Of a DNA stretch of 64,000 nt, positions 1 through 64,000 are shown one piece after another. The DNA is taken from NCBI RefSeq assembly GCF_003991225.1, contig NZ_JTFC01000015.1:1-64000 (forward strand). The letters are read 5' to 3'. The notes under the pieces were generated by a model that was not told the origin of the DNA, searched no databases, and worked only from the letters and a program-made list of their open reading frames with translations. Made by a program: the position numbers and the translations under genes. Source of the DNA: Candidatus Kurthia intestinigallinarum. GTDB lineage: Bacteria; Bacillota; Bacilli; Bacillales_A; Planococcaceae. Numbering within the stretch: the first letter of the stretch is position 1; every line of letters starts with the position of its first letter.

Positions 1-81
1 AAAGGCAATATCATTTTTTTGTAATTTCACTTCTAAATCTAGCGGTAATATGAGTTGATTCATGTTATAATTTTTATACAT
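1..81 (-). CDS. IS1182-like transposase, N-terminal fragment (cut by window edge)
   Basis: Only the first 27 codons lie inside the window. The peptide begins MYKNYNMNQLILPLDLE, which resembles the amino end of IS1182-family transposases. An AAAGGAG ribosome binding site sits a few bases upstream of the ATG; a second in-frame ATG is at codon 7. The catalytic DDE domain would lie beyond the left edge, so it is unknown whether the element is intact. A solo copy of the terminal sequence shared with the short elements elsewhere in this window (TTTTGTCCCAGCCTCT) lies nearby at 224-239. The family call rests on recognising the N-terminus only. Confidence 0.6.
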   Translation of the reverse strand, partial: MYKNYNMNQLILPLDLEVKLQKNDIAF

Positions 82-175
82 AAAGAGTCTCCTTTTGGTT
101 GGTTTGGTGTGGTAACTTAATTTTATCAAAAGGGGCTCTTTTTATTCTATACAAAAACAAAAAAATTACAGATAA

Positions 176-216
176 AAAGGACTTCGGCATCTTCATTTGC
201 CGAAGTCCTTTCTTTA
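176..216. terminator. Bidirectional intrinsic terminator downstream of the dioxygenase gene
   Basis: A 14-bp stem, AAAGGACTTCGGCA with TGCCGAAGTCCTTT and an eight-base loop, is followed by T-rich sequence on both strands. It lies just past the stop codon of the minus-strand gene at 256. Confidence 0.85.
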
Positions 217-255
217 GCTAGAGTTTTGTCCCAGCCTCTATTTTAGTACTTACTA

Positions 256-1239
256 TTATTCATATTCTTTTTCAAATGTTTTTGTGCTGCGTACTGTATC
301 AATCGGGCGTACTAATGCTTCAATTTCTTCGCGTTTGTCTTCAAAGAATGGAGGTAATGATAATTTTTCACCTAATGTTTCATAAGGCTCATCCCCTTGG
401 AACCCGGGACCCTCTGTAGCAAATTCAAATAATACGCCGTTTGCTACGCGTACATATAATGATTCGAAGAAGAAACGATCTACATAACCAGATGTTCGGA
501 AGCCGATTGTTTCTAAGCGTTGTTGCCATTGTAAAAGTTCTTCTTTATCACGAACACAGAATGCAGCATGGTGAACTGTACCGAAACCTTGCATACCTTG
601 TGGCAATTGATCGTTAAATTCTACGATGACACGTGCTCCATTACCCCCTTCACCTACTTCAAATAAGTAAAGATTATCTTCTTGTGCGATTTTTTTATAC
701 CCCATTGCATCCACTAATACAGCAGAGAAGTAATCAATATCAGCAATACGAATCACAACTGGACCTAATCCTGTAATCGCAAATTCATCTGGCACTGGAC
801 CTTTCGACCAAGGTTTCCCTGATGGACGTCCCTCATTTGTTTCATCTGAAACGAATTGATATTGCTGCTCATCAAAATCTTCAAATGCTAATACTTTCAC
901 ATCAAATTGTTGTTCAATTCCTGTATGTTTAACACCTAAGCGGTCGAAACGTTTTACCCAGTAATCTAATGCTGCATCACTAGGGACACGGAATGATGTA
1001 CGGTGAATTTCGTTCGTTCCATGTGTTCCTTTTGGAATTCCAGGGAAATCGAAGAATGTCATATCTGTTCCGGCATTCCCTTCATCATCTGCAAAGAATA
1101 AATGATATGTTTGAATATCATCTTGGTTTACCGTCTTTTTAACAAGACGCATGCCTAATGTATACGTGAAGAATTCATAGTTTTTTTCTGCATTACTTGT
1201 GATTGCTGTTACATGGTGCATACCTTTTAAGTTTTTCAT
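256..1239 (-). CDS. Ring-cleaving dioxygenase, VOC superfamily (MhqO-like)
   Basis: A two-module vicinal-oxygen-chelate protein of 327 residues, the usual size for the MhqA/MhqE/MhqO group of Bacillus. These non-haem metal enzymes are linked to hydroquinone and catechol stress. The first module opens with LKGMHHVTAITSN and the second carries VHHAAFCV and a terminal LFEFATEGPGF, which supply the expected His and Glu metal ligands. The start is the ATG preceded by CAGGAGGAATAAA; an in-frame ATG 22 codons upstream lies within the promoter and operator. It is monocistronic, with its own promoter, palindromic operator and terminator. Family assignment is firm; the exact quinone substrate is not visible. 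Confidence 0.88.
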   Translation of the reverse strand: MKNLKGMHHVTAITSNAEKNYEFFTYTLGMRLVKKTVNQDDIQTYHLFFADDEGNAGTDMTFFDFPGIPKGTHGTNEIHRTSFRVPSDAALDYWVKRFDRLGVKHTGIEQQFDVKVLAFEDFDEQQYQFVSDETNEGRPSGKPWSKGPVPDEFAITGLGPVVIRIADIDYFSAVLVDAMGYKKIAQEDNLYLFEVGEGGNGARVIVEFNDQLPQGMQGFGTVHHAAFCVRDKEELLQWQQRLETIGFRTSGYVDRFFFESLYVRVANGVLFEFATEGPGFQGDEPYETLGEKLSLPPFFEDKREEIEALVRPIDTVRSTKTFEKEYE

Positions 1240-1274
1240 TTTTATTCCTCCTGATTCAATATCTTTATTTTTAA

Positions 1275-1320
1275 TATCTTGATTTAAAGATATAATAGCA
1301 CGCAAATTTTATCCTGTCAA
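1275..1320 (-). promoter_or_regulatory. Promoter and dyad operator of the dioxygenase gene
   Basis: On the minus strand TTGACA (1315-1320) and TATTAT (1292-1297) are separated by 17 bases, close to a consensus SigA promoter. A dyad with arms TATCTT and AAGATA (1275-1292) sits at the start of transcription. The position and sequence suit a MarR-type repressor such as MhqR, which controls homologues in Bacillus subtilis; the regulator itself is not in the window. Confidence 0.7.
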
Positions 1321-1338
1321 CACATTCAACTACACTAT

Positions 1339-1371
1339 TAAAAAAACGGGAATTACATGCACGCAATTCCC
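1339..1371 (-). terminator. Terminator-like hairpin, minus strand
   Basis: GGGAATT and AATTCCC arms around a short loop are followed by a T-run when read on the minus strand. Upstream lies only a nine-codon reading frame (start 1466) with a good ribosome binding site and an early stop, which may be a gene remnant. The rest of 1320-1551 shows nothing else recognisable. Confidence 0.5.
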
Positions 1372-1551
1372 GCTTCCTTTATTTCATTAAAATGCTTGTA
1401 ATGATAAAGACAAATCTTATTGCTTACAAAGTGCTTCTACTTTTTCGAAATTGCTAAATCATTCATTTTCACACCTCTTGTTAAATTAAAATGAATATGT
1501 TAAATTCAATTAACATATTTTGCAAATTTTATACAAACGAGGTGATAGGTA

Positions 1552-2169
1552 ATGCTTACATTTTTAGTCATGACCATTTTCGTTGTAATGAGTCCCGGTT
1601 TAGATACTGCACTGATCACAAAACGAACAATCAGTAACGGTGCAAGAGATGGCTTTCAAATGGCACTTGGCTTTACAGCTGGATCACTCATTCATACGAT
1701 TGCTGTAACAATTGGATTGTCTGCATTACTAATGCAGTCTGCCTTAGCATTTGGCATAATCAAATGGGTTGGTGCTGTGTATTTAATTTATTTAGGTGTA
1801 AAAGCATTATTGGCTAAGAAAGCGATCCCTACAGTTGCTACTACCACCGCTCCTACGAAAAAACAGCATAGTGCTTTTTTAGAGGCTTTTTTATCAAATG
1901 TTTTAAATCCGAAGGTTATTGTATTTTTTCTAACGTTTTTACCACAATTTATTACAGACGATCGACATGCAACAAGAGATTTTTTATTAATGGGTAGCAC
2001 CTATGCTGTTTGCACCGTCATTTGGTTTTCAATTTATGTGATTTGCCTCTATTATATCCGCGAATGGCTATTATCGCCGACTGTTCAACTGTGGATGGAG
2101 CGCGCAACTGGTGTTGTGTTAATCGGCTTTGGCTTGAAAATTTTATTCACAAAATCAGAAGCCGTTTAA
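1552..2169 (+). CDS. LysE/RhtB-family amino-acid exporter
   Basis: An integral membrane protein of 205 residues with about six hydrophobic segments, the family's usual size. The N-terminal MSPGLDTALITKRTISNGAR followed by a Gly-rich GFTAGSLIH stretch is the signature region of LysE/RhtB translocators, which export amino acids or derivatives using the proton gradient. The ATG follows GAGGTGATAGGTA. The gene converges with the HAD gene and their coding ends overlap by 15 bases. Substrate cannot be told from sequence. Confidence 0.88.
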   Translation: MLTFLVMTIFVVMSPGLDTALITKRTISNGARDGFQMALGFTAGSLIHTIAVTIGLSALLMQSALAFGIIKWVGAVYLIYLGVKALLAKKAIPTVATTTAPTKKQHSAFLEAFLSNVLNPKVIVFFLTFLPQFITDDRHATRDFLLMGSTYAVCTVIWFSIYVICLYYIREWLLSPTVQLWMERATGVVLIGFGLKILFTKSEAV

Positions 2170-2844
2170 TATCGTGATAAGCTCACTTAAATGGTGAATT
2201 TCATACGTTGGGGCCGCTTCCGAATGATTTGCTTTATAATTTGGGTTAAACCAGCACGTATCAATGCCGTAATGTTGTCCACCTTTAATATCCGATGTAA
2301 GCGAATCTCCTATCATTAAAACAGTATCTTTATTGTTAATTTGAAGTGTATTAAAAGCATAATCAAAAATTGCTCGGCTAGGCTTTTGATGGCCAACTGT
2401 TTCAGAAATGATGAGCTCTTCAAATTTATTAGCAAATGGACTCAAAGCAATTCTAGCTTGTTGCACACGCTCAAATCCATTTGAAACAGCAGCTATACGA
2501 ATATCTTGAAGTTCCTCAAACAAAGCAACAGCTCCTTCTATTAAAAAGGGCTGTTCACCTAAAAAGCGTAAGTACGTATCATTAAATTGCTGTGCATCTA
2601 ATGACAGTTTATGCATCTTAAATAATTGATTAAAACGTTCATTTCCTAATTGTGTTAGTGAAATTTGTTGCTGCTCTAACTGTTGCCATAAGCCGTTACT
2701 GACAGATTGATAGTCGTGTAAATAGTCAGGTGCACGTAAACCATATTCTTTAAACACTTGTGTAAAGGCGGCTTTCTCCGCAGTTTGGAAATCAAAAATT
2801 GTATCATCTAAATCAAATAATAAGACATCATAGTGTTTTTTCAT
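2155..2844 (-). CDS. HAD-family hydrolase, YjjG/YfnB-type pyrimidine nucleotidase
   Basis: A HAD-superfamily phosphatase of 229 residues. Motif I is FDLDDTIFDF near residue 10 (nucleophile and acid/base Asp), motif II is AVSNG, the motif III lysine lies in GHQKPSRAIF, and motif IV is MIGDSLTSDIKGG. This pattern and length match the YjjG family, which dephosphorylates non-canonical pyrimidine nucleoside monophosphates and helps clear damaged nucleotides. The gene is single and convergent with the LysE exporter. Family is firm; substrate is by family analogy. Confidence 0.85.
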   Translation of the reverse strand: MKKHYDVLLFDLDDTIFDFQTAEKAAFTQVFKEYGLRAPDYLHDYQSVSNGLWQQLEQQQISLTQLGNERFNQLFKMHKLSLDAQQFNDTYLRFLGEQPFLIEGAVALFEELQDIRIAAVSNGFERVQQARIALSPFANKFEELIISETVGHQKPSRAIFDYAFNTLQINNKDTVLMIGDSLTSDIKGGQHYGIDTCWFNPNYKANHSEAAPTYEIHHLSELITILNGF

Positions 2845-2902
2845 CTATTTACCACCATTCTTTACAGATGAACTTACTATATCATGAATGAGGAGACGTT
2901 AT

Positions 2903-3712
2903 ATGAAAAATAAAATCGTACAACAATTTGTCGAAACCTATCATCTATATGAAGATGATGCAATTCAACAAATACAACTTCAACATCGCTTTTCGCTCGT
3001 CAAAGCATTTAATTTACAGCCTGGTATGCGTATTTTAGAAATTGGCTGTGGACAAGGTGATACAACGATGGCCCTCGCACATATTGTTGGTGATAGTGGT
3101 TTTGTGAAGGCAATTGACATTGCAAGTGGTGATTACGGTGCACCTATGACATTACAGGAAGCTCATGAAAATATTCAGAAGTCTCCTTTAGGATCCCGCA
3201 TTGAATTTCAATTAGACACAGATTTTTTATCACTCGATACTACTGAGCAATATGATGCCATTGTTTTCTCACATTGCTCTTGGTATTTCCACGATGAAGC
3301 GCAATTACTTCAGTATTTTGAACATGCTCGCTCTATGACTAGTCAACTTTGCTTTGCGGAATGGGATACAACCTATCATACGCATGAACAGAGCAGTCAC
3401 TTTTTTGCTGTTACTATTTTGGCGTTATTTTCACAATATGTTGATAATGATGGAAATATTCAAGCCGTTTTCACAAAAAAACATATTCAAAAACTCTTGA
3501 ATCAAGCGAATTTTACAAATTGTACACTCACAGAAGTAGATGCAAGCTATCTACAAGATGGTGCATGGGAACAAGATTATGCTAATAGTATTCAATCAGA
3601 ATTTTCAGACGCTCCCCCGTTAATTCAAACACTATTAGATGCCTTATACGACAATATGAATACGGTCCAACAGCCGCAATCACTTAATAGTTTTGTAATT
3701 ATTGCACGATAA
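2903..3712 (+). CDS. Class I SAM-dependent methyltransferase
   Basis: A protein of 269 residues with SAM-binding motif I (ILEIGCGQGDTT, about residues 45-56) followed by the acidic AIDIASGDYG strand. The start is the ATG seven bases after AGGAGA; an ATG 15 bases upstream overlaps that ribosome binding site and is less likely. The C-terminal half has no feature pointing to a substrate. It is a single transcription unit ending in a strong terminator. Confidence 0.82.
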   Translation: MKNKIVQQFVETYHLYEDDAIQQIQLQHRFSLVKAFNLQPGMRILEIGCGQGDTTMALAHIVGDSGFVKAIDIASGDYGAPMTLQEAHENIQKSPLGSRIEFQLDTDFLSLDTTEQYDAIVFSHCSWYFHDEAQLLQYFEHARSMTSQLCFAEWDTTYHTHEQSSHFFAVTILALFSQYVDNDGNIQAVFTKKHIQKLLNQANFTNCTLTEVDASYLQDGAWEQDYANSIQSEFSDAPPLIQTLLDALYDNMNTVQQPQSLNSFVIIAR

Positions 3713-3739
3713 CACCTCGATTGTTGAGGTGTTTTTTTC
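3712..3739 (+). terminator. Intrinsic terminator of the methyltransferase gene
   Basis: ACACCTC and GAGGTGT arms are followed by a run of seven T, starting at the stop codon of the methyltransferase. Confidence 0.9.
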
Positions 3740-3837
3740 TATTATTAGAAACCACTACTTGCTAATCTGTATTCAGTATGAAGGAAGGTAAGGAATTGCT
3801 CAAAGTATGATTTTTCATTTTTCTCTATACTATTTAC

Positions 3838-3901
3838 AAAAAAACTGCGATAACTAAGAAATTAACCATCATTAATGGCCGATTTCTCAGTTATCGCAGA
3901 T
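3838..3901 (-). terminator. Terminator of the AraC regulator gene
   Basis: A long stem pairs CTGCGATAACTGAGAAAT (minus strand) with ATTTCTTAGTTATCGCAG, one mismatch, and is followed by TTTTTTT on the minus strand. Confidence 0.8.
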
Positions 3902-3936
3902 TCCTTATTTTTTCACGTTCGAGTACACTGTGTCTA

Positions 3937-4755
3937 TTAACGTTTATTAAGTTTTCGATATTGACTTGGTGATTGCTGCATCACCTTTTTAAAGACACGA
4001 CTAAAGTAGAAGTTATCTTGATAGCCAACCGCCTCTGCTACCTCTGCAATCGTTAAATCGGTAATCGCTAATAATTCTTTCGCCTTTGATACACGATAAT
4101 GCATTAAATACTGTACAGGTGTCATGCCCGTAATTTTTTCAAAAAGATACGCGATACGGCGACGATCGATGTTAAACATATCCGCCACCTCGCTAATAAA
4201 AATTTCTTCTTCATAATGAGAGTGGAAATAATCAATAATTTTCGTTACTTGTTGCAACGTGAAATTATATTGACTATTTCTTGCGCCATTTAGAATTTCT
4301 TTCATTAAACTCATAAAAATGACCTTTAGCTCAAATTGAGAGAAGTGGTCTGGATTCATATTTTTATGTAATAACTGCTCGATAATTTTTAAAATATCTT
4401 CCATATTATCTAACTCAATCGAAAAATGCTTATCAATAAAGCCTTTGAATTTATCGTCTGCTTCAATAACTTCATAGTGAATAACCGCATAAACCCACTC
4501 TGTATCATATGTTTTTATTTTAATATTCATATCTCTACCGGCATGAACAATCGTATGCTGATCAATATGGTACGGTACACCGTCTAATGAAAAACGCGCA
4601 TTTCCTTTTAAAGGAATAATAAATCCACATACGTCAGATGCTGTTTTTCGGTTCGAATCAAGCTTTCCAGAAGGCAATGTCGTTTGAAAAGCATTACGAA
4701 ATTCAATTGTAGATGTTGCAAAATATTCGATTAGTTCATTTGTTTGTATAGTCAT
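3937..4755 (-). CDS. AraC-family transcriptional regulator of the iron locus
   Basis: A protein of 272 residues with an N-terminal cupin-like sensing part and a C-terminal double helix-turn-helix (about residues 165-270), including VADMFNIDRRRIAYLFEKITG and IAEVAEAVGYQDNFYFSRVFKK. It resembles the AraC regulators of siderophore uptake in Bacillales but lacks the substrate-binding-protein domain that Btr of Bacillus subtilis carries. The ATG follows TAGGAGGTACGT. It is encoded beside the HmoA-like gene and the siderophore locus. Direct repeats at 6066-6190 are plausible targets, which is inference. Confidence 0.82.
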   Translation of the reverse strand: MTIQTNELIEYFATSTIEFRNAFQTTLPSGKLDSNRKTASDVCGFIIPLKGNARFSLDGVPYHIDQHTIVHAGRDMNIKIKTYDTEWVYAVIHYEVIEADDKFKGFIDKHFSIELDNMEDILKIIEQLLHKNMNPDHFSQFELKVIFMSLMKEILNGARNSQYNFTLQQVTKIIDYFHSHYEEEIFISEVADMFNIDRRRIAYLFEKITGMTPVQYLMHYRVSKAKELLAITDLTIAEVAEAVGYQDNFYFSRVFKKVMQQSPSQYRKLNKR

Positions 4756-4829
4756 ACGTACCTCCTAAAACAAAAAGCTACGACAAATGCGTGATTATTC
4801 GCTTTGTCGCAACTTCAGCTACATGTCTG

Positions 4830-5132
4830 TTATTTAACTTCGTACATAGCCACATCAACATTAATAATAAATTCTGGGCGTTCTTTCCCCTTATTATTGC
4901 GATGGCCGGCAATGTGCTCAGGGCTCTTTTCCCAAGCCTTCCATGCATCCTCAGATTCCCAGCGAATAACGACAATTACTTCTTCTTCACCGCGACGCAC
5001 TTTTTTCTGTAATACCGTTTTATCAATAAAACCTTCTCGGCCTTCAACAGGTGCTTTTTGTGTTGTAAATTTTTCAACTAATTGATGAGCATTTCCTTCT
5101 GTAACTGTAAAACGACGCATTTGAACTAACAT
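4830..5132 (-). CDS. IsdG/HmoA-like haem-degrading monooxygenase (ABM domain)
   Basis: A protein of 100 residues with the antibiotic-biosynthesis-monooxygenase ferredoxin-like fold, including VVIRWESEDAWKAWEKSPEHIAGHR. The Trp and His of that region are typical of IsdG/HmoA enzymes, which open haem to release iron. It has a GAGAGGAAG ribosome binding site and a promoter overlapped by Fur-like boxes (5196-5216), fitting iron-starvation induction. It lies between the AraC gene and the esterase gene, all on one strand but with its own promoter. Haem degradation is family inference. Confidence 0.75.
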   Translation of the reverse strand: MLVQMRRFTVTEGNAHQLVEKFTTQKAPVEGREGFIDKTVLQKKVRRGEEEVIVVIRWESEDAWKAWEKSPEHIAGHRNNKGKERPEFIINVDVAMYEVK

Positions 5133-5167
5133 GAAATCTTCCTCTCCGGTATATGTATATTTTCTAT

Positions 5168-5216
5168 TTTAATCAAAAAAATACCATTTAGTCAATGAAA
5201 ATGAGAATCATTCTTA
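5168..5216 (-). promoter_or_regulatory. Promoter with overlapping Fur boxes upstream of the HmoA-like gene
   Basis: Plus-strand AATGAAAATGAGAATCATT (5194-5212) holds overlapping 7-1-7 Fur motifs. On the minus strand they abut TTGACT, followed after 17 bases by TTAAAA, a plausible promoter. The boxes touch the stop codon of the upstream esterase gene. Confidence 0.65.
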
Positions 5217-5965
5217 ATTATTTTTTTTATAATCGAGCGAAATGCTCGACTCATCGTTGTCGGTACAATCGATGCATGGTTCTCATCTGGTGCCACATAA
5301 TACACTGCTTCTGACGCTGCTAACTTATCAATAAACTGCTTGCTTTCTGTTACCATGAAGGTTTCATGCTCACCCACAGCCATAAATAGTGAGCGCTGAT
5401 TTTCCATACTTTTTTGATCAATAAAACGTAGTAATTCCATATCATTCCACCAGATAGATGGGCTAATCGCTAAATAATGTGTAAATGCCTCATGCTGCTT
5501 CAAATAACACCAAATAGCAAAATAACCACCTAAAGAATGTCCATATAATGTTTCTTGTTCACGGTTAGTAGCAAATTCCTCATAAATTTTTGGCTTTAAT
5601 TCTTGTTGTAAAAATGCGAAAAACTGCTCTGCGCCACCATAATTTTTTGTATCCATATGCTTGCCCTTCGTGCGTTCTGGAAAAACATATTGTTCAGCTG
5701 GCCCAGTAAAATCATAAAAGCGACGCGTTCTTACATCTTCCTCCTGATGACTAATCGCTACGATGATAGAAGGTTGTACGAACGTTTTTGGATGGTTTCT
5801 TGATTGTAGCTTTACGATATTTTTTGCGAAATCAAAATACCAACCGCCATCTAATAAATAAATAACCGGAAACCCTTCTTCAGGAACTGCTCCGTCCGGA
5901 ACATATACATGAATCGTATAACAATAATTCGTAAATGCTGATTGTAACTTAAATGATTGTTCCAT
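5192..5965 (-). CDS. Alpha/beta-hydrolase esterase (ferric-siderophore esterase, BesA/IroE-like)
   Basis: A protein of 257 residues of the esterase-D/IroE group. The nucleophile elbow is LYGHSLGGYFA (GxSxG) and the likely catalytic His is in DENHASIV near the C-terminus; IYLLDGGWYF is the typical N-terminal strand. Relatives such as BesA (YbbA) and IroE hydrolyse catecholate trilactone siderophores in the cytosol or periplasm to free iron. The start is the ATG after GAGAGGTTTTAACG, 13 codons inside the longest frame. It is divergent from the siderophore ABC operon, which supports the role. No signal peptide is visible, so it is probably cytoplasmic. Confidence 0.78.
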   Translation of the reverse strand: MEQSFKLQSAFTNYCYTIHVYVPDGAVPEEGFPVIYLLDGGWYFDFAKNIVKLQSRNHPKTFVQPSIIVAISHQEEDVRTRRFYDFTGPAEQYVFPERTKGKHMDTKNYGGAEQFFAFLQQELKPKIYEEFATNREQETLYGHSLGGYFAIWCYLKQHEAFTHYLAISPSIWWNDMELLRFIDQKSMENQRSLFMAVGEHETFMVTESKQFIDKLAASEAVYYVAPDENHASIVPTTMSRAFRSIIKKIIKNDSHFH

Positions 5966-6065
5966 CGTTAAAACCTCTCTTTTCTTGTCACTGTGTCTAT
6001 ACATTACTATGTATGAACATACAAATCCACTTTACAATTTACAATTTTTTCATTGCAATATTATA

Positions 6066-6193
6066 GAAATCCATATTTTTAATTAAAAAAAGTCCATATT
6101 TTAATTACTAAATTTAATAATAAATCCTTTAATATAGTCATTCTTGTACTGTTTGTTAATTATTTACCACTTTTAAGTCCATACTTTCATGTG
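6066..6193. promoter_or_regulatory. Direct repeats TCCATATTTTAATTA between divergent iron genes
   Basis: Two near-identical copies, at 6070-6085 and 6093-6107, start 23 bases apart. A third, weaker copy (TCCATACTTTCAT) is at 6178-6190, and a fourth (AATCCACTTTA) begins near 6024. Spaced direct repeats are the usual binding pattern of AraC activators, and such a regulator is encoded at 3937-4755. Confidence 0.5.
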
Positions 6194-6222
6194 CAAACCT
6201 CTATTCATTTCTCATTCATCCT

Positions 6223-6259
6223 TTGATAGGATTATAACCGTAGTTGAGAATCAATTTCA
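6223..6259 (+). promoter_or_regulatory. Fur box and promoter of the siderophore operon
   Basis: TGAGAATCAATTTCA (6245-6259) matches most positions of the TGATAATNATTATCA Fur core. TTGATA at 6223-6228 is a possible -35 element. The box lies about 20 bases before the start codon, so bound Fur would block transcription when iron is plentiful. Confidence 0.6.
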
Positions 6260-6280
6260 TTTAATCGGAGGTACATAATC

Positions 6281-7252
6281 ATGAAAAAATATTGGAAAAT
6301 GGGTGCCGCAGCACTTTTTGCACTATCACTTGCAGCTTGTGGATCAGCAGCAGAGGACACAAATAAATCAGATGACACAAAAACAGAAGCTTCTTCTGAA
6401 TCGGATGCAAAAGAACTTAAAATCAATTATTTAGGTAAAGATTACACATTTGATGCACCAGTAAAAAATATTGTTGCAGCAAGTATGGAATCAATGGAAG
6501 ATTCAGTAGCACTAGGTATTAAACCAGTTGGTGTACTTGAAGTCGGTGGTGCAATTCCTGAATACTTACAAGAAGGTTTAGAAGGTGCTGAACTAATCGG
6601 TAACAAAATGGCTCCTAATAACGAAAAAATCTTATCATTAGACCCAGATGCAATTATCGGTACAGATAAATGGGCTGAAGATGTATTATCAAAAATGAAT
6701 AAAATGGCAACAACACTTCCATACTCTCACTTTTCTGATGACTGGAAAGATAACTTAAATGCGTTAGCAACATTAAGTGGTACAGAAGATAAAGCGAAAG
6801 AAATCATCGAAGGCTATGAAAAAGATTCTGCAGCGTTAAAAGAAGAAGTTCAAGCTTCTGACGTAAAAGATAAATCAGTATTAATGATTCGTATCCGCGG
6901 TGGTATCATGTACGTTTATCCAGAAAACGTTTACTTTAACCCAATTTTATACACAGAACTTGGCTTAAAAGCTCCTGATGTTGTAACAAAAGCGGAAGCT
7001 CAAGCAGAAATTTCACTTGAATCATTATCTGAAGTAAACCCTGACTATATCTACTTAGAATTTGATGAAAGCGAAAATGCAGATGCAAAAGACGCGCTAG
7101 CTGACGTTCAAAAAGACCCAATCTTCAAAGCATTAACAGCAGCTAAAGAAGATCAAGTATTCGTAAATGAAATCGCACCACTTGCTGAAGGTGGTACAGC
7201 TTGGTCTAAAACAAACTTCTTAGATGTACTTGAAAAAACTTTAGTAAAATAA
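6281..7252 (+). CDS. Ferric-siderophore ABC transporter, substrate-binding lipoprotein (FeuA-like)
   Basis: A lipoprotein of 323 residues: signal peptide MKKYWKMGAAALFALSLAAC, with the lipidated cysteine at residue 20, then an acidic Ser-rich linker and a periplasmic-binding-protein type III fold (KNIVAASMESMEDSVALGIKP...DAIIGTDKW). Relatives capture ferric siderophores, and FeuA binds ferric bacillibactin and enterobactin. It heads an operon with two FecCD permeases and an ATPase and sits under a Fur box. A strong terminator hairpin separates it from the permeases, so it is probably made in excess. The siderophore type is inferred from the nearby esterase. Confidence 0.85.
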   Translation: MKKYWKMGAAALFALSLAACGSAAEDTNKSDDTKTEASSESDAKELKINYLGKDYTFDAPVKNIVAASMESMEDSVALGIKPVGVLEVGGAIPEYLQEGLEGAELIGNKMAPNNEKILSLDPDAIIGTDKWAEDVLSKMNKMATTLPYSHFSDDWKDNLNALATLSGTEDKAKEIIEGYEKDSAALKEEVQASDVKDKSVLMIRIRGGIMYVYPENVYFNPILYTELGLKAPDVVTKAEAQAEISLESLSEVNPDYIYLEFDESENADAKDALADVQKDPIFKALTAAKEDQVFVNEIAPLAEGGTAWSKTNFLDVLEKTLVK

Positions 7253-7289
7253 GATACGATTGCGGACGATAGAGTCTTAAATAGTACCT

Positions 7290-7322
7290 CACAAAAAACC
7301 GCGCTCCTGCGCGTTTTTTGTG
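7290..7322 (+). terminator. Internal terminator between binding protein and permease genes
   Basis: CACAAAAAACCGCG and CGCGTTTTTTGTG form a stem with a T-run in its 3' arm. Its place inside the operon suggests partial read-through, giving more binding protein than permease. Confidence 0.75.
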
Positions 7323-7356
7323 TTTCTATCGCCCTTTCAGAAGATAGGTGTGTAGA

Positions 7357-8364
7357 TTGAAACAGTCATCAAAAATCCAAAAAATCATTATGATCGTTGC
7401 ACCAATTTTAATCGTTGCCGTAACTTTTATTTCGATTATTTATGGCACAAAAGATATTAGCTTACATACAATTTGGCAATCGATTGTGAATTTTGATAAG
7501 AGTGACCCAGATCACCAAATTATTCGCTCCAATCGAATTCCTCGAGCCATCGCCGTACTATGTGTCGGGGCCTTTTTAGCAGTGGCCGGTGCGATTATGC
7601 AAGGGATTACACGAAACTACCTAGCATCTCCGTCATTAATGGGCGTCAATGATGGTTCGGCATTTGTCATTACCCTTGCAGTTGTATTCATTCCTGGACT
7701 AGCGAATTATCAAATGATTCTTTTATCTATTGCTGGGTCAGCAATGGGTGCTGCACTTGTATTTGGCTTTGGCTCGCTTATTCGAAATGGGTTATCCCCT
7801 GTTCGACTTGCGATTATTGGGACCGTTATTGGGACATTTCTAAGTAGTCTAGCCACTGCAATTGCGATGTATTTCCAAGTTTCACAAACCATTGCGGCTT
7901 GGTATAACACAAAAATTCATACCGTTAATATGGACATGTTACTTATGTCGATGCCATTTGGTGCAGTTGGACTTGTGCTAGCACTTATTTGCGCACGAGC
8001 GATTACGATTACATCACTTGGTGAAGATATTGCAACTGGACTTGGTCAAAAAACAAAAGCAATTCGTTACTTATCCATGTTTGCGGTTGTGTTACTTACA
8101 GGTACATCCGTCGCATTAGTCGGAAAAATTGCGTTTGTTGGGCTTGTTATCCCACATATCGTACGCTTTATTGTCGGCATTGATTACCGAAATATTATTC
8201 CTTGCTCGATTTTAATCGGTGCCTTGTTCTTAAGTTTATGTGACCTAGTTAGTCGCTATCTTAACTTTCCATTCGAAACCCCAATTGGCGTAGTAACCGC
8301 CTTTATTGGTATTCCGTTCTTCCTCTATTTAATTCGTTCTCGAGGAGGTCAACGTCATGCCTAA
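7357..8364 (+). CDS. Ferric-siderophore ABC transporter permease, FecCD family (first subunit)
   Basis: A hydrophobic protein of 335 residues with about nine membrane segments. Family motifs include RSNRIPRAIAVLCVGAFLAVAG near the N-terminus and the cytoplasmic coupling region VGLVIPHIVRFIVG. TTG at 7357, six bases after AGGTG, is the likely start; an in-frame GTG at 7348 overlaps that site. The stop overlaps the next gene by eight bases, so the two permeases are translationally coupled and probably form a heterodimer. Confidence 0.87.
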   Translation: MKQSSKIQKIIMIVAPILIVAVTFISIIYGTKDISLHTIWQSIVNFDKSDPDHQIIRSNRIPRAIAVLCVGAFLAVAGAIMQGITRNYLASPSLMGVNDGSAFVITLAVVFIPGLANYQMILLSIAGSAMGAALVFGFGSLIRNGLSPVRLAIIGTVIGTFLSSLATAIAMYFQVSQTIAAWYNTKIHTVNMDMLLMSMPFGAVGLVLALICARAITITSLGEDIATGLGQKTKAIRYLSMFAVVLLTGTSVALVGKIAFVGLVIPHIVRFIVGIDYRNIIPCSILIGALFLSLCDLVSRYLNFPFETPIGVVTAFIGIPFFLYLIRSRGGQRHA

Positions 8365-9385
8365 AAATAAAGAGAATCATATTTGGCTTAAAGCAACCAT
8401 TCTTTTCGTCATTATCTTTTTAAGTTTTTATTTACATGTTACAAATGGGATGTTTGATATGACCATTCCAGACGTTGTCAAAACGTTATTTGGCATGGGT
8501 GACAATCCAAAATTTAGCCTCGTTATTTTTGAATTTCGGCTACCTCGTATTGTCATCGCCATCCTCGTTGGGGTTGGTCTTGCCATTGCAGGATGTGTAC
8601 TGCAAGGTATAACGAAAAATGATTTAGCCGACCCTGGGATTTTAGGGATTAATGCTGGTGCTGGTGCTGCTGTTTCATTCTTCATGCTTGTATTCCAATT
8701 TAATGCTTCTCGTTCAGATGGTTCTGAATGGTTGAAAATTATGTCAATGCCACTATTTGGACTTGTCGGCGGGGTATTAGCAGCAGGAATTATTTTCGCC
8801 TTTGCTTATAAACATGGGCGCCTCGATGTAGAGCGTCTACTGTTAACAGGTATTGCGATTAATAGCGGCTTCGGTGCATTAGCACTTTACTTAACATTAA
8901 AAATGAGTGAAAAAGATTTCGAAATTGCGGCACTTTGGCAAGCCGGAACGATTTACAATGCGAACTGGGCATTTATCGTTGCTATGCTTCCTTGGCTAAT
9001 CATTCTAGGCATCTATATTTACCGTAAAAAATATTTACTTGATTATTTCCAATTAGAAGAAAGCACCATTGTTAGTTTAGGTATTAATTTAGAGCGTGAG
9101 AAAATTAAAATGCTCCTTGCAAGTGTTGGGATTGTCAGTGCCTGCGTATCCGTATCCGGTAGCATTGGTTTCATCGGTTTAATGGCGCCACATATTGCGC
9201 GACAAATCGTTGGGATTCGCCACCGCTTCGTCGTACCATTTAGTGCCTTAATCGGTGCCGCACTTTTATTACTTTCAGACTTTATTGCGAAAACGATTTT
9301 CGCACCATCAGAACTTGCAGTAGGTGTTGTTGTATCGATTATTGGTATTCCTTACTTCCTATACTTACTTGTCAAAGCGCGCTAA
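8357..9385 (+). CDS. Ferric-siderophore ABC transporter permease, FecCD family (second subunit)
   Basis: A FecCD permease of 342 residues with the FRLPRIVIAILVGVGLAIAG and IGLMAPHIARQIVG signatures. Its ATG follows CGAGGAGGTCAACGTC inside the end of the preceding permease gene. The two permeases are diverged paralogues and together make the channel fed by the upstream lipoprotein. The ATPase gene begins 15 bases downstream. Confidence 0.88.
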   Translation: MPKNKENHIWLKATILFVIIFLSFYLHVTNGMFDMTIPDVVKTLFGMGDNPKFSLVIFEFRLPRIVIAILVGVGLAIAGCVLQGITKNDLADPGILGINAGAGAAVSFFMLVFQFNASRSDGSEWLKIMSMPLFGLVGGVLAAGIIFAFAYKHGRLDVERLLLTGIAINSGFGALALYLTLKMSEKDFEIAALWQAGTIYNANWAFIVAMLPWLIILGIYIYRKKYLLDYFQLEESTIVSLGINLEREKIKMLLASVGIVSACVSVSGSIGFIGLMAPHIARQIVGIRHRFVVPFSALIGAALLLLSDFIAKTIFAPSELAVGVVVSIIGIPYFLYLLVKAR

Positions 9386-9400
9386 TGAGGAGGAATCAGC

Positions 9401-10180
9401 ATGCAAACAGCCTTTCGTATTGAAGAATTAACTGCAGGCTATGAAAACAATACTATTTTTGAAAACTTAAATGCCTCGATTGAATATGGAAAGATTACAA
9501 CAATTATCGGACCGAATGGCTGTGGGAAATCAACGTTGTTGAAAACCATTGGTCGTATTTTGAAAAAAGAGCATGGTCATGTTTATTTACAAGACCAGGA
9601 TATGCAAAAGCTTTCGACAAAAGACATCGCAAAACGTCTAGCGATTTTAGCACAATCTCCATCCGCGCCACCTCAGCTCAAAGTAGGCGAATTGATTTCA
9701 TACGGACGTTATCCACACCGTAAAAATGTCAATCGCTTAACGCCTGAGGACCATGAGATGATTGATTGGGCAATGGAAGTTACACAAACTGCCGAATTTG
9801 CCGATCGTGAATTGTCTCAATTATCAGGTGGTCAACGTCAGCGTGTGTGGCTGGCGATGGCACTTGCTCAAAAAACAGATATTTTATTATTAGATGAACC
9901 AACTACTTACTTAGATATGGCCCATCAAATCGAAGTATTAAAAATCGTGCAGAAAATCAATAAAGAGCATGGTTGTACAATTGTGATGGTGCTCCATGAA
10001 ATCAATCAAGCTGCTCGTTTCTCAGATACCATTTTAGCAATGAAAGCTGGTGAAGTACTTGCGAATGGGAAGCCGAAAGAAATTATGACAGCTGCTTATT
10101 TAGAGAAAATCTTCAACATTCAAGCGAAAATTGTAGATGATGACGGGACACCTGTTTGTTTGTCATACGATACGATTTAA
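9401..10180 (+). CDS. Ferric-siderophore ABC transporter ATP-binding protein (FecE/YusV-like)
   Basis: An ABC ATPase of 259 residues with Walker A GPNGCGKST (about residue 38), the Q-loop region AILAQSP, signature LSGGQRQRVW, Walker B DILLLDEPT and the switch His in VLHEINQA. It powers the two FecCD permeases. It has an ATGAGGAGGAATCAGC ribosome binding site and is the last gene of the operon. Bacillus subtilis FeuABC borrows the unlinked ATPase YusV, whereas here the ATPase is part of the operon. Confidence 0.9.
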   Translation: MQTAFRIEELTAGYENNTIFENLNASIEYGKITTIIGPNGCGKSTLLKTIGRILKKEHGHVYLQDQDMQKLSTKDIAKRLAILAQSPSAPPQLKVGELISYGRYPHRKNVNRLTPEDHEMIDWAMEVTQTAEFADRELSQLSGGQRQRVWLAMALAQKTDILLLDEPTTYLDMAHQIEVLKIVQKINKEHGCTIVMVLHEINQAARFSDTILAMKAGEVLANGKPKEIMTAAYLEKIFNIQAKIVDDDGTPVCLSYDTI

Positions 10181-10184
10181 CGAA

Positions 10185-10214
10185 AAGAACCGCGATTATG
10201 CGGTTCTTTTTTTT
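10185..10214 (+). terminator. Terminator of the siderophore transport operon
   Basis: AAGAACCGC and GCGGTTCTT arms around a short loop are followed by eight T. Confidence 0.9.
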
Positions 10215-10334
10215 GCTTAGCTCTCATTGGTTCTATTTTTCCTGCTAATGTGGTTCTTTTATTCTTTTATTTTGTCCCTCATAATATGACTACGAGTCAT
10301 TTTTTAATTAAATAGAGAATGGGGTTGATTATTT

Positions 10335-11669
10335 TTGAGCGAAATTTCGTTGAAGCGGCAACTCTCTGGTTTTGAGCTGACCATTTTTGGACTAGCCCTG
10401 ATGGCGCCTGTCACCGTCTTTACGACATATGGCATTGCGGCAGAAGTGACGGACGGACGTGTGCCATTTGCTTATTTATTTGCGGCAATTGCGCTATCGT
10501 TCACCGCTTATAGCTATGCACAAATGGTAAAGGCTTTTCCCATTTCGGGTTCTGCCTATACCTATGTACAGCACGCCTTCAATTCAAAAGCAGGTTTTCT
10601 CGTCGGTTGGGCGTTACTGACCGATTATATGCTACTTCCGATGGTCAATTATTTAGTCGCCAGTATTTTTTTGACATCTGTATTCCCTGGTATTCCGGCA
10701 TTTATTTGGATTTTACTCTTGGTCGTTCTCAATACTTTCATTAATATTCGAGGAACCAAAATGGCATCCTGGGTTAATACCCTACTACTAACGTATGCCT
10801 TTGTCGTCATTCTGTTATTTATTATTTTAAGTATTCGCTTTGTGTTATCGCAAGAAACTGCCTTATTCACCGTGACACCTTTCCTAAATGATGGCTTTAA
10901 TATAGGCTTACTGATGGCTGGTGCATCACTATTATGCTTCTCTTATTTAGGGTTTGATTCTATTACGACATTAGCAGAAGAAGTTGTGGATCCAAAACGG
11001 ACAATTCCACGTGCCATTTTTATTATTATTTGTGTCGGCACATTGGCCTTTGTTGGCGTTTCCTATTTTGCGACACTTACCCAACCTAATTATCAGAATT
11101 TTTCAAATTTAGATGCCTCAGGAATTGAACTTGTAGCAATGGTTGGCGGTAATTTATTTGTATCACTTTTTTTAGGTGGTATGCTCATCGGTTGTTTCGC
11201 TTCCGGGCTTGCAGCGCAATCGAGTGCATCACGCGTTCTTTATGCAATGGGTCGTGATGGCATGCTCCATAAGGCATTTAGTAAATTACATCCAACCTAT
11301 CAAACACCTGTCTTTAACTTATTACTCATTGCTGCACTATCAATGCTTTCGGTTGTGATGACTTTATCGATGGCCACCGCCTTTATTAATTTTGGTGCGA
11401 TGATTGCATTTTTATTCGTTAATTTATCCGTTATTGGACATTACTACGTGCGTCAAAAAAGACGTTCCCTAAAAGAAACGCTCCTTTACTTCATTTTGCC
11501 AGCATGTGGTGCATTATTTGTCTTTTATTTAATCATTAATTTAAATAAGTATTCTTTAGTTTTAGGGGTTATTTGGGGCGCAATTGGCGTCGTATATTTA
11601 TTTTATTTAATTAAAATTAAGGGCATGAAAACTATTGATATGTCCTTTAACGAGGAGGCAAAATCATGA
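10335..11669 (+). CDS. APC-family amino-acid/polyamine permease
   Basis: A protein of 444 residues with about 12 hydrophobic segments. The N-terminal SGFELTIFGLALMAPVTVF and the Gly-rich helix 1 are typical of the amino acid-polyamine-organocation superfamily. The best start is TTG at 10335 after an AATGGGGTTG region. Its stop overlaps the start of the amidohydrolase by four bases (ATGA), so the pair is coupled. The context suggests uptake of an amide or amino-acid derivative that the partner then hydrolyses; the substrate is unknown. Confidence 0.83.
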   Translation: MSEISLKRQLSGFELTIFGLALMAPVTVFTTYGIAAEVTDGRVPFAYLFAAIALSFTAYSYAQMVKAFPISGSAYTYVQHAFNSKAGFLVGWALLTDYMLLPMVNYLVASIFLTSVFPGIPAFIWILLLVVLNTFINIRGTKMASWVNTLLLTYAFVVILLFIILSIRFVLSQETALFTVTPFLNDGFNIGLLMAGASLLCFSYLGFDSITTLAEEVVDPKRTIPRAIFIIICVGTLAFVGVSYFATLTQPNYQNFSNLDASGIELVAMVGGNLFVSLFLGGMLIGCFASGLAAQSSASRVLYAMGRDGMLHKAFSKLHPTYQTPVFNLLLIAALSMLSVVMTLSMATAFINFGAMIAFLFVNLSVIGHYYVRQKRRSLKETLLYFILPACGALFVFYLIINLNKYSLVLGVIWGAIGVVYLFYLIKIKGMKTIDMSFNEEAKS

Positions 11670-13270
11670 ACTACGTATTAAAAAGCCAACATATTTTCAC
11701 AGGATTAAAGGACTTTACAGAACCAGGTGCTATCTTAATAGAAGATTCTCTTATCAAACAAGTAGCCCCTTCTATTGAGGAATTAACATTAAGTGGCGAT
11801 GAGCAGATTATTGATTTGGGTGAACAATTAATTACACCTGGCTTACATGATTTCCATGTGCATTTATTTACAGGTGCCTTACAACTTGTATGTGTGGACT
11901 TACATGATACAAAATCTGCTGATGAAGTCATCCAAAAGGTGAAAAATTACGCAGCAAATCATACAAAGGCGTGGATTATTGGCTTTGGCTGGGATAACGG
12001 TGGCTGGAAAGTGGATACACTGCCAACAAAGGAAATGCTCGATGAACATTTTCCAAATCGCCCGGTATTACTCAATCATTTAGAATGCCATTACTGCTGG
12101 GTGAATAGTGCTGCACTAGAGCTTGCAGAAATTACAGCCACGACAAAAAATCCAGACTTTGGAGAAATTGTACGTGCTTCTAACGGAGAAGCTACAGGAA
12201 TTTTAATTGAAAAAGCACAGGATTTAGTGCAAAAAATTGCCTATTCTTTCAGCGAAGAGGAAAAACTGGCGATGTTGCATGCATTTTTTGATTTAACAGC
12301 TCGTTCAGGGATTACATCTATTAACGATATGTATGCTCCGTTCTCAGAGTTTTTAGATGATTTTTCATTACTGTTTCAATTAGAAAAGGAGCAAAAGCTA
12401 AAGGCGCGCGTTTACTTACAGCCACGTATGGATGGAGATTTAACGGAAGCACATCACTTCAAACAGCTTTATCAACATCCAAAAATCAAAATGAATGGCT
12501 TAAAGCAATTTGTAGATGGTGTAATTACTGGTCATACGGCCTATATGGTCGAGCCATATGCAGATGCAAATCATACGGGCATGACAACGTATGATTTAAA
12601 GGCGATGAAAAAATGGATTATTGAGGCAGATAAAGAAGGCTTTAGTGTGCGCCTTCACGCAATTGGCGATGGTGCGGTAAAATTTTCATTAGATGCCTTT
12701 GAAGAAGCGCGCCGTATCAACGGTCATATGGGCACGCGTCATACAATTGAGCATGTTGAGTGTATTCAACCAGAAGATGTTACTCGCTTTAAAAAGTTAG
12801 ACGTCATTGCCTCTGTACAACCCTATCATATCGCGGCACTCGAACAAAAAGTGTATTTAGAACGTCTAGGAGAAAAACGTTTCAACCGTACCTATTTCTC
12901 AAAAACCTTATTAAATTCGGGTGCAAAAGTGGCTTTTGGAAGTGATTTCCCAGTTGTGAGCATAGATCCAATGCGTGAAATCTATCATGCGGTGACACGA
13001 ATGGACAGCACATATCGTCAGCAATGGGGGCCAGATGAAAAAACAACAATGGCTGAGACATTACGTGCCTATACACAAGTTCCTGCATATGGCTGCTTTA
13101 ATGAAGACAAAGGAGGCACGATTGAAGCCGGCAAATACGCTGATATTGTCGCATTTGACCGCAATCTTTTTAGCATTGCACCAAAAGATATTTTAACGAC
13201 AAAAGTAAGCATGACTATGCTAAACGGAGATATCATTTTCAATCGAAAACCAGCTTCCTCATTGACATAA
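11666..13270 (+). CDS. Amidohydrolase, YtcJ-like metal-dependent hydrolase
   Basis: An amidohydrolase-superfamily enzyme of 534 residues in the YtcJ/COG1574 group. Metal ligands are visible as HDFHVHL (HxH), RLHAIGDGAV, HTIEHVE and the catalytic Asp in AFGSDFPVV. N- and C-terminal segments, including GKYADIVAFDRNLFSI, form the beta-sandwich. Characterised relatives cleave N-substituted formamides and other amides. The ATG overlaps the permease stop after an AACGAGGAGG site, so transport and hydrolysis are co-expressed. Specificity cannot be told. Confidence 0.85.
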   Translation: MNYVLKSQHIFTGLKDFTEPGAILIEDSLIKQVAPSIEELTLSGDEQIIDLGEQLITPGLHDFHVHLFTGALQLVCVDLHDTKSADEVIQKVKNYAANHTKAWIIGFGWDNGGWKVDTLPTKEMLDEHFPNRPVLLNHLECHYCWVNSAALELAEITATTKNPDFGEIVRASNGEATGILIEKAQDLVQKIAYSFSEEEKLAMLHAFFDLTARSGITSINDMYAPFSEFLDDFSLLFQLEKEQKLKARVYLQPRMDGDLTEAHHFKQLYQHPKIKMNGLKQFVDGVITGHTAYMVEPYADANHTGMTTYDLKAMKKWIIEADKEGFSVRLHAIGDGAVKFSLDAFEEARRINGHMGTRHTIEHVECIQPEDVTRFKKLDVIASVQPYHIAALEQKVYLERLGEKRFNRTYFSKTLLNSGAKVAFGSDFPVVSIDPMREIYHAVTRMDSTYRQQWGPDEKTTMAETLRAYTQVPAYGCFNEDKGGTIEAGKYADIVAFDRNLFSIAPKDILTTKVSMTMLNGDIIFNRKPASSLT

Positions 13271-13568
13271 ACATAGATTCATGAGATAATTAATATCTTG
13301 CTGATTTTGTATGGCATTTTATGAGTATTTTTGAAGATACTTATTCATTCTGGCGCAACCACGGAGTTGCAGAGACGCGAAAGCAGGTAGGGTTTGCGTT
13401 GCTTAAGTTAGAAAATAATCCAATGAAAATTACCGCGGTCTATAATTTTTTTAAATAAATTCTCCCGACGATGGGATCGATACAACTTAGAAAATTAGCA
13501 ATAAAAAGAGGGCTCCTAGATGATTCTAGGGGCCCTCGTCCAATTTCTAAATCTTTTTTATAAAAATT
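13271..13568 (+). other. Intergenic region with an unexplained structured segment
   Basis: At 13353-13408 GCAAC can pair with GTTGC at 13366-13370 or with a second GTTGC near 13399, giving two exclusive folds, with GACGCGAAAGC between. A GC-rich hairpin follows at 13508-13537 (GAGGGC...GCCCTC), with a T-run only on the minus strand. No known riboswitch was recognised and no gene is visible. Confidence 0.35.
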
Positions 13569-13597
13569 TGAACCCGTTTCCGCTTTTTTTGCGACAA
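13569..13597 (+). promoter_or_regulatory. ECF-type promoter of the sigma factor operon
   Basis: TGAACC (13569-13574) and CGACAA (13592-13597) are separated by 17 bases, close to the TGAAAC / CGTC pattern of ECF sigma promoters. This suggests the sigma factor transcribes its own operon. Confidence 0.5.
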
Positions 13598-13631
13598 TTA
13601 AGTAACACCCTATAAGAAAGGAGGCTACACG

Positions 13632-14144
13632 ATGCAATTACGTGAAATTATGACTACATACGGCGAAGCGTGTATACGCTTTGCTTATCTTTATACGAAG
13701 GACTGGAATGCTGCAGAGGAAGTCGTGCAAGATGTTTTTCTAGCCTATGTCAATCAGCATGAGGCTTTTCGCGGGGACAGTTCACTCAAAACATATTTAT
13801 TAAAAATTACTGCAAATAAAAGTAAAGATTATTTACGGAAAAAGAAACGCTGGGGCTGGCTTTCCTTTGAAGAGCCTCCGGAAAAAGTGACTGCCTCTAG
13901 TGAACGCCTACTCGAGCGCGAAGAGGAGCAGCAAGAACTTTTGCAAGCACTCCACCGAATTCCATTAAAATATCGTGAAGTCCTCATTCTCTACTATTAT
14001 GAGGAAATGAATACAACGGATATCGCAGCGCTCTTACAATGCTCGAAAAATACAATTAAAACGCGCTTAATTCGTGGGCGCAATCAGCTAAAAGCACAGC
14101 TAAAGGATAATGACTGGGAGGTGTTAATGAATGAAGAATTTTAA
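13632..14144 (+). CDS. ECF-type RNA polymerase sigma factor
   Basis: A protein of 170 residues with sigma region 2 (about 10-70, including DWNAAEEVVQDVFLAYVN) and region 4 (about 110-160, YREVLILYYYEEMNTTDIAALLQCSKNTIKTRL). This is the size and layout of extracytoplasmic-function sigma factors. It has an AAAGGAGG site and a likely autoregulated promoter. It overlaps the downstream membrane protein by 14 bases, the usual sigma/anti-sigma arrangement. A paralogous locus at 54036-55310 joins related modules in one protein. The inducing signal is unknown. Confidence 0.87.
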   Translation: MQLREIMTTYGEACIRFAYLYTKDWNAAEEVVQDVFLAYVNQHEAFRGDSSLKTYLLKITANKSKDYLRKKKRWGWLSFEEPPEKVTASSERLLEREEEQQELLQALHRIPLKYREVLILYYYEEMNTTDIAALLQCSKNTIKTRLIRGRNQLKAQLKDNDWEVLMNEEF

Positions 14145-15045
14145 ACAACAGCTTGATCGTGAAATGGGGCCCGTTGAAAAACGATTTACACCGGCGATGC
14201 AAGAGCGCATCATGCAAAAAATCAATGAGCCTACGCCGAAAAAAATGGCTTGGCCGTATGTCATGACAATGGTTGCCACGACTATCATGATGCTGCTTCT
14301 GAGTGTGCTCATCATGTTTCCTGCTACACAGCCGGCATCTACTGCGACCTCTCCTCTTGCGGCACCGATTAAATCATTCCATATCAATTCGGAGCCGGAA
14401 GAAGACTTTTTCGTCAGTACATCGTTATTTTCACTAGGAACACCGATTGTGCTAAATAAAGAAAAAATAGCGATGATGCAGATGCTATTATCACATGCAC
14501 AAAAAACAGATGACAAAATCGATGAAGAGACACTTTATGCGGATATTACTGTAGCGTATGATACGGGTAAAGAGCGTTCACTTCGCCTCTACAGTGAAGA
14601 TGATGCGCACTACCTCCTTTATGATGTGCACACGCATGAAACATTCGCCGGCGTATCGCCAAAATCATTAGATGAATTTATTGATACGCATATGCCTTTT
14701 GAATATATCTTCATACTGCTTGGTCTTTTTTTCCTTCTATTATTTGTAGCCAATCGAATCGTGTCAAAACGATTTGGTATCGTGAAAAGAAACCAAAAAG
14801 CCGTTAGCAAAAAACAATCCTGGATACTTGTTGCCCTTTGTCTATTTACAAGCTTCTATACAGCATTTAGTGCCGAAAAAAATATCTTCGTTTATTTAAT
14901 AGCCTATAGTACCTTCGTGGCCATTGATTTCTATTTCGAATACCGCTATGCGCGCGAGGATCGTCGTTATATTTTATCGGTCAATCTCTCTATCATGCTG
15001 TGCCTTTTCTTCATAGCAATTTATATTATCCCTTTATTTCTATAA
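14131..15045 (+). CDS. Membrane anti-sigma factor
   Basis: A protein of 304 residues. The cytoplasmic N-terminus (about 1-45, REMGPVEKRFTPAMQERIMQKI) resembles anti-sigma ends; then come a membrane segment (about 47-65), an extracytoplasmic domain and four C-terminal hydrophobic helices. The C-terminal DFYFEYRYAREDRRY motif recurs in the fused paralogue at 54036 (DFYYEYRYDRLFKKY). Overlap with the sigma gene implies stoichiometric, coupled synthesis. It presumably holds the sigma factor at the membrane until a signal is sensed. The classification rests on context and paralogy, as no textbook anti-sigma motif is obvious. Confidence 0.72.
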   Translation: MKNFKQQLDREMGPVEKRFTPAMQERIMQKINEPTPKKMAWPYVMTMVATTIMMLLLSVLIMFPATQPASTATSPLAAPIKSFHINSEPEEDFFVSTSLFSLGTPIVLNKEKIAMMQMLLSHAQKTDDKIDEETLYADITVAYDTGKERSLRLYSEDDAHYLLYDVHTHETFAGVSPKSLDEFIDTHMPFEYIFILLGLFFLLLFVANRIVSKRFGIVKRNQKAVSKKQSWILVALCLFTSFYTAFSAEKNIFVYLIAYSTFVAIDFYFEYRYAREDRRYILSVNLSIMLCLFFIAIYIIPLFL

Positions 15046-15048
15046 ACA

Positions 15049-15188
15049 AAAAGAGACTGGGACAAAACACGTCATTTTCCTTTTTTAGCGTTCGCAATGA
15101 AAAACCGGAACCGCGCCACCGCGCGATTCCGGTTTTTCTTATGTTCATATGAGAGGTGATTTCTACACGGATGTCAAAACCTCTTTTT
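15049..15188 (+). repeat. Short repeat element with terminator hairpin, copy A
   Basis: An element of about 140 bp starting AAGAGACTGGGACAAAAC and ending AAAACCTCTTT, with an internal CCGGAACCGCG...CGCGATTCCGG hairpin flanked by A- and T-runs. It fills the gap between two convergent genes and can terminate both. It shares core sequence with the copies at 43765, 53897, 63381 and 21951. Confidence 0.75.
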
Positions 15189-15193
15189 TTATG

Positions 15194-16738
15194 TTAATGC
15201 GAAATATCTGAAACACCCATACCTGTATTAGCCTTTACCGTAATTTCGTCAAAGACATCATCATTTTCTTCCTTCTTCGAAAGCATCGAGCCTATATAGC
15301 CTGCAAGGAAGCCAAGTGGTACAGTAATAATCGCCGGATTCGTTAATGGGAATAATGCTTCTCCAACGAAGATGGCTGTTCCTTCTAGGTTCCATACATT
15401 CGGACTCAGTGCGCCAAGTACAAGACAGCTGACTAAGCCCGTTATTGTTGCAGCAATCGCCCCGGTCGATGTGAATCGCTTCCAGTAGATTGTGTACAAA
15501 ATAACCGGTAAATTTGCAGATGCTGCAATACAAAATGCAAATGACACTAAGAATGACACATTTAATGACTGCGCGCCTAATGCTAATAAAATAGAGCAAG
15601 CAGCTAATACAATGGAACCAACACGTGCCGCAAGCATTTGTTGTTTCTCTGTTAATTGGCCTTTTTTCAAAATTTCACCGTATAAATCATGTGAAATAGC
15701 CGATGCGCCTGTTAATACTAAACCCGATACAACAGCTAAAATCGTTGCGAATGCTACTGCACAAATGAATGATAATAGCACATTGCCACCTAAGTATTCG
15801 GCTAGTAGCGGTGCAGCTAAGTTCCCTGCAGCGTTGGCTGCCATAATATCTTTTACACCAACGAATGCGGCAGCACCAAAGCCTAAGAAAATTGTTAATG
15901 TGAAGAAAATACTTGTAATCCAAGTTGTCCAAGAAATTGATGTACGTGCTGTACGCGCATCTTTTACAGTGAAGAAGCGCATTAAGATGTGCGGAAGACC
16001 ACCTGTACCAAGTACTAAAGCAATTAACATCGAAATTGAATCAAAACCATTCGTATACTTTACACCTGAATTCAAGAAATTATCGCCATGCTCTGTTGCC
16101 TGTGAAACCTTATCGAACATGTTAATAATACTGTAGTCAAAGTGGCGTAGTACTAAGAATGACATTAAGCCTGTACCGAAAAGTAATAAGCAAGCTTTAA
16201 TAATTTGTACCCAGCTCGTCGCGCCCATGCCACCGAATAATACATAAATCGTCATCATGATACCAACGATTAACACAGCAATCCAGTAGTCGATACCGAA
16301 TAATAATTGAATCAATGCCCCAGCACCTACAAGCTGTGCAATCATATATAAAATAACGATGGTAATGGTGCTCAGTGCCGCGGCAGCACGAACACGTTTT
16401 TCGTTAAAGCGAGCAGTGATCATATCCGCTAAGGTGTAACGGCCTAAGTTACGAAGCGGCTCTGCAATAATGTATAGTACTACTAAATTCGCTACTACAT
16501 ACCCTACAGAGAAGAAAAATCCGTCAAATCCCGATAATGCGATGGCACCCGATACCCCTAAAAATGCGGCCGCCGATAAGTAATCCCCTGAAATGGCTAA
16601 ACCATTTTGCCAGCCCTTTAACCCTCCGCCAGCCGTATAGAAATCGCTTGCTGAAGACGTTTTCTTTGCCGCAAGATAGGTCACAAATAATGTCAATCCA
16701 ACAATGCCTAAGAAGAAACTAATCGTTACAATGCTCAT
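15194..16738 (-). CDS. actP: Cation/acetate symporter, SSS family (ActP-like)
   Basis: A sodium:solute symporter of 514 residues with about 13 membrane segments. The N-terminal FYTAGGGLKGWQNGLAISGDYLSAAAFLG is the hallmark of ActP-type acetate/pyruvate symporters. The ATG lies 27 bases after the DUF485 gene, a conserved pairing (YjcH-ActP in Escherichia coli). It probably takes up acetate or other short monocarboxylates with sodium. The stop is followed at once by repeat element A, which supplies the terminator. Confidence 0.88.
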   Translation of the reverse strand: MSIVTISFFLGIVGLTLFVTYLAAKKTSSASDFYTAGGGLKGWQNGLAISGDYLSAAAFLGVSGAIALSGFDGFFFSVGYVVANLVVLYIIAEPLRNLGRYTLADMITARFNEKRVRAAAALSTITIVILYMIAQLVGAGALIQLLFGIDYWIAVLIVGIMMTIYVLFGGMGATSWVQIIKACLLLFGTGLMSFLVLRHFDYSIINMFDKVSQATEHGDNFLNSGVKYTNGFDSISMLIALVLGTGGLPHILMRFFTVKDARTARTSISWTTWITSIFFTLTIFLGFGAAAFVGVKDIMAANAAGNLAAPLLAEYLGGNVLLSFICAVAFATILAVVSGLVLTGASAISHDLYGEILKKGQLTEKQQMLAARVGSIVLAACSILLALGAQSLNVSFLVSFAFCIAASANLPVILYTIYWKRFTSTGAIAATITGLVSCLVLGALSPNVWNLEGTAIFVGEALFPLTNPAIITVPLGFLAGYIGSMLSKKEENDDVFDEITVKANTGMGVSDISH

Positions 16739-16765
16739 AAGCCAAATCCCCCTTGATGTATGAAA

Positions 16766-17152
16766 CTACTTGCTGTCTCCATACTCTTTCATAATTTTTT
16801 CTACCTCTTTATCAAACTTACCTGCGCGGTATTTGTACACCTCACATAACACAATCGTCATCACAAATAGTGACAGTGAATACACCCAAACCCATGTGAT
16901 TTTTCCGATTACTCGATGTTCTAATACAGATGTGAAAGATGTTAAAACAGGTAGCATAATATAGGCAATTAAAAATAAAATAGTTGTTGAGAATAAGAAT
17001 TTCTTTTTCTTTTTAACTAATAACTTAAAAGAATCCATTTGCGCAATTTCTCTATACACCTGGCGTTCCTTCTCTTTTTCATTCGCTAACACCGGCTCCC
17101 CAACCGTTGTTTTCGGCTGTTGTTCAACAGAAATATCCATTTGATTAGCCAT
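16766..17152 (-). CDS. DUF485 membrane protein (YjcH-like), partner of ActP
   Basis: A protein of 128 residues with two membrane helices (about 55-75 and 88-108) and the DUF485 core DSFKLLVKKKKKFLFSTTILFLIAYIMLP. DUF485 proteins are nearly always encoded just before ActP-type symporters, and this one is. Its role is unproven, probably assembly or stability of the transporter. The N-terminal 35 residues are polar and variable. Confidence 0.85.
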   Translation of the reverse strand: MANQMDISVEQQPKTTVGEPVLANEKEKERQVYREIAQMDSFKLLVKKKKKFLFSTTILFLIAYIMLPVLTSFTSVLEHRVIGKITWVWVYSLSLFVMTIVLCEVYKYRAGKFDKEVEKIMKEYGDSK

Positions 17153-17653
17153 TTATAAAACCCCCTTCAATGCTGAAAATTCTACTTAGATGATAAAATT
17201 TTCTGTTTTAGTAATGTTCCGTAAACCTATTGTATGTGCACTGTTATGCAAAAGCAACAAGTTTTTCTAATCACTTTTTCCTTAAATGGAAAATAAAACC
17301 TTATGAAAAATATAAAAATAACGAACTAGAAAACTCTGATTTTCTAGCTAATATAAATCGTTTTCGCAAAATTAACAGAATATTCACTTTTTAAAAAGAA
17401 AATAGAGACATAGAGTACTTAAATTAGTATTTTAAAAGAAAATAAACGATTGAAACAGATTTTCTTAATTATATATTAGTATAATTAAAAATTCATAAAA
17501 ATTTTTCTTTGTGTACTATAACAAAAATAGAAATAATACACAATTCGTATGGTAGGCTTGAATTTTCAAGTCTTCTTTTATCTCATTCAAATAATAATAA
17601 CGCTTTTATTCTTTCTAAAAATCGGGAATATACTCTATAAAGGAGCTGATTTT
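17153..17653. other. AT-rich intergenic region
   Basis: About 500 bp of very AT-rich sequence between divergent genes, presumably holding both promoters. A small dyad, CTAGAAA...TTTCTAG (17326-17347), is the only structure noted. No gene is seen. Confidence 0.5.
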
Positions 17654-18142
17654 TTGTCAATTTTAACAGAAGCCCGTCAAGAACTCATTGATTATATCAC
17701 GCAGTTACCGATTGATTCCTTAAATACTGCTATGGATAAGGATTCCTGGACAGTCCTACAAGTCGTTGAACATTTAGCTTTAATGGAGGAAGATGTCAGT
17801 ACTGTATTAAAGGACGCCATTTTAAAGCGTGAATTCATCGAAGAGGTCCGTCAAAAACCCATTCATTTAACAACCGATCGCACACAGAAATTCAGTGCGC
17901 CTGAAAAATGGCAGCCAAAGCAAGAAACCTATTCATTAGAAGAAGTACTGCATCATTTAGAAAAAAGTCGAGAATCCTTAAACAATGCCTTTGCCCATGC
18001 TAACGATGCAGATTTAGAGCATGTTGTCGCTAAAAACGATGCATTTGGCGCACTTTCACTTGCACAATGGCCTGATTTTATTGGCTACCATGAGCAACGC
18101 CATTTAGCACAGATTAAAGAAATCATTGCCGCAATTTCATAA
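17654..18142 (+). CDS. DinB-family protein
   Basis: A four-helix-bundle protein of 162 residues of the DinB/YfiT superfamily. Likely metal ligands are the His in WTVLQVVEHLALMEED and two near the C-terminus in GYHEQRHLAQI. Relatives include thiol-dependent transferases and damage-induced proteins. TTG at 17654 is chosen because AGGAG lies eight bases before it; a longer reading to 17549 would add a hydrophobic stretch without a ribosome binding site. Function is unknown beyond the family. Confidence 0.8.
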   Translation: MSILTEARQELIDYITQLPIDSLNTAMDKDSWTVLQVVEHLALMEEDVSTVLKDAILKREFIEEVRQKPIHLTTDRTQKFSAPEKWQPKQETYSLEEVLHHLEKSRESLNNAFAHANDADLEHVVAKNDAFGALSLAQWPDFIGYHEQRHLAQIKEIIAAIS

Positions 18143-18143
18143 A

Positions 18144-18184
18144 GAAAAGCCGAAATCGTATATCCTACGATTTCGGCTTTTTTA
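18144..18184 (+). terminator. Terminator after the DinB-family gene
   Basis: A 15-bp stem, AAAGCCGAAATCGTA with TACGATTTCGGCTTT, is followed by T residues. It may act on both strands. Confidence 0.88.
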
Positions 18185-18200
18185 AGAAAGGGTGTTGCAG

Positions 18201-18605
18201 ATGACTCTACGTGTATCAGCAATCGACTTTATCGAACAGAATTTCCAGCATACACATTATGAAGGGATGCATTTTTCGGATGCTGACTTTTCAAATGCAC
18301 AGTTTCAATATGCCACGCTAAAAAACATTACATTTGAGCACATTAATTTTTCAGGTGCTTCATTTGATTATGCCTATTTTGAGCAAGTCCAATTCAAAAA
18401 TTGTCAATTTGATGATGCAACTTTCCATGAAGCCTTATTACAAGACGTCCAATTTCATGACGTAACTTATAAAGAGCTTGCGTTACATGATGCCACATTA
18501 AGGCATGTTTCTTTTGCCCAGCCGGCAATCAAACGCTTATTGCCCATTATTATTACCGTCGTCATTATCATGTTGATTTGGCAAGTTCTATTTCAAAGCT
18601 TATAA
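18201..18605 (+). CDS. Pentapeptide-repeat protein with C-terminal membrane anchor
   Basis: A protein of 134 residues in which residues 20-110 repeat with a period of five (for example FSDADFSNAQFQYATL), the pattern of a right-handed quadrilateral beta-helix. A hydrophobic helix (about 112-132) anchors the C-terminus. The ATG follows GAAAGGGTGTTGCAG. Pentapeptide proteins include gyrase protectors, but this short, tail-anchored form has no clear role. Its end overlaps the convergent peptidase gene by six bases. Confidence 0.75.
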   Translation: MTLRVSAIDFIEQNFQHTHYEGMHFSDADFSNAQFQYATLKNITFEHINFSGASFDYAYFEQVQFKNCQFDDATFHEALLQDVQFHDVTYKELALHDATLRHVSFAQPAIKRLLPIIITVVIIMLIWQVLFQSL

Positions 18606-19820
18606 CTCAGCAATTAATGCTCGTACAATCTCCATATCAACATCCTTTGTTAAATGTGCGGGTGTCCATGGCACATAAATATGTGGCTGAATGCCATCCT
18701 TTGAAGCCAGCTCACTATCCTCATTGATTTTTGACATACTATAATTTAAAGAAACATCACCAAAATCAACGGTCAAAACATTACATGTCGCCATAATTCC
18801 CATTGTTGGTCGTCCTACAATGGTTACTTTTGGCGATTTTTTTGCGTATGCCACAAACGTTTCCCCTGAGCTGCCACAGTAATAATCCGTTAAAATATAA
18901 ATTGCTGGCGGCGTTGCTTTTCCTTCTACCGTAAAATCCAATTCTTCTTCCACTTCTATCATGCCCTGACCACGATGCTGTTCCAATAAAAACATTTCAC
19001 GGTCAAGCATTCGTTCAATTTCCTGATTCATCCCTGGCTCTATATAATCTTCAAGCAGTGCCATCATCAGCGCACAATTACGTGCAGTATAATTGGTAAA
19101 CATCGTATCCTTGCCCTGCAATTCTTTTGCGGTATAATCGCGGTCAAAAACTAAATCTAGTAATGGGAAATAAAATGCATCATTACCGCCATAATTTTCA
19201 CGTACATCAATAATCAAGTGCTTCGCGGCAGCGATTTCCTGCTCATATGTCTTTAGTATTTCACGCACGCCATATTCCTGTGCAAAATCGGTAAATTTCA
19301 TATAAAATGTTTCCCTCGTTAATGCCTTCGCTGCATACGTTGGTTGATAGCGTTGTCTAGCATAAGTCGTCAACACCATTTCCATTGCCACGCCACGTTG
19401 TTCAACGGTAATTGTTCGCGCGCGCATTAAAACGTTATTCCATTTTTGGCGTTCTACTTTATCATGTAGTAGCTGTAAGGCATATTTTTTAGATAGCTCT
19501 TCAATAGAAAGACCATCAATTGCGATAATTTTATCACCTGTATGTAAGCGTGTTTCTTGAGAAGCTTCTATTATATAGAGTACATCCTCATGATGACGTA
19601 CACGAAAACCAATATTCGGTCGCACACTATTTTTAACGCTCAAATAAAGATGCTCATCTTTAAACGTTGCCAAATAATCTTCTACCACTCGAACAAACGC
19701 CTCATCACTCATTTGATTCGTTACTTTCGGTATTGATGTTTGCACTACTGCTGAATTCCCAGCATAATCCTCTAGCATAATTTTTTTAATTTCTTTAAAG
19801 ACACTTTCCTTCGTCCACAT
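18600..19820 (-). CDS. S41-family (tail-specific protease-like) peptidase
   Basis: A protein of 406 residues. The central PDZ-like part (about 85-140, GDKIIAIDGLSIEELSKKYA) precedes the S41 core with LIIDVRENYGGND and YYCGSSGETFV, whose second Ser is the likely nucleophile. No signal peptide or membrane helix is seen, so it may be cytoplasmic or non-classically exported. The start is the ATG after GGGAGGAATAACT. A terminator hairpin lies directly upstream of that site. Substrate unknown. Confidence 0.8.
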   Translation of the reverse strand: MWTKESVFKEIKKIMLEDYAGNSAVVQTSIPKVTNQMSDEAFVRVVEDYLATFKDEHLYLSVKNSVRPNIGFRVRHHEDVLYIIEASQETRLHTGDKIIAIDGLSIEELSKKYALQLLHDKVERQKWNNVLMRARTITVEQRGVAMEMVLTTYARQRYQPTYAAKALTRETFYMKFTDFAQEYGVREILKTYEQEIAAAKHLIIDVRENYGGNDAFYFPLLDLVFDRDYTAKELQGKDTMFTNYTARNCALMMALLEDYIEPGMNQEIERMLDREMFLLEQHRGQGMIEVEEELDFTVEGKATPPAIYILTDYYCGSSGETFVAYAKKSPKVTIVGRPTMGIMATCNVLTVDFGDVSLNYSMSKINEDSELASKDGIQPHIYVPWTPAHLTKDVDMEIVRALIAEL

Positions 19821-19833
19821 AGTTATTCCTCCC

Positions 19834-19866
19834 AAAAAAAGAGCCCCCCTAAAAGCGGCTCTTTTC
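19834..19866 (-). terminator. Terminator-like hairpin just upstream of the peptidase start
   Basis: AAAAGAGCC and GGCTCTTTTTTT form a stem on the minus strand, ending three bases before the ribosome binding site of the peptidase gene. It could be an attenuator or the end of an upstream transcript. The stretch 19870-20146 holds no recognisable gene. Confidence 0.6.
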
Positions 19867-20146
19867 TCTACTGTCGCTACACTAAAACGTAGCATGTTTT
19901 ATAAAACGCGTCAAACATTGTAAAAAAGACTAATAATATTTTAATCTGCATTACGAACTAATGCATAATTCTGACCTCAAAGAGCTTCCCATGGCTCCTT
20001 TATCACCTGGCACAATTGGTCAATCTCTTCTTTTAATTGCGTTACAAATAAAAATCAACTGCATTTTGTATATTCTGTACAATCAATCCAGCCATATCTA
20101 CTTTCATGATAATCAACCGACTAATACCCTAATTTCAACATCATTA

Positions 20147-21832
20147 TTATACTTTAAAGCTACTAATTTCCTCATTTAGACGCTGTGCACTTAAGCTTAA
20201 ATCTTGTGCCACTTCACTCACTTGAACCATTGTTGAAATTTGCTCGCCCATCGCATTCACAATGACCTCAATACTACCAGCAGTCTGTTGTGTGCCTGAA
20301 GAAATCTCCTTAACAGAAGCAGATACTTGTTCAGCACCAGCAGATAATTGTTCTGCCGTTGCCGATACATCTTCGATTTGTGAAGTCATCGTATTAATAG
20401 CCTCTGAAATTGTTGCAAATGATGTCCCCGCATCTACAATAATTTGTACACCATCTTGTACCGAAACAAGTGAATTCTCAACAGCTTTTTCAACATTTTT
20501 CGTATCTGCTTTAATTTCCTGTGTCAATGCAACAATCAAATTTGCCGATTCCTTCGATTGATCAGCTAATTTACTTACCTCTTCTGCTACAACCGCAAAT
20601 CCCTTACCATGTTCACCTGCACGCGCTGCTTCAATCGAGGCATTCAGTGCTAGTAAATTTGTTTGATCTGTAATATCTGTAATAACACCTGTGATTTTTT
20701 CAATCTCTTCGGTTTGCTTAGCTAGTTTATCCACAAGCTGATTTACTAAACTTGTTGAATTGCTAATGATATCCATTTGTGATTTTGCTTGTCCTAAAAT
20801 AGATACCCCATTTGTTGAAATCCCTCTCGCATTTGTTGATGCATGATTTAACGTTTGGACAGCTTCTGCAATTCGGTGAACTCCCTGCGCTGTTTCATCT
20901 GTTGCGATGGCACTTTCATTTGCCGCTTTTGTTGAACCCTCCGTTACCTTTGAAGTAGTTGCTACTTGTGATGAAATGTTTTCATTTGTCGCAGTTACTT
21001 CTTCCGTGCTAGCAGATAATTCTTCCGCTGCTGCAGATAAATGCTCTGCATTACTTTGAATATTTTGAATGAGTCGACGCAGATTTTCTTTCATCGTATT
21101 TACACCCGTTGTTAAAATACCAATTTCATCCTTTGATTTGTGATTGATATCTTCTTGGGATAAATCTCCGTTTGATACAATTTCGACAGCTTTTGTTACT
21201 TGTTGAAGTGGCCTTGTAATCGTACGCTTAATCATCATCATAAGGAAAATCCCAATAAGAATACTGACGACAACACTAATAATTGCTATCATTTTTGTAA
21301 ATGCAATAGCATCATTTGTTGCCGCTCGCGCTTCCCCTAATTTTTTATTTTGATAATCAATCATCGTTTTCGCTTCTGTCAAAATAGCACCATTTGTTAT
21401 CGTTAATTTTTCATTAACGATACGACTAGCTTCTTTTAAATTATCATTTTCGACAGCTTTAATAAATTCTTCGAGCTGTCCATTAAATAAATCATTACTT
21501 TCATTCATTTTCGCCCATGATTCTTTCATCTCTTTAGAAATTAATAAGCCCTTAATTTCTAAAATATCTTCATCTAAAATCTTCGCACTGTCTTTTAATT
21601 CCTGCATTGTCTTTTCATTATTATTTAAAATAACTGCTCGTGCATACAATCCTTGTTGGAATATGCCCTTTTGCACTTTCTCTGCTAATTGTAACTGTTG
21701 AACACGGCTACCTAGAGCAAGTTCTGATTGTTCACGAATAGATGCTAAGTTAATTAGTGTAATAATGACTGACGCAATCATTAATCCAATAATTACAGAG
21801 AAGGACATATTTAATTTCTTTCGTACATTCAT
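20147..21832 (-). CDS. Methyl-accepting chemotaxis protein
   Basis: A receptor of 561 residues: TM1 (about 11-31), a four-helix-bundle ligand domain (about 32-185), TM2 (about 188-210), HAMP (about 211-263) and a signalling domain containing the conserved hairpin tip [21 protein letters not shown]. The small ligand domain matches 4HB_MCP sensors. It signals through CheA/CheW, which are not encoded here. It is monocistronic. Ligand unknown. Confidence 0.9.
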
Positions 21833-21950
21833 TACAAATCACCTACCTTTGAATTATCTAACACTTTAACTATTTACCCATAAATAAACAAAAATATGTG
21901 ACTTTCATAATATTTATTCAAAGAAATTAAAAGATATATAGACCAACTAA

Positions 21951-22048
21951 AAAAGAGAGTAATCCATACGTGTAAAAATGACCCCTTCTAGGAGCATAAT
22001 AAAAATCGGAATCGCGCTGTCGCGCGGTTCCGATTTTTCGTCCTAGTC
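21951..22048 (-). repeat. Degenerate short repeat element, copy E
   Basis: It contains the conserved core ATAAAAATCGGAATCGCGC...GCGCGGTTCCGATTTTT with an adjacent TAGGAGCATAAT, read in the opposite orientation to copies A-C. The terminal inverted repeats are lost. It lies just past the stop of the secreted protein gene and serves as its terminator. Confidence 0.6.
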
Positions 22049-22061
22049 AATTTCCTGTATA

Positions 22062-23195
22062 TTATTTTTCTAATGCTACAATTGTTGTTTCAAACTGCTG
22101 AACATAGGTATCTAAATCAACACCTGCTCGCTCAACTACACCCGCACTTAGAAGTTGTTTTTCAATTCCTGTATAACTCTTAATAACTGCTAAGAAAGCT
22201 TTCGCTTGTTCTTTATTTTGCACCGTTACTTGCTCAGGTGTTGCAAACTTCCCATAGCCAATATATTCTGATAAGCCTTGTAAATCTGCAATTTTAATTA
22301 AACTTTGTAGCCATGTATCGCGTAGTACTTGATCATATTTCAAACCAACTTCTTCGCTCGTTAAAATCCATTTCGTCGTATCTGGTAAATTATTCATTTC
22401 CATATAGACCGCTGCCATTTCTGTTTGCATCACTTTTAAGAAGGCAATATGCTGTGCTTTACCTGCTTCATCATTCCCCCAAGTTTTTTGCAGTTGCTGA
22501 TATTGTGCTAATAATTCTTTTGATTGCTTATCTACCTTCACAATCTCTGCTTCAGCTTTTTTTGCTTCAGCTACCACTGCATTAAATGAAGCAACAATCT
22601 CCTCTGCACTGCCTGTTTTTAAGAAGCTTGGTAAAATCGCATTTACATTCTCTGCATATTTTAAGCTATGATAAGCTGATGTATCTTGTTTATTTTCTTC
22701 TAAATATGCTGTAATAATTGCGGCTGTATCCCCATTTGTTGCTAAAGCCATTTGTACATTTTCTACGAACTGCTCTGCTAGAGAACCAGATGTATTCTTT
22801 CCATACGTATACGTAACACCATCAATCGTTTCGTTCGCAAGTTGCCCTTTATAATAGAATAAACTTTTAAATTCCACTAATTTTTTTGTCAGTCTACCGT
22901 TCTCAAATAAATACTGTTTATGCTTTGCTGTTTTCAATCCTTTTTTCAATTTAGCATTGTAGTAAAGCTTCATGCTAGCGCCCGATCCCACAACAGCATA
23001 GCCTTTGTTTAGTTTACCATTTTTATAAAGCTTTCCTTTATATACTTTAAACCCTTTTACTGCTTTCCCTGTGCTTTTATCCACTAGCACATTCTTTTTA
23101 TTTAATTTTTCCTTTGATGCTGCTTCACTAGCAGTTGGTGCAACAAGCGTTAGTCCTACTGCAGCCACCATTGTTGATAGCATGATTTTTTTCAT
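22062..23195 (-). CDS. Secreted protein of unknown function
   Basis: A protein of 377 residues with a Sec signal peptide (MKKIMLSTMVAAVGLTLVAPTASEA). Residues about 30-130 are rich in short beta-repeats of the type GKLYKNGKLNKGY...LYYNAKLKKG, reminiscent of surface-protein tail repeats. The rest is predicted helical and Glu/Lys/Gln-rich. The ATG follows TAGGAGGTTACAAA. No domain was recognised with confidence. It is probably a cell-surface or matrix protein. Confidence 0.65.
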   Translation of the reverse strand: MKKIMLSTMVAAVGLTLVAPTASEAASKEKLNKKNVLVDKSTGKAVKGFKVYKGKLYKNGKLNKGYAVVGSGASMKLYYNAKLKKGLKTAKHKQYLFENGRLTKKLVEFKSLFYYKGQLANETIDGVTYTYGKNTSGSLAEQFVENVQMALATNGDTAAIITAYLEENKQDTSAYHSLKYAENVNAILPSFLKTGSAEEIVASFNAVVAEAKKAEAEIVKVDKQSKELLAQYQQLQKTWGNDEAGKAQHIAFLKVMQTEMAAVYMEMNNLPDTTKWILTSEEVGLKYDQVLRDTWLQSLIKIADLQGLSEYIGYGKFATPEQVTVQNKEQAKAFLAVIKSYTGIEKQLLSAGVVERAGVDLDTYVQQFETTIVALEK

Positions 23196-23289
23196 TTTGT
23201 AACCTCCTAAGTTAATTGTCCTTATAAATATAGTTCTTAAAGGTTAAAAATAGGTTAAATTTTGAATTTTTATGAGAAATTTTAGTTTT

Positions 23290-23360
23290 TTAAATTAATT
23301 AGTTAATTTATTAATAGTTTAATAGCTTAATCATTTAAAAAACTAACATATTAATTTAGT
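23290..23360. repeat. A/T-only dispersed repeat upstream of parA
   Basis: A copy of the TTAATTAGTTAATTTATTAA family immediately before the parA promoter region. It is the leftmost copy in the window and the one best placed to be a partition site or parA operator. Confidence 0.6.
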
Positions 23361-23412
23361 GTTTTTTTTGCTATACTATATGTATTGTAAGAATTAAGGG
23401 AGTGTGGAATTT

Positions 23413-24519
23413 GTGGCAATTAAAATTACGCTAGGTAACAGTAAAGGTGGCGTTGGCAAAACGACCACGACTTGTCTCCTTGCGATTTCTTTAGCAAAAC
23501 ATTTTAATCAACGCGTACTCGTTGTCGACTTCGATGCGCAAGCAGACTCAACTGACTTTTTAGTACGTACATTTAATGTGCAGCATGAGCTAGCCAATCA
23601 TACATCTGTTTTTGAAGCCATTAAGTCTCCTGAGACCGCTGCTGATGCTGTTGTGAAGTTAGATGAAAATTTAGATTTGATTCCTTCAGGGGAAGAATTA
23701 AGCGGGCTGGATTTATTATTATTTAATAAAGGCGTATTTGGTGAATTTGAATCGGGACTTTATTTAGATTTAGTTATTCAACAAGTAGAAGCAAATTATG
23801 ATTTTATTTTGTATGATGTACCACCTACTTCAAATATCCAAAATATTAATGCTATTGTAGCAAGTGACTATTATATCGGTGTTATGATGACGCAAGCGAA
23901 AAGTTACCGTCAAATGAGCAGTTTCCTTAAAGAATCAAATAAAACGGCTGAGAGCGCTCATAATTCGAAATACGGCTATGATGGTGCACAGCTGCTTGGT
24001 ATTTTAATGTATCTTGAAAATAAACGTAGTAATGTTGATTACACAGTTATTTCTTCGGCACTTCAAACATATGGAGATAATATTTTCTATTCACGTATTT
24101 ATGAACGTGAACGTGTGAAACGGTATGATTTAGTTCCACCAAACCCAGGTAAGTTTGATCAACATGATAAAAATACGTTTGCGATGTATGATTCGCTTGC
24201 ACAAGAGATTTTAATCCGTGTTGGTAAATTACCAGCTAATACACCTAAAATTCGCTTAGAACAGCTATTAGAGCTTGCTAGCGATGATTTAAACCATTCA
24301 GAGTACAATACACTAATCGAAGCTTTTAATAAAGCTGTTTTCTATCGTGATGATGTTTTAGAAAGCCTTGAATTTACAGCGAATCAATTAACGAGCGCTT
24401 TACGCGATGTTTTCAAAGATATTGAAACAGCTAAAAAACGTTTTGTTATCCAACGTATTGTTCAATGGACTGAATCCAAAGGTTCTCTTGCACAATTAAA
24501 AGAATTAAAGAATATATAG
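23413..24519 (+). CDS. parA: ParA-family partition ATPase
   Basis: A protein of 368 residues with the deviant Walker A motif KGGVGKTTTT near the N-terminus, the second motif VVDFDAQADST, and FILYDVPPTSN. These define ParA/Soj/MinD ATPases, which move DNA by cycling on the nucleoid. It is longer than chromosomal Soj (about 255), with a C-terminal extension of about 100 residues. GTG at 23413 is preferred (AAGGGAG ten bases upstream); the GTG at 23404 is too close to that site. A small basic protein follows 13 bases later, a usual plasmid partition pair. Confidence 0.87.
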   Translation: MAIKITLGNSKGGVGKTTTTCLLAISLAKHFNQRVLVVDFDAQADSTDFLVRTFNVQHELANHTSVFEAIKSPETAADAVVKLDENLDLIPSGEELSGLDLLLFNKGVFGEFESGLYLDLVIQQVEANYDFILYDVPPTSNIQNINAIVASDYYIGVMMTQAKSYRQMSSFLKESNKTAESAHNSKYGYDGAQLLGILMYLENKRSNVDYTVISSALQTYGDNIFYSRIYERERVKRYDLVPPNPGKFDQHDKNTFAMYDSLAQEILIRVGKLPANTPKIRLEQLLELASDDLNHSEYNTLIEAFNKAVFYRDDVLESLEFTANQLTSALRDVFKDIETAKKRFVIQRIVQWTESKGSLAQLKELKNI

Positions 24520-24532
24520 GAGGTCTCACATT

Positions 24533-24865
24533 ATGGGACGCAAAAACTTATTAGAAAACGATGCACTGAACAGTAAATTTAGTGCAGAAGGTGAAAATCC
24601 TCATCAAGCTGCTTTCTCTGAGCCAAAAGCTCGTGGCCTTGCATTAATGAAAGATGAAATTCATGTTGAACCAAAAAAGAAAGAAAAAGTTGAACGTAAA
24701 ACAACTCTGATGTCTGCTAAGGCACATCAATTCTTTAAAATCAATGCAGCACAACATGACATGAAATTATTAGAAGTTATTGATTTTGCAGTAGATAAAC
24801 TTCTTGAAATGGATGAACAACAATTCCAAAAAGAACTAGAAGCCTATAAAAATAATTTAAACTAA
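24533..24865 (+). CDS. Small ParA partner, probable DNA-binding centromere protein
   Basis: A protein of 110 residues. The N-terminal half is basic and disordered; the C-terminal half (about 60-105, TTLMSAKAHQFFKINAAQHD and following) is compatible with a ribbon-helix-helix or similar small DNA-binding fold. It is cotranscribed with ParA (AGGAGGTCTCACATT before the ATG) and followed by a terminator. By analogy with type Ib systems it should bind the centromere and probably repress its own operon. No sequence motif proves this. Confidence 0.6.
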   Translation: MGRKNLLENDALNSKFSAEGENPHQAAFSEPKARGLALMKDEIHVEPKKKEKVERKTTLMSAKAHQFFKINAAQHDMKLLEVIDFAVDKLLEMDEQQFQKELEAYKNNLN

Positions 24866-24877
24866 ATAGTTAGCTAA

Positions 24878-24911
24878 AGACTTCTCTCTAACCAGAGGAG
24901 TCTTTTTTATA
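24878..24911 (+). terminator. Terminator of the par operon
   Basis: AAGACTTCTCT and AGAGGAGTCTT arms around a six-base loop are followed by TTTTTT. Confidence 0.85.
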
Positions 24912-24947
24912 TTACTAGAAATATGTATTGGCACAGTGGAGTATTAA

Positions 24948-26435
24948 TTAGCCAGAGTTACCCACAAGCTTTGGTAATTTGTATGGTGCAAGTTGATAGA
25001 GTGTTTCAATGAGTTTTGTGCAAGCTTTTGACGGGATAAAATTTGTTTCAGCAATAAGTGCCCATAATGAAATACGCATAGCACTTTTTTTCGCAAAAAG
25101 TTTTTGTGCATGCGTTCGTATATAATTTACATAGCGTGTAACAGTTGTCCAACCAGTTTTTGCACCACGACCTTTTCCTTTTCGCACCAATACTAATTGG
25201 TGCGATTTTTTTATGACTTCATTCAATGAGCTTTGTGGCATATTGAGTGCTTCGCATAATTGTTTTTGAGAATGCCAAATAAACGGACCGTTGGTGCATT
25301 TTTGTGCATTTAAGTAGGCAATGATGTCCGTTTCCCATTCCGTATAATGACTTCGACTACGTTCATGACGTTCTTTTTTGAATTTGTACCAGCCTCCTGA
25401 AGGCAGTTCAAAGTGCTGATTTGGGACGTAAAGCGCCAATAATTCCTGAATGTATTGTTTTGAAGCACCTTGATAGCGCCCTGAATAAGCAGAACGCATC
25501 ACAGCTGTAAGCTCATTTTTAGCCAAAGGTTGGTGCAAATTCGCATTGAATTCATCGATGATGTCAAACGCCTCGTCTGTAGATTTCCCTTCGCTATAAC
25601 AAATAAGCGCTAGCGTAAACAATGTATTGTTACGACCGATTTGCCCTTTTGCCCCCTTAATATACGTTGAGTTAATAAGGGCATGGAACCAATCTGTTTG
25701 CATCAAGTTGTTTGTAGACGGTTTTGGCTGAGGTGCATAAAGTGGTGCATCTTCATTTTGACGCATTGACCAATCAATGCATTGTTTGATGCTGTATGTT
25801 TGATCAAGTTGCACCCACACCATATTTTTTTCCGTTGGTGCACGGAAAAAACCAAAGTCATTGCAATAAAGATCGGCTTTGACGCTGTGTAAGCTCTTTT
25901 TTAGATTAGCTGCAATTCGTTTGGCTACTTTTAAGCCTTGGAAATCATGTTTGTTTGAAATATAAAGTGGTTCTGCTAATACAAAGTACACTTGATAACC
26001 GCGCGGCGAGGCAATAATGGCCGTTGGTGCACCAATGGATTCATCAAGGCATGTGAGTAAAATATCTTGCACCGAAAAAGCCTTTGTATCAATGTCGACA
26101 ACAAAAGCATTGATTTGTTGCAAATTCGTTTCGACGAACCCGTGTACAATGGTGCGTTTTGAATCTGTATATGCACCAAAACGGTAAACATTCGGTGTAA
26201 AGTGGCTTAAACCGGCAACATCGTCTAATAAACGCTCTTTTGAATTGATAATATAACCTTTTACACCATATTGTGAGAAATCTTTTTTATTTCGCACCGC
26301 AAAAAGCACACCTTTACGTGTGTTTCGTTCCAAATGTTCCATTTGTAGACGCTTTTGTTCTGGTGCATGTGAAAATTGATAGCGATATGTCGCAATTCCA
26401 TCATGTAATAGAGTGTCATAGAACGCATTTAGCAT
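24948..26435 (-). CDS. Plasmid primase-like protein
   Basis: A protein of 495 residues resembling plasmid proteins with a primase-polymerase-like N-terminal half (AFVVDIDTKAFSVQDI, ASPRGYQVYFVL) and a PriCT-type helical region (GRNNTLFTLALICYSEGKSTDEAF). The C-terminal part has a probable helix-turn-helix (KQLCEALNMPQSSLNEVIKKSH). It is encoded divergently from Rep across the origin, so it probably primes replication. The start is the ATG after GGAGGAGGTGTATCTCAAC. The gene is dense in GGTGCA/TGCACC hexamers. Function is inferred from family and context. Confidence 0.72.
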   Translation of the reverse strand: MLNAFYDTLLHDGIATYRYQFSHAPEQKRLQMEHLERNTRKGVLFAVRNKKDFSQYGVKGYIINSKERLLDDVAGLSHFTPNVYRFGAYTDSKRTIVHGFVETNLQQINAFVVDIDTKAFSVQDILLTCLDESIGAPTAIIASPRGYQVYFVLAEPLYISNKHDFQGLKVAKRIAANLKKSLHSVKADLYCNDFGFFRAPTEKNMVWVQLDQTYSIKQCIDWSMRQNEDAPLYAPQPKPSTNNLMQTDWFHALINSTYIKGAKGQIGRNNTLFTLALICYSEGKSTDEAFDIIDEFNANLHQPLAKNELTAVMRSAYSGRYQGASKQYIQELLALYVPNQHFELPSGGWYKFKKERHERSRSHYTEWETDIIAYLNAQKCTNGPFIWHSQKQLCEALNMPQSSLNEVIKKSHQLVLVRKGKGRGAKTGWTTVTRYVNYIRTHAQKLFAKKSAMRISLWALIAETNFIPSKACTKLIETLYQLAPYKLPKLVGNSG

Positions 26436-27253
26436 GTTGAGATACACCTCCTCCGATTGTTTTCTCTATTATAGAGAATCCGAAAAACGTGAAAGTGCTC
26501 TCTCTAGAGGATTATGCACCAAAATGAAAATGCCCTTGAGCCTTACTGCCACAAGGGTTTGAAATTTTTTTGAAATTTTTTTGTTATACAGGTTTGTCCC
26601 ACTTTTTTTCATATTGCACCACATATAAAATAGAAATGCACCATTTAAATTTGTATAAAAAGCTGTTGCGACAACATTTGTGAATTTTATCCATCGATGT
26701 TTATACACGGGTTTGTACCAAAAATACCCCCGGGTGTAAAAAAAAATACTACACGGGTTTGGAAATGCACCAAAAAAAAGTGCACCAAAAATGCACCAAA
26801 AAATCGACAATATGACAACCACGGCTTTTTTAACTACACGGGTTTGTTCCAATGGTGCATATTAAGCCAAATACTACACGGGTTTGGCTGGAGTTTGTAC
26901 ACGGGTTTGTACCAAAAATATGTGTTTTCGCTTAATTGAGGTGCATTTTTACAAAAATTAGGTCATTTTATTTTGTGGGATTTTTTTCCTATTTCTTGTT
27001 AATTGTGGTGCGTTTATGGTGGTTGGACAAACCCGTCTACAAAGTGGTGCATATTATGTTTTTTCATCAAGATGGTGCACATTATAGTACACAGGTTTGT
27101 CTGTAGTTTTGCACCATTCGGCATATTTGGTGCAAATCCATCGCATTTTTCGACATTTATGCACCATGTCTTAAAAAATGGTGCAGATTTTTGTATACGG
27201 CTTTGTTTGATGGTGCATTTTGTTATAATAAATAATAGGAAAAGAGGTGGTGC
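26436..27253. other. Iteron-containing plasmid replication origin
   Basis: About 820 bp between divergent primase and Rep genes. It holds eight direct copies of TACACGGGTTTGTACCA-like iterons (near 26585, 26703, 26748, 26834, 26874, 26898, 27088 and 27194) and one inverted copy (near 27027). Many GGTGCA/TGCACC hexamers surround them. A T-rich stretch near 26960-27000 could be the unwinding element. The arrangement is typical of Rep-iteron theta origins. Confidence 0.75.
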
Positions 27254-28948
27254 ATGATGGAATATGCAACGATTTCGGAAACAATCTTATTATCATATGA
27301 ACAAACAAAGATTGCGGTGTATGAAGAAACGAAAGAATTATTCGAAGATGCACCAATGCTATTAGAATTATGGCATCAAGATGCGTACCAGACATCAGAT
27401 GATGAACGTTTGCACCAGCAACCAAAAAATGAAGCGTTCCTCGCATTATTTAATTTAATTACCGTGGAATTAACCAATTTCAAGCGAATGACGAAAAAGG
27501 TAATTCGCGATACGGTTGAAAGTTATAAAGATACGATTACACAAACGATGTTACCTTTTGTACAAATGATGAGTGACGTAGAAATCGATTTTTCAAAACC
27601 ACTAGTTAATCAAAATTATATGATGACGGATTCAAGCACGACTTTTTATTTGATGCGCAATATCGTCACAAGCAAAAAAGGCTTTGCCGATAATGGGAAA
27701 GGTCATCTTGAATCGGAGCTTGTCGATAATCAAGGTCAATTGCATGGTTTGGCCGAATTGCGCCCTGCCCCATTAATGGAAACCGAACCAACAGACTATT
27801 TAATTGATGCAGTAGAAAATACACTTAGTTCATTGGATGAATTAACAGCAGATATTTTTGATTTAGTATCATATATGTGGATGACTGGCGAACATACAAG
27901 TGATGGCTTCATTGAATTTCATAGTGATGATGCCCTCCTTTTACAGCATGGACATAATGATGATGCCCTTGACACAATGAAATTTAAAGAACGAGATCGA
28001 TTCAATATTATGCGTCGGGTCGCTGCGCTAACGAGTGTATGGGTGGCGCTTAATGATGGACCGGACCGTTTGAAAATCGTCAATTCACGTGATATTAATT
28101 CGAAGCTATACAAATTCCAAGACTTCAAGCGGATGTTTGAGGTAGGAAATGTTCGTATTGCCTTTGATAAAAAAACGAATAAGCCAAAAGGGATTTATGC
28201 ACTTGAGATTAAACCATCATCGTTATTACAACCATATTTAAATGGCAGTAAATCGTCATTAGGTGTGCTCGACTTAAAAGTATTTAAATATAGTTATTTT
28301 ACACAGCGGGAGCATAAGCGTCTAACTCGTTATTTGAGTCGTCAATGGAAAATTCGTGTCGTTCGAGGAACATTACATCAGCCATTTAAAATTGGTACAT
28401 TGCTAAAGGAAATGAATTTTCCTGAGCGTTTAAATGGTGTGCAACTTCGGGATAAATTTGAAGAAGTATTAGATGATTTGCAGCGCGATGAAATTATTAA
28501 AGCGTGGAATTATAGTGAAACGATTGATGAAGCGCGTGTTGGCAAACGTGGGTGGGTAAAAAATTATTGGAGCCAGCTAAGCGTGACAATTTTACCTCCG
28601 GATGTGGTTGTATTAGAAAACCGCAAACAAATTCCATTGCCAACTAATTCAGACGAGAAACTTATAGAAGAATCCACTGAAGAAGTCATTGAAGCAATTT
28701 TTGAAGATGTTGCAGAGCCAGAGCAGGAAGCCTTTGACTTTGATGAAGTCATTGAAGAATCTGCGGTTATGTTATTAACACCCGAAACGATGCGAGCTAA
28801 AATCGATGAACTTGGTTACTCGATTCGTAAAGCTGCTGAGGAAATGGGAATGAGCCATACAACATTGTCACGTTATATGAATCATAAAATTAAACGACAT
28901 AACAAGGACAATGACAAAAAAATGCTTCAGTGGATGAAAGATAATTAG
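27254..28948 (+). CDS. Plasmid replication initiator protein (Rep)
   Basis: A protein of 564 residues with tandem winged-helix-like sequence as in iteron-binding initiators. The C-terminal about 50 residues form a helix-turn-helix (YSIRKAAEEMGMSHTTLSRYMN), preceded by an acidic linker (about 450-500). The ATG follows AAAGAGGTGGTGC immediately beside the iterons, as expected of an initiator that binds them and controls its own synthesis. It is unusually large for Rep_3 proteins (about 300-400), so it may belong to a less common family. The role is inferred mainly from position and the HTH. Confidence 0.7.
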   Translation: MMEYATISETILLSYEQTKIAVYEETKELFEDAPMLLELWHQDAYQTSDDERLHQQPKNEAFLALFNLITVELTNFKRMTKKVIRDTVESYKDTITQTMLPFVQMMSDVEIDFSKPLVNQNYMMTDSSTTFYLMRNIVTSKKGFADNGKGHLESELVDNQGQLHGLAELRPAPLMETEPTDYLIDAVENTLSSLDELTADIFDLVSYMWMTGEHTSDGFIEFHSDDALLLQHGHNDDALDTMKFKERDRFNIMRRVAALTSVWVALNDGPDRLKIVNSRDINSKLYKFQDFKRMFEVGNVRIAFDKKTNKPKGIYALEIKPSSLLQPYLNGSKSSLGVLDLKVFKYSYFTQREHKRLTRYLSRQWKIRVVRGTLHQPFKIGTLLKEMNFPERLNGVQLRDKFEEVLDDLQRDEIIKAWNYSETIDEARVGKRGWVKNYWSQLSVTILPPDVVVLENRKQIPLPTNSDEKLIEESTEEVIEAIFEDVAEPEQEAFDFDEVIEESAVMLLTPETMRAKIDELGYSIRKAAEEMGMSHTTLSRYMNHKIKRHNKDNDKKMLQWMKDN

Positions 28949-28981
28949 AGCTTGTTAGTGTACGCTTGAAATAGATAGCGG

Positions 28982-29045
28982 TATAATTTAACTATGCAAT
29001 AAGCATAGTTAATTGACGAATAAAACATACTAGTTTAAAGTATGT
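28982..29045 (+). promoter_or_regulatory. clpX-like gene promoter region with two dyads
   Basis: TATAAT at 28982-28987 is followed by a perfect dyad, TTAACTATGC / GCATAGTTAA (28988-29012). Next come TTGACG (29013-29018), 17 bases, and TAAAGT (29036-29041), the latter inside a second dyad, ACATACT / AGTATGT (29025-29045). Two promoters with operators are suggested. Confidence 0.6.
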
Positions 29046-29070
29046 GAACAACAACGCCTAGGGGGATATT

Positions 29071-30339
29071 ATGACGAACGAAAAATTAACACAATGTAGT
29101 ATTTGTCATCAGGAATTAGAAGGTACCGTTTTTATTAAAGGTCCAGATGAGAAAGTAGCAATTTGTGAAGACTGTATTCAAACAGCTTATGAAATTTTAG
29201 GATTAGGTCCTGTACAATATAATGAGGTTAATGAGTCAGATGAATCAATGTTAAATGCTGAAAACTTTGTCCGCCCTTCTATTATTCGTGATTACCTAAA
29301 TGATTTTGTTATTGGTCAAGAAGAAGCGAAACGCGTATTAGCAGTCGCAATTTATAATCACTTAAAACGTATGGCACATAACGCACACCGTGAAGAAGGT
29401 CAACCAGAAATTGAAAAATCAAATGTATTAATGGTTGGACCAACGGGTTCAGGTAAAACGTATCTACTACGTAAAGTGGCAGAGCTAATTGACATTCCAA
29501 TGATTGTAGCAGATGCTTCAAGTATGACAGCAGCTGGTTATGTAGGTAGCGACCCAGAAATTATGTTGCGCCAATTACTACAAGCAGCAGATGGCGATCT
29601 AGACCGCGCACAACGTGGAATCATTTATATTGATGAAATTGATAAATTAGGTCGTAAATCAGAATCAGCTTCAATCACACGTGATGTATCAGGTGAATCT
29701 GTACAACAACAAATTTTAAAAATTCTTGAAGGTACAAAATCTCAAGTACCATTAGATGCCAACCGCTTACACCCAGGTGGCAACAATGTTGAAATGGATA
29801 CATCAAATATTTTATTCGTTGTTGGGGGTTCATTTGAAGGTATTGAAGAAATCATTAAAAAACGTTTGGGTGAAGAAGGTCGTCGCATTGGTTTTGACGA
29901 AATTTCAGAAGCTGAACAAAAGAAAAAAGATTTCAACCACTACATTTTAGAAGTAGAGGCTGAGGACTTACGCAAATTTGGTATGATTCCGGAATTACTT
30001 GGCCGTCTACCAGTCGTTGTACCACTACAAGAACTAGATGTGGATGCATTGACACGTATTTTAACAGAACCACAAAATGCATTACTAAAACAATACAGTT
30101 CATTATTAAGCTATGATGGTGCTGATATTGAATTCTCAGACGAAGCAGTAAAAGCAATCGCTGAAATTGCTTACGAGAAGAAAACAGGTGCACGTTCATT
30201 ACGCTCTGTATTAGAAAAAGTATTATTACCGCATATGTTCAATCTTCCTGATGAAGAAGAAAACGTAACGTTTTACTTTGATGAAGAATCAATTCGCAGT
30301 GGCAAAGCACCAAAACGTATTGTGAAAGAATCAAAATAA
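29071..30339 (+). CDS. Divergent ClpX-type AAA+ unfoldase (accessory paralogue)
   Basis: A protein of 422 residues with full ClpX layout: N-terminal zinc-binding domain (CSICHQ...AICEDCI), Walker A GPTGSGKT, pore loop 1 GYVG, Walker B IIYIDEID, sensor 2 GARSLRS. The IGF tripeptide that docks on ClpP is kept (RRIGFDE), so protease coupling is possible. Differences from housekeeping ClpX: the RKH pore loop reads NRLHP, residues are inserted before IGF, and Walker A is followed by YLLRK rather than LLAQ. It lies just after rep, so it may remodel or degrade Rep, as host ClpX does for some plasmid initiators. That role is inference. Confidence 0.87.
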   Translation: MTNEKLTQCSICHQELEGTVFIKGPDEKVAICEDCIQTAYEILGLGPVQYNEVNESDESMLNAENFVRPSIIRDYLNDFVIGQEEAKRVLAVAIYNHLKRMAHNAHREEGQPEIEKSNVLMVGPTGSGKTYLLRKVAELIDIPMIVADASSMTAAGYVGSDPEIMLRQLLQAADGDLDRAQRGIIYIDEIDKLGRKSESASITRDVSGESVQQQILKILEGTKSQVPLDANRLHPGGNNVEMDTSNILFVVGGSFEGIEEIIKKRLGEEGRRIGFDEISEAEQKKKDFNHYILEVEAEDLRKFGMIPELLGRLPVVVPLQELDVDALTRILTEPQNALLKQYSSLLSYDGADIEFSDEAVKAIAEIAYEKKTGARSLRSVLEKVLLPHMFNLPDEEENVTFYFDEESIRSGKAPKRIVKESK

Positions 30340-30344
30340 TAAAC

Positions 30345-30378
30345 GAAAATCCCTACAGCAACTGCTGTGGGGATTTTT
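30345..30378 (+). terminator. Terminator of the clpX-like gene
   Basis: An AAATCCC(T)ACAGCA / TGCTGTGGGGATTT stem is followed by a T-run. Confidence 0.85.
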
Positions 30379-30452
30379 TAATTAACTAATAAATAAATTA
30401 GTATATTAATAATTTAATCAGTTAATAAATTAAAAAACTAATTAGTTAATTG
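30379..30452. repeat. A/T-only dispersed repeat
   Basis: A TTAATTAGTTAATTTATTAA-family copy directly after the clpX-like terminator. The following sequence to about 30738 contains no recognisable gene. Confidence 0.6.
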
Positions 30453-30738
30453 ATTTTTTTGAATGGAGTATTTAATATTCTTTATAATAGAAAGAACATC
30501 AAACTTTTAGCAAGAACCGATACAACGTAAATTGAGGCTTAGCTAAGAAAAAATAAAATTTATTTTGTATGATTTTAAAAGTAATCATTTCGCTGATAGA
30601 TAAAGGACATTCTCTATACAATGTCGAATAGAATATAAACAAGAAAAGTAAGTGCAAGTTATTAAAAACTACGCTCTAATGTAGACAGTAAATAGTATAT
30701 GTAACTTATTATCCTTTTACGACTTCTTGGAATATCAC

Positions 30739-30790
30739 AAATAAATAAATAATTAATTAGTTAACCAATTAATTATTTAACTAATTAATT
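30739..30790. repeat. A/T-only dispersed repeat
   Basis: Family copy just upstream of the 54-residue membrane protein gene, ending about ten bases before its ribosome binding site. Confidence 0.6.
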
Positions 30791-30808
30791 GAAAATGGAG
30801 GTATACAT

Positions 30809-30973
30809 ATGAAACAATTTCTATTAACAGCACCATTGTACTTTATGACAGGGATTGGGTTTTATCATGCATTATTCGGCAGTAATAAATTATTTGGGAT
30901 TATTATTTTAGTAGTTGGTATCTTAGGGATTTCGTTAGATTTGATTTCAAAGCGTACGAAGAAAGTTACGTAA
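30809..30973 (+). CDS. Small membrane protein, 54 residues
   Basis: A short frame starting MKQFLLTAPLYFMTGIGFYH with a second hydrophobic stretch (about 29-47, GIIILVVGILGISLDLI) and a basic tail KRTKKVT. A GGAGG site lies seven bases before the ATG, and a terminator hairpin (AGGAAC...GTTCCT plus T-run, about 30992-31026) follows, so it appears to be a real gene. No function is recognised. Confidence 0.7.
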   Translation: MKQFLLTAPLYFMTGIGFYHALFGSNKLFGIIILVVGILGISLDLISKRTKKVT

Positions 30974-31030
30974 CTTTATAGACATGAGATAATCAGGAAC
31001 TGCTACTATGGTGGTTCCTATTTTTTATAT

Positions 31031-31080
31031 AACAAACTAATAAATAAATAAATTACTTTGTTAATTAGTTAATTTATTTT
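31031..31080. repeat. A/T-only dispersed repeat
   Basis: Family copy between the small membrane protein gene and the phosphatase pseudogene. Confidence 0.6.
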
Positions 31081-31093
31081 ACGAGAGAATGAT

Positions 31094-31638
31094 ATGACGA
31101 CTATTTAATTTGTAAGACACGCACGCATTCTCATTATACGACAGATGAATAGAATCGCCCGCTTTCAATAGAAGGAAGAGAAGAAGTAGAAAAATTAGTC
31201 TCTTTTTTCAGTACATACATATTGATGCTCCATAGGCCAGGAATTACCGAAGAACAGCAAGATTGCAAAACAAAAGAAGTTAAACATACATACTCTTGAA
31301 GGTTTAAATGAACGCCGTGTTTCTAGTGCACCAGTGAAACGTTTTGAAGAAGTAATGCATAAACTATGGGGCGTCAACCATCGTTTTCCCTCCCTAGTGG
31401 AGAATTAAATGAAGTAGCACGGCATAGAATAAGGAAGGCAATGGATCAATTAGTCGTAAAGCATGCGCAACGAACCTTGTTAATAGGCACACATGAAAAT
31501 ATCTTTACATTGTGGTTATAATCATATGATTCAAACTATAGTTATATGTTTTGGAAGTCTTTAAAAATGCCAGAAATAATTAAAGTCGTTGTGAAATCAG
31601 CGAAAGCACGGGAGGTAGAAAGGGTTTGTTTCACGTGA
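31094..31638 (+). pseudogene. Histidine phosphatase (phosphoglycerate mutase-like), degraded
   Basis: Translation from ATG 31094 gives MTTI-stop-FVRHAHSHYTTDE-stop-NRPLSIEGREE, the RHG-type start of a histidine phosphatase with stop codons. Further recognisable parts are in shifted frames: LEGLNERRVSSAPVKRFEEV, GGELNEVARHRI, LLIGTHEN and FWKSLKMPEIIKV. Several stops and frameshifts make it non-functional. A perfect parS site overlaps its end. Confidence 0.8.
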
Positions 31639-31642
31639 AACA
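31627..31642. promoter_or_regulatory. parS: Perfect chromosomal-type parS site
   Basis: TGTTTCACGTGAAACA is a 16-base perfect palindrome that matches the Spo0J/ParB consensus TGTTNCACGTGAAACA of Bacillus. It lies at the 3' end of the phosphatase pseudogene. No Spo0J-type ParB gene is present in the window. Confidence 0.88.
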
Positions 31643-31661
31643 AATAGTAATAGATACTCTA

Positions 31662-31710
31662 TATTAATTAGTTAAACTATTAATTTATTAACTAATTAAT
31701 TTTATAAATT
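31662..31710. repeat. A/T-only dispersed repeat
   Basis: Family copy 20 bases to the right of the parS palindrome, with arms that form a long A/T inverted repeat (ATTAATTAGTTAA...TTAACTAATTAAT). Confidence 0.65.
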
Positions 31711-31801
31711 TTAATGCTTTCGTTTCATTTTTATAAAAACCTCCCTAAACTAACCATTTTCCGTTAGAATAAGAAAGACTAGCAATGTTGGAGGTACACA
31801 A

Positions 31802-32824
31802 ATGAATAAAACATTTCAAAGAGTAAGCTGCCTCATCATAGCAACGAGTTTGCTAGCTGCTTGTAGTTCGACGAGTGCTGAGAGTGATCAGAGTAATAAA
31901 ATGATAGCAGCAAAAGAGGAAAAGGTTCCGAAGAATTTCACGAAGGAACTTAATGAAATTGTTGATGATCGTACACTAGAAATAGCAGAGAATGTTTTAG
32001 TGTATGCACATAAATATGAACAACAATATGACACACCTATTCAAGATAAGAAGCAAGAATTCAAACGAGCGCTTGTAAATATTGTGAATACATCATATTT
32101 AGAAGGTGATACTGCGGCGAAGGCTTCACAGCTCTTTAAAACTTATTTTTTAAAGGAAGCATTTGAAGAAAATAGCACAGAGTATGCGTTACTAGAAAAC
32201 TATTCTCAAGCATTGATTCAATCGCTGCGTTTAGAAATAGCGGACGAGCAAAATAATGAAGATGTCGCAGAGAAATCTGAAGATGAGTTAGATTTGTTGA
32301 ATGATAAGATTGCAGAAAGTGCCAAAGCTTTAAATTCAAAGCTCGGAAATAAAATTTATAAAATGCTTAATAACTCACTGGAAAATTCGTCAGAAGAAGA
32401 CAATATTTACGTGAGTACAGGTCGTTTAAAAGATGGATTGAATTTAAGACAGGCCCCAAGTGCAGAATCGCCATTAGCCCTACCAAAGGAATTGCCAAAT
32501 GGAACGGCGCTTAAGGTCATTAGCAAACAAGGCAACTGGTATAAAGTATTTGTGATTGGCAAAGGTGTAGAAGGTTGGGTAAATAGCACATTTACATCGA
32601 TTACTGCACCAACATACAAAGAAGCGTACGCAGCTTTTGTCGAAGTATATAACGACACATTAGTATTACGTGAAGGTGCAGAAAAGACGTATCCGAAAAT
32701 TGCAGAGCTAGAAAATGGTACGGAACTACAAGTCTATGATGAATCAGATGGCTGGTATTATGTACATGTTCCAAGTATTAATGAGTATGGATGGGTACAT
32801 AGCTATTTTGTTACACGTGAATAA
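31802..32824 (+). CDS. Lipoprotein with two bacterial SH3 domains
   Basis: A protein of 340 residues. The signal peptide ends in LLAAC (lipidated Cys about residue 21). A helical Glu/Lys-rich region spans about 40-195. Two SH3b domains follow (about 203-263 with DGLNLRQAPS...GVEGWVNS, and about 275-338 with LVLREGAEKTYP...YGWVHSYF). SH3b domains usually bind cell-wall peptidoglycan or peptides. The ATG follows TTGGAGGTACACAA. It is likely surface-anchored; precise role unknown. Confidence 0.82.
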   Translation: MNKTFQRVSCLIIATSLLAACSSTSAESDQSNKMIAAKEEKVPKNFTKELNEIVDDRTLEIAENVLVYAHKYEQQYDTPIQDKKQEFKRALVNIVNTSYLEGDTAAKASQLFKTYFLKEAFEENSTEYALLENYSQALIQSLRLEIADEQNNEDVAEKSEDELDLLNDKIAESAKALNSKLGNKIYKMLNNSLENSSEEDNIYVSTGRLKDGLNLRQAPSAESPLALPKELPNGTALKVISKQGNWYKVFVIGKGVEGWVNSTFTSITAPTYKEAYAAFVEVYNDTLVLREGAEKTYPKIAELENGTELQVYDESDGWYYVHVPSINEYGWVHSYFVTRE

Positions 32825-32831
32825 TTAAAAT

Positions 32832-32858
32832 GAATCGCGCTTAGTCGCGATTTTTTGT
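32832..32858 (+). terminator. Terminator of the SH3 lipoprotein gene
   Basis: AATCGCG and CGCGATT arms with a five- to six-base loop are followed by TTTTT. Confidence 0.8.
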
Positions 32859-32882
32859 TATGGAATGAAAGAAGGGGTATAG

Positions 32883-33821
32883 ATGTTAAATAAATTAAAT
32901 CACTTTATACAGAGATGGATGCCCATTCTAACACCACTTAGTCTAGTAGTAGGTGTAATTTTAGAGGATATCGGACAACATTTACTATTTTTAGTAGCAT
33001 GGTTATTTGCTTTTATGACACTTGTTAGTGGGTTGAAAATGAATTTTCGTGATGTGAAAGTTTTTACAAAGTATCCTAAAACGATTTTATTCACAATTGC
33101 TTTTTTACATATTTTAATGCCACTTTGGGCATATGGATTATCCCAATGGGTTTTTGATGATCATTTACTGACGATTGGTTTTATTTTATCGGTTGCAGTC
33201 CCAACCGGTGTAACGAGTGTCATTTGGGTAACAATTGGTCGAGGAAATATTCCACTATGTTTAGCTATTATTTTAATTGACACATTATTAGCTCCGATTA
33301 TTATGCCTGCCCTTCTTCATCTTTTTGTTGGAGAAACGATTCAAATCGATACAATGGGTTTGATTATGGATTTAATTTGGATGATTGTACTACCCTCTCT
33401 ATTAGGAATCGTCATAAATGAGGTGTCAAAAGGACAAATTCAACGAAAATATGGTGCGGTGTTATCTCCTCTATCAAAGCTATGCTTATTTGGTGTTATT
33501 ATGATTAATAGCAGTGCGATTGCGCCCTATTTAAAAAATATCAATAGTGAATTGGCGCTTGTGATTGGTATTGTTTTTGCACTTGCGGTTTCTGGCTATT
33601 TGATTGCATTTATTATTGGTTACATCGTTTGGAAGGATCGGACGATTGCAACGACATTTTTATTTACTGCAGGTATGCGAAATATTGCGGTAGGTGTCAT
33701 TATTGCGACAACCTATTTTCCGGCCAAAGTTGCGATGCCAGTTGTTTTTGGTATGTTGTTTCAGCAAATACTGGCTTCGGTTTTCAATAAATTGAATGAG
33801 CGTCAAGTAACTAAAGTTTAG
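32883..33821 (+). CDS. Bile acid:sodium symporter-family (BASS) transporter
   Basis: A protein of 312 residues with about ten membrane segments. Family features are the helix-4 stretch SVAVPTGVTSVIWVTIGRGN and the helix-9 stretch FTAGMRNIAVGVIIATTYF. Bacterial BASS members move bile acids, pantoate or other organic anions with sodium. The ATG follows AAGAAGGGGTATAG. It lies 58 bases after the SH3 lipoprotein gene, past a terminator, so it is probably a separate unit. Substrate unknown. Confidence 0.82.
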   Translation: MLNKLNHFIQRWMPILTPLSLVVGVILEDIGQHLLFLVAWLFAFMTLVSGLKMNFRDVKVFTKYPKTILFTIAFLHILMPLWAYGLSQWVFDDHLLTIGFILSVAVPTGVTSVIWVTIGRGNIPLCLAIILIDTLLAPIIMPALLHLFVGETIQIDTMGLIMDLIWMIVLPSLLGIVINEVSKGQIQRKYGAVLSPLSKLCLFGVIMINSSAIAPYLKNINSELALVIGIVFALAVSGYLIAFIIGYIVWKDRTIATTFLFTAGMRNIAVGVIIATTYFPAKVAMPVVFGMLFQQILASVFNKLNERQVTKV

Positions 33822-34112
33822 CGCAGCGTTAAAAAAGAAACAATTATGAGTAATTTAAAAATGCACTAAAAAAAATTAGGAAATGTAAAAAATAACTTCA
33901 TATTAATCAATTAAAAGAAAGACGTATATTATTTAATAGGTCTTTCTTTTTTTATAAACTTATTTAATGTAATTTGACGTATTCATAAAAAAATAGGTAA
34001 TAAAACTTACTTTACTATTTTATCGCATTGAAATACGGTTGATTTTTGATAGAAATTCACAATAAAGGTAATGTTTATTATTTTAATTAAAAGAAAATTC
34101 AGAAAAAATAAA
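33822..34112. other. Intergenic region with a terminator
   Basis: AAAGAAAGAC...GTCTTTCTTTTTTT (about 33915-33952) is a terminator for the BASS gene or read-through from it. The rest is AT-rich with no gene seen. Confidence 0.6.
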
Positions 34113-34170
34113 TTGACTAAATTATGTAAAAAAAGTATAGTGAAACCATAAATGATAATTATAATCATTT
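34113..34170 (+). promoter_or_regulatory. Promoter and Fur/PerR-like dyad upstream of the alcohol dehydrogenase
   Basis: TTGACT (34113-34118), 17 bases, and TATAGT (34136-34141) form a strong promoter. At 34151-34170 ATGATAATTATAATCAT is a near-perfect dyad resembling Fur-family boxes (TGATAATNATTATCA), placed just after the start of transcription as a repressor site would be. Confidence 0.65.
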
Positions 34171-34218
34171 ATTTTTCACCGAAAAATATTCCCCAAATGA
34201 GAAAGGAGAAATTTTTAG

Positions 34219-35235
34219 ATGAAAGCAGCAGTAGTAACGAGTGATAAGTCCGTTAAAGTTGAGGACAAGCAATTAAGAGCACTAGAATATGGAGAGGCAC
34301 TGGTAAAAACCGAATATTGTGGCGTTTGTCATACAGACTTACATGTGAAAAACGCAGATTTTGGTGATGTGACAGGCGTGGTGCTTGGACATGAAGGTGT
34401 CGGAAAAGTTATTGAAATCGGCGAAGGTGTCGAATCATTAAAAGTCGGTGACCGTGTATCAATCGCATGGATGTACGAGAGTTGTGGACATTGTGAATAT
34501 TGTACAACAGGCCGCGAAACATTGTGCCGTGATGTAAAAAATGCGGGTTATACAGTCGATGGCGCAATGGCTGAGGAAGTTATTGTTAAAGCCGATTACG
34601 CAGTAAAAGTACCAGATAATTTAGATCCTGCAGCAGCGTCTTCAGTGACATGTGCGGGAGTTACGACATATAAAGCAGTGAAAGAATCACAAATTCGACC
34701 AGGTCAATGGATTGGTGTATTTGGTATTGGCGGCTTAGGAAATTTAGCTGTACAGTATGCTAAAAATGTATTTGGCGCTAAAGTAGTCGCATTTGATATT
34801 AGCGATGAAAAATTAGCCTTTGCGAAAGAGCTAGGTGCGGATGCAACCGTAAATTCATTAAATGAGGACCCTGTTGAAAAAGCAAAAGAATTAACAGGCG
34901 GTAAAGGGCTAGATGCAACGGTTATTACAGCAGTTGCAAAAACGCCATTTAACCAAGCAATTGATGTTGTAAAAGCAGGTGCACGAGTTGTAGCAGTTGG
35001 TTTACCTGTCGATAAAATGGATTTAAATATTCCACGCCTTGTACTAGACGGCATTCAAGTAGTGGGTTCATTAGTAGGAACGCGTCAAGATTTACAAGAG
35101 GCATTCCAATTTGCAGCTGAGGGTAAAGTAGTGCCGAAAGTTGCCCTTCGTCCAATCGAGGATATTAATGATATTTTAGAAGAAATGGAAGAAGGTAAAA
35201 TCACAGGCCGTATGGTAATTGATTTCACAAAATAA
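34219..35235 (+). CDS. adhP: Zinc-dependent alcohol dehydrogenase, AdhP/AdhA type
   Basis: A medium-chain dehydrogenase of 338 residues. The catalytic zinc site shows in CGVCHTDLH and GHEGVG; the structural zinc cysteines are in [15 protein letters not shown]; the NAD-binding motif is [16 protein letters not shown]. Length and motifs match AdhP-type ethanol/aldehyde dehydrogenases of Bacillales. The ATG follows AAAGGAG. It is monocistronic, with a strong promoter, a Fur/PerR-like dyad and a terminator. Zinc or peroxide/iron-linked control is inferred from that dyad only. Confidence 0.9.
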
Positions 35236-35244
35236 TACATTAGT

Positions 35245-35284
35245 AAAACACTCATATGCTGTTTTTTCAGCATATGAGTGTTTT
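35245..35284 (+). terminator. Terminator of the alcohol dehydrogenase gene
   Basis: A 17-bp stem pairing AAAACACTCATATGCTG with CAGCATATGAGTGTTTT across a T-rich loop. Confidence 0.85.
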
Positions 35285-35286
35285 AA

Positions 35287-35334
35287 AATTAATTAGTTAA
35301 TTTATTAAACTATTAACTAATTAATAAATAAATT
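35287..35334. repeat. A/T-only dispersed repeat
   Basis: One of the best copies: ATTAATTAGTTAATTTATTAA, then ACTATTAACTAATTAAT, then AAATAAATT. Confidence 0.7.
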
Positions 35335-35367
35335 CCCTTCTATATAATATGTTTGAAGCTGTAGTGC

Positions 35368-35398
35368 TTGACTATACAGTAACTGGATAGTTTACAGT
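35368..35398 (+). promoter_or_regulatory. MerR-type promoter with 19-base spacer
   Basis: TTGACT (35368-35373) and TACAGT (35393-35398) are 19 bases apart, and the spacer region holds a dyad (ACTAT...ATAGT). This long spacer with an internal dyad is the signature of promoters activated by MerR-family regulators such as BltR and BmrR. Confidence 0.65.
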
Positions 35399-35432
35399 AA
35401 GGATGTAAAAGAAAAAGAAGGGTCTTGAAATT

Positions 35433-35885
35433 ATGTTTTCGGAAATCTGTGAAATCACAGTAGATAATAAACAACAGGCACTACAATTAAAAGTAGCGCC
35501 AAATCAGCAAGGTTATGTAGAGACAGTGGAAGAGTGTCTAACTGAAGCGCGTGAAGATACGCGCTATGTACCTGTTGGATTGTATGACAATAATACAATG
35601 GTTGGCTTTGCAATGTATGGCCGTTTTGTAGAAAATAACGAGGAACGCATTTGGTTTGATCGATATTTAATTGATGAGCATTTTCAAGGAAGAGGCTACG
35701 GCAAATATTTTATGAAACAAGTGTTGGATTTTTTAACGGAAAAATATCATTGTCATAGCATTTTTTTAAGTGTTTACGATGATAATTTATTTGCCATTCA
35801 ACTCTATGAAAAAATGGGCTTTCACTTTAATGGAGAGCTTGATGTCCACGGTGAAAAGGTGATGGTTCGTGAACTAATAAACTAA
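35433..35885 (+). CDS. GNAT acetyltransferase, BltD-like (polyamine acetyltransferase)
   Basis: A protein of 150 residues with the GNAT acetyl-CoA site DEHFQGRGYGKYFMKQVLDF and the C-terminal LYEKMGFHFNGELDVHGEKVMVREL typical of BltD spermine/spermidine acetyltransferases. In Bacillus subtilis bltD follows the efflux gene blt under a BltR-controlled promoter. Here a MerR-type promoter drives the acetyltransferase directly, with no pump or regulator nearby. The ATG follows AGAAGGGTCTTGAAATT. The stop codon lies at the edge of an A/T repeat. Confidence 0.8.
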   Translation: MFSEICEITVDNKQQALQLKVAPNQQGYVETVEECLTEAREDTRYVPVGLYDNNTMVGFAMYGRFVENNEERIWFDRYLIDEHFQGRGYGKYFMKQVLDFLTEKYHCHSIFLSVYDDNLFAIQLYEKMGFHFNGELDVHGEKVMVRELIN

Positions 35886-35897
35886 CTAATAAATTAA
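35876..35897. repeat. A/T-only dispersed repeat (short copy) at a gene end
   Basis: AACTAATAAACTAACTAATAA overlaps the stop of the acetyltransferase gene. A terminator (AGAAGCTA...TAGCTTCT plus T-run, 35897-35937) follows directly. Confidence 0.5.
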
Positions 35898-35949
35898 AAG
35901 AAGCTACCATCTAAAACGTGGCATAGCTTCTTTTTTGTTATACTAAATA

Positions 35950-35990
35950 AAATTAATTAGTTAATTTATAAAACAATTAATAAATAAATT
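35950..35990. repeat. A/T-only dispersed repeat
   Basis: Family copy immediately upstream of the ribosome binding site of the racemase-like gene at 36007. Confidence 0.6.
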
Positions 35991-36006
35991 TACTGAGGTG
36001 AAGACA

Positions 36007-36594
36007 ATGATAAATATTGCATGTTTGCATGCACACTACTCAAATATTGCTTATATAGAACGGGCTTTTTATAGTCATACTGTCCAACTGGAGCACTATG
36101 TAGATCCAGGTGTGATGTGGCATGTACAACATCATCAAATAGAGCAAGCCAAAATGCAGGTAGGGAAGCAGCTCCAATGGATTGCAACAACTAAACCAGA
36201 TGTCCTTGTTGTAACGTGTACGAATTATATTGCGTTAATGGATGCGTCATTGTCGGTACCGATGATTGAAATTGATGTGCCGTTTTTTAAATTACTCAAA
36301 CAACAAAAACTACCGCTAACCTTATTTTTCACGAATCCACAAACGGTCGAAGGAACGCTTAAACGTTTATATACATATGTAACTAGAGAGGTAGAGGTTG
36401 TGGTCATTCCAAAAGCATTTGATTTATTAATGGCGGGCGATAAAGTGGCGCATGACAAAATTGTTATGGCAGCACTGCAAGACGCACCAAAAAATGCAGC
36501 GGTTGCACAGCTTTCCATGGTAGATGCTGCAGAAAAAAACGGGCTACTGCATCCATTAATGCCACTTGTCGAAGCTATACTAAATAACGAATAA
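36007..36594 (+). CDS. Aspartate/glutamate racemase-like protein
   Basis: A protein of 195 residues. The segment KPDVLVVTCTNYIALMD carries a Cys like the first catalytic cysteine of Asp/Glu and hydantoin racemases, but no second conserved Cys is clear in the C-terminal half. It may therefore be an altered or non-racemising relative. The ATG at 36007 follows GAGGTGAAGACA; an in-frame GTG nine bases upstream is part of that site. The assignment is tentative. Confidence 0.5.
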   Translation: MINIACLHAHYSNIAYIERAFYSHTVQLEHYVDPGVMWHVQHHQIEQAKMQVGKQLQWIATTKPDVLVVTCTNYIALMDASLSVPMIEIDVPFFKLLKQQKLPLTLFFTNPQTVEGTLKRLYTYVTREVEVVVIPKAFDLLMAGDKVAHDKIVMAALQDAPKNAAVAQLSMVDAAEKNGLLHPLMPLVEAILNNE

Positions 36595-36711
36595 AGGTTT
36601 GAATTCGTTATTTAGTATGTGCTTGTATTTAAAAGAAGGAAAATAGAATATGAAGCTTTTAGGCTTTCAGGCTTTTTTTGTTATACAATAATGTTAAATA
36701 GGGGGGATAAA

Positions 36712-37158
36712 ATGGAAAAGTACGATAAAGGCGGCTTTTATGAATTGTCATTGGAGCTTACTGAAGGTCAATTAGTACAGGCGCTTGAACGATTACATAC
36801 AGATAATGTTGTTGGCATAGCTCATTTTACAGGAGATTATGTAGAGTTACAGGGGCAATTACGTGTAGCTGAAGGGCGTGTCCCATGCGTTGTGACGGCA
36901 ATGCAATCAGAGGGTGAGACCAGTTGGCTAACGCTTAGCGTGTCCCCAAAAGTATTGCGCCGTACAGGTTCTGCTGCAATAAATGAAGCATTTATTACAG
37001 TAGCAGAGCAATTGAACCCGTTCTTACTTGGTTTAATTGGCGAGGAAGTTAATGGCATCACAAGTCATGAGGATGTAAATGTTGAAGAGTTTCCGAACAT
37101 TATTATTTTATTAAAGGATGCACAGCAAAAAAGAGGCTTCCAAATTTACGGTCAATAA
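36712..37158 (+). CDS. Conserved hypothetical protein, 148 residues
   Basis: A soluble protein starting MEKYDKGGFYELSLELTEGQ after a GGGGGGATAAA ribosome binding site; a longer reading to 36619 has no such site. It shows alternating beta-strand and helix segments, no cysteine pairs and no membrane segment. No family was recognised. It is separated from the racemase-like gene by about 120 bases and converges on the BASS gene, sharing a terminator. Confidence 0.6.
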   Translation: MEKYDKGGFYELSLELTEGQLVQALERLHTDNVVGIAHFTGDYVELQGQLRVAEGRVPCVVTAMQSEGETSWLTLSVSPKVLRRTGSAAINEAFITVAEQLNPFLLGLIGEEVNGITSHEDVNVEEFPNIIILLKDAQQKRGFQIYGQ

Positions 37159-37161
37159 TAA

Positions 37162-37201
37162 GAAAAAGCAGAAAATGCTTTACGCGTTTTCTGCTTTTTT
37201 G
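37162..37201. terminator. Bidirectional terminator between convergent genes
   Basis: AAAAAGCAGAAAA and TTTTCTGCTTTTTT arms; the 3' end overlaps the stop of the minus-strand transporter gene. Confidence 0.85.
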
Positions 37202-38160
37202 TCTCGTAAAATAAATGCTGGAACGAGGCGGATATAAAGGAGCTCCATAATAATTTCAACAATTGTTTGCGTTACAATAATGGCCGCGACAAAAGTTTGT
37301 ACAGCGCTAGGAAGTGCAAGAGCTAATGGGAGCACAACGAGTGAATTTCGTGTGAAGCTGCTAAAAATTAACGCACGTCCTGCATCGATGTCTAAGCGGA
37401 AAAGCGTTGCAATCGCTTTGGCAATCCACGGCATGATGAGCATAAATAAAATATAGATTGGAATGACAATTAAAATATCCTCGATAAATGTTAAGACCTT
37501 CGTAATTTGTGAAGCCACAATGATAAATAAAGTGAATGCCATGAACGGAACCGGTAGCCACGCGGAACCATCAAGTACCTTTTGGGCAACTTCTTTTTTC
37601 GTTGCAAGTAATTGAGTACAAACAGAAACAATTAGTGGTAGTAAAATAATGACTAAAAATGTTTCAATAAATGGGCGAATTTCGATAATTGCTGCGGCAT
37701 GCTCTCCCATAAAAAGTGTTAAATAAACTGGTAGCAAGAGCATTTGCGCAAGTAATAAAATCGGTGTAGCAAGGAGCATTAGCTTTTCATTCCCACGACC
37801 AAGCGCTGTGAAAACGATGACATAGTCAATGCAAGGTGTTAGTAAAACAAGAAAGACTCCAAGAAGCATCGGTGAATTGTCAGGTAGTAAGTGTGTTAAT
37901 AGCCAGACAACTAGCGGTACTACAAGAAAATTTGTCGTTAATAGTGCTGCAAGAAAACGCTTATTGACGAATGATTTTTTTAAGGATGTAAATGGAATTT
38001 GCGAAAACATGCTATACATTAAAATGGCGAGTGTTATCGAAATAATTGCAGAGAATGAGCTGGCAATTGAAGGTGAGAAGATACCAGCGAGTGCACCAAG
38101 AAAGAGTGCCAAGAAATAATAATAAATTTGTTGTTTTTCAAGTGTATCTCGAGTGAGCAA
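37180..38160 (-). CDS. BASS/Acr3-like transporter (arsenic-resistance-protein family)
   Basis: A protein of 326 residues with about ten membrane segments. The patterns LLTPCIDYVIVFTALGRGNEKL and FSSFTRNSLVVLPLALALP resemble Acr3-type and other BASS transporters annotated as arsenic resistance proteins. There is no arsR or arsC nearby, so arsenite export is not supported by context. TTG at 38160 follows AAAGGAGCC by a rather long gap. It is distinct in sequence from the BASS gene at 32883. Confidence 0.72.
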   Translation of the reverse strand: MLTRDTLEKQQIYYYFLALFLGALAGIFSPSIASSFSAIISITLAILMYSMFSQIPFTSLKKSFVNKRFLAALLTTNFLVVPLVVWLLTHLLPDNSPMLLGVFLVLLTPCIDYVIVFTALGRGNEKLMLLATPILLLAQMLLLPVYLTLFMGEHAAAIIEIRPFIETFLVIILLPLIVSVCTQLLATKKEVAQKVLDGSAWLPVPFMAFTLFIIVASQITKVLTFIEDILIVIPIYILFMLIMPWIAKAIATLFRLDIDAGRALIFSSFTRNSLVVLPLALALPSAVQTFVAAIIVTQTIVEIIMELLYIRLVPAFILRDKKAENA

Positions 38161-38300
38161 TTGAAGTGGAGGCTCCTTTCTATGAATGCTGTACTTATTG
38201 TAGCACAGCGTATTCTTTTCTTAAAAAAGTGTTTAAATAAGTTAGCTGATAATGTAAAAAAATTCCTGTATACTAACAACTAAAGAATGGGGGAGACAGT

Positions 38301-38801
38301 ATGATCACTATTCGCGAAGCTATAAAAAAAGATGCAAGTGGGATTGCAGCAGTGCATGTTGAAAGTTGGCAAACAACGTATAAGGGGATTATTCCACAAT
38401 ATTTTTTAGATGAATTATCTGTAGGAGAGCGCACAAAATTATGGAATCAAAATTTAGAAAATCGTGAAAATATGATATTTGTAGCTGAGGATTCATCGGG
38501 AATTATCGGCTTCATTACCGGAGGAAAACGTAAGGAAAATACAGAAGTAGGTGTGACGGACTTAACATCACTTTACTTATTAGATGTTTGTCATGGGCAG
38601 GGAATTGGTCGCAAATTAGTAGACCAACTGATGCACGCTTTTAAAAAGCAGGGCTATAAAAAAGTATATGTCGATGTGTTAGCGGATAATGCGACGCGCC
38701 ACTTCTATACGTATTTAGGTGCAGACTATGTTAAAACGGTAAAAGTTCGTATAGGTGGTAGGCTATTGAATGAAGAAGTATATGTTTTTGAAATTAATTA
38801 G
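38301..38801 (+). CDS. GNAT-family N-acetyltransferase
   Basis: A protein of 166 residues with an N-terminal IAAVHVESWQTTYKGIIPQYFLDEL segment common to RimI-like GNATs and the acetyl-CoA loop DVCHGQGIGRKLVDQLM. The ATG follows GGGGGAGACAGT. Its last codons and TAG stop lie inside an A/T repeat (GAAATTAATTAG), so the repeat defines the C-terminus. Substrate unknown. Confidence 0.8.
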   Translation: MITIREAIKKDASGIAAVHVESWQTTYKGIIPQYFLDELSVGERTKLWNQNLENRENMIFVAEDSSGIIGFITGGKRKENTEVGVTDLTSLYLLDVCHGQGIGRKLVDQLMHAFKKQGYKKVYVDVLADNATRHFYTYLGADYVKTVKVRIGGRLLNEEVYVFEIN

Positions 38802-38836
38802 TTAATTTATTAAACTATTAATTAATAAATAAATTT
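38791..38836. repeat. A/T-only dispersed repeat overlapping a stop codon
   Basis: AAATTAATTAGTTAATTTATT followed by AAACTATTAATTAATAAATAAATT; supplies the stop codon of the GNAT gene. Confidence 0.65.
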
Positions 38837-38879
38837 AAATAGAACATCAGATAATTAACGAATTGTATGATGCACGTTT

Positions 38880-39268
38880 CCCAATCGAATTTAAAAATAG
38901 CTATCGATTTTTACAATAATTTAGGTTTAATAGTAGATCATCTTGTAGACGATAAATTTATATTCTTTTAGATTGTAGAACAGAAAAACTAGTTAGGATT
39001 GTAACATGCTAACGTATCTTGTCACCCATTTGTTCGGCATATTGCTTTAAGTAGAGCTGGAGGATTTAGAAGATGTAGTCAAACGGTTGCAACATCGGGA
39101 TATTGCATCAAGAGAAGCTTTTGGATTTGCGCCGACTGAGCCATTCCTAATAGCAAATGAAATAGGGGCTCGCGCAAAAATTCACTTTAATGATCCGGAT
39201 GACAATAGTTTGGCGTTTATCACACCTCTTCGAATCCTAAAAAATAACAGAAATGTATTATTTGAATA
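38880..39268 (+). pseudogene. VOC-family (glyoxalase-like) protein, degraded
   Basis: Recognisable pieces lie in different frames: AIDFYNNLGLIVDHLVDDKFIFF near 38900, then ELEDLEDVVKRLQHRD and FGFAPTEPFLIANEIGARAK with DPDDNSLAFITPL near 39055-39225. The order fits one VOC domain, but frameshifts and stops interrupt it. Confidence 0.7.
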
Positions 39269-39299
39269 AATGAAAAGTGTAGAACGATAGGAGGCTTAT

Positions 39300-39527
39300 A
39301 TGCGGAAAACAACAAATCATCCGAAGTTAAAAGCTTTTTTCGATGGGCTATTTTTAATTGGGGCTTTGCTAATTATTATTAAAATTATTGTAGCACTTGG
39401 AAATCATTTTTTAGATTGGCAAATCACCTTTTTTAATGATTCGCTTTTTTGGATGGCAGGACCATTGCTTATAGCGATTATTGGTGCCATTGGCACAGAG
39501 GCACTTTCAAGAAGAAAAAATAATTAA
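39300..39527 (+). CDS. Small membrane protein, 75 residues
   Basis: Two hydrophobic helices (about 15-34 and 47-66) with a basic tail SRRKNN. The ATG follows ATAGGAGGCTTAT. The TAA stop lies at the start of an A/T repeat. No family recognised. Confidence 0.65.
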   Translation: MRKTTNHPKLKAFFDGLFLIGALLIIIKIIVALGNHFLDWQITFFNDSLFWMAGPLLIAIIGAIGTEALSRRKNN

Positions 39528-39568
39528 TTAGTTAGTTAGTTAATTTGTTAACTAATTAATAAATAAAA
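39520..39568. repeat. A/T-only dispersed repeat overlapping a stop codon
   Basis: AATAATTAATTAGTTAGTTAG then TTAATTTGTTAACTAATTAA; contains the stop codon of the 75-residue protein gene. Confidence 0.65.
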
Positions 39569-39600
39569 ACACTACTCTCAATATCGAGTAGTGTTTTTAT
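39566..39600. terminator. Bidirectional terminator between convergent genes
   Basis: AAAACACTACTC and GAGTAGTGTTTTT arms around an eight-base loop. Confidence 0.85.
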
Positions 39601-39601
39601 T

Positions 39602-40114
39602 TTAATTGTTTAAAAAATCGCGCTGGAACATGCACATTCGAATCGCATCATGGTAGCTCCCATTAATGAAAAATTCTTCTTTCAGTTCGCCTTCAATTTG
39701 AAAGCCTGTCTTTTGATAAATATGAATTGCCTTGTGATTCTTTTTATCGACGAGTAAATAAATCTTGTGCAAGTTTAAAATCGTAAAGGCATATTCAGTT
39801 GCAAGTTTAGTAGCTATACTTGCGTAACCTTTTCCCTGTGATTGTGGGTCGATAATAATTTGAAACTCTGCATTTCGGTGAATTAAATCGATTTCTACTA
39901 GCTCAACGAGACCAACAATTTGTTTATCATCCATTAAGATAAAACGACGTTCACTTTGGTTATGAATATGTTTCTCGAATAAATCTTGTAACTCGGCAAA
40001 TGATTCATAAGGTTCTTCAAATCAATAAGAAATAATTTTGTTGTCGTTATTTAAGAGATGAATATAGCGTAGATCTTCACGTTCAAGAGCGCGTAATTGT
40101 ATATTTGCTTTCAT
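39602..40114 (-). pseudogene. SpeG-like spermidine N-acetyltransferase with one nonsense codon
   Basis: Reading from ATG 40114 (AAGGAGTTATACTT upstream) gives MKANIQLRALEREDLRYIHL, typical of SpeG, interrupted by a TGA at 40022-40024 where SpeG has Trp ([11 protein letters not shown]). After the stop the frame continues intact through the GNAT site ([17 protein letters not shown]) to the natural end, 171 codons in all, SpeG's normal length. It is a recent single-mutation pseudogene, or a sequencing error. Translation from an internal ATG (39934) would lack the N-terminal domain. Confidence 0.82.
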
Positions 40115-40186
40115 AAGTATAACTCCTTCATGATTTCTACGTTGAGCATAAAGTATCCAGTAGCTGTAGAGTCAACATGTGTAAAA

Positions 40187-40240
40187 ATTAAAATTAATTA
40201 GTTAATAAATTAGTTTGTTAATTGTTTTATTTATAAATTC
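40187..40240. repeat. A/T-only dispersed repeat
   Basis: Family copy (AAATTAATTAGTTAATAAATT...) between the speG pseudogene promoter and the TPR protein gene. Confidence 0.6.
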
Positions 40241-40306
40241 ATTTTGAAAATCTACCTGTCATTTCAAGCTTATGATTTAGCAAAAGTGCCTTTTTGGTGG
40301 AGTCAA

Positions 40307-40798
40307 TTAATTCCGTATTCTTTTTTGCTTGCGTAGTGCTAATGCTTGATGAAAACAGTTTTGAGCCTTTTGATGAAACCCAACTTCCATATAACATTTC
40401 CCCATATGCTGCAAAATAAAATCTCGATGTGATTCGATAAGATGTGTATCACATAAGAATAGTGCCTTTTTAAATAATTTTAACGCAAGCGCATGTAAGT
40501 CACTATATTTGTATGTTTCACCAAGACGAACAAGTGTAATGAGTTCTTTTTTAGGGTCATTGTTTTCTCGCGCATAATCCAGACAGATGTGAAAATAATT
40601 TTCAGCCACAACAATATCAGTTGGAACATGCACACTGTGAAGGCGATAATAATAACCAAGAATACTAGCAAGCCGGTATATTTCTAAATCCTTCGCATGG
40701 GAGAATTGTCGCTCATATTCAGTGATTTTTTGCTGTAGATGTTGCTGGTCCAATGTTGCTTCTCGCAAAAAATGCTGCTCGTCAAAATAAACTTTCAT
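40307..40798 (-). CDS. TPR-like helical protein
   Basis: A protein of 163 residues. Residues about 60-155 form helix pairs with TPR spacing, for example LITLVRLGETYKYSDLHALALKLFKKAL and ILQHMGKCYMEVGFHQKAQNCFHQALAL. The start is the ATG after AAAGGAGGAAAGGAT. It lies downstream of the pre-peptide gene on the same strand, beyond a terminator hairpin. It resembles the peptide-sensing TPR part of RRNPP regulators without the HTH, so it could belong to the neighbouring signalling locus. That link is inference. Confidence 0.7.
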   Translation of the reverse strand: MKVYFDEQHFLREATLDQQHLQQKITEYERQFSHAKDLEIYRLASILGYYYRLHSVHVPTDIVVAENYFHICLDYARENNDPKKELITLVRLGETYKYSDLHALALKLFKKALFLCDTHLIESHRDFILQHMGKCYMEVGFHQKAQNCFHQALALRKQKRIRN

Positions 40799-40821
40799 AT
40801 CCTTTCCTCCTTTTTGATACA

Positions 40822-40861
40822 GAAAAACCCACAATTCTCATGGCGGTGAAGAATTGTGGGC
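40822..40861 (-). terminator. Terminator between the pre-peptide and TPR genes
   Basis: A perfect 11-bp stem (CCCACAATTCT / AGAATTGTGGG) followed by TTTTT on the minus strand. Read-through would join the peptide and TPR genes into one transcript. Confidence 0.85.
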
Positions 40862-40973
40862 CCAATTCGGGTTATTACATAATAGGGATTTTTAAATTAA
40901 GTACTAGTAAGAGGTGATCTCCATTTGGGATGAATAATGGAATCATTCTTTAGATAAAAGCATATTTAAGAAT

Positions 40974-41087
40974 TTAAGGCTTAACTAGCCACCAGTGATC
41001 TGCTGCTGCGACAATAACTGTTGCTGCTAGCAAAGAATAATACCCTAGTGCTGTTTTAAATTTTGTTGAAAATTTATGTTTTTCCAT
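40974..41087 (-). CDS. Putative signalling pre-peptide, 37 residues, with C-terminal WW motif
   Basis: A short frame with a near-perfect ribosome binding site (TAAGGAGGTGATGATA before ATG). The product starts with a basic segment MEKHKFSTKFK, has a hydrophobic core (about residues 13-29) and ends AAADHWWLVKP, the layout of exported pheromone precursors. It is divergent from an Rgg-type regulator 77 bases away, as in streptococcal Rgg-SHP pairs. The Asp-starting tail recalls SHP peptides and the double Trp recalls the XIP peptides of ComRS. A terminator follows. Pheromone function is inference; a small membrane protein is the alternative. Confidence 0.68.
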   Translation of the reverse strand: MEKHKFSTKFKTALGYYSLLAATVIVAAADHWWLVKP

Positions 41088-41137
41088 TATCATCACCTCC
41101 TTAAAAATAATATAATAGAAAAGTGAACCTTGTGCAC

Positions 41138-41149
41138 AGTTTGTAAACT
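41138..41149. promoter_or_regulatory. Dyad between peptide and regulator genes
   Basis: AGTTTGTAAACT (arms AGTTT/AAACT) and an adjacent GTGCAC palindrome (41132-41137) lie in the 77-base gap. TATTAT (minus strand, about 41113-41118) is a possible -10 for the peptide gene, with no good -35, as expected for an activator-dependent promoter. Confidence 0.45.
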
Positions 41150-41164
41150 ATATGACACATTTGG

Positions 41165-42037
41165 ATGGTGGAGAAATTGAAAATTGGAACATTAATAAAA
41201 CGAATCCGTAAGAGCAAAAGTCTAACACAACAACAAGTTGCCAATGCCATGATGATTACAAGACCCTATTTAGCAAAAATCGAAAACAATCATCATCAAA
41301 TTTCTTCAGAGAAATTAACATATATTTTAGACTATTGTAATGTGAATTATGATGAATTTCTTTTTATGAAAAATGATTTTAAAGTAAGTGAGAAGACAGG
41401 TACTTATTCAGAAATAATAGATATGTATGTGAAAAATGATTTTGAAAGTGTAAATAAATTAAAAGAGCATTCCCAATATAAATTTGAAGAAACACAGGAT
41501 ATTTATTATCGACATTTAGTCATTTTATGTGAGTGCATTGCAATGAAATTTGATATAGAAAAAATACCAGAGTTTTATCGTCAGGAGCTAACGGAGTATC
41601 TAATGAGTGTTAATGAATGGACTTATTATGAATTGGTTTTGTTCAATAATTTTTTATACTTATTTCCACCTAATACAACAATGCTTCTCGCAGATAATCT
41701 AATAGATAGAGCTTTAAAATATAAAGAATTAAAAAGCGATTATGAAATTATTGGAATGTTATTGTTCAATCTTATCAATATAAGTTTTAAAATAAAAAAC
41801 TATAAAAAGATAGACATATTTTTAAATGTTGCTAAAAAATTATATAGTGAGCAAAATCGTTTCTTCGAGCAAACGATGATTAAATACTATACAGGCTTGC
41901 GTATGATTTTAGATAAAAAAGAAGAGGGAATCGAACTTAGTCGCCAGGCGCTTGAAGTTTTTAAATTACTTGATCATCATGATCTATATACTTTTTATGA
42001 AGGGCGTTTGCATCAATTATTAAAAGAAATGGAATAA
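41165..42037 (+). CDS. Rgg/GadR/MutR-type transcriptional regulator (RRNPP-like)
   Basis: A protein of 290 residues: an XRE helix-turn-helix (about 8-65, LIKRIRKSKSLTQQQVANAM...RPYLAKIENN) and an all-helical C-terminal region with the Rgg-type NEWTYYELVLFNNFLYLF stretch. Size and architecture match Rgg and PlcR regulators that bind short peptides. The ATG at 41165 has no clear ribosome binding site; a TTG at 41177 lies after GGTGGAG and may be the true start. It probably controls the divergent pre-peptide gene. Confidence 0.8.
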   Translation: MVEKLKIGTLIKRIRKSKSLTQQQVANAMMITRPYLAKIENNHHQISSEKLTYILDYCNVNYDEFLFMKNDFKVSEKTGTYSEIIDMYVKNDFESVNKLKEHSQYKFEETQDIYYRHLVILCECIAMKFDIEKIPEFYRQELTEYLMSVNEWTYYELVLFNNFLYLFPPNTTMLLADNLIDRALKYKELKSDYEIIGMLLFNLINISFKIKNYKKIDIFLNVAKKLYSEQNRFFEQTMIKYYTGLRMILDKKEEGIELSRQALEVFKLLDHHDLYTFYEGRLHQLLKEME

Positions 42038-42042
42038 CTAAA

Positions 42043-42078
42043 AAGCTCCTACGACAGGTATGTGTTATAGGAGTTTTT
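42043..42078 (+). terminator. Terminator of the Rgg-type gene
   Basis: AGCTCCTA...TAGGAGTTTTTT forms a stem with a T-run. Confidence 0.7.
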
Positions 42079-42158
42079 TGCTGGATAGAATGCATTAGAT
42101 AATACCATTTTACAATGTTTCATGGTCTCAAATTAAAAACCGTCTGCTTAGAAATTGT

Positions 42159-42720
42159 TTATCGATGTGCGGGTACTGTATAAAAACTTGGGTCGAAATC
42201 TTTTTCTTTTTTCAGATGGGACCGGTATGCCTTAATATAAACACCTAATGTATCACGGTTATAACGCAATGCCTTAATACGCATAAAATAATCTTGCATT
42301 AAGTACATCATGATAAGGAAGATGAAGATTAAAGAAATTATGATGTAGTCGGTTTGTGAAAACAGGATTTTCTTCAAATTTTTCATAGCTAATTGTTGAA
42401 TTGAAAATCGTAATAATCGCGCTATCTTCCTCAATTGACATTTGTTTAAGCTCCTGTCTGCCAGTAATGACGACCGGCTGGATAAAATCAAAATTGTTTA
42501 GCCCGATTTCATTTAAATTTTGAACGGTTTCAGAGAGCACTTGATTTGCTGTATAACGCTGTTTATCTGCTTGTGTATGAAAATAAACAATGTTAATGAG
42601 TTCAATTTCATTTGCTAAATATCGTTCAACAAAACCTTGAATGGCATAGGCAAATGTAAAATTGTCACTGAAAAAATAAACTTTTTGCAATGAAATAGAA
42701 TGAGCCAAAATGTAAAACAT
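42159..42720 (-). pseudogene. Frameshifted gene of unknown function
   Basis: Two overlapping minus-strand frames (42274-42720 and 42159-42491) share a ribosome binding site upstream of 42720 (CGGAGATG). The first begins MFYILAHSISLQKVYFFSDN and looks coding to about residue 110. The second supplies a hydrophobic segment and the tail KAYRSHLKKEKDFDPSFY. One frameshift between 42491 and 42274 would join them into about 185 codons. No family was recognised. Confidence 0.5.
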
Positions 42721-42848
42721 CTCCGTTCGATTTATATTATATAATTAATGGAAATAAATTCTTTATATATATCGGTCACGCTAGTGTTATTATAGATTTT
42801 CAATTGGATTTTTACATAAAAGATAAAAATAAAGGAAGAAGTGAAAAA

Positions 42849-43763
42849 ATGATAGAACAAACTTGGGGCATCCGAACCGAAAAGAAAAAGGTTATACGCG
42901 ATAGTGAGAAAAAAATCTATGCTATTCGTGATATAGAAGGAGACGAGTGGATTGTAAAAGGAGAAAAAGCACCACTTTGGCAGGTAGAGCAACAGGCACA
43001 ATTTGCAAATAAATTGATAGGGATTTTACCGGTGCCTAGGTATAAAAAAACACAAGATGAGGTATATGCAGTAGCAAAAGATGGCCTCACTTGGACGATA
43101 GAAACACGTCAGTTTGGACGAGAAGTAAATCATTTAACAGATAGTATGCTTCTATCAATGGCCACGATGCTTGGAAAACTGCATGCAGAATCACTTCGTC
43201 AATCGTACCGTTTTCACCGAGCGACGTCTTGGAGTCTATTTGGTGGTAATGCAACGGAGGCAATTGGGGATTATGATGAAAATGAGCTAAGCTTTTTAGA
43301 AATGAAGGCAGCGTACGGGCAAGAAAATATTTTTGAAGAAATTGAAACACAGTATTTAGCACATCGTACATACTTGAAGAATTGTTGGAAGCGTCTGCCG
43401 ATAGCTGCTGTGCAAGGGGATTTTTGTCATTATAATATGTTATTTGATGGAGACTGTGTGCAAAGTGTTTTTGACTTTAATTTAGCTGGCGATGAGCGCC
43501 TGTTAAATGAGTGCATTGCGGTAGCTGTCTATTGCTGTTGGCATGTGGAATCGGACAGCATGTTTTCGGCTGAGGAGCGTTACACATTATTTACGGAGGC
43601 GTATCAAAAGTATCGTGTATGGACAAAGGAGGAGCGAGCCGTCGCGAAGCGTCTGAAAGCGATTATTCGTGCATTCCGTTATGACCGCGTGGCTAGAGGA
43701 ATCGAAAATGTAGCTAATAGGCATTTATTTTTAGAAGAGACGTTACAAATTTTAAAGACATAA
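42849..43763 (+). CDS. Aminoglycoside phosphotransferase-family (APH) kinase-like protein
   Basis: A protein of 304 residues. The kinase-like catalytic loop appears as VQGDFCHYNMLFDGD (normally HGDxxxxN, here Q replaces the first His) and the metal-binding DxD motif as SVFDFNLAG. The family phosphorylates small molecules such as choline, homoserine, methylthioribose or antibiotics. The start is the ATG after AAAGGAAGAAGTGAAAA; an upstream ATG at 42804 lacks a ribosome binding site. The substrate is unknown and resistance is not implied. Its end abuts repeat element B. Confidence 0.78.
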   Translation: MIEQTWGIRTEKKKVIRDSEKKIYAIRDIEGDEWIVKGEKAPLWQVEQQAQFANKLIGILPVPRYKKTQDEVYAVAKDGLTWTIETRQFGREVNHLTDSMLLSMATMLGKLHAESLRQSYRFHRATSWSLFGGNATEAIGDYDENELSFLEMKAAYGQENIFEEIETQYLAHRTYLKNCWKRLPIAAVQGDFCHYNMLFDGDCVQSVFDFNLAGDERLLNECIAVAVYCCWHVESDSMFSAEERYTLFTEAYQKYRVWTKEERAVAKRLKAIIRAFRYDRVARGIENVANRHLFLEETLQILKT

Positions 43764-43764
43764 T

Positions 43765-43901
43765 AAAGAGGCTGGGACAAAACAAGTCATTTTCCTTTTT
43801 TAGCGTTCGCAACGAAAAACCGGAATCGCGCTATAGCGCGGTTCCGGTTTTTCTTATGCTCATAGGAACGGTTGTTTTTATACGTATGTCAAAGCCTCTT
43901 T
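43765..43901 (+). repeat. Short repeat element with terminator hairpin, copy B
   Basis: Starts AAAGAGGCTGGGACAAAAC and ends GTCAAAGCCTCTTT; the internal CCGGAATCGCGC...GCGCGGTTCCGG hairpin has T-runs on both sides. It fills the space between two convergent genes. Confidence 0.78.
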
Positions 43902-43908
43902 ATAGTTA

Positions 43909-44748
43909 TTATTTAAAATAATCTGGCTGCCAGAAGCCTTTAAATTCAGCATCTGTTTCGATTAATTTTTGGAAGCTATCAGTTTTATAGGCGGCCGTTA
44001 AATCTTTTACAAATTGTTTATCTTGATCCTCTGTGCGAACAGCAATTAAATTTTGGTATTCAAATGGCGGGTCCTCTAGTAATAGACTATCATCTAAGCT
44101 GCGGTCGGCTGCTAAAATATAATTGCCATTTACGAGTGCGAAATCAACATCACTAATGACGCGAGCCAATTGGGCTTGCTCAACTTCCACAAATTTAATA
44201 TTGATATGATAGTCTTTAACATCATGCTTACTAACAGTTAATGGCTCATAATCTTTCTTGAGTGTCACGAAATCAAGTTGTTCTAATAAACGAAGAGCGC
44301 GTGCAAAGTTTGGTGGATCATTAGGAATCGCAATTTTATATTCTTTGTTTTTATCTAAATTTTTTAATGAATCATAGCGGTCTGAGTAAAGACCCATCGG
44401 TGCAGTCGGAACTTTGATAGTTTCGGTTAAATCGACATTATTTTCTTTAATAAAATTTTTGAAATATGCCGTATGTTGATAAATATCGGCATCTAGTGAT
44501 CCTTCAGCAAGGGCAAAATTCACTTCATTACCACTTGTAAATTCTTTGTATTCAATAGTGTAGCCTTGTTTCTTTAGAATTGGCTCAATCCCTTTACGTA
44601 CTTGATCACTATATGGTCCTGGGGTAAAGCCAATGCGGATTGTTTTTGTATCATCTGCACTAGCTTTATTGTCGCTTGATGTCTTGCCGCAAGCAGCGAG
44701 CACCGCTAAAAGTACAATACTTAATAAAATGGTTACAATTTTCTTCAT
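43909..44748 (-). CDS. metQ: Methionine-type ABC transporter substrate-binding lipoprotein (MetQ/NlpA)
   Basis: A protein of 279 residues with signal peptide and lipobox LLAVLAAC (Cys20). The NlpA fold shows in IRIGFTPGPYSDQVRKGIEPILKKQGY, TSGNEVNFALAEGSLDADIYQHTAYF and AIPNDPPNFARALRLLEQ. Members bind methionine or related sulfur compounds. Its permease and ATPase lie in the divergent operon (50112-51552), so the transporter is split over a shared control region. The leader holds one copy of the hairpin motif plus a terminator, so expression is probably attenuated. The ATG follows AAGGAGGATATGAAGA. Confidence 0.88.
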   Translation of the reverse strand: MKKIVTILLSIVLLAVLAACGKTSSDNKASADDTKTIRIGFTPGPYSDQVRKGIEPILKKQGYTIEYKEFTSGNEVNFALAEGSLDADIYQHTAYFKNFIKENNVDLTETIKVPTAPMGLYSDRYDSLKNLDKNKEYKIAIPNDPPNFARALRLLEQLDFVTLKKDYEPLTVSKHDVKDYHINIKFVEVEQAQLARVISDVDFALVNGNYILAADRSLDDSLLLEDPPFEYQNLIAVRTEDQDKQFVKDLTAAYKTDSFQKLIETDAEFKGFWQPDYFK

Positions 44749-44773
44749 TCTTCATATCCTCCTTAATTTGGGT

Positions 44774-44889
44774 AAAATAAAAGAGGCACTATATGTAAAA
44801 ACATACGTGCCTCCGGTAGTCCGGTCGGAAATATAAGTTAGCCGATAGGAATTAAAGAGTATTCTAGCAAGTAATAGAAAAATTAGCAA
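44774..44889 (-). promoter_or_regulatory. metQ promoter and attenuator leader (motif copy R4 with terminator)
   Basis: On the minus strand TTGCTA and TAGAAT, 17 bases apart, form a promoter (44861-44889). The transcript then carries GACCGGACTACCGG (44813-44826), whose CCGG-ACTA-CCGG hairpin overlaps the base of a terminator stem, GAGGCACGTATGT / ACATATAGTGCCTC (44783-44814), with a T-run. The metQ ribosome binding site follows. The overlap implies mutually exclusive folds. Confidence 0.65.
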
Positions 44890-44922
44890 TGATTATTTTT
44901 TAAAATATTTTTTAATTCATAC

Positions 44923-45135
44923 TTGACCAATGGGTATTATTCGTTTAATCTATGAAGCATAAGAATTTTACAGTGACTGGACAACCAGAGCTCTTAACCG
45001 ACACATTTGATGCGATTTGTTAAGAGCTCTTTTTGTTTTCTTAATTAAATATTTATAGCGACTGGACCACCGGAGCTCTTCTCATAATAGAAGGGCTCCG
45101 ATTGTGTTTTACGGACTAGACAACTAGCCGTAATC
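44923..45135 (+). promoter_or_regulatory. Sulfur operon promoter and leader with three tandem hairpin motifs
   Basis: TTGACC (44923-44928), 17 bases, and TAATCT (44946-44951) form the promoter. The leader holds R1 GACTGGACAACCAG (44975-44988), overlapping a 12-bp terminator (44987-45036); R2 GACTGGACCACCGG (45060-45073), overlapping a second hairpin (45071-45100, weak T-run); and R3 GACTAGACAACTAG (45114-45127) inside a TTACGG/CCGTAA stem just before the ribosome binding site. Stems vary while pairing is kept and the ACNA loop is constant. Confidence 0.65.
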
Positions 45136-45154
45136 ATAGAAAGGAGAGGATGGA

Positions 45155-46582
45155 ATGACAGCAATTAAAGGTGCGGGCCATGTTTGGCTAGATGGGAAGC
45201 AAGTAACTAATTTAGCAGAGCATGCAGCGTTTAAAGGGACTTTTCAAACGATTCAAGAATTATTAGCACGTATTGATGACGAGCCGGTTGGTTATAAGGA
45301 TGCCAAACTTGGTAAGTATGTACATCAGGCATTTTCAATTCCGACAACTAAAGAGCAATTGTTAGAAAAACGTGCAGCTTTTGAGGCATGGAGTATACAA
45401 AGTTTTGGCATGATGAGCCGGTTATCCGATTATGCTTATGCATTGATTACCGGATACTACATAGACCGCGAGCAGTTTGCACAGTATGATGCGACATTTC
45501 CCCAAAAAATAGAAAGGTATTATGAGCAATTAAAATCAGAGCGCCGTTTGCTAACGACAGCTATTGCTGATCCACAAATTGATCGTTCGAAGCCACTGAC
45601 AGAGCGCCCTGAGCATGCGCTACTACATGTTGTAGAAGAAACAACAGATGGTATTTACGTAAGTGGTGCAAAAATGATTGCGACAGGCGCCCCTTATGTT
45701 GACGATATTTTAGTAAATACACCCTATAGTAAAGCAGAAGAGCAAGAGAAGTTTGCTAATTTCTTTATTGTATCTACACAGTCACCAGGACTTGAAATTA
45801 TTTGCCGTAAAAGTCATGCGGCGCAGGATTTGGCATTATATCCGCTTGCTAGTCAATTTGATGAAATGGATGCAGTAGTCGTATTTAATCGTGTATTTAT
45901 CCCGAATGACCGCATTTTCATACGCGGCAATGCAGAGGGAGTAGTAAAAGCGCATCGTCATCAGCAGTTAAATGAGTTAGCACATTATCAAACGGTCATT
46001 CGTTTATTGACGAAATTAAAATTTGTGGCAGGTGTAACGACGGCGGTTGCTGAAAGTATTCGCGTAACAGAATTTTTAAATGTTCAGCAAAAAGTGGGCG
46101 AACTGTACATGCAGGTAGATACAATTGAAGCATTGCTACACACCTCGGAAACGAATGGATTTGTGCAAGAGAATGGTGTTTTTACACCAAGTGCTGTACA
46201 ACTACAAGTCGTACGAAATCTTGGAACGAGTTATTATAGTCGCGCGATTAGTATTTTAAAGGAAATTGGGGCAGGTGGATTTACACAGCTACCGTCCACA
46301 TTAATCGAACGTTTTGAAGATGAAGCATTACAAAAGCAACTTGAAACATATTATGTCGGCGCTGCGAGTTCAGCAAAACAAAAAACGGCTCTTTTCCGTA
46401 TTGGGTGGGAACTTGTAGGAAGTGAACTAGGGAGTCGTCATGATTTATATGAACGCTTTTATACAGGCGACCCATTCCGTATCCAATCTTTATTTTTTGA
46501 AAATTATGATAAATTACCGCTTGATGATTATTTAGATACATTTTTAACGAAAATTCAGCAACGAGAGGAGTTGCTTTTATGA
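45155..46582 (+). CDS. HpaB-family FADH2-dependent monooxygenase, first copy
   Basis: A protein of 475 residues of the 4-hydroxyphenylacetate 3-hydroxylase (HpaB) family. Visible family segments are GHVWLDGKQVTNLAEHAAFKG at the N-terminus, ISxGAK-like VSGAKMIATGAPYVDDILV in the centre and RHDLYERFYTGDPFR near the end. HpaB enzymes hydroxylate using reduced flavin from a partner reductase. It leads the organosulfur operon after AAAGGAGAGGATGGA. In this context it probably oxidises an aromatic or other sulfur compound rather than hydroxyphenylacetate. It overlaps the next, paralogous gene by four bases. Confidence 0.83.
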   Translation: MTAIKGAGHVWLDGKQVTNLAEHAAFKGTFQTIQELLARIDDEPVGYKDAKLGKYVHQAFSIPTTKEQLLEKRAAFEAWSIQSFGMMSRLSDYAYALITGYYIDREQFAQYDATFPQKIERYYEQLKSERRLLTTAIADPQIDRSKPLTERPEHALLHVVEETTDGIYVSGAKMIATGAPYVDDILVNTPYSKAEEQEKFANFFIVSTQSPGLEIICRKSHAAQDLALYPLASQFDEMDAVVVFNRVFIPNDRIFIRGNAEGVVKAHRHQQLNELAHYQTVIRLLTKLKFVAGVTTAVAESIRVTEFLNVQQKVGELYMQVDTIEALLHTSETNGFVQENGVFTPSAVQLQVVRNLGTSYYSRAISILKEIGAGGFTQLPSTLIERFEDEALQKQLETYYVGAASSAKQKTALFRIGWELVGSELGSRHDLYERFYTGDPFRIQSLFFENYDKLPLDDYLDTFLTKIQQREELLL

Positions 46583-47949
46583 CAGCTTGGCTAGAACGTT
46601 TAAATGATGGACGAAATGTTTGGTACGGTACAGAAAAGGTAGAGCATTTGGCATCGCATCATGCATTTAAAGGCACAGTGGCCACAATTGAAAAATTACT
46701 TACATTATCAAATGAAGCATTATATATAGAGGGGAGACATGCTTCGTTTCATATTCCTAAAAATATAGAGCAACTACAGAAAAAGCAGCATGCCTATGAG
46801 ATTTGGGTGGATGAGACTTTTGGAATGATGAGCCGTCTATCCGAATATTCGAGAGAAATTGAAACAGGATGGTACGCAAATCGACGTCAGATTGCTACAT
46901 ATATTCCACATTTTGAGGAGAAAATCATACGGCGTTATAACGATTCCAAAGAGCACGAATTACTATCAACTGCAGCGGCACAGGATCTACAGCGTAAACG
47001 TAGTCAATCTGCAGTTGAAGTGGCTAGTGGACAGCTTCGGATTGTGAAAAAAACAGAAGAAGGCGTAATTGTACGCGGTGCAAAAACGATTGCGACAGCT
47101 GCACCATATGTAGATGAATACATTATTTCATCATTTCACCCACGTAGTGCTGAACAAAAATCGTTGGCTAATATTTTCCTGATTCCAGCGAATTTAGCGG
47201 GTCTACAAATTATTAGCCGCGCTTCCTTTGCAAGTGACGATAAAGTAAATCAGCCACTTAGTGCACGATTTGATGAAATGGATGCGGTGTTGCTTTTTGA
47301 AGACGTACTCATCCCATGGGAATATGTGCTAGTACACGAGGACCCGGAAGCGGCTTGGAAATTGCAGCAAGATCCTGTAGCGGGGGCACTAAGTCAGCAT
47401 CAAACAGTAGTAAGACTTGTGCGTAAGTTGACAGCAGTAGCGGCACTTGCGAATCGTTTAGCAAGTGAGGCGGATATTACGTCTTTCTTACATGTTCAAA
47501 ATGAATTAGCAACGCTATTCTCACAAATTGAGGTCATTAAGGCCTTACTTCAAACAGCTCAGCAAACAGGGCAATTAATTAACGGTGTATATTTACCGAA
47601 CAAGCAATATTTGGCGACTGCACGAAATTTAGGAACGACCTATTATCCGAAAGCGATTGAAATTATTCAAAAACTAAGTGCATCAGGCTTACTTCAAGCA
47701 CCTGCGACACTTGAATTATTTGATGTACATCCAGAATGGCATTCCTATTTTGAAGGTGCCTCATTGAATGGATATGATCGCACATTATTGAATAAGGTAG
47801 CATGGGATTTAGTTGGCAGTCAGCTCGGAGCACGCCATGAATTATATGAGCGTTTTTATTCGGGAGACCCCGTAAGAACCTATGCGAATTACTATAAACA
47901 ACATACAAAAAAAGAGGCATGGCAACAATTTGCTACGTCTATCTTATAG
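46579..47949 (+). CDS. HpaB-family FADH2-dependent monooxygenase, second copy
   Basis: A protein of 456 residues paralogous to the preceding one over its whole length (GRNVWYGTEKVEHLASHHAFKG, VRGAKTIATAAPYVDEYI, RHELYERFYSGDPVR). The ATG overlaps the previous stop (ATGA), with GAGAGGAG upstream. The two clearly arose by duplication and have diverged, which suggests a heteromeric enzyme or two substrates. Its reductase is not in the operon. It is followed 12 bases later by ssuD. Confidence 0.82.
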   Translation: MTAWLERLNDGRNVWYGTEKVEHLASHHAFKGTVATIEKLLTLSNEALYIEGRHASFHIPKNIEQLQKKQHAYEIWVDETFGMMSRLSEYSREIETGWYANRRQIATYIPHFEEKIIRRYNDSKEHELLSTAAAQDLQRKRSQSAVEVASGQLRIVKKTEEGVIVRGAKTIATAAPYVDEYIISSFHPRSAEQKSLANIFLIPANLAGLQIISRASFASDDKVNQPLSARFDEMDAVLLFEDVLIPWEYVLVHEDPEAAWKLQQDPVAGALSQHQTVVRLVRKLTAVAALANRLASEADITSFLHVQNELATLFSQIEVIKALLQTAQQTGQLINGVYLPNKQYLATARNLGTTYYPKAIEIIQKLSASGLLQAPATLELFDVHPEWHSYFEGASLNGYDRTLLNKVAWDLVGSQLGARHELYERFYSGDPVRTYANYYKQHTKKEAWQQFATSIL

Positions 47950-47961
47950 GAGGAATTTATA

Positions 47962-49020
47962 ATGACAAATACACATTTTTACTGGTTTGCACCAACAAAT
48001 GGCGATGGTGAATTTTTAGGAACGGAAAAACCGCAGCGTCCAGCAAATTTAGAAACGATTACGCAAGTAGCACAGGCGGCTGAGGATGCTGGTTTTGAAG
48101 GTATTTTAATTCCAACAGGCGTACCCTATTTAGACTCATGGGCAGTGGGCTCAGCTATCGTTCATCATACGAAAAAAATTCGTCCACTTGTAGCATTCCG
48201 TCCAGGCTTTATTTCACCAACTGTGGCATCTAAACTGGCGGCAACATTGGATCAGTTTTCTGATGGCCGTTTATTAGTAAATGTGGTGACAGGTGGTTCA
48301 CAAACCGAACTCGCAAAAGACGGCGATTATACAGAGCATGGTGAGCGCTATGAACGTACGGGTGAGTTTTTAGATGTGATTAAAAAAACATGGCAGGAAG
48401 ACTCTGTGACGCATAAAGGTGAATTTTTCGAAACAACAGATGCGACGCTATTCCCACCACTTAAACAGCAAGCAGGCATTCCAATTTATTTTGGTGGCTC
48501 TTCTGATATCGCCAAAGAAATTGCGGCCGAGCATGCGGATGTGTTTTTACAATGGGGTGAACCAGTGGCGCGCATTGGTGAACAAATCCAAGATGTAAAG
48601 GCGCGTGCTAAAAAATATGGTCGTACGTTAGAATATGGCATTCGTCTGCATATTGTGGTACGTGATACAGAGGAAGAGGCATGGGCAGCGGCGCATCATA
48701 TTATTAGCCAAATTGATACGGATGTACAGCAGTCGATTCAGCAAATTAAATCGGGCAGTGACTCTGTCGCACAGCAGCGTATGACGGAAATTGCCGCAAA
48801 AACAGACCGCTTCGACAAATATAGCTGGACCGGCATTGGGAAAGTAAGAAAAGGTGCAGGGACCGCAATCGTTGGAACACCAGATCAGGTAAAAGAAGCA
48901 CTTGATGACTATGTCAATGTGGGCATTACACACTTTGTTTTATCTGGCTTCCCACATGCAGAAGAAGCGACACGTTTTGGTAAAGATGTGTTACCGAAGT
49001 TTAATCCAGTAACGGTATAG
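47962..49020 (+). CDS. ssuD: FMNH2-dependent alkanesulfonate monooxygenase (SsuD)
   Basis: A luciferase-like (LLM) monooxygenase of 352 residues. FYWFAPTNGDGEFLGTEK, LDQFSDGRLLVNVVTGGSQTELAKDG and HGERYERTGEFLDVIKK are SsuD hallmarks. It converts alkanesulfonates to aldehyde and sulfite using FMNH2 and oxygen, supplying sulfur during sulfate limitation. A TAGGAGGAATTTATA site precedes it. No SsuE-type reductase and no SsuABC transporter are in the operon; a MetNI-type transporter is there instead. Confidence 0.88.
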   Translation: MTNTHFYWFAPTNGDGEFLGTEKPQRPANLETITQVAQAAEDAGFEGILIPTGVPYLDSWAVGSAIVHHTKKIRPLVAFRPGFISPTVASKLAATLDQFSDGRLLVNVVTGGSQTELAKDGDYTEHGERYERTGEFLDVIKKTWQEDSVTHKGEFFETTDATLFPPLKQQAGIPIYFGGSSDIAKEIAAEHADVFLQWGEPVARIGEQIQDVKARAKKYGRTLEYGIRLHIVVRDTEEEAWAAAHHIISQIDTDVQQSIQQIKSGSDSVAQQRMTEIAAKTDRFDKYSWTGIGKVRKGAGTAIVGTPDQVKEALDDYVNVGITHFVLSGFPHAEEATRFGKDVLPKFNPVTV

Positions 49021-49031
49021 GAGGAATCATT

Positions 49032-50078
49032 ATGAATTTTTTAACATGGGGAGGTAATGTGAGTGGAGGATTTTTACGCTCACATGTTGTACAAGAAAAG
49101 CGTAGCGATATTGCTTACAATATTGAATTGGCACAATTAGCAGATCGATTAGGTGTGGAAGGTATTTTATATCCAGTGCGTTATGTAGGGCGTATTGGCG
49201 GTTCAGCTTCAGACTCAGGACAGCTTGATCCACTTAGTATCATTAGCGCGATGGCGATGAAAACAGAAAAGGTACATTTATTGGCTGCTATATTACCAGG
49301 GTTCATCCATCCCGTAACATTAGCAAAAGCAGGCGCTACATTAGATGTGATTTCTAATGGACGTTTTCATATTAATTTAGTGAGTGGTTGGTTTAAGGCA
49401 GAGCAAGAAGCCTTTGGTATTGAATGGATTCAGCATGCAGATCGTTATCGTCGCTCAGAGGAATATTTACAGGTAGTAAAAGGGTTATGGACGAAGGATA
49501 ATTTTCATTTTGACGGAGACTTTTACAAAATTAATGGTGGAACATTGTCACCAAAACCGATACAAAAACCGTATCCAGCAATTTATCAAGGCGGAAATTC
49601 AGAGGAATCGCAGCGGATTGCGGCAGCAAACTCAGATATTTATTTTATGAATGGTGCGCCAGTTGAAGAACTAATTGAACAAATTGAAGCAGTCCGAGGT
49701 TTTACAAATAAGCGCACAGTAAAATATGCGGTGGCAGCCTATGTGATTGCACGTGAAACAGAGGAAGAGGCACAGCGCGAGTATGCACATATTTTAGAAC
49801 AGGCGGATGAAGCAGCGATTGAACAGTTTAAAAAGAGTAAGGAAACGAAAGGTATGTGGAAAAATGCGAAAGAAATTAGCGATTTTGTTGCCAATAATGA
49901 AGGCTTTCGTGTTGGTCTAATTGGTAGTTATGAACAGGTTGCGGAGAAAATTAAAGCACTTGAAGCGATTGGTATTGAAAAAATTTTAATAGCATTTCGC
50001 CATCCATTGCAAGAATTGCCAGTATTCTATGAACAGGTAGTACCGCGAGTAAATTCTTTCGCATTAAATACCAAGTAA
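49032..50078 (+). CDS. LLM-class FMN-dependent monooxygenase (SfnG/SsuD-like)
   Basis: A protein of 348 residues of the same superfamily as the preceding SsuD but distantly related. Markers are GATLDVISNGRFHINLVSGWFKAEQEAFGIEW and HADRYRRSEEYLQVVKGLW. This pattern is seen in SfnG-type dimethylsulfone monooxygenases and relatives. It probably oxidises a second organosulfur compound, giving a sulfinate or sulfonate that SsuD could then process. A TAGGAGGAATCATT site precedes the ATG. Confidence 0.8.
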   Translation: MNFLTWGGNVSGGFLRSHVVQEKRSDIAYNIELAQLADRLGVEGILYPVRYVGRIGGSASDSGQLDPLSIISAMAMKTEKVHLLAAILPGFIHPVTLAKAGATLDVISNGRFHINLVSGWFKAEQEAFGIEWIQHADRYRRSEEYLQVVKGLWTKDNFHFDGDFYKINGGTLSPKPIQKPYPAIYQGGNSEESQRIAAANSDIYFMNGAPVEELIEQIEAVRGFTNKRTVKYAVAAYVIARETEEEAQREYAHILEQADEAAIEQFKKSKETKGMWKNAKEISDFVANNEGFRVGLIGSYEQVAEKIKALEAIGIEKILIAFRHPLQELPVFYEQVVPRVNSFALNTK

Positions 50079-50111
50079 ATTGATAAGTATACAACAGAAA
50101 GGGTGCTGTGA

Positions 50112-50891
50112 TTGATTACACTAAAAAATGTGAGTAAGGCATATAAGTCGAAAAAATCATCGTTTCAGGCAGTGCATGATACGTCACTTACGGTGAAGCA
50201 GGGGGAGATTTTCGGCATTATTGGATTTAGTGGTGCAGGGAAATCAACGTTACTACGACTCATTAACTTAATTGAACAGCCATCGACAGGTGAAGTCTGG
50301 TTTGATGGTGAAGAATTAACAGCCTTAAAGCCAAAACAACTTGAAAAAAAACGACATGAAATTGGCATGATTTTTCAGCATTTTAATTTATTGCTGAATA
50401 AAACAGTGGTCGGCAATATTGAATTTGCTTTAAAAGCTGCAGGTGTACCTAAAAAGGAACGTGCTGAACGGATTGAGCATATTTTGAACGTTGTTGAATT
50501 AACAGATAAGGCAAAGCACTACCCTTCACAATTAAGTGGTGGCCAAAAACAGCGTGTGGCAATTGCGCGTGCCCTCGTATTAAATCCAAAAGTATTATTA
50601 TGTGATGAACCGACATCTGCCTTAGATCCACAAACAACGGAAAATATTTTAGATTTCTTAAAATCTATTAATGAACAGCTTGGTGTAACACTTGTGGTTG
50701 TGACGCATGAGATGGATGTCGTCAATACATTATGTCACCGAGTTGCAGTGATGGAAGAGGGGCGCGTGCAAGAGGAGTTAGTTTTATCACAAGCACCGAC
50801 TTCAGCAACGACGCGTATTGGTCATTTGCTCGTTGAAAACCGTCGCAAAGAGTCAGCACAAGCGTTGAAAGGAGAGGTCGTACATGTTTGA
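50112..50891 (+). CDS. metN: Methionine-type ABC transporter ATP-binding protein (MetN), lacking the NIL domain
   Basis: An ABC ATPase of 259 residues: Walker A GFSGAGKST, signature LSGGQKQRVAIARAL, Walker B VLLCDEPTSALD and switch VVTHEMDVV. It resembles MetN, but typical MetN is about 340 residues with a C-terminal NIL domain that senses methionine. Here the chain ends soon after the core, so feedback inhibition is probably absent. TTG at 50112 follows AAAGGGTGCTGTGA. It overlaps metI by eight bases. Confidence 0.83.
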   Translation: MITLKNVSKAYKSKKSSFQAVHDTSLTVKQGEIFGIIGFSGAGKSTLLRLINLIEQPSTGEVWFDGEELTALKPKQLEKKRHEIGMIFQHFNLLLNKTVVGNIEFALKAAGVPKKERAERIEHILNVVELTDKAKHYPSQLSGGQKQRVAIARALVLNPKVLLCDEPTSALDPQTTENILDFLKSINEQLGVTLVVVTHEMDVVNTLCHRVAVMEEGRVQEELVLSQAPTSATTRIGHLLVENRRKESAQALKGEVVHV

Positions 50892-51552
50892 TAATATTTT
50901 GCCACTATTACCGGAAATTTATGAGAGTGTTGGACAAACGGCATTGATGGTTAGTTTTTCATTAGTGGCTGCAATTGTTTTAGGGACTCCACTCGGCGTA
51001 TATGTTTTTTTAACGGAGCAAGGCTCAATTCAGCAAAATACGACGGTTAATCGTTTACTTAATATGGTCATTAACTTGATTCGTTCATTTCCATTTATTA
51101 TTTTGCTAGTAGTGCTTATCCCAGTGACACGCATGATTGTTGGTGAAACTGTTGGGCCGCTTGCGGCATCTGTGCCTTTATCTATTGCCGCAATTCCTTA
51201 TTTTGCGCGCCTTGTTGAGCAAGCCTTGAAAGAAGTACCAAAGGGAACAATCGAAGCGGCAATTGCGATCGGCACACCGAAGCATTTAATTATTAAAGAT
51301 GTCTTATTAAACGAAGCGCGCTCGGGTATTTTACTGGCATTAACAGTTACCACAATTAGTTTTATCTCTTACTCTGCAATGGCAGGAATTGTTGGTGGTG
51401 GGGGCATTGGGGATTTAGCAATTCGTTATGGCTATTACCGTTTCCAAACAGACGTCATGCTCTTTATGGTCGTGCTATTAGTGGTCATTGTTCAAGTGAT
51501 TCAATTTGTAGGAAATCAAACTGCTAAAAAACTAGATAAACGAAATGTATAG
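50884..51552 (+). CDS. metI: Methionine-type ABC transporter permease (MetI)
   Basis: A permease of 222 residues with five to six membrane helices. The coupling loop shows as VPKGTIEAAIAIGTPKHLIIKDVLL (EAA motif) and the segment MAGIVGGGGIGDLAIRYGYYRFQ is characteristic of MetI. It partners with MetN, whose gene it overlaps, and with the divergent MetQ. In this operon it likely imports a sulfur compound for the monooxygenases or methionine itself. The ATG follows AAAGGAGAGGTCGTAC. Confidence 0.87.
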   Translation: MFDNILPLLPEIYESVGQTALMVSFSLVAAIVLGTPLGVYVFLTEQGSIQQNTTVNRLLNMVINLIRSFPFIILLVVLIPVTRMIVGETVGPLAASVPLSIAAIPYFARLVEQALKEVPKGTIEAAIAIGTPKHLIIKDVLLNEARSGILLALTVTTISFISYSAMAGIVGGGGIGDLAIRYGYYRFQTDVMLFMVVLLVVIVQVIQFVGNQTAKKLDKRNV

Positions 51553-51563
51553 GAGGACATGAA

Positions 51564-52760
51564 ATGGTTAAAGTAGAAACAGAACCGATTAACATAAATT
51601 CACAAGCATTTGAAAACTTGCTAGAAAGCATTCAAGCAGATGCAGAGCTACGCCGTGGACAGGATGCGCGTCTTTTACCGACGAAGGCGATTGAGTGGAT
51701 TAAAGAAGCAAAGCTCGGAGCATTGCGTTTGCCAAAAGAACTTGGTGGGAGCGGTATTACTAATCAGGAATTGTTTGAAGTGATTCGACGTATCGCAACT
51801 GCTGACCCAGATGTTGCGCATGCTTTGCGTTCGCATTTTATTTTCGTTGAGGATAATTTGGCAGCACCAGCTAGTGCGGAACGAACGCGCCGCCTGCAAT
51901 TAGTGGCAGACGGTGCGCTTGTTGGAAATGCTACAACAGAGATTTCAGCCAAGCCTCAAGGCAGTAAACAGTATGATACAACGTTGACGAAAACCGCAAC
52001 AGGATATACATTAAATGGGAGGAAGTATTTTACAACCGGTACATTATATGCAGATTATGTATATGTGCTTGCTGCTGGTGAAGGGAATCGTGTTTTTGTG
52101 GCATTTATTCCGACTAATCGACTGGGAGTACAAGTATTCGATGACTGGGATGGCTTTGGCCAACAATTAACTGCGAGTGGTTCTACAACATTCACGAATG
52201 TAGCCGTAGAGGCGCATGAAGTAATGGAGTTAGCGCGTGAAAAGCAGCAGTATGTGCCGGTTCGTCAGTTATTTTTACAGGCCGTTGCAGCAGGGATTGT
52301 CGAAAGTATTGTCAAAGATAGTGTAGCCTTAGTGAAAAGTCGCCAACGAACGTTTACACATGGGGCAGCAGATCAGGCATCACTTGATCCACTTTTACTG
52401 CAAACAATTGGCGAACTACAGGCCACTAATTTTACGGTAAAAGTAGCATTAACGCAGGCGGCAACAGCACTAGATGAAGCGATTGCTCATCGTGGGACGG
52501 CTGAATTTGCGCAGTATCAGCATGAAGCAGCATTACAAGCAGCCTATTTGAAAATTATCGCTGAGAAAATTTCATTAGAAGCGGCGACAAAGCTTTTTGA
52601 TGTTGGTGGAGCTTCTGCAACAAGACGCGGGGCACATCTTGACAGACATTGGCGGAATTTACGTACCATTGCCTCGCATAATCCTTCTTCATATAAAGCA
52701 AAAGACATTGGCCATTATTTAGTAAATGACGAAGAATTACCGATAAATGGCTATTACTAG
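51564..52760 (+). CDS. SfnB-family sulfur acquisition oxidoreductase (acyl-CoA dehydrogenase fold)
   Basis: A protein of 398 residues with the acyl-CoA dehydrogenase fold: AKLGALRLPKELGGSGI, ADPDVAHALRSHFIFVED, TGYTLNGRKYFTTGTLYADYV and a C-terminal RRGAHLDRHWRNLRTIASHNP. This is the SfnB/DszC/DmoA-linked branch, flavin enzymes tied to sulfone and sulfonate use. It probably acts as an FMNH2-dependent monooxygenase. TAGGAGGACATGAA precedes the ATG, and the gene lies 11 bases after metI. Confidence 0.82.
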   Translation: MVKVETEPININSQAFENLLESIQADAELRRGQDARLLPTKAIEWIKEAKLGALRLPKELGGSGITNQELFEVIRRIATADPDVAHALRSHFIFVEDNLAAPASAERTRRLQLVADGALVGNATTEISAKPQGSKQYDTTLTKTATGYTLNGRKYFTTGTLYADYVYVLAAGEGNRVFVAFIPTNRLGVQVFDDWDGFGQQLTASGSTTFTNVAVEAHEVMELAREKQQYVPVRQLFLQAVAAGIVESIVKDSVALVKSRQRTFTHGAADQASLDPLLLQTIGELQATNFTVKVALTQAATALDEAIAHRGTAEFAQYQHEAALQAAYLKIIAEKISLEAATKLFDVGGASATRRGAHLDRHWRNLRTIASHNPSSYKAKDIGHYLVNDEELPINGYY

Positions 52761-52769
52761 GAGCGAATC

Positions 52770-53894
52770 ATGACAACATTTGAATTTAACCAACAAGTGC
52801 CCATTGAATTTGGTATCGGTGCACTCGACAAACTGCCGCAAATTATTACACGATTGCAGGGAACAAAAGGATTAATCATTTCGACAAAATCAATGATTCA
52901 AAATGGAACGGTTGCGAAAATCAAGGAGCAAAACCCAGCGCTACAAGAGGTGTTTTATGATATTCAGCCAAATCCAACGATTCAAAATACACAGGACTGC
53001 GTAGATTTACTACGTGAGGAGCAGTATGATTTTGCAATTGCACTTGGTGGAGGTAGTGTACTTGATGCCGCAAAAGTAGCGGCTGTACTAGCGCCCACCA
53101 CGGCATCTGTACAGACGTATTTTGACGGTCAGTACATACTTGAAAAAGCTGGACTTCCGCTGATTGCGATTCCGACGACAGCTGGCACTGCAAGTGAAAT
53201 TACAAAAGTATCGGTATTAACGGATACGATATCAGGCAAAAAAGCACCGCTAAATGACGGGCTTCTTTATGCAAGTTATGCACTAATTGACCCTTTATTA
53301 ACAGTAAGCTGTTCGCAAAAAGTGACAGCAACAAGCGGTATTGATGTACTGGCACATTCCCTTGAGGCATTGTATAGCGTAAAACATCAGCCATTTACAG
53401 ATTTATTTGCGAAGCATGCGGCGCGTCTTGTATTTGATTATTTACCGAAGGCTTATGACCACCCAGAGGATATTACGGTCCGTACGAAAATGGCGGAAGC
53501 CTCTGTAGCAGCTGGTATGGCCTTTAATTTAACGCAAACTGCTGCGGCACATGCATGCTCATACCCCTTAACGGAGCAACTTGGTGTGCCACATGGCGAG
53601 GCATGCGCCTTTACGCTACCAGCCTTCTGGGTACATAATGCAATAAATGCACAAGATGATGGCCGCTTAGAAGCGATTAGTCGTGAGTTAGGATTTAACG
53701 ATGCGCATCATTTAGCACAAGCCGTTGAAAAATTAAAAGCCCATTTACAGCTACGCACAACATGGGCGGAGCTTGGTGTGACAACTGATGCCGAACTTCA
53801 GCGCATTGTCGATGATAGCTTTTCAGGCAATATGCTAAATAATCCCGTTGCATTTACACCGGAGACGTTGTTTGAATTTTATAAGGGGATTTAG
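52770..53894 (+). CDS. Iron-containing alcohol dehydrogenase
   Basis: A protein of 374 residues of the group III (Fe-ADH) family. NAD-binding GGGSVLDAAK, the central TTAGTASEITKVSVL and metal-site residues in DVLAHSLEALYS and GVPHGEACAF are visible. As the last gene of the organosulfur operon it may reduce aldehydes released when SsuD cleaves sulfonates. Phosphonoacetaldehyde or maleylacetate reductases are possible relatives. An AGGAGCGAATC site precedes the ATG. Repeat element C follows as terminator. Confidence 0.84.
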   Translation: MTTFEFNQQVPIEFGIGALDKLPQIITRLQGTKGLIISTKSMIQNGTVAKIKEQNPALQEVFYDIQPNPTIQNTQDCVDLLREEQYDFAIALGGGSVLDAAKVAAVLAPTTASVQTYFDGQYILEKAGLPLIAIPTTAGTASEITKVSVLTDTISGKKAPLNDGLLYASYALIDPLLTVSCSQKVTATSGIDVLAHSLEALYSVKHQPFTDLFAKHAARLVFDYLPKAYDHPEDITVRTKMAEASVAAGMAFNLTQTAAAHACSYPLTEQLGVPHGEACAFTLPAFWVHNAINAQDDGRLEAISRELGFNDAHHLAQAVEKLKAHLQLRTTWAELGVTTDAELQRIVDDSFSGNMLNNPVAFTPETLFEFYKGI

Positions 53895-53896
53895 AA

Positions 53897-54033
53897 AAAG
53901 AGGCTGGGACAAAACATGTCATTTTTCTTTTTTAGCGTTCGCAACAAAAAACCGGAACCGCGTCACAGCGCGATTCCGGTTTTTCTTATGCTCCTAGGAG
54001 AGAGTGTCTTACACTTTTGTCCCAGTCACTTTT
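53897..54033 (+). repeat. Short repeat element with terminator hairpin, copy C
   Basis: This copy keeps both terminal inverted repeats: AAAGAGGCTGGGACAAAAC at the left and ACTTTTGTCCCAGTCACTTTT at the right. The core hairpin is CCGGAACCGCG...CGCGATTCCGG. It separates convergent genes. Confidence 0.8.
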
Positions 54034-54035
54034 AT

Positions 54036-55310
54036 TTAAAAATACGTTGTAAGAAACGTATAAATAATAATTATTAGCACCAAATAGCTATACGTTATAA
54101 CTGTATCGATGTATTTTTTAAAGAGTCGATCATAGCGATATTCATAATAAAAATCAACGATAAAAGGAATAAATGAAAAGCAGATTATATAGAGAATAAG
54201 GAATCTACTGTCATGTAAAAAGCCGAAAAACGTAAAGGCAATTGCAGCAACAATCGCAATGATGTGTAGCAAACGATGCTGTTCAGATACGTAATAATAG
54301 CTTCGTGGAATGAATTTAGAGCGATTTCTAGACAGCTGTATGATCATTGGCAAGATGAAACTAGTAAAGACAATAAACAGGAAGAAAATCCAAGTATTCT
54401 TACTCTCTGCAAGCTCGTAAAAGAACCAATCATCACCTGAAAATTTTCCGCCATACACTTTGTTCGTCGCTCTATTATACAGCCAGTAGTTGGCATCATC
54501 TGTATAGACGCGGTATGCAAACATTTCGTCATTTGCATAGTTGATAATGAGGTCGACATTAGGCTCTACATTTTTCGGAAGTGTCGTTTCTTTTGCGTTT
54601 TTTACATACTGTTCAAGCAACTTGATTTTTTTCTCATTTTTCATCACAGTTGTATCTAAATCGAAAAAGGATGTTGTCGCACTAAAAGCGTCTTCATCAT
54701 CCCAAGCGTCGCTAACATAAACTTTTTGAATTGACTCATCCGTTGGGAGAGTGGATGTTGAGAATATGTAGTCGGTATTCATGGCGGTCATAAATAAAAG
54801 AATAAGAGCAACACCAATGCCCGCCATGATTAGTGGGTACATAAGGTCTTTTGGACGTTTTTGTAAGGGTACATTTTCGATGTGCGCCGTAATACGTGCC
54901 TGCATCGCTTCGTCAAAGTGGTCTTCATGAGAGCGCCCGAAAAGATCTTTATTCAATGTCTCATAGGCTTTCGCAAGCATTTTATCGACCTTGGGCTCAG
55001 AATACGTTAGAAATTTACTGATTTCATACGAATGTAAATGCGCATACTCCGCTAAAATAATAACGTCCTTTAACTTTGTAGATTGTTTAAATGGTACGGT
55101 TTTTTTCTTTTTCTGAACATACTGTTTACTGAAATTCATTGTATCCTTTAATAGCATCGTTTCGAATTCAGTTGATTTTACATTGCTTTTAGATGCTGCA
55201 AGAAAAACTTTTTGCAGGACTTCCTCTGCAGCATGCCAGTCTTCTGTATAGAAATACGCCATTTGTAAATGGGTATTGCCGTAGGTTGACATGATTTGTT
55301 GTAAATCCAA
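54036..55310 (-). CDS. Fused sigma-like / anti-sigma-like membrane protein
   Basis: A single protein of 424 residues. Residues 1-140 match the ECF sigma factor at 13632 (MSTYGNTHLQMAYFYTEDWH aligned with MTTYGEACIRFAYLYTKDWN, and AAEEVLQKVFLA with AAEEVVQDVFLA) including a region 4-like part, but region 2/4 residues have drifted. Residues about 145-424 match the anti-sigma protein at 14131: EAMQARITAHIENVPLQK, one helix, an outer domain, four helices and DFYYEYRYDRLFKKY. TTG at 55310 follows GGAGGTG. It may be a membrane-tethered sigma factor or a decayed, inactive sensor. Confidence 0.75.
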   Translation of the reverse strand: MDLQQIMSTYGNTHLQMAYFYTEDWHAAEEVLQKVFLAASKSNVKSTEFETMLLKDTMNFSKQYVQKKKKTVPFKQSTKLKDVIILAEYAHLHSYEISKFLTYSEPKVDKMLAKAYETLNKDLFGRSHEDHFDEAMQARITAHIENVPLQKRPKDLMYPLIMAGIGVALILLFMTAMNTDYIFSTSTLPTDESIQKVYVSDAWDDEDAFSATTSFFDLDTTVMKNEKKIKLLEQYVKNAKETTLPKNVEPNVDLIINYANDEMFAYRVYTDDANYWLYNRATNKVYGGKFSGDDWFFYELAESKNTWIFFLFIVFTSFILPMIIQLSRNRSKFIPRSYYYVSEQHRLLHIIAIVAAIAFTFFGFLHDSRFLILYIICFSFIPFIVDFYYEYRYDRLFKKYIDTVITYSYLVLIIIIYTFLTTYF

Positions 55311-55411
55311 AAAAACACCTCCTATTATTTTCCTTCTTTTATTGTCTCAAATAATTACAATACATGCACAGGAAAATATTATTTTTTTGATAGTTTCCCA
55401 AAAAATAAGAA

Positions 55412-55446
55412 AAAACCCGCTCCTCTAAAGGAACGGGCTTTTTTTA
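55412..55446 (-). terminator. Terminator of the LTA synthase gene
   Basis: AAGCCCGTTCCT and AGGAGCGGGTTTT arms, overlapping the LTA synthase stop codon, with a T-run on each strand. Confidence 0.85.
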
Positions 55447-57414
55447 TTTACCAGTAGCATTTGGATCTGGATTTGTGTAATCAAGCTTCAATGGATCTGC
55501 TGGTGTATAGTCAGTCGGTGTATAGAAACGTAAGAGGTCACCATTAACGATTTGATCTGAAATCCCTAATTTCGTACTTACTTCAGCACTTGTTTCTTTC
55601 GCTTTTTCAATACGTGCTAAATCCTTTTTCTTTTCAGGGTCTAGCTGTTTACCTGTTTTCGTATCGTATACTTTTTCATCAATTGAGTAAACCGATGGGC
55701 TTGTGAAATCACCATTACGGAATGCGACAACTTCCTTATGATCTTTCGATAATAAGTCAGTACCTAATTGAACGTATTTTTGTGTATCTTCGCCAAGTAA
55801 GTGTAAAATTGTTGGCAGCATATCGATTTGACCACCATACGTATGTTTTACGCCACCTTGCATACCTGGTACGTGAATGAATAAAGGAACACGTTGTAGA
55901 CCAGCGTTTTCATAAGGTGTAACTTCCTTACCAATGATTTGTTCCATCGCTTTGTTGTGGTTGCTTGAGATACCATAGTGGTCACCGTAAAGAACGACCA
56001 TTGTATTATCCGCAAGACCATCTTTTTCTAACTGTTTGAAGAATTGTTTAACCGATTCATCTAAGTAGCGAGCTGTTTGGAAGTAGTCATCGACACTGGC
56101 GTCACCCGTTGTTTCTTTATCGATTGTAACTAAATCTTGGTCCATTTTATAAGGGAAGTGGTTACCTACTGTAATTAACTTCGTATAGAATGGCTGTGGT
56201 AAATCATTTAACATCGGACGAGATTGTGTGAAGAATGGTTTATCAAGTAAGCCATATTCAGCCATATCTTTATCAGATGATGTATCATAATAGCTCGCAT
56301 CATAGAATTCATCGTAACCGAATTGTTTATAAATCACGTTACGGTTCCAGAAGCTACCGTTATTACCATGGAATACAGCAGATGTGTAGCCATTATCTTT
56401 TAAAATATTTGGTGCTGCTTGGTACGTATTTTGTCCCTTCGTAATAAACGCAGAGCCTTGTGGTAAACCGAATAATGAGTTTTCTAACATAAACTCAGCA
56501 TCGGATGTTTTACCTTGACCAGTTTGGTGGAAGAAATTATCAAAATACAATGTTTCATTATTTTTTGTTAGTTTATTTAAGAATGGTGTGACTTCTTCAC
56601 CGTTAATCTTATAGTCTAATAAGAATGTTTGGAACGACTCTAAGTGTAAATAAACAACGTTCATATCTTTTGCGACACCAAAGTACTCTTTATCTGGCGC
56701 TGCGTAGTTAGAGCGTGTGTAGTTTAACACTTCTGAAATATCACTGCTATCTGCTAATGCACGTTGTGATGATGCTTGTGCTGTTTCAACTGAATCATAT
56801 AATGTGTAGTTGTACATACCTAAGTATTTCACGATGTATGAACGGTCAAAACCGCGAGATAGTAATTGTGGACGGTCCATTTCAGCTAATGCTAAGTTGA
56901 ATAAAGAAATCGCGATGGCAGCCGTTACTAACGTGCTACCTTTTTTAGCAGTAATGCGTTTATCGCCAGTTAAGACATTTTTCTTTTTCACACGTAGGTA
57001 AATTAATAACGCTACGTCGACAAAGTATAAAATATCTGTCACATGTAATAATGATAAGACACTACCACCTAAATCACCGAAGTTTTGTGTTTGTGTAACA
57101 GTCGGTAATGTGATGAAATCGCTAAAGAAGCGATAATACACAGCATTTGCGAATAATAAAATCGTCACTAACGTGTAAATAACGACTAATGCGGTCAATT
57201 TTCGTTTGTCTTTTTTGAATAGGAACGAAATTGCTAACAACAGCATAACCGCGCCTAACGGGTTAATGAATAATAAGAAATGCTGTAAAACGCCTTTTAC
57301 TTCAAGATTAAATTGTGTGATTTGTACAATATACGTTTTAATCCAAAGCACGATGACAGCTACAGCATAAATTCCCGCAAAGTGATTCAGCGAGAATTTG
57401 TTGTTTTTCAACAT
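55444..57414 (-). CDS. Lipoteichoic acid synthase-family protein (LtaS-like)
   Basis: A protein of 656 residues with five N-terminal membrane helices (about 10-190) and an extracellular sulfatase-fold domain (about 250-600). Catalytic features are the Thr in FFHQTGQGKTSDAEF, VYLHLESFQTF, the metal site in VVLYGDHYGIS and HFPYK. LtaS polymerises glycerol phosphate from phosphatidylglycerol onto a glycolipid anchor. Length and layout match LtaS/YfnI/YqgS; which paralogue is unclear. It is monocistronic with its own terminator. Confidence 0.87.
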   Translation of the reverse strand: MLKNNKFSLNHFAGIYAVAVIVLWIKTYIVQITQFNLEVKGVLQHFLLFINPLGAVMLLLAISFLFKKDKRKLTALVVIYTLVTILLFANAVYYRFFSDFITLPTVTQTQNFGDLGGSVLSLLHVTDILYFVDVALLIYLRVKKKNVLTGDKRITAKKGSTLVTAAIAISLFNLALAEMDRPQLLSRGFDRSYIVKYLGMYNYTLYDSVETAQASSQRALADSSDISEVLNYTRSNYAAPDKEYFGVAKDMNVVYLHLESFQTFLLDYKINGEEVTPFLNKLTKNNETLYFDNFFHQTGQGKTSDAEFMLENSLFGLPQGSAFITKGQNTYQAAPNILKDNGYTSAVFHGNNGSFWNRNVIYKQFGYDEFYDASYYDTSSDKDMAEYGLLDKPFFTQSRPMLNDLPQPFYTKLITVGNHFPYKMDQDLVTIDKETTGDASVDDYFQTARYLDESVKQFFKQLEKDGLADNTMVVLYGDHYGISSNHNKAMEQIIGKEVTPYENAGLQRVPLFIHVPGMQGGVKHTYGGQIDMLPTILHLLGEDTQKYVQLGTDLLSKDHKEVVAFRNGDFTSPSVYSIDEKVYDTKTGKQLDPEKKKDLARIEKAKETSAEVSTKLGISDQIVNGDLLRFYTPTDYTPADPLKLDYTNPDPNATGK

Positions 57415-57546
57415 ACGTTTCCACCTGCTTTATAAAATTACTATTATTATTATGAAAAAACATATTTAAGAACGATTTTACCGTAAAAAGGTTCCATTGA
57501 ACAGTGTAAAAACTTGTGAAACCACCTGTGTTATATGGAGTTTTGC

Positions 57547-58194
57547 TTATTTTAAAATAATTGACACCAATTTGTCAAAATGTGGCACAATATGGTCTGC
57601 TTTCTTAAGTTCAGATGCTTGAGAGAAGTCGAAACAGACGCCAATGGAGACAAGGCCATTATCCGCCGCTGCCGCAATATCTGATGCACGATCACCGACC
57701 ACAAAGCCTGATGTAATATGCTGTTCTTTTAGCGCATTCGCTACAAGCTCGGATTTGTTACCTGAACGAATACCTTCAATACTATACACCTTTTGAATAT
57801 AGCGATGCAATGCAAAATGCTCCACAATCGCATTTAAATAGGGAAGTTGCCCATTGCTTGCGATATAGAGTGGAAATTTCTCTGAAAGCTGTGCGAGCGT
57901 TTCCTCTACACCTGTATATAACGCACCAGTGCCTTGTTCAATTTCATGAATCAATGCTTGTTGGAAGAAGGCATTGCTAGCCTCCCGTGTAGCGTCCGAG
58001 TGCATCGGGCATAATTTCTCCCATACAATAGGAAGCGGGACCCCCATAATGTCGCGATAAAGATTGAGCGGCGTCTCACCACTCCAGAGATTATTCGTGC
58101 GTAACTGCTCGAAAGTTGCTTCAAGTGCGGGCTCTAAAATTAAATTTGTTTGAAACAATGTCCCATCCATATCAAAAAAAATAGCATGTTCCAT
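57547..58194 (-). CDS. HAD-family phosphatase (phosphoglycolate phosphatase-like)
   Basis: A protein of 215 residues with HAD motif I FFDMDGTLFQT, motif II YIASNGQL, the motif III lysine in SGNKSELVANAL and motif IV VVGDRASDIAAAADNG. The helical cap between about 15 and 85 suits the Gph/PGMB subfamily. It probably dephosphorylates a small sugar or organic phosphate. A small membrane protein gene lies 24 bases upstream on the same strand, so the two may be cotranscribed. Confidence 0.83.
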   Translation of the reverse strand: MEHAIFFDMDGTLFQTNLILEPALEATFEQLRTNNLWSGETPLNLYRDIMGVPLPIVWEKLCPMHSDATREASNAFFQQALIHEIEQGTGALYTGVEETLAQLSEKFPLYIASNGQLPYLNAIVEHFALHRYIQKVYSIEGIRSGNKSELVANALKEQHITSGFVVGDRASDIAAAADNGLVSIGVCFDFSQASELKKADHIVPHFDKLVSIILK

Positions 58195-58218
58195 ATGTAA
58201 TTCCCCGTTTCTACTAAA

Positions 58219-58491
58219 CTAGTCCTGAATTTTACGTAAATGCATCATATTGAGTAGAGCAGTCAATACAGCAAGTGTGATACAGGCCTTTAGCGTAAAA
58301 GCGCTTGTATCCGCTAAGGCGCTCGTATCATTTGCTAAGACAAACTGGTGTTGCATCGTCATCTGACAGCATATCGCCACGATGCAAGCTGTAAAGCTGA
58401 TGAATAGATTACGTTGAGATTTTGTCCGTGAAGCAAAGACGGGCACTGAAATCGCGGTGAGCGCTGCAGTAATTGTTATCAGTAATAACAT
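58219..58491 (-). CDS. Small membrane protein, 90 residues
   Basis: Starting MLLLITITAALTAISVPVFA after AAAAGGAGTGGATAAT, it has three hydrophobic segments (about 1-18, 27-45 and 60-80). The frame could extend upstream to 58602, but that part lies in an inverted-repeat arm and lacks a ribosome binding site. It precedes the HAD gene in a likely operon. No family recognised. Confidence 0.6.
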   Translation of the reverse strand: MLLLITITAALTAISVPVFASRTKSQRNLFISFTACIVAICCQMTMQHQFVLANDTSALADTSAFTLKACITLAVLTALLNMMHLRKIQD

Positions 58492-58579
58492 ATTATCCAC
58501 TCCTTTTGGAATAGGACGGGGGTGAAAAGTGGGAGGTTGCATTTTTAAATGAACAATCAGAAATCGCTCATAACCCCAG

Positions 58580-59091
58580 AAAGCGTGTTTTGGATACGAC
58601 ATATCTAGAAATATGCGACATGTGCATGTAGATAGGGCTGTATACGTAATAAAGATTTGCTTAGAATCAGCATTAAAACAAATAAATAATAAGGAGAAGC
58701 GGATAGTTACGATAGTTTGTTAAATAAGGTGATTACGTTATAACACAAAACGCCCCTTTTTCTGCTTTTTTGGGCTTATTTGGGTGCTCTACCGGAAATA
58801 TAGACATTGGTGTCATTTTTCGAATAAATGTCATGTAACGCTGCAAATTGTGTGAATTTTGACGGGGAATCAACCGCCAGGGAAGCGAAATGAACCTCTT
58901 TTGTTTAATTTCCGGTAAAAAACCACCGAATGGCTTCCTTAAAAATAGTAAACAAACGCCATAAAAATAGTAAATAAAAATTTTGGTTGACAGGATATGC
59001 AGGATGAATGATAAATAGAAGGTTTTATCATAGGTGAAAGGACGTTGTTTGGCACATATTTAGAAATATGTTGTATCCAAAACACGCTCTC
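58580..59091. repeat. Non-coding segment bounded by long inverted repeats
   Basis: AAGCGTGTTTTGGATACGAC (from 58582) and its near-perfect inverse GTTGTATCCAAAACACGCT (to about 59089) bound about 500 bp. Similarity continues into TAGAAATATG on both sides. A smaller inverted pair, ACCGGAAAT and ATTTCCGGT, lies inside (about 58791-58918). No gene is seen between 58492 and 59403. Confidence 0.6.
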
Positions 59092-59212
59092 TCGGCTAAT
59101 GACGAAAATGAATGGTTGCTTTTTGAAAAATTGTTTGAAATGAACACGTTAGGAAAACGAATGCGTTAGTTTCGATATTAGGTTGCGATTTTAAGTATTT
59201 GAAAAGATTTCA

Positions 59213-59279
59213 CTTAATAAATTAATTTATCAATTAGTTAGTTAGTAAATTAATTTGTTAATAAATTAATTGTAATTAA
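59213..59279. repeat. A/T-only dispersed repeat (distant copy)
   Basis: CAATTAGTTAGTTAGTAAATT and TTAATTTGTTAATAAATTAA; the only family copy seen right of 41 kb. Confidence 0.55.
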
Positions 59280-59403
59280 GAAAAGGAACTTGCTTTTGGA
59301 AATCACAAACTCAATCTAGAATAATTGAAAATCTCTATTAAATAGTAAAAGAAGAAGCTTCTGTGTACGAAGCGGCGTCTTCTCTTATATGGAGGAGATT
59401 GTT

Positions 59404-59787
59404 ATGAAAAAGATTATGATAGGTATTGTAGGTGCTATAGCAGTTATTTTCATCGTAGCAGTTGTCATGAAACTAACGAGTACCGAATATAAAATTGCGT
59501 CTGCGGTGAAGGCGGGCGAAACAAAGATTGATTTAAAAGAGGTTACGAATACGGAATGGACAAATGTGGGAATTATGATACCTTATACTTCAGATAAAGC
59601 GATTGAAGAATATATGGATATTGAATTTACGGGGAATAATCGAGGCATTGATATGCTTGATGACCGCTTTTTACTCGTATTTGCAGATGATAAAACAGAT
59701 GTAAAAACTGTGAAGCTGAGCAATGAAGAGCTAGTCTATCATATAGAAGATAATCGCTATTTGATTATAGAGAAAAGGACTGATTAA
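59404..59787 (+). CDS. Membrane-anchored hypothetical protein, 127 residues
   Basis: An N-terminal helix (MKKIMIGIVGAIAVIFIVAVVM) is followed by an outer domain of about 100 residues rich in acidic residues and beta-strands. The start is the ATG after GGAGGAGATTGTT; the in-frame ATG at 59389 overlaps that site. The stop is immediately followed by the ATG of the HIT gene, so the two are cotranscribed. Family unknown. Confidence 0.68.
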   Translation: MKKIMIGIVGAIAVIFIVAVVMKLTSTEYKIASAVKAGETKIDLKEVTNTEWTNVGIMIPYTSDKAIEEYMDIEFTGNNRGIDMLDDRFLLVFADDKTDVKTVKLSNEELVYHIEDNRYLIIEKRTD

Positions 59788-60183
59788 ATGACGTGCATTT
59801 TTTGCCATAGCATCACAGCGGCACAAATTCTTACGGAAACAGCGCATTTTAAGGTGGTTTTTGACATTGATCCAATTCAACAAGGGCATGTACTTATTCT
59901 TTCTAAGGAACATCTCATGGATTTACGCGAGCTGTCAGAGGTACAGTTATTAGAGCTACATAACATTGAGAAGGCGATTATCACAATTTTTGAACAGGAG
60001 TTGTTGGTGGATGGCGTCAGTGTTATTCAAAATAATGGGGCCATTATGGATGAAGGTACACATTTTCATGTGCATCTCGTGCCGCGGTATAAGGGTGATA
60101 ACTTTTGGGAGCATCATATCGTAAATCAAAAAGCGGCAGCTCTTGAAACAGTAAAATTGCGGTTAAAACGTCTGGCGAAATAG
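59788..60183 (+). CDS. HIT-family protein (nucleotide hydrolase/transferase)
   Basis: A protein of 131 residues with the histidine-triad motif HFHVHLVPR and an N-terminal CIFCHS zinc-type start typical of Hint/Fhit-like HIT proteins. They hydrolyse nucleoside phosphoramidates or dinucleoside polyphosphates, using the central His. It starts directly after the stop of the upstream membrane protein, with AAAGGAC as a weak ribosome binding site, suggesting translational coupling. Confidence 0.87.
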   Translation: MTCIFCHSITAAQILTETAHFKVVFDIDPIQQGHVLILSKEHLMDLRELSEVQLLELHNIEKAIITIFEQELLVDGVSVIQNNGAIMDEGTHFHVHLVPRYKGDNFWEHHIVNQKAAALETVKLRLKRLAK

Positions 60184-60217
60184 TCAGGCGTTTTTCTATG
60201 GCGTAAATATCCAATAA

Positions 60218-60530
60218 TTATTCAAAACTCCGTACACTATACGCTTGATACGCCTTTGCACATCGTGCGAGTTGGTCATTTGTTAGGTGATTGACGCTGT
60301 AACGTAAAAAAGACGGTAGATAAGTCATGCCAATTATGCAACAGGTGGCTTCAAATAGCTGAAGTAAGCTTTCTAGGGAGAAGCCAACTGCACCTGTAGG
60401 ATAGAAATTTTCTTCGGCATCACCGGCTGTTACTTCTGTGCAACATTTATTTCTTCAACTCGCTGTACCTCATTAACATGATGGACAGTTATCGATGAAT
60501 CAAATTCCTGTATGAAAAAGAAGAATGATT
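60218..60530 (-). pseudogene. NAD(P)H oxidoreductase (flavodoxin-fold) remnant with internal deletion
   Basis: A C-terminal piece, EVTAGDAEENFYPTGAVGFS then LLQLFEATCCIIGMTYLPSF, ends at 60218. An N-terminal piece, QEFDSSITVHHVNEVQRVEE, lies just upstream in another frame. Both resemble KefF/YwrO-type quinone oxidoreductases, but the middle (flavin-binding) part is missing and the frame is broken. Confidence 0.65.
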
Positions 60531-60612
60531 GTTTTTATTTGAATGGCTCCTTGTGCAGCTAATGTTAAGTCGATTGCACTGGTTACTTTGTAAATACACA
60601 TTTAAAACAACA

Positions 60613-60647
60613 TAAAAAAACAGGAAATGCAATGGCACTTCCTGGAG
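60613..60647 (-). terminator. Terminator of the secreted protein gene
   Basis: CAGGAA...TTTCCTG arms followed by TTTTTTT on the minus strand. Confidence 0.75.
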
Positions 60648-60657
60648 TCGATAGATG

Positions 60658-61260
60658 CTACCAATCAATTTCAAAGCCGTGGATTCTTTTACTTTTGATG
60701 ATTTTGTAATCTGCTGTTTTAAGATTAATTTTCAAATAGTGGATATCATAGCCCAACCAATTGTTATTATCATAATTGGCAATTTTAATCACGTTTTTTT
60801 TCACATATTTAGGCTTCAATGTTGTGAAAAATCCATTTTTTAATTTGACTGGCTTTCCTTTGTACATATAATACAGTGTTACGTCAGTCACATTGTTAGC
60901 AATTGTTTCAGTCGTCGCGAAAAAGGTTGGTGTGCCTTTTTTAGTAGCTATTTTGTAAAAATTCTTTCCTGTTTTGTTGTATTGCTCATTTGTTTTAAGC
61001 GCTGTTTTTTTACCGTTTATATAGAAATTAAATGTGCCATTATACAGTACATCACCTACGTTGACATTAGGCGAAATAAGTAAATCGTCGGCAATAATTT
61101 TTTTAGCATTCGATGATCGTAATGTCATATCATATTTTTTTCCACTAGCAGATGCTAGTTTCGTTTTATAGTATGTTTTTGTTTGCGCCTCTGCATGGAT
61201 TGTTGAAATAGATGTACTAATTGTAAGAATAAGTGCACTTGCTAATAATATTTTCTTCAT
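60658..61260 (-). CDS. Secreted protein of unknown function, 200 residues
   Basis: Signal peptide MKKILLASALILTISTSIST with cleavage near HAEA. The mature part is Lys/Tyr/Asn-rich beta-sandwich-like sequence (LYYMYKGKPVKLKNGFF and similar). AAGGAGGAATTCT precedes the ATG. It lies downstream of the WHH-nuclease gene on the same strand, about 140 bases away. No family recognised. It is not an obvious immunity protein, as it would be exported. Confidence 0.65.
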   Translation of the reverse strand: MKKILLASALILTISTSISTIHAEAQTKTYYKTKLASASGKKYDMTLRSSNAKKIIADDLLISPNVNVGDVLYNGTFNFYINGKKTALKTNEQYNKTGKNFYKIATKKGTPTFFATTETIANNVTDVTLYYMYKGKPVKLKNGFFTTLKPKYVKKNVIKIANYDNNNWLGYDIHYLKINLKTADYKIIKSKRIHGFEIDW

Positions 61261-61400
61261 AGAATTCCTCCTTAATAATAGTGTACGGTTTTTTCTCCGT
61301 AACGTTAATAAGGTGAAATTGATAAATAATGTGCATTTAAGCGGGATATTAATTATATTGCTATATTTTGTATAGGGCCTTTGTTTGATTCTATAAATAC

Positions 61401-62288
61401 CTAGCGATGCTCACTACCGCCACCCCATAGCTCACGCCCACCAGTATGCCCTGTATCTGCATGGATTTGCTGGTCAACTAATTGCAGCTCACCAGGATGC
61501 TGAGAATGGTGCCATGTGTAGCCATCCGGTGTCTCACCTGTGCTAATTTGCACGAGCTGCTCATTCGTAAATTGCTCCGCTAATTGGGGATCTGCTAGCA
61601 CTTGTTCGCTAAGCGCGAGATTTGCCTGTGTGAATTGTTCCGCATCACTTTCTAGGTACATTGAAGGCTCCATTTGGAAATTATATGTGCTATCAAACTC
61701 CGGGAACACACCTTCTACAACTTCACCTGTAGGGAGGGTCACTTCCTCTGATTCAAAGGCCACACCGGTTTCCTTATGTACATCATCTACAAGGCCATCA
61801 TTGCGTGTATCAATGGCTTGTGCCTCAAGACCGTCATCGCCAATAATATCAAGACCATCCGCAATACCAACTGCTAATGTGGCGATTGCGACAGTTTTCC
61901 CGATACCTTTTGCACCCCTTATAAGCTGCTCCTTATCACTTGAAAAGGCACCCTCAACGACATCCTTACCATTTACTGCCGTTTGTTTAAGCGCATTACC
62001 AAAGCCTTTTGCCGTTTGAACGGTTGTATCCTTTAGCTCATTCAGCCCTTCATCTCGTTTTACTTCATCCTTATTAATCATGCCAGATGCGGTATTCCAT
62101 GTACCCTCTGCCAGCCCGCCAGCGATTTGGCCAGTACGCCTTGACGCTGATTTGACGCCGCTTCCGACTTCCTGAATAAAGTCATTATCTAACTTTTTCC
62201 CGATAAATTTAATCGGCTCACCCGTCACCGTTCCAAGTGCTTTACCTAAAAATCCGCCAACCTTTTTAATGTTGCCCATTTGAATCAC
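61401..62288 (-). CDS. Putative polymorphic toxin with C-terminal WHH-type HNH nuclease domain
   Basis: A protein of 295 residues. The N-terminal about 160 residues are Gly/Ala/Lys-rich helical sequence. The C-terminal about 55 residues read GYTWHHSQHPGELQLVDQQI then HADTGHTGGRELWGGG. This matches the WHH branch of HNH/Endonuclease VII nucleases used as bacterial toxin tips. There is no signal peptide or LXG/WXG domain, so the delivery route is unclear. The nearest immunity candidate is the divergent Cys-rich protein at 62547. Toxicity is inference from the domain. Confidence 0.72.
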   Translation of the reverse strand: MIQMGNIKKVGGFLGKALGTVTGEPIKFIGKKLDNDFIQEVGSGVKSASRRTGQIAGGLAEGTWNTASGMINKDEVKRDEGLNELKDTTVQTAKGFGNALKQTAVNGKDVVEGAFSSDKEQLIRGAKGIGKTVAIATLAVGIADGLDIIGDDGLEAQAIDTRNDGLVDDVHKETGVAFESEEVTLPTGEVVEGVFPEFDSTYNFQMEPSMYLESDAEQFTQANLALSEQVLADPQLAEQFTNEQLVQISTGETPDGYTWHHSQHPGELQLVDQQIHADTGHTGGRELWGGGSEHR

Positions 62289-62546
62289 TCCAATCTATAA
62301 AGTGATTATAACATTTTATAGGTATAAAGTTTATATAAATGAATAAGAAGAACTAATTATTAATCAATTAATTCCACATCTACTTGAATTTCTGCGTTTC
62401 TATTCGGTGCATTAGATAAATTGTAGTTAAGTGCCACTAGATATTTTTAACAGAACTTTTATGTCTTGCACTTATTGCAACACATTTTTTGAGAAAAGAG
62501 ATAGAATAAATTATTGTAGAACTAAAAGACAAAGGATTGAGGATGC

Positions 62547-63311
62547 ATTAACGACTTACATACATGCCCAGTTTGTGGCTTTGAAAATTTAGAGAAACCG
62601 GTGTTTGTTAATGGAACATATCATGAAACATTTGAGACCTGTGATTGTTGTGGTTTTGAGTTTGGCGTGAGTGAGCATAAGGGGCTTGACCATGGCTATG
62701 TTCGACTGCCTGTACAGTTTATTGAAGCGGCTTTTCAACTGTACCGAAAAAAATGGATAGATGAGGAAGAGTGTCAGTTATTTGCACCGCAAAATATCCC
62801 CGCTGCTATTCAGGAAAATGGTGCGATTAAGCTAGAAGCCCTTATAACTCAATTTAAAAATTTAGGCTTGGACGTATCAAAATTTGGAATTGATGCGCTA
62901 GAAGATGTCACAATCCTAGAGGAAGAGGACGAAAAAGGAATATATCCTTGTCCGATTTGTGGCTTTGAGGGATTAACTAATCCGGTCTTTGAAGACGGAG
63001 AATATAAAGCTACCTTCGATATATGTGGGTGCTGTGGTTTTGAGTTTGGGTTTAGTGAAGATCATGAAATTGAGCATGGCTATGTTTGTTTGCCAGACGA
63101 GTATATTGAAATGGGCTTTCAAATGTACCGAAAAAAATGGATAGATGAAATGAAGCGTAAAATCTTTGCACCACAAGATGTGCCTGTCGAATGGCAACAA
63201 CATGGTGCTCTAAAAATAGAAGTCGTCATCCGGCGACTAGAAAAGCTAGGTATTGATTTAGAAAATTGTGCTATTAAAGTGGTTCAGCAGTATTTGAAGC
63301 ATCCGGGCTAA
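62547..63311 (+). CDS. Duplicated CPxCG Cys-rich protein, possible immunity protein
   Basis: Two homologous halves of about 115 residues, each starting CPVCGFE or CPICGFE, followed by a TCDCCGFEFG or ICGCCGFEFG cluster and a shared tail (YRKKWIDE...FAPQ). They look like CPCC-type zinc domains found in toxin-immunity loci. The first CPxCG lies upstream of the first ATG/GTG, so translation must begin near 62547 at a non-standard codon (ATT after GAGG). A conventional GTG start at 62601 would remove the first cysteine pair. It is divergent from the WHH-nuclease gene. Confidence 0.62.
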   Translation: MNDLHTCPVCGFENLEKPVFVNGTYHETFETCDCCGFEFGVSEHKGLDHGYVRLPVQFIEAAFQLYRKKWIDEEECQLFAPQNIPAAIQENGAIKLEALITQFKNLGLDVSKFGIDALEDVTILEEEDEKGIYPCPICGFEGLTNPVFEDGEYKATFDICGCCGFEFGFSEDHEIEHGYVCLPDEYIEMGFQMYRKKWIDEMKRKIFAPQDVPVEWQQHGALKIEVVIRRLEKLGIDLENCAIKVVQQYLKHPG

Positions 63312-63380
63312 GATAGACTACCAAAAAATTTGATGAGTATTAATATACAGACCATTTTGATAAGTTAATTTAACTAATAA

Positions 63381-63520
63381 AAAGAGGCTGGGACATAAGT
63401 GTAAAAATACTATCTCAGATGAGCATAAGAAAAACCAGAATCGTGCTGTGGCGCGGTTCTGGTTTTTTGTGGCGAACGCTAAAAAAGGAACATGAACTGT
63501 TTTGTCCCGGCCTCTTTTTT
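63381..63520 (-). repeat. Short repeat element with terminator hairpin, copy D (inverted)
   Basis: AAAGAGGCTGGGACATAAG at the left and TTTTGTCCCGGCCTCTTTT at the right; the core CCAGAATCGTGC...GCGCGGTTCTGG keeps base pairing despite changes. It sits between two convergent genes. Confidence 0.8.
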
Positions 63521-63525
63521 AATTT

Positions 63526-64000
63526 TTATGTATGTACTAATTTATTTAATTTTTTATAGCGTTTTAAACTATCAATACCATTATAAATTGCTGCTCCAAT
63601 ACCGAAAAATGTAATGGCTCCTAGATAAGGATAATTTGTATCGAAATAAAAATATAGACTCCCTGTAATGAGTGCTTGAATGATAAAAAGTACACAATAA
63701 GTTCTAGCCATCGTGAAACGTGTTTTGTAGCGTTCAAATTGTGAATGATCGTCTGAAAAAATTTTTTCTTTTGTATCAGAAATGAAAATATGTTTATTAT
63801 ACGAATAATTTTTTGATAAAATTGTCCAACCAGTTTCTTCAAATAATGATTCATAATCTTGATATTCTGATTTTTTACTGAATAATCGGTAATCAATTTG
63901 ATAGTGAAGATTTTTAGCATTTTTATCCTCAATAAATTTATAGGTGCAGTTTCCAATATTTACGTCTTCATAATTTTCCAATCGCCATCCTTGTAGAGCT
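63526..64000 (-). CDS. DUF2812 membrane protein (5' end beyond the window)
   Basis: The frame is open to the window edge: ALQGWRLENYEDVNIGNCTY precedes the first internal start, and GWRL-like sequence is part of the DUF2812 domain, so the real start lies outside. The visible part has the DUF2812 end (LFEETGWTILSKNYSYNKHIF...FSDDHSQFERYKTR) and two membrane helices (about residues 92-135 of the shorter reading). DUF2812 genes often follow PadR regulators; that neighbour would be off the window. Confidence 0.75.
   Translation of the reverse strand, partial: ALQGWRLENYEDVNIGNCTYKFIEDKNAKNLHYQIDYRLFSKKSEYQDYESLFEETGWTILSKNYSYNKHIFISDTKEKIFSDDHSQFERYKTRFTMARTYCVLFIIQALITGSLYFYFDTNYPYLGAITFFGIGAAIYNGIDSLKRYKKLNKLVHT

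Follow-up and report, generated by a model that had tools for sequence, protein, structure and literature searches.

The window, by which we mean the entire 64,000-nucleotide stretch of DNA analysed, contains a divergent gene pair made up of a 37-codon propeptide gene (MEKHKFSTKFKTALGYYSLLAATVIVAAADHWWLVKP; 40974..41087, minus strand), recognized as an open reading frame with a conserved divergent counterpart in related genomes, and the gene of an Rgg-family regulator (41165..42037, plus strand). The start of the propeptide gene and the rgg ATG at 41165 are separated by exactly 77 bp, which hold, moving toward rgg, a ribosome-binding site with the Shine-Dalgarno sequence (SD) AAGGAGGTG (41094..41102, minus strand; an SD is also present in relatives), a propeptide promoter with the hexamers TGCACA and TATATT 16 nt apart (41109..41136, minus strand) and a putative Rgg operator box, TGTAAACTATATGACACA (41142..41159, plus strand). 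Each gene is followed by a predicted terminator hairpin with a T-run, that of the propeptide transcript lying about 115 nt past the stop codon (40823..40860, minus strand; −22.5 kcal/mol, z = −2.6) and the other directly behind rgg (42040..42079, plus strand; z = −4.3); neither hairpin was listed by a simple consensus terminator scan. The 37-aa product combines a basic N-terminus and a hydrophobic core with the tail AAADHWWLVKP. The initial annotation had described this gene, its divergent position 77 bases from the regulator, a near-perfect ribosome-binding site, a terminator of its own and a peptide of this composition, all of which we reproduced. Among 4000 dinucleotide shuffles, an SD-led divergent ORF of 30-40 aa arose in 1.5%, and one that also had a basic start and a hydrophobic core in none (0/4000).

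Comparison of the regulator to curated profiles yielded matches to Rgg_C (PF21259; E = 4.1 × 10−35, 121.5 bits vs. a cut-off of 27), TIGR01716 (E = 3.6 × 10−31, 108.5 bits vs. 36.9) and HTH_3 (E = 4.3 × 10−11, 43.1 bits vs. 23), so that the protein carries both an N-terminal XRE HTH and an Rgg_C domain above the curated cut-offs, the combination expected of the Rgg family, and the earlier assignment of an Rgg-type HTH regulator is upheld. Sequence-profile searches against PDB chains matched it to Rgg3, Lmo0325, Rgg2 and RopB, and an AlphaFold model (pLDDT 72.5, computed from an alignment of 4 sequences) matched the folds of NrpR of S. salivarius, Lmo0325, Rgg2, Rgg144, Rgg3 and PrgX. Judged from these matches, the product of 41165-42037 is a full-length, true Rgg.

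We searched for orthologues of the regulator in 101 relatives and then in 261 genomes of the same family. The family search gave a sharp score gap, with 13 Rgg orthologues above 400 bits and all other proteins below 150 bits. These 13 are confined to Rummeliibacillus and Lysinibacillus and are 41-44% identical to the window Rgg. An order-level search (also 261 genomes) returned the same set and nothing more, and a class-level sample of 399 genomes contained no further orthologue. When genome contigs were queried with an alignment, Rgg was detected in L. telephonicus, L. fusiformis and Rummeliibacillus (sp. POC4); a single-protein query detected none. Of 8 genomes from the window's own genus, 1 (the window genome) has the intact system and another (G003, contig C20) has a C-terminal rgg remnant that is 73% identical, has IS66-type genes as neighbours within a region of partial collinearity and lacks a peptide gene; this remnant is a lost copy of the Rgg-propeptide system. 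Carriage of the locus on a mobile element is disfavoured, since tblastn in plasmids and phages found only Rggs of 22-30% identity and a scan of viral contigs found no orthologue, which makes the locus look chromosomal. The gene that comes next after rgg, in the same orientation, codes for a GGDEF-EAL protein (e.g., L003:2520-3855; Pfam assignment on the Rummeliibacillus copy) in Rummeliibacillus and in the majority of Lysinibacillus loci, which suggests a link to c-di-GMP in these relatives; there is no such gene after the window rgg.

All 13 orthologous rgg loci (13/13) contain an SD-led ORF, divergent from rgg and 32-36 aa long, with a basic start, a hydrophobic core and a mostly aromatic tail. 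Absence of such a frame had been set beforehand as grounds for rejecting the proposal. As a control, 13 more distant Rggs were inspected, of which only 2 had an SHP-like divergent ORF. In two loci of the same family (L042 and L045), the regions upstream of rgg encode SHP-like divergent ORFs of another type, MKKKMLLTGLILYIVGGEVLSAVVESLLYITP and MKKMNLKHLLNVGLGILIIIGAGKASFLAETLIK, resembling the streptococcal SHPs of the IIIVGG type. The C-terminal tail of the propeptide is conserved inside each genus, as expected of a mature pheromone: in Lysinibacillus the consensus is xW[FL][IV]G[YF] (PLIWLVGF, PMYWFIGYE, PFIWLAGY, PLIWLAGY, PLVWFIGY, PDYLLIGF, PDHWFIGF, AMMWFIGYD, PMMWFIGYY, PMAWLIGYE and PMAWLIGYY), in Rummeliibacillus it is HFFA[LE]F (HFFALF and HFFAEF), and the window tail is HWWLVKP. 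The double Trp is thus peculiar to the window species, with a single W in most Lysinibacillus and FF in Rummeliibacillus, so that of the conserved divergent frame with a D-x-W-W-type end that had been anticipated, the frame holds up and the WW does not.

To count substitutions in the propeptide frame we used six independent sister pairs, which together show 55.8 synonymous and 82.2 nonsynonymous changes. Neutral simulations, which were simple in assuming uniform sites and a fixed transition bias, produced 31-40 synonymous changes, significantly fewer than observed (P ≤ 0.0005), and a premature stop was gained in 97.6-99.9% of them. The substitution pattern indicates that the propeptide frame is under purifying selection, as the initial annotation had required. 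As an alternative, the ORF could encode a membrane peptide (type I toxin-like or a stress peptide) that is merely controlled by the adjoining Rgg and carries no signal: at 32-37 aa with a hydrophobic core the products could insert in membranes, and the gene is monocistronic, with its own terminator. We consider this unlikely, given that the ORF tracks Rgg in every one of the orthologue loci, that its tail is conserved within each genus and that the C-terminal domain of the regulator is of the peptide-binding type.

An 18-bp box, TGTAwACwAwwTkAyACA, is common to all 14 intergenic regions (those of the window and the 13 orthologues), with 12 of 18 columns invariant and diverged flanks. On its propeptide side, a −10 hexamer with a match of at least 5/6 lies 26-27 nt away in 14/14 loci (27 nt in the window), and the window −35, a poor TGCACA, is 5 bp from the box; on the other side, no more than 5 bp separate the window box from the start codon of rgg. 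The conserved box, its constant distance to the −10 and the poor −35 of the window together give the layout of an activator-dependent promoter, in which the box, a few bases ahead of the propeptide −35, is a putative activator site. The exact pattern occurs once in the window's genome, at the rgg-propeptide intergenic site. Two further sites with 1 mismatch, one in a terminator hairpin (L099) and one between genes with no evident target (L087), are at chance level, and this genome yielded no other convincing box.

Compared to the Rgg2/Rgg3-SHP systems of streptococci (groups I and II), the locus has the same Rgg fold and domain order, a divergent short propeptide with a basic N-terminus and a hydrophobic core, and, if the putative box is functional, a regulatory site between the two genes; it differs in its longer propeptide (32-37 aa), its aromatic tail and its hosts, Lysinibacillus, Rummeliibacillus and kin. 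In group I and II SHPs, the mature peptide begins with a conserved Asp or Glu (PMC13361665), whereas here an Asp precedes the tail only in the window, L032 and L034, most other propeptides having P-[MLF]-x-W and those of Rummeliibacillus LQHFFA. The original proposal of a divergent-peptide Rgg-SHP system stands as regards the pairing of Rgg and a divergent propeptide of its own, an arrangement found in the window and in 13/13 orthologues, and fails as regards the Asp/Glu of SHP groups I and II. The double Trp had also been taken as a mark of ComS/XIP peptides, and a ComRS-type competence system would share with this locus an Rgg-superfamily regulator and, in some XIPs, the double Trp near the C-terminus; however, ComS and its regulator do not have a divergent arrangement (PMC7018657), ComR is absent among the sequence matches of our regulator to PDB chains and ranks far under Rgg2/Rgg3 by fold, and the WW is not conserved outside the window species, so that we regard this reading as scarcely credible. 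Somewhat less improbable, although still very unlikely, is a leaderless RopB-LCP system of the kind reported in Lysinibacillus sphaericus and Bacillus cereus (PMC10518010): the RopB profile matches at 2 × 10−18, but the similarity to Rgg2/Rgg3 is stronger, and the propeptides are 32-37 aa long and carry a basic leader and a hydrophobic core, unlike leaderless peptides of 8-10 aa. RtgR/RtgS of Streptococcus pneumoniae shares the divergent arrangement, the lack of the SHP Asp/Glu and a Trp-rich motif near the C-terminus (PMC7018657), and differs in that RtgS has Trp-X-Trp, which we found in the propeptide tail of neither the window nor its relatives, that RtgR is phylogenetically nearer to ComR and that its target is a peptide-export locus. 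By sequence, then, the locus is SHP-like and closest in style to RtgR/RtgS, and is neither a strict SHP member nor ComRS.

Taken together, these comparisons make it quite likely that the window locus is a self-contained, autoinducing Rgg-propeptide signalling system. Propeptides of Rgg/SHP groups I and II leave the cell through PptAB, are processed by Eep and re-enter through Opp. In the window system, the propeptide would be exported (the candidate equivalent of PptAB being EcsAB) and cleaved by a membrane protease (the candidate equivalent of Eep being RasP), the pheromone would correspond to the C-terminal 7-10 residues, and after re-import by an oligopeptide permease it would bind the C-terminal domain of Rgg. 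Peptide-bound Rgg at the box would then activate the propeptide gene, creating positive feedback, and the proximity of the box to the rgg start codon may let Rgg control its own gene. EcsB and a member of the M50 protease family are present in the window's genome; EcsAB and RasP are, however, widespread housekeeping proteins, so that their presence lends weak support to signalling. The window tail HWWLVKP is unlike the Lysinibacillus consensus, which makes the mature pheromone given here a guess. This deviating tail speaks against the signalling reading, as do the lack of the SHP Asp/Glu in most relatives and the patchy occurrence of the system within the window's genus.

The exact box, for which we estimate by hand from base composition about 0.02 chance matches per genome, occurs once more, at one conserved place, in 8 of the 11 Lysinibacillus genomes with this Rgg (L103-L110), and as a tandem pair in two of the 8 (L106 and L107). 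This second box lies directly downstream of a conserved promoter, TTGTAA-17-TAAAAT, which reads toward a spo0E-family gene some 560 bp away that encodes a SpoOE-like protein of 53-54 aa (Pfam, 4.8 × 10−16); conserved sequence is also found immediately upstream of that gene. In 13 Lysinibacillus genomes without an Rgg orthologue there was no box near any spo0E-like gene, these possibly not being the same spo0E gene in each. The box at the spo0E side is missing in 3 Lysinibacillus genomes with Rgg (G283, G284 and G296) and at the spo0E locus of the window's genome, which marks it as a lineage feature; sequence ahead of the Spo0E gene in the window genome resembles the box in part, but was rejected, as the resemblance is not conserved in G003 or Rummeliibacillus. 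The position of the box just downstream of a promoter directed toward spo0E implies that in Lysinibacillus Rgg probably represses or gates that transcript, and would thereby probably couple cell density to sporulation through it. A functional analogy is possible to the Bacillus systems Rap-Phr and NprR-NprX, in which peptides adjust sporulation, with the difference that Rap has canonical TPRs and acts on Spo0F by protein contact, whereas the present regulator is a DNA-binding Rgg that may influence transcription toward spo0E.

A 2022 survey of RRNPPA regulators confines Rgg, ComR and PrgX to Lactobacillales, with Bacillales using Rap, NprR, PlcR and AimR (PMC9765709), the survey of leaderless peptides cited above covers L. 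sphaericus and B. cereus, and Lysinibacillus goes unmentioned in the main text of the RRNPP_detector paper (PMC10075063). We found no description of this Rgg-propeptide system in the open-access literature that we searched. The window locus and its relatives represent a coherent clade of Rgg-propeptide loci outside Lactobacillales. The system is very probably a functional Rgg-pheromone pair in a group reported to be without Rgg, and the conserved putative operator provides a testable regulon. The most interesting lead is the link to spo0E: through the operator that recurs at this gene, cell density would have a direct means of controlling sporulation in Lysinibacillus, whose members include mosquito-control strains. 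If true, this would constitute a new quorum-sensing input to Spo0A and sporulation in which a regulator of the streptococcal type takes the place of Rap or NprR. The most inclusive reading, namely an undescribed Rgg-pheromone clade spanning Lysinibacillus, Rummeliibacillus and the window's genus, with a pheromone code for each genus and direct control of transcription toward the Spo0E-family phosphatase gene in Lysinibacillus, is advanced tentatively, its chances falling slightly short of even.

Downstream of the propeptide gene, beyond its terminator, lies a gene for a TPR-only protein (40307..40798, minus strand), which the initial annotation had suggested as a third component of the system. 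We reject this candidate, because a terminator lies between the two genes, a 42% identical paralogue is encoded elsewhere in the same genome (G000:C172), with scattered homologues in the family, and no TPR gene was found beside rgg in the loci of relatives. A frame for a GNAT acetyltransferase (SpeG-like by eye; window 39602-40114, minus strand) is split by an in-frame stop that parts the first 30 codons from the remainder and is probably a pseudogene. An Rfam scan gave no match at the propeptide-rgg locus; elsewhere in the window, positions 13325-13412 (minus strand) match the small RNA BsrC with 55.6 bits at a gathering score of 38.
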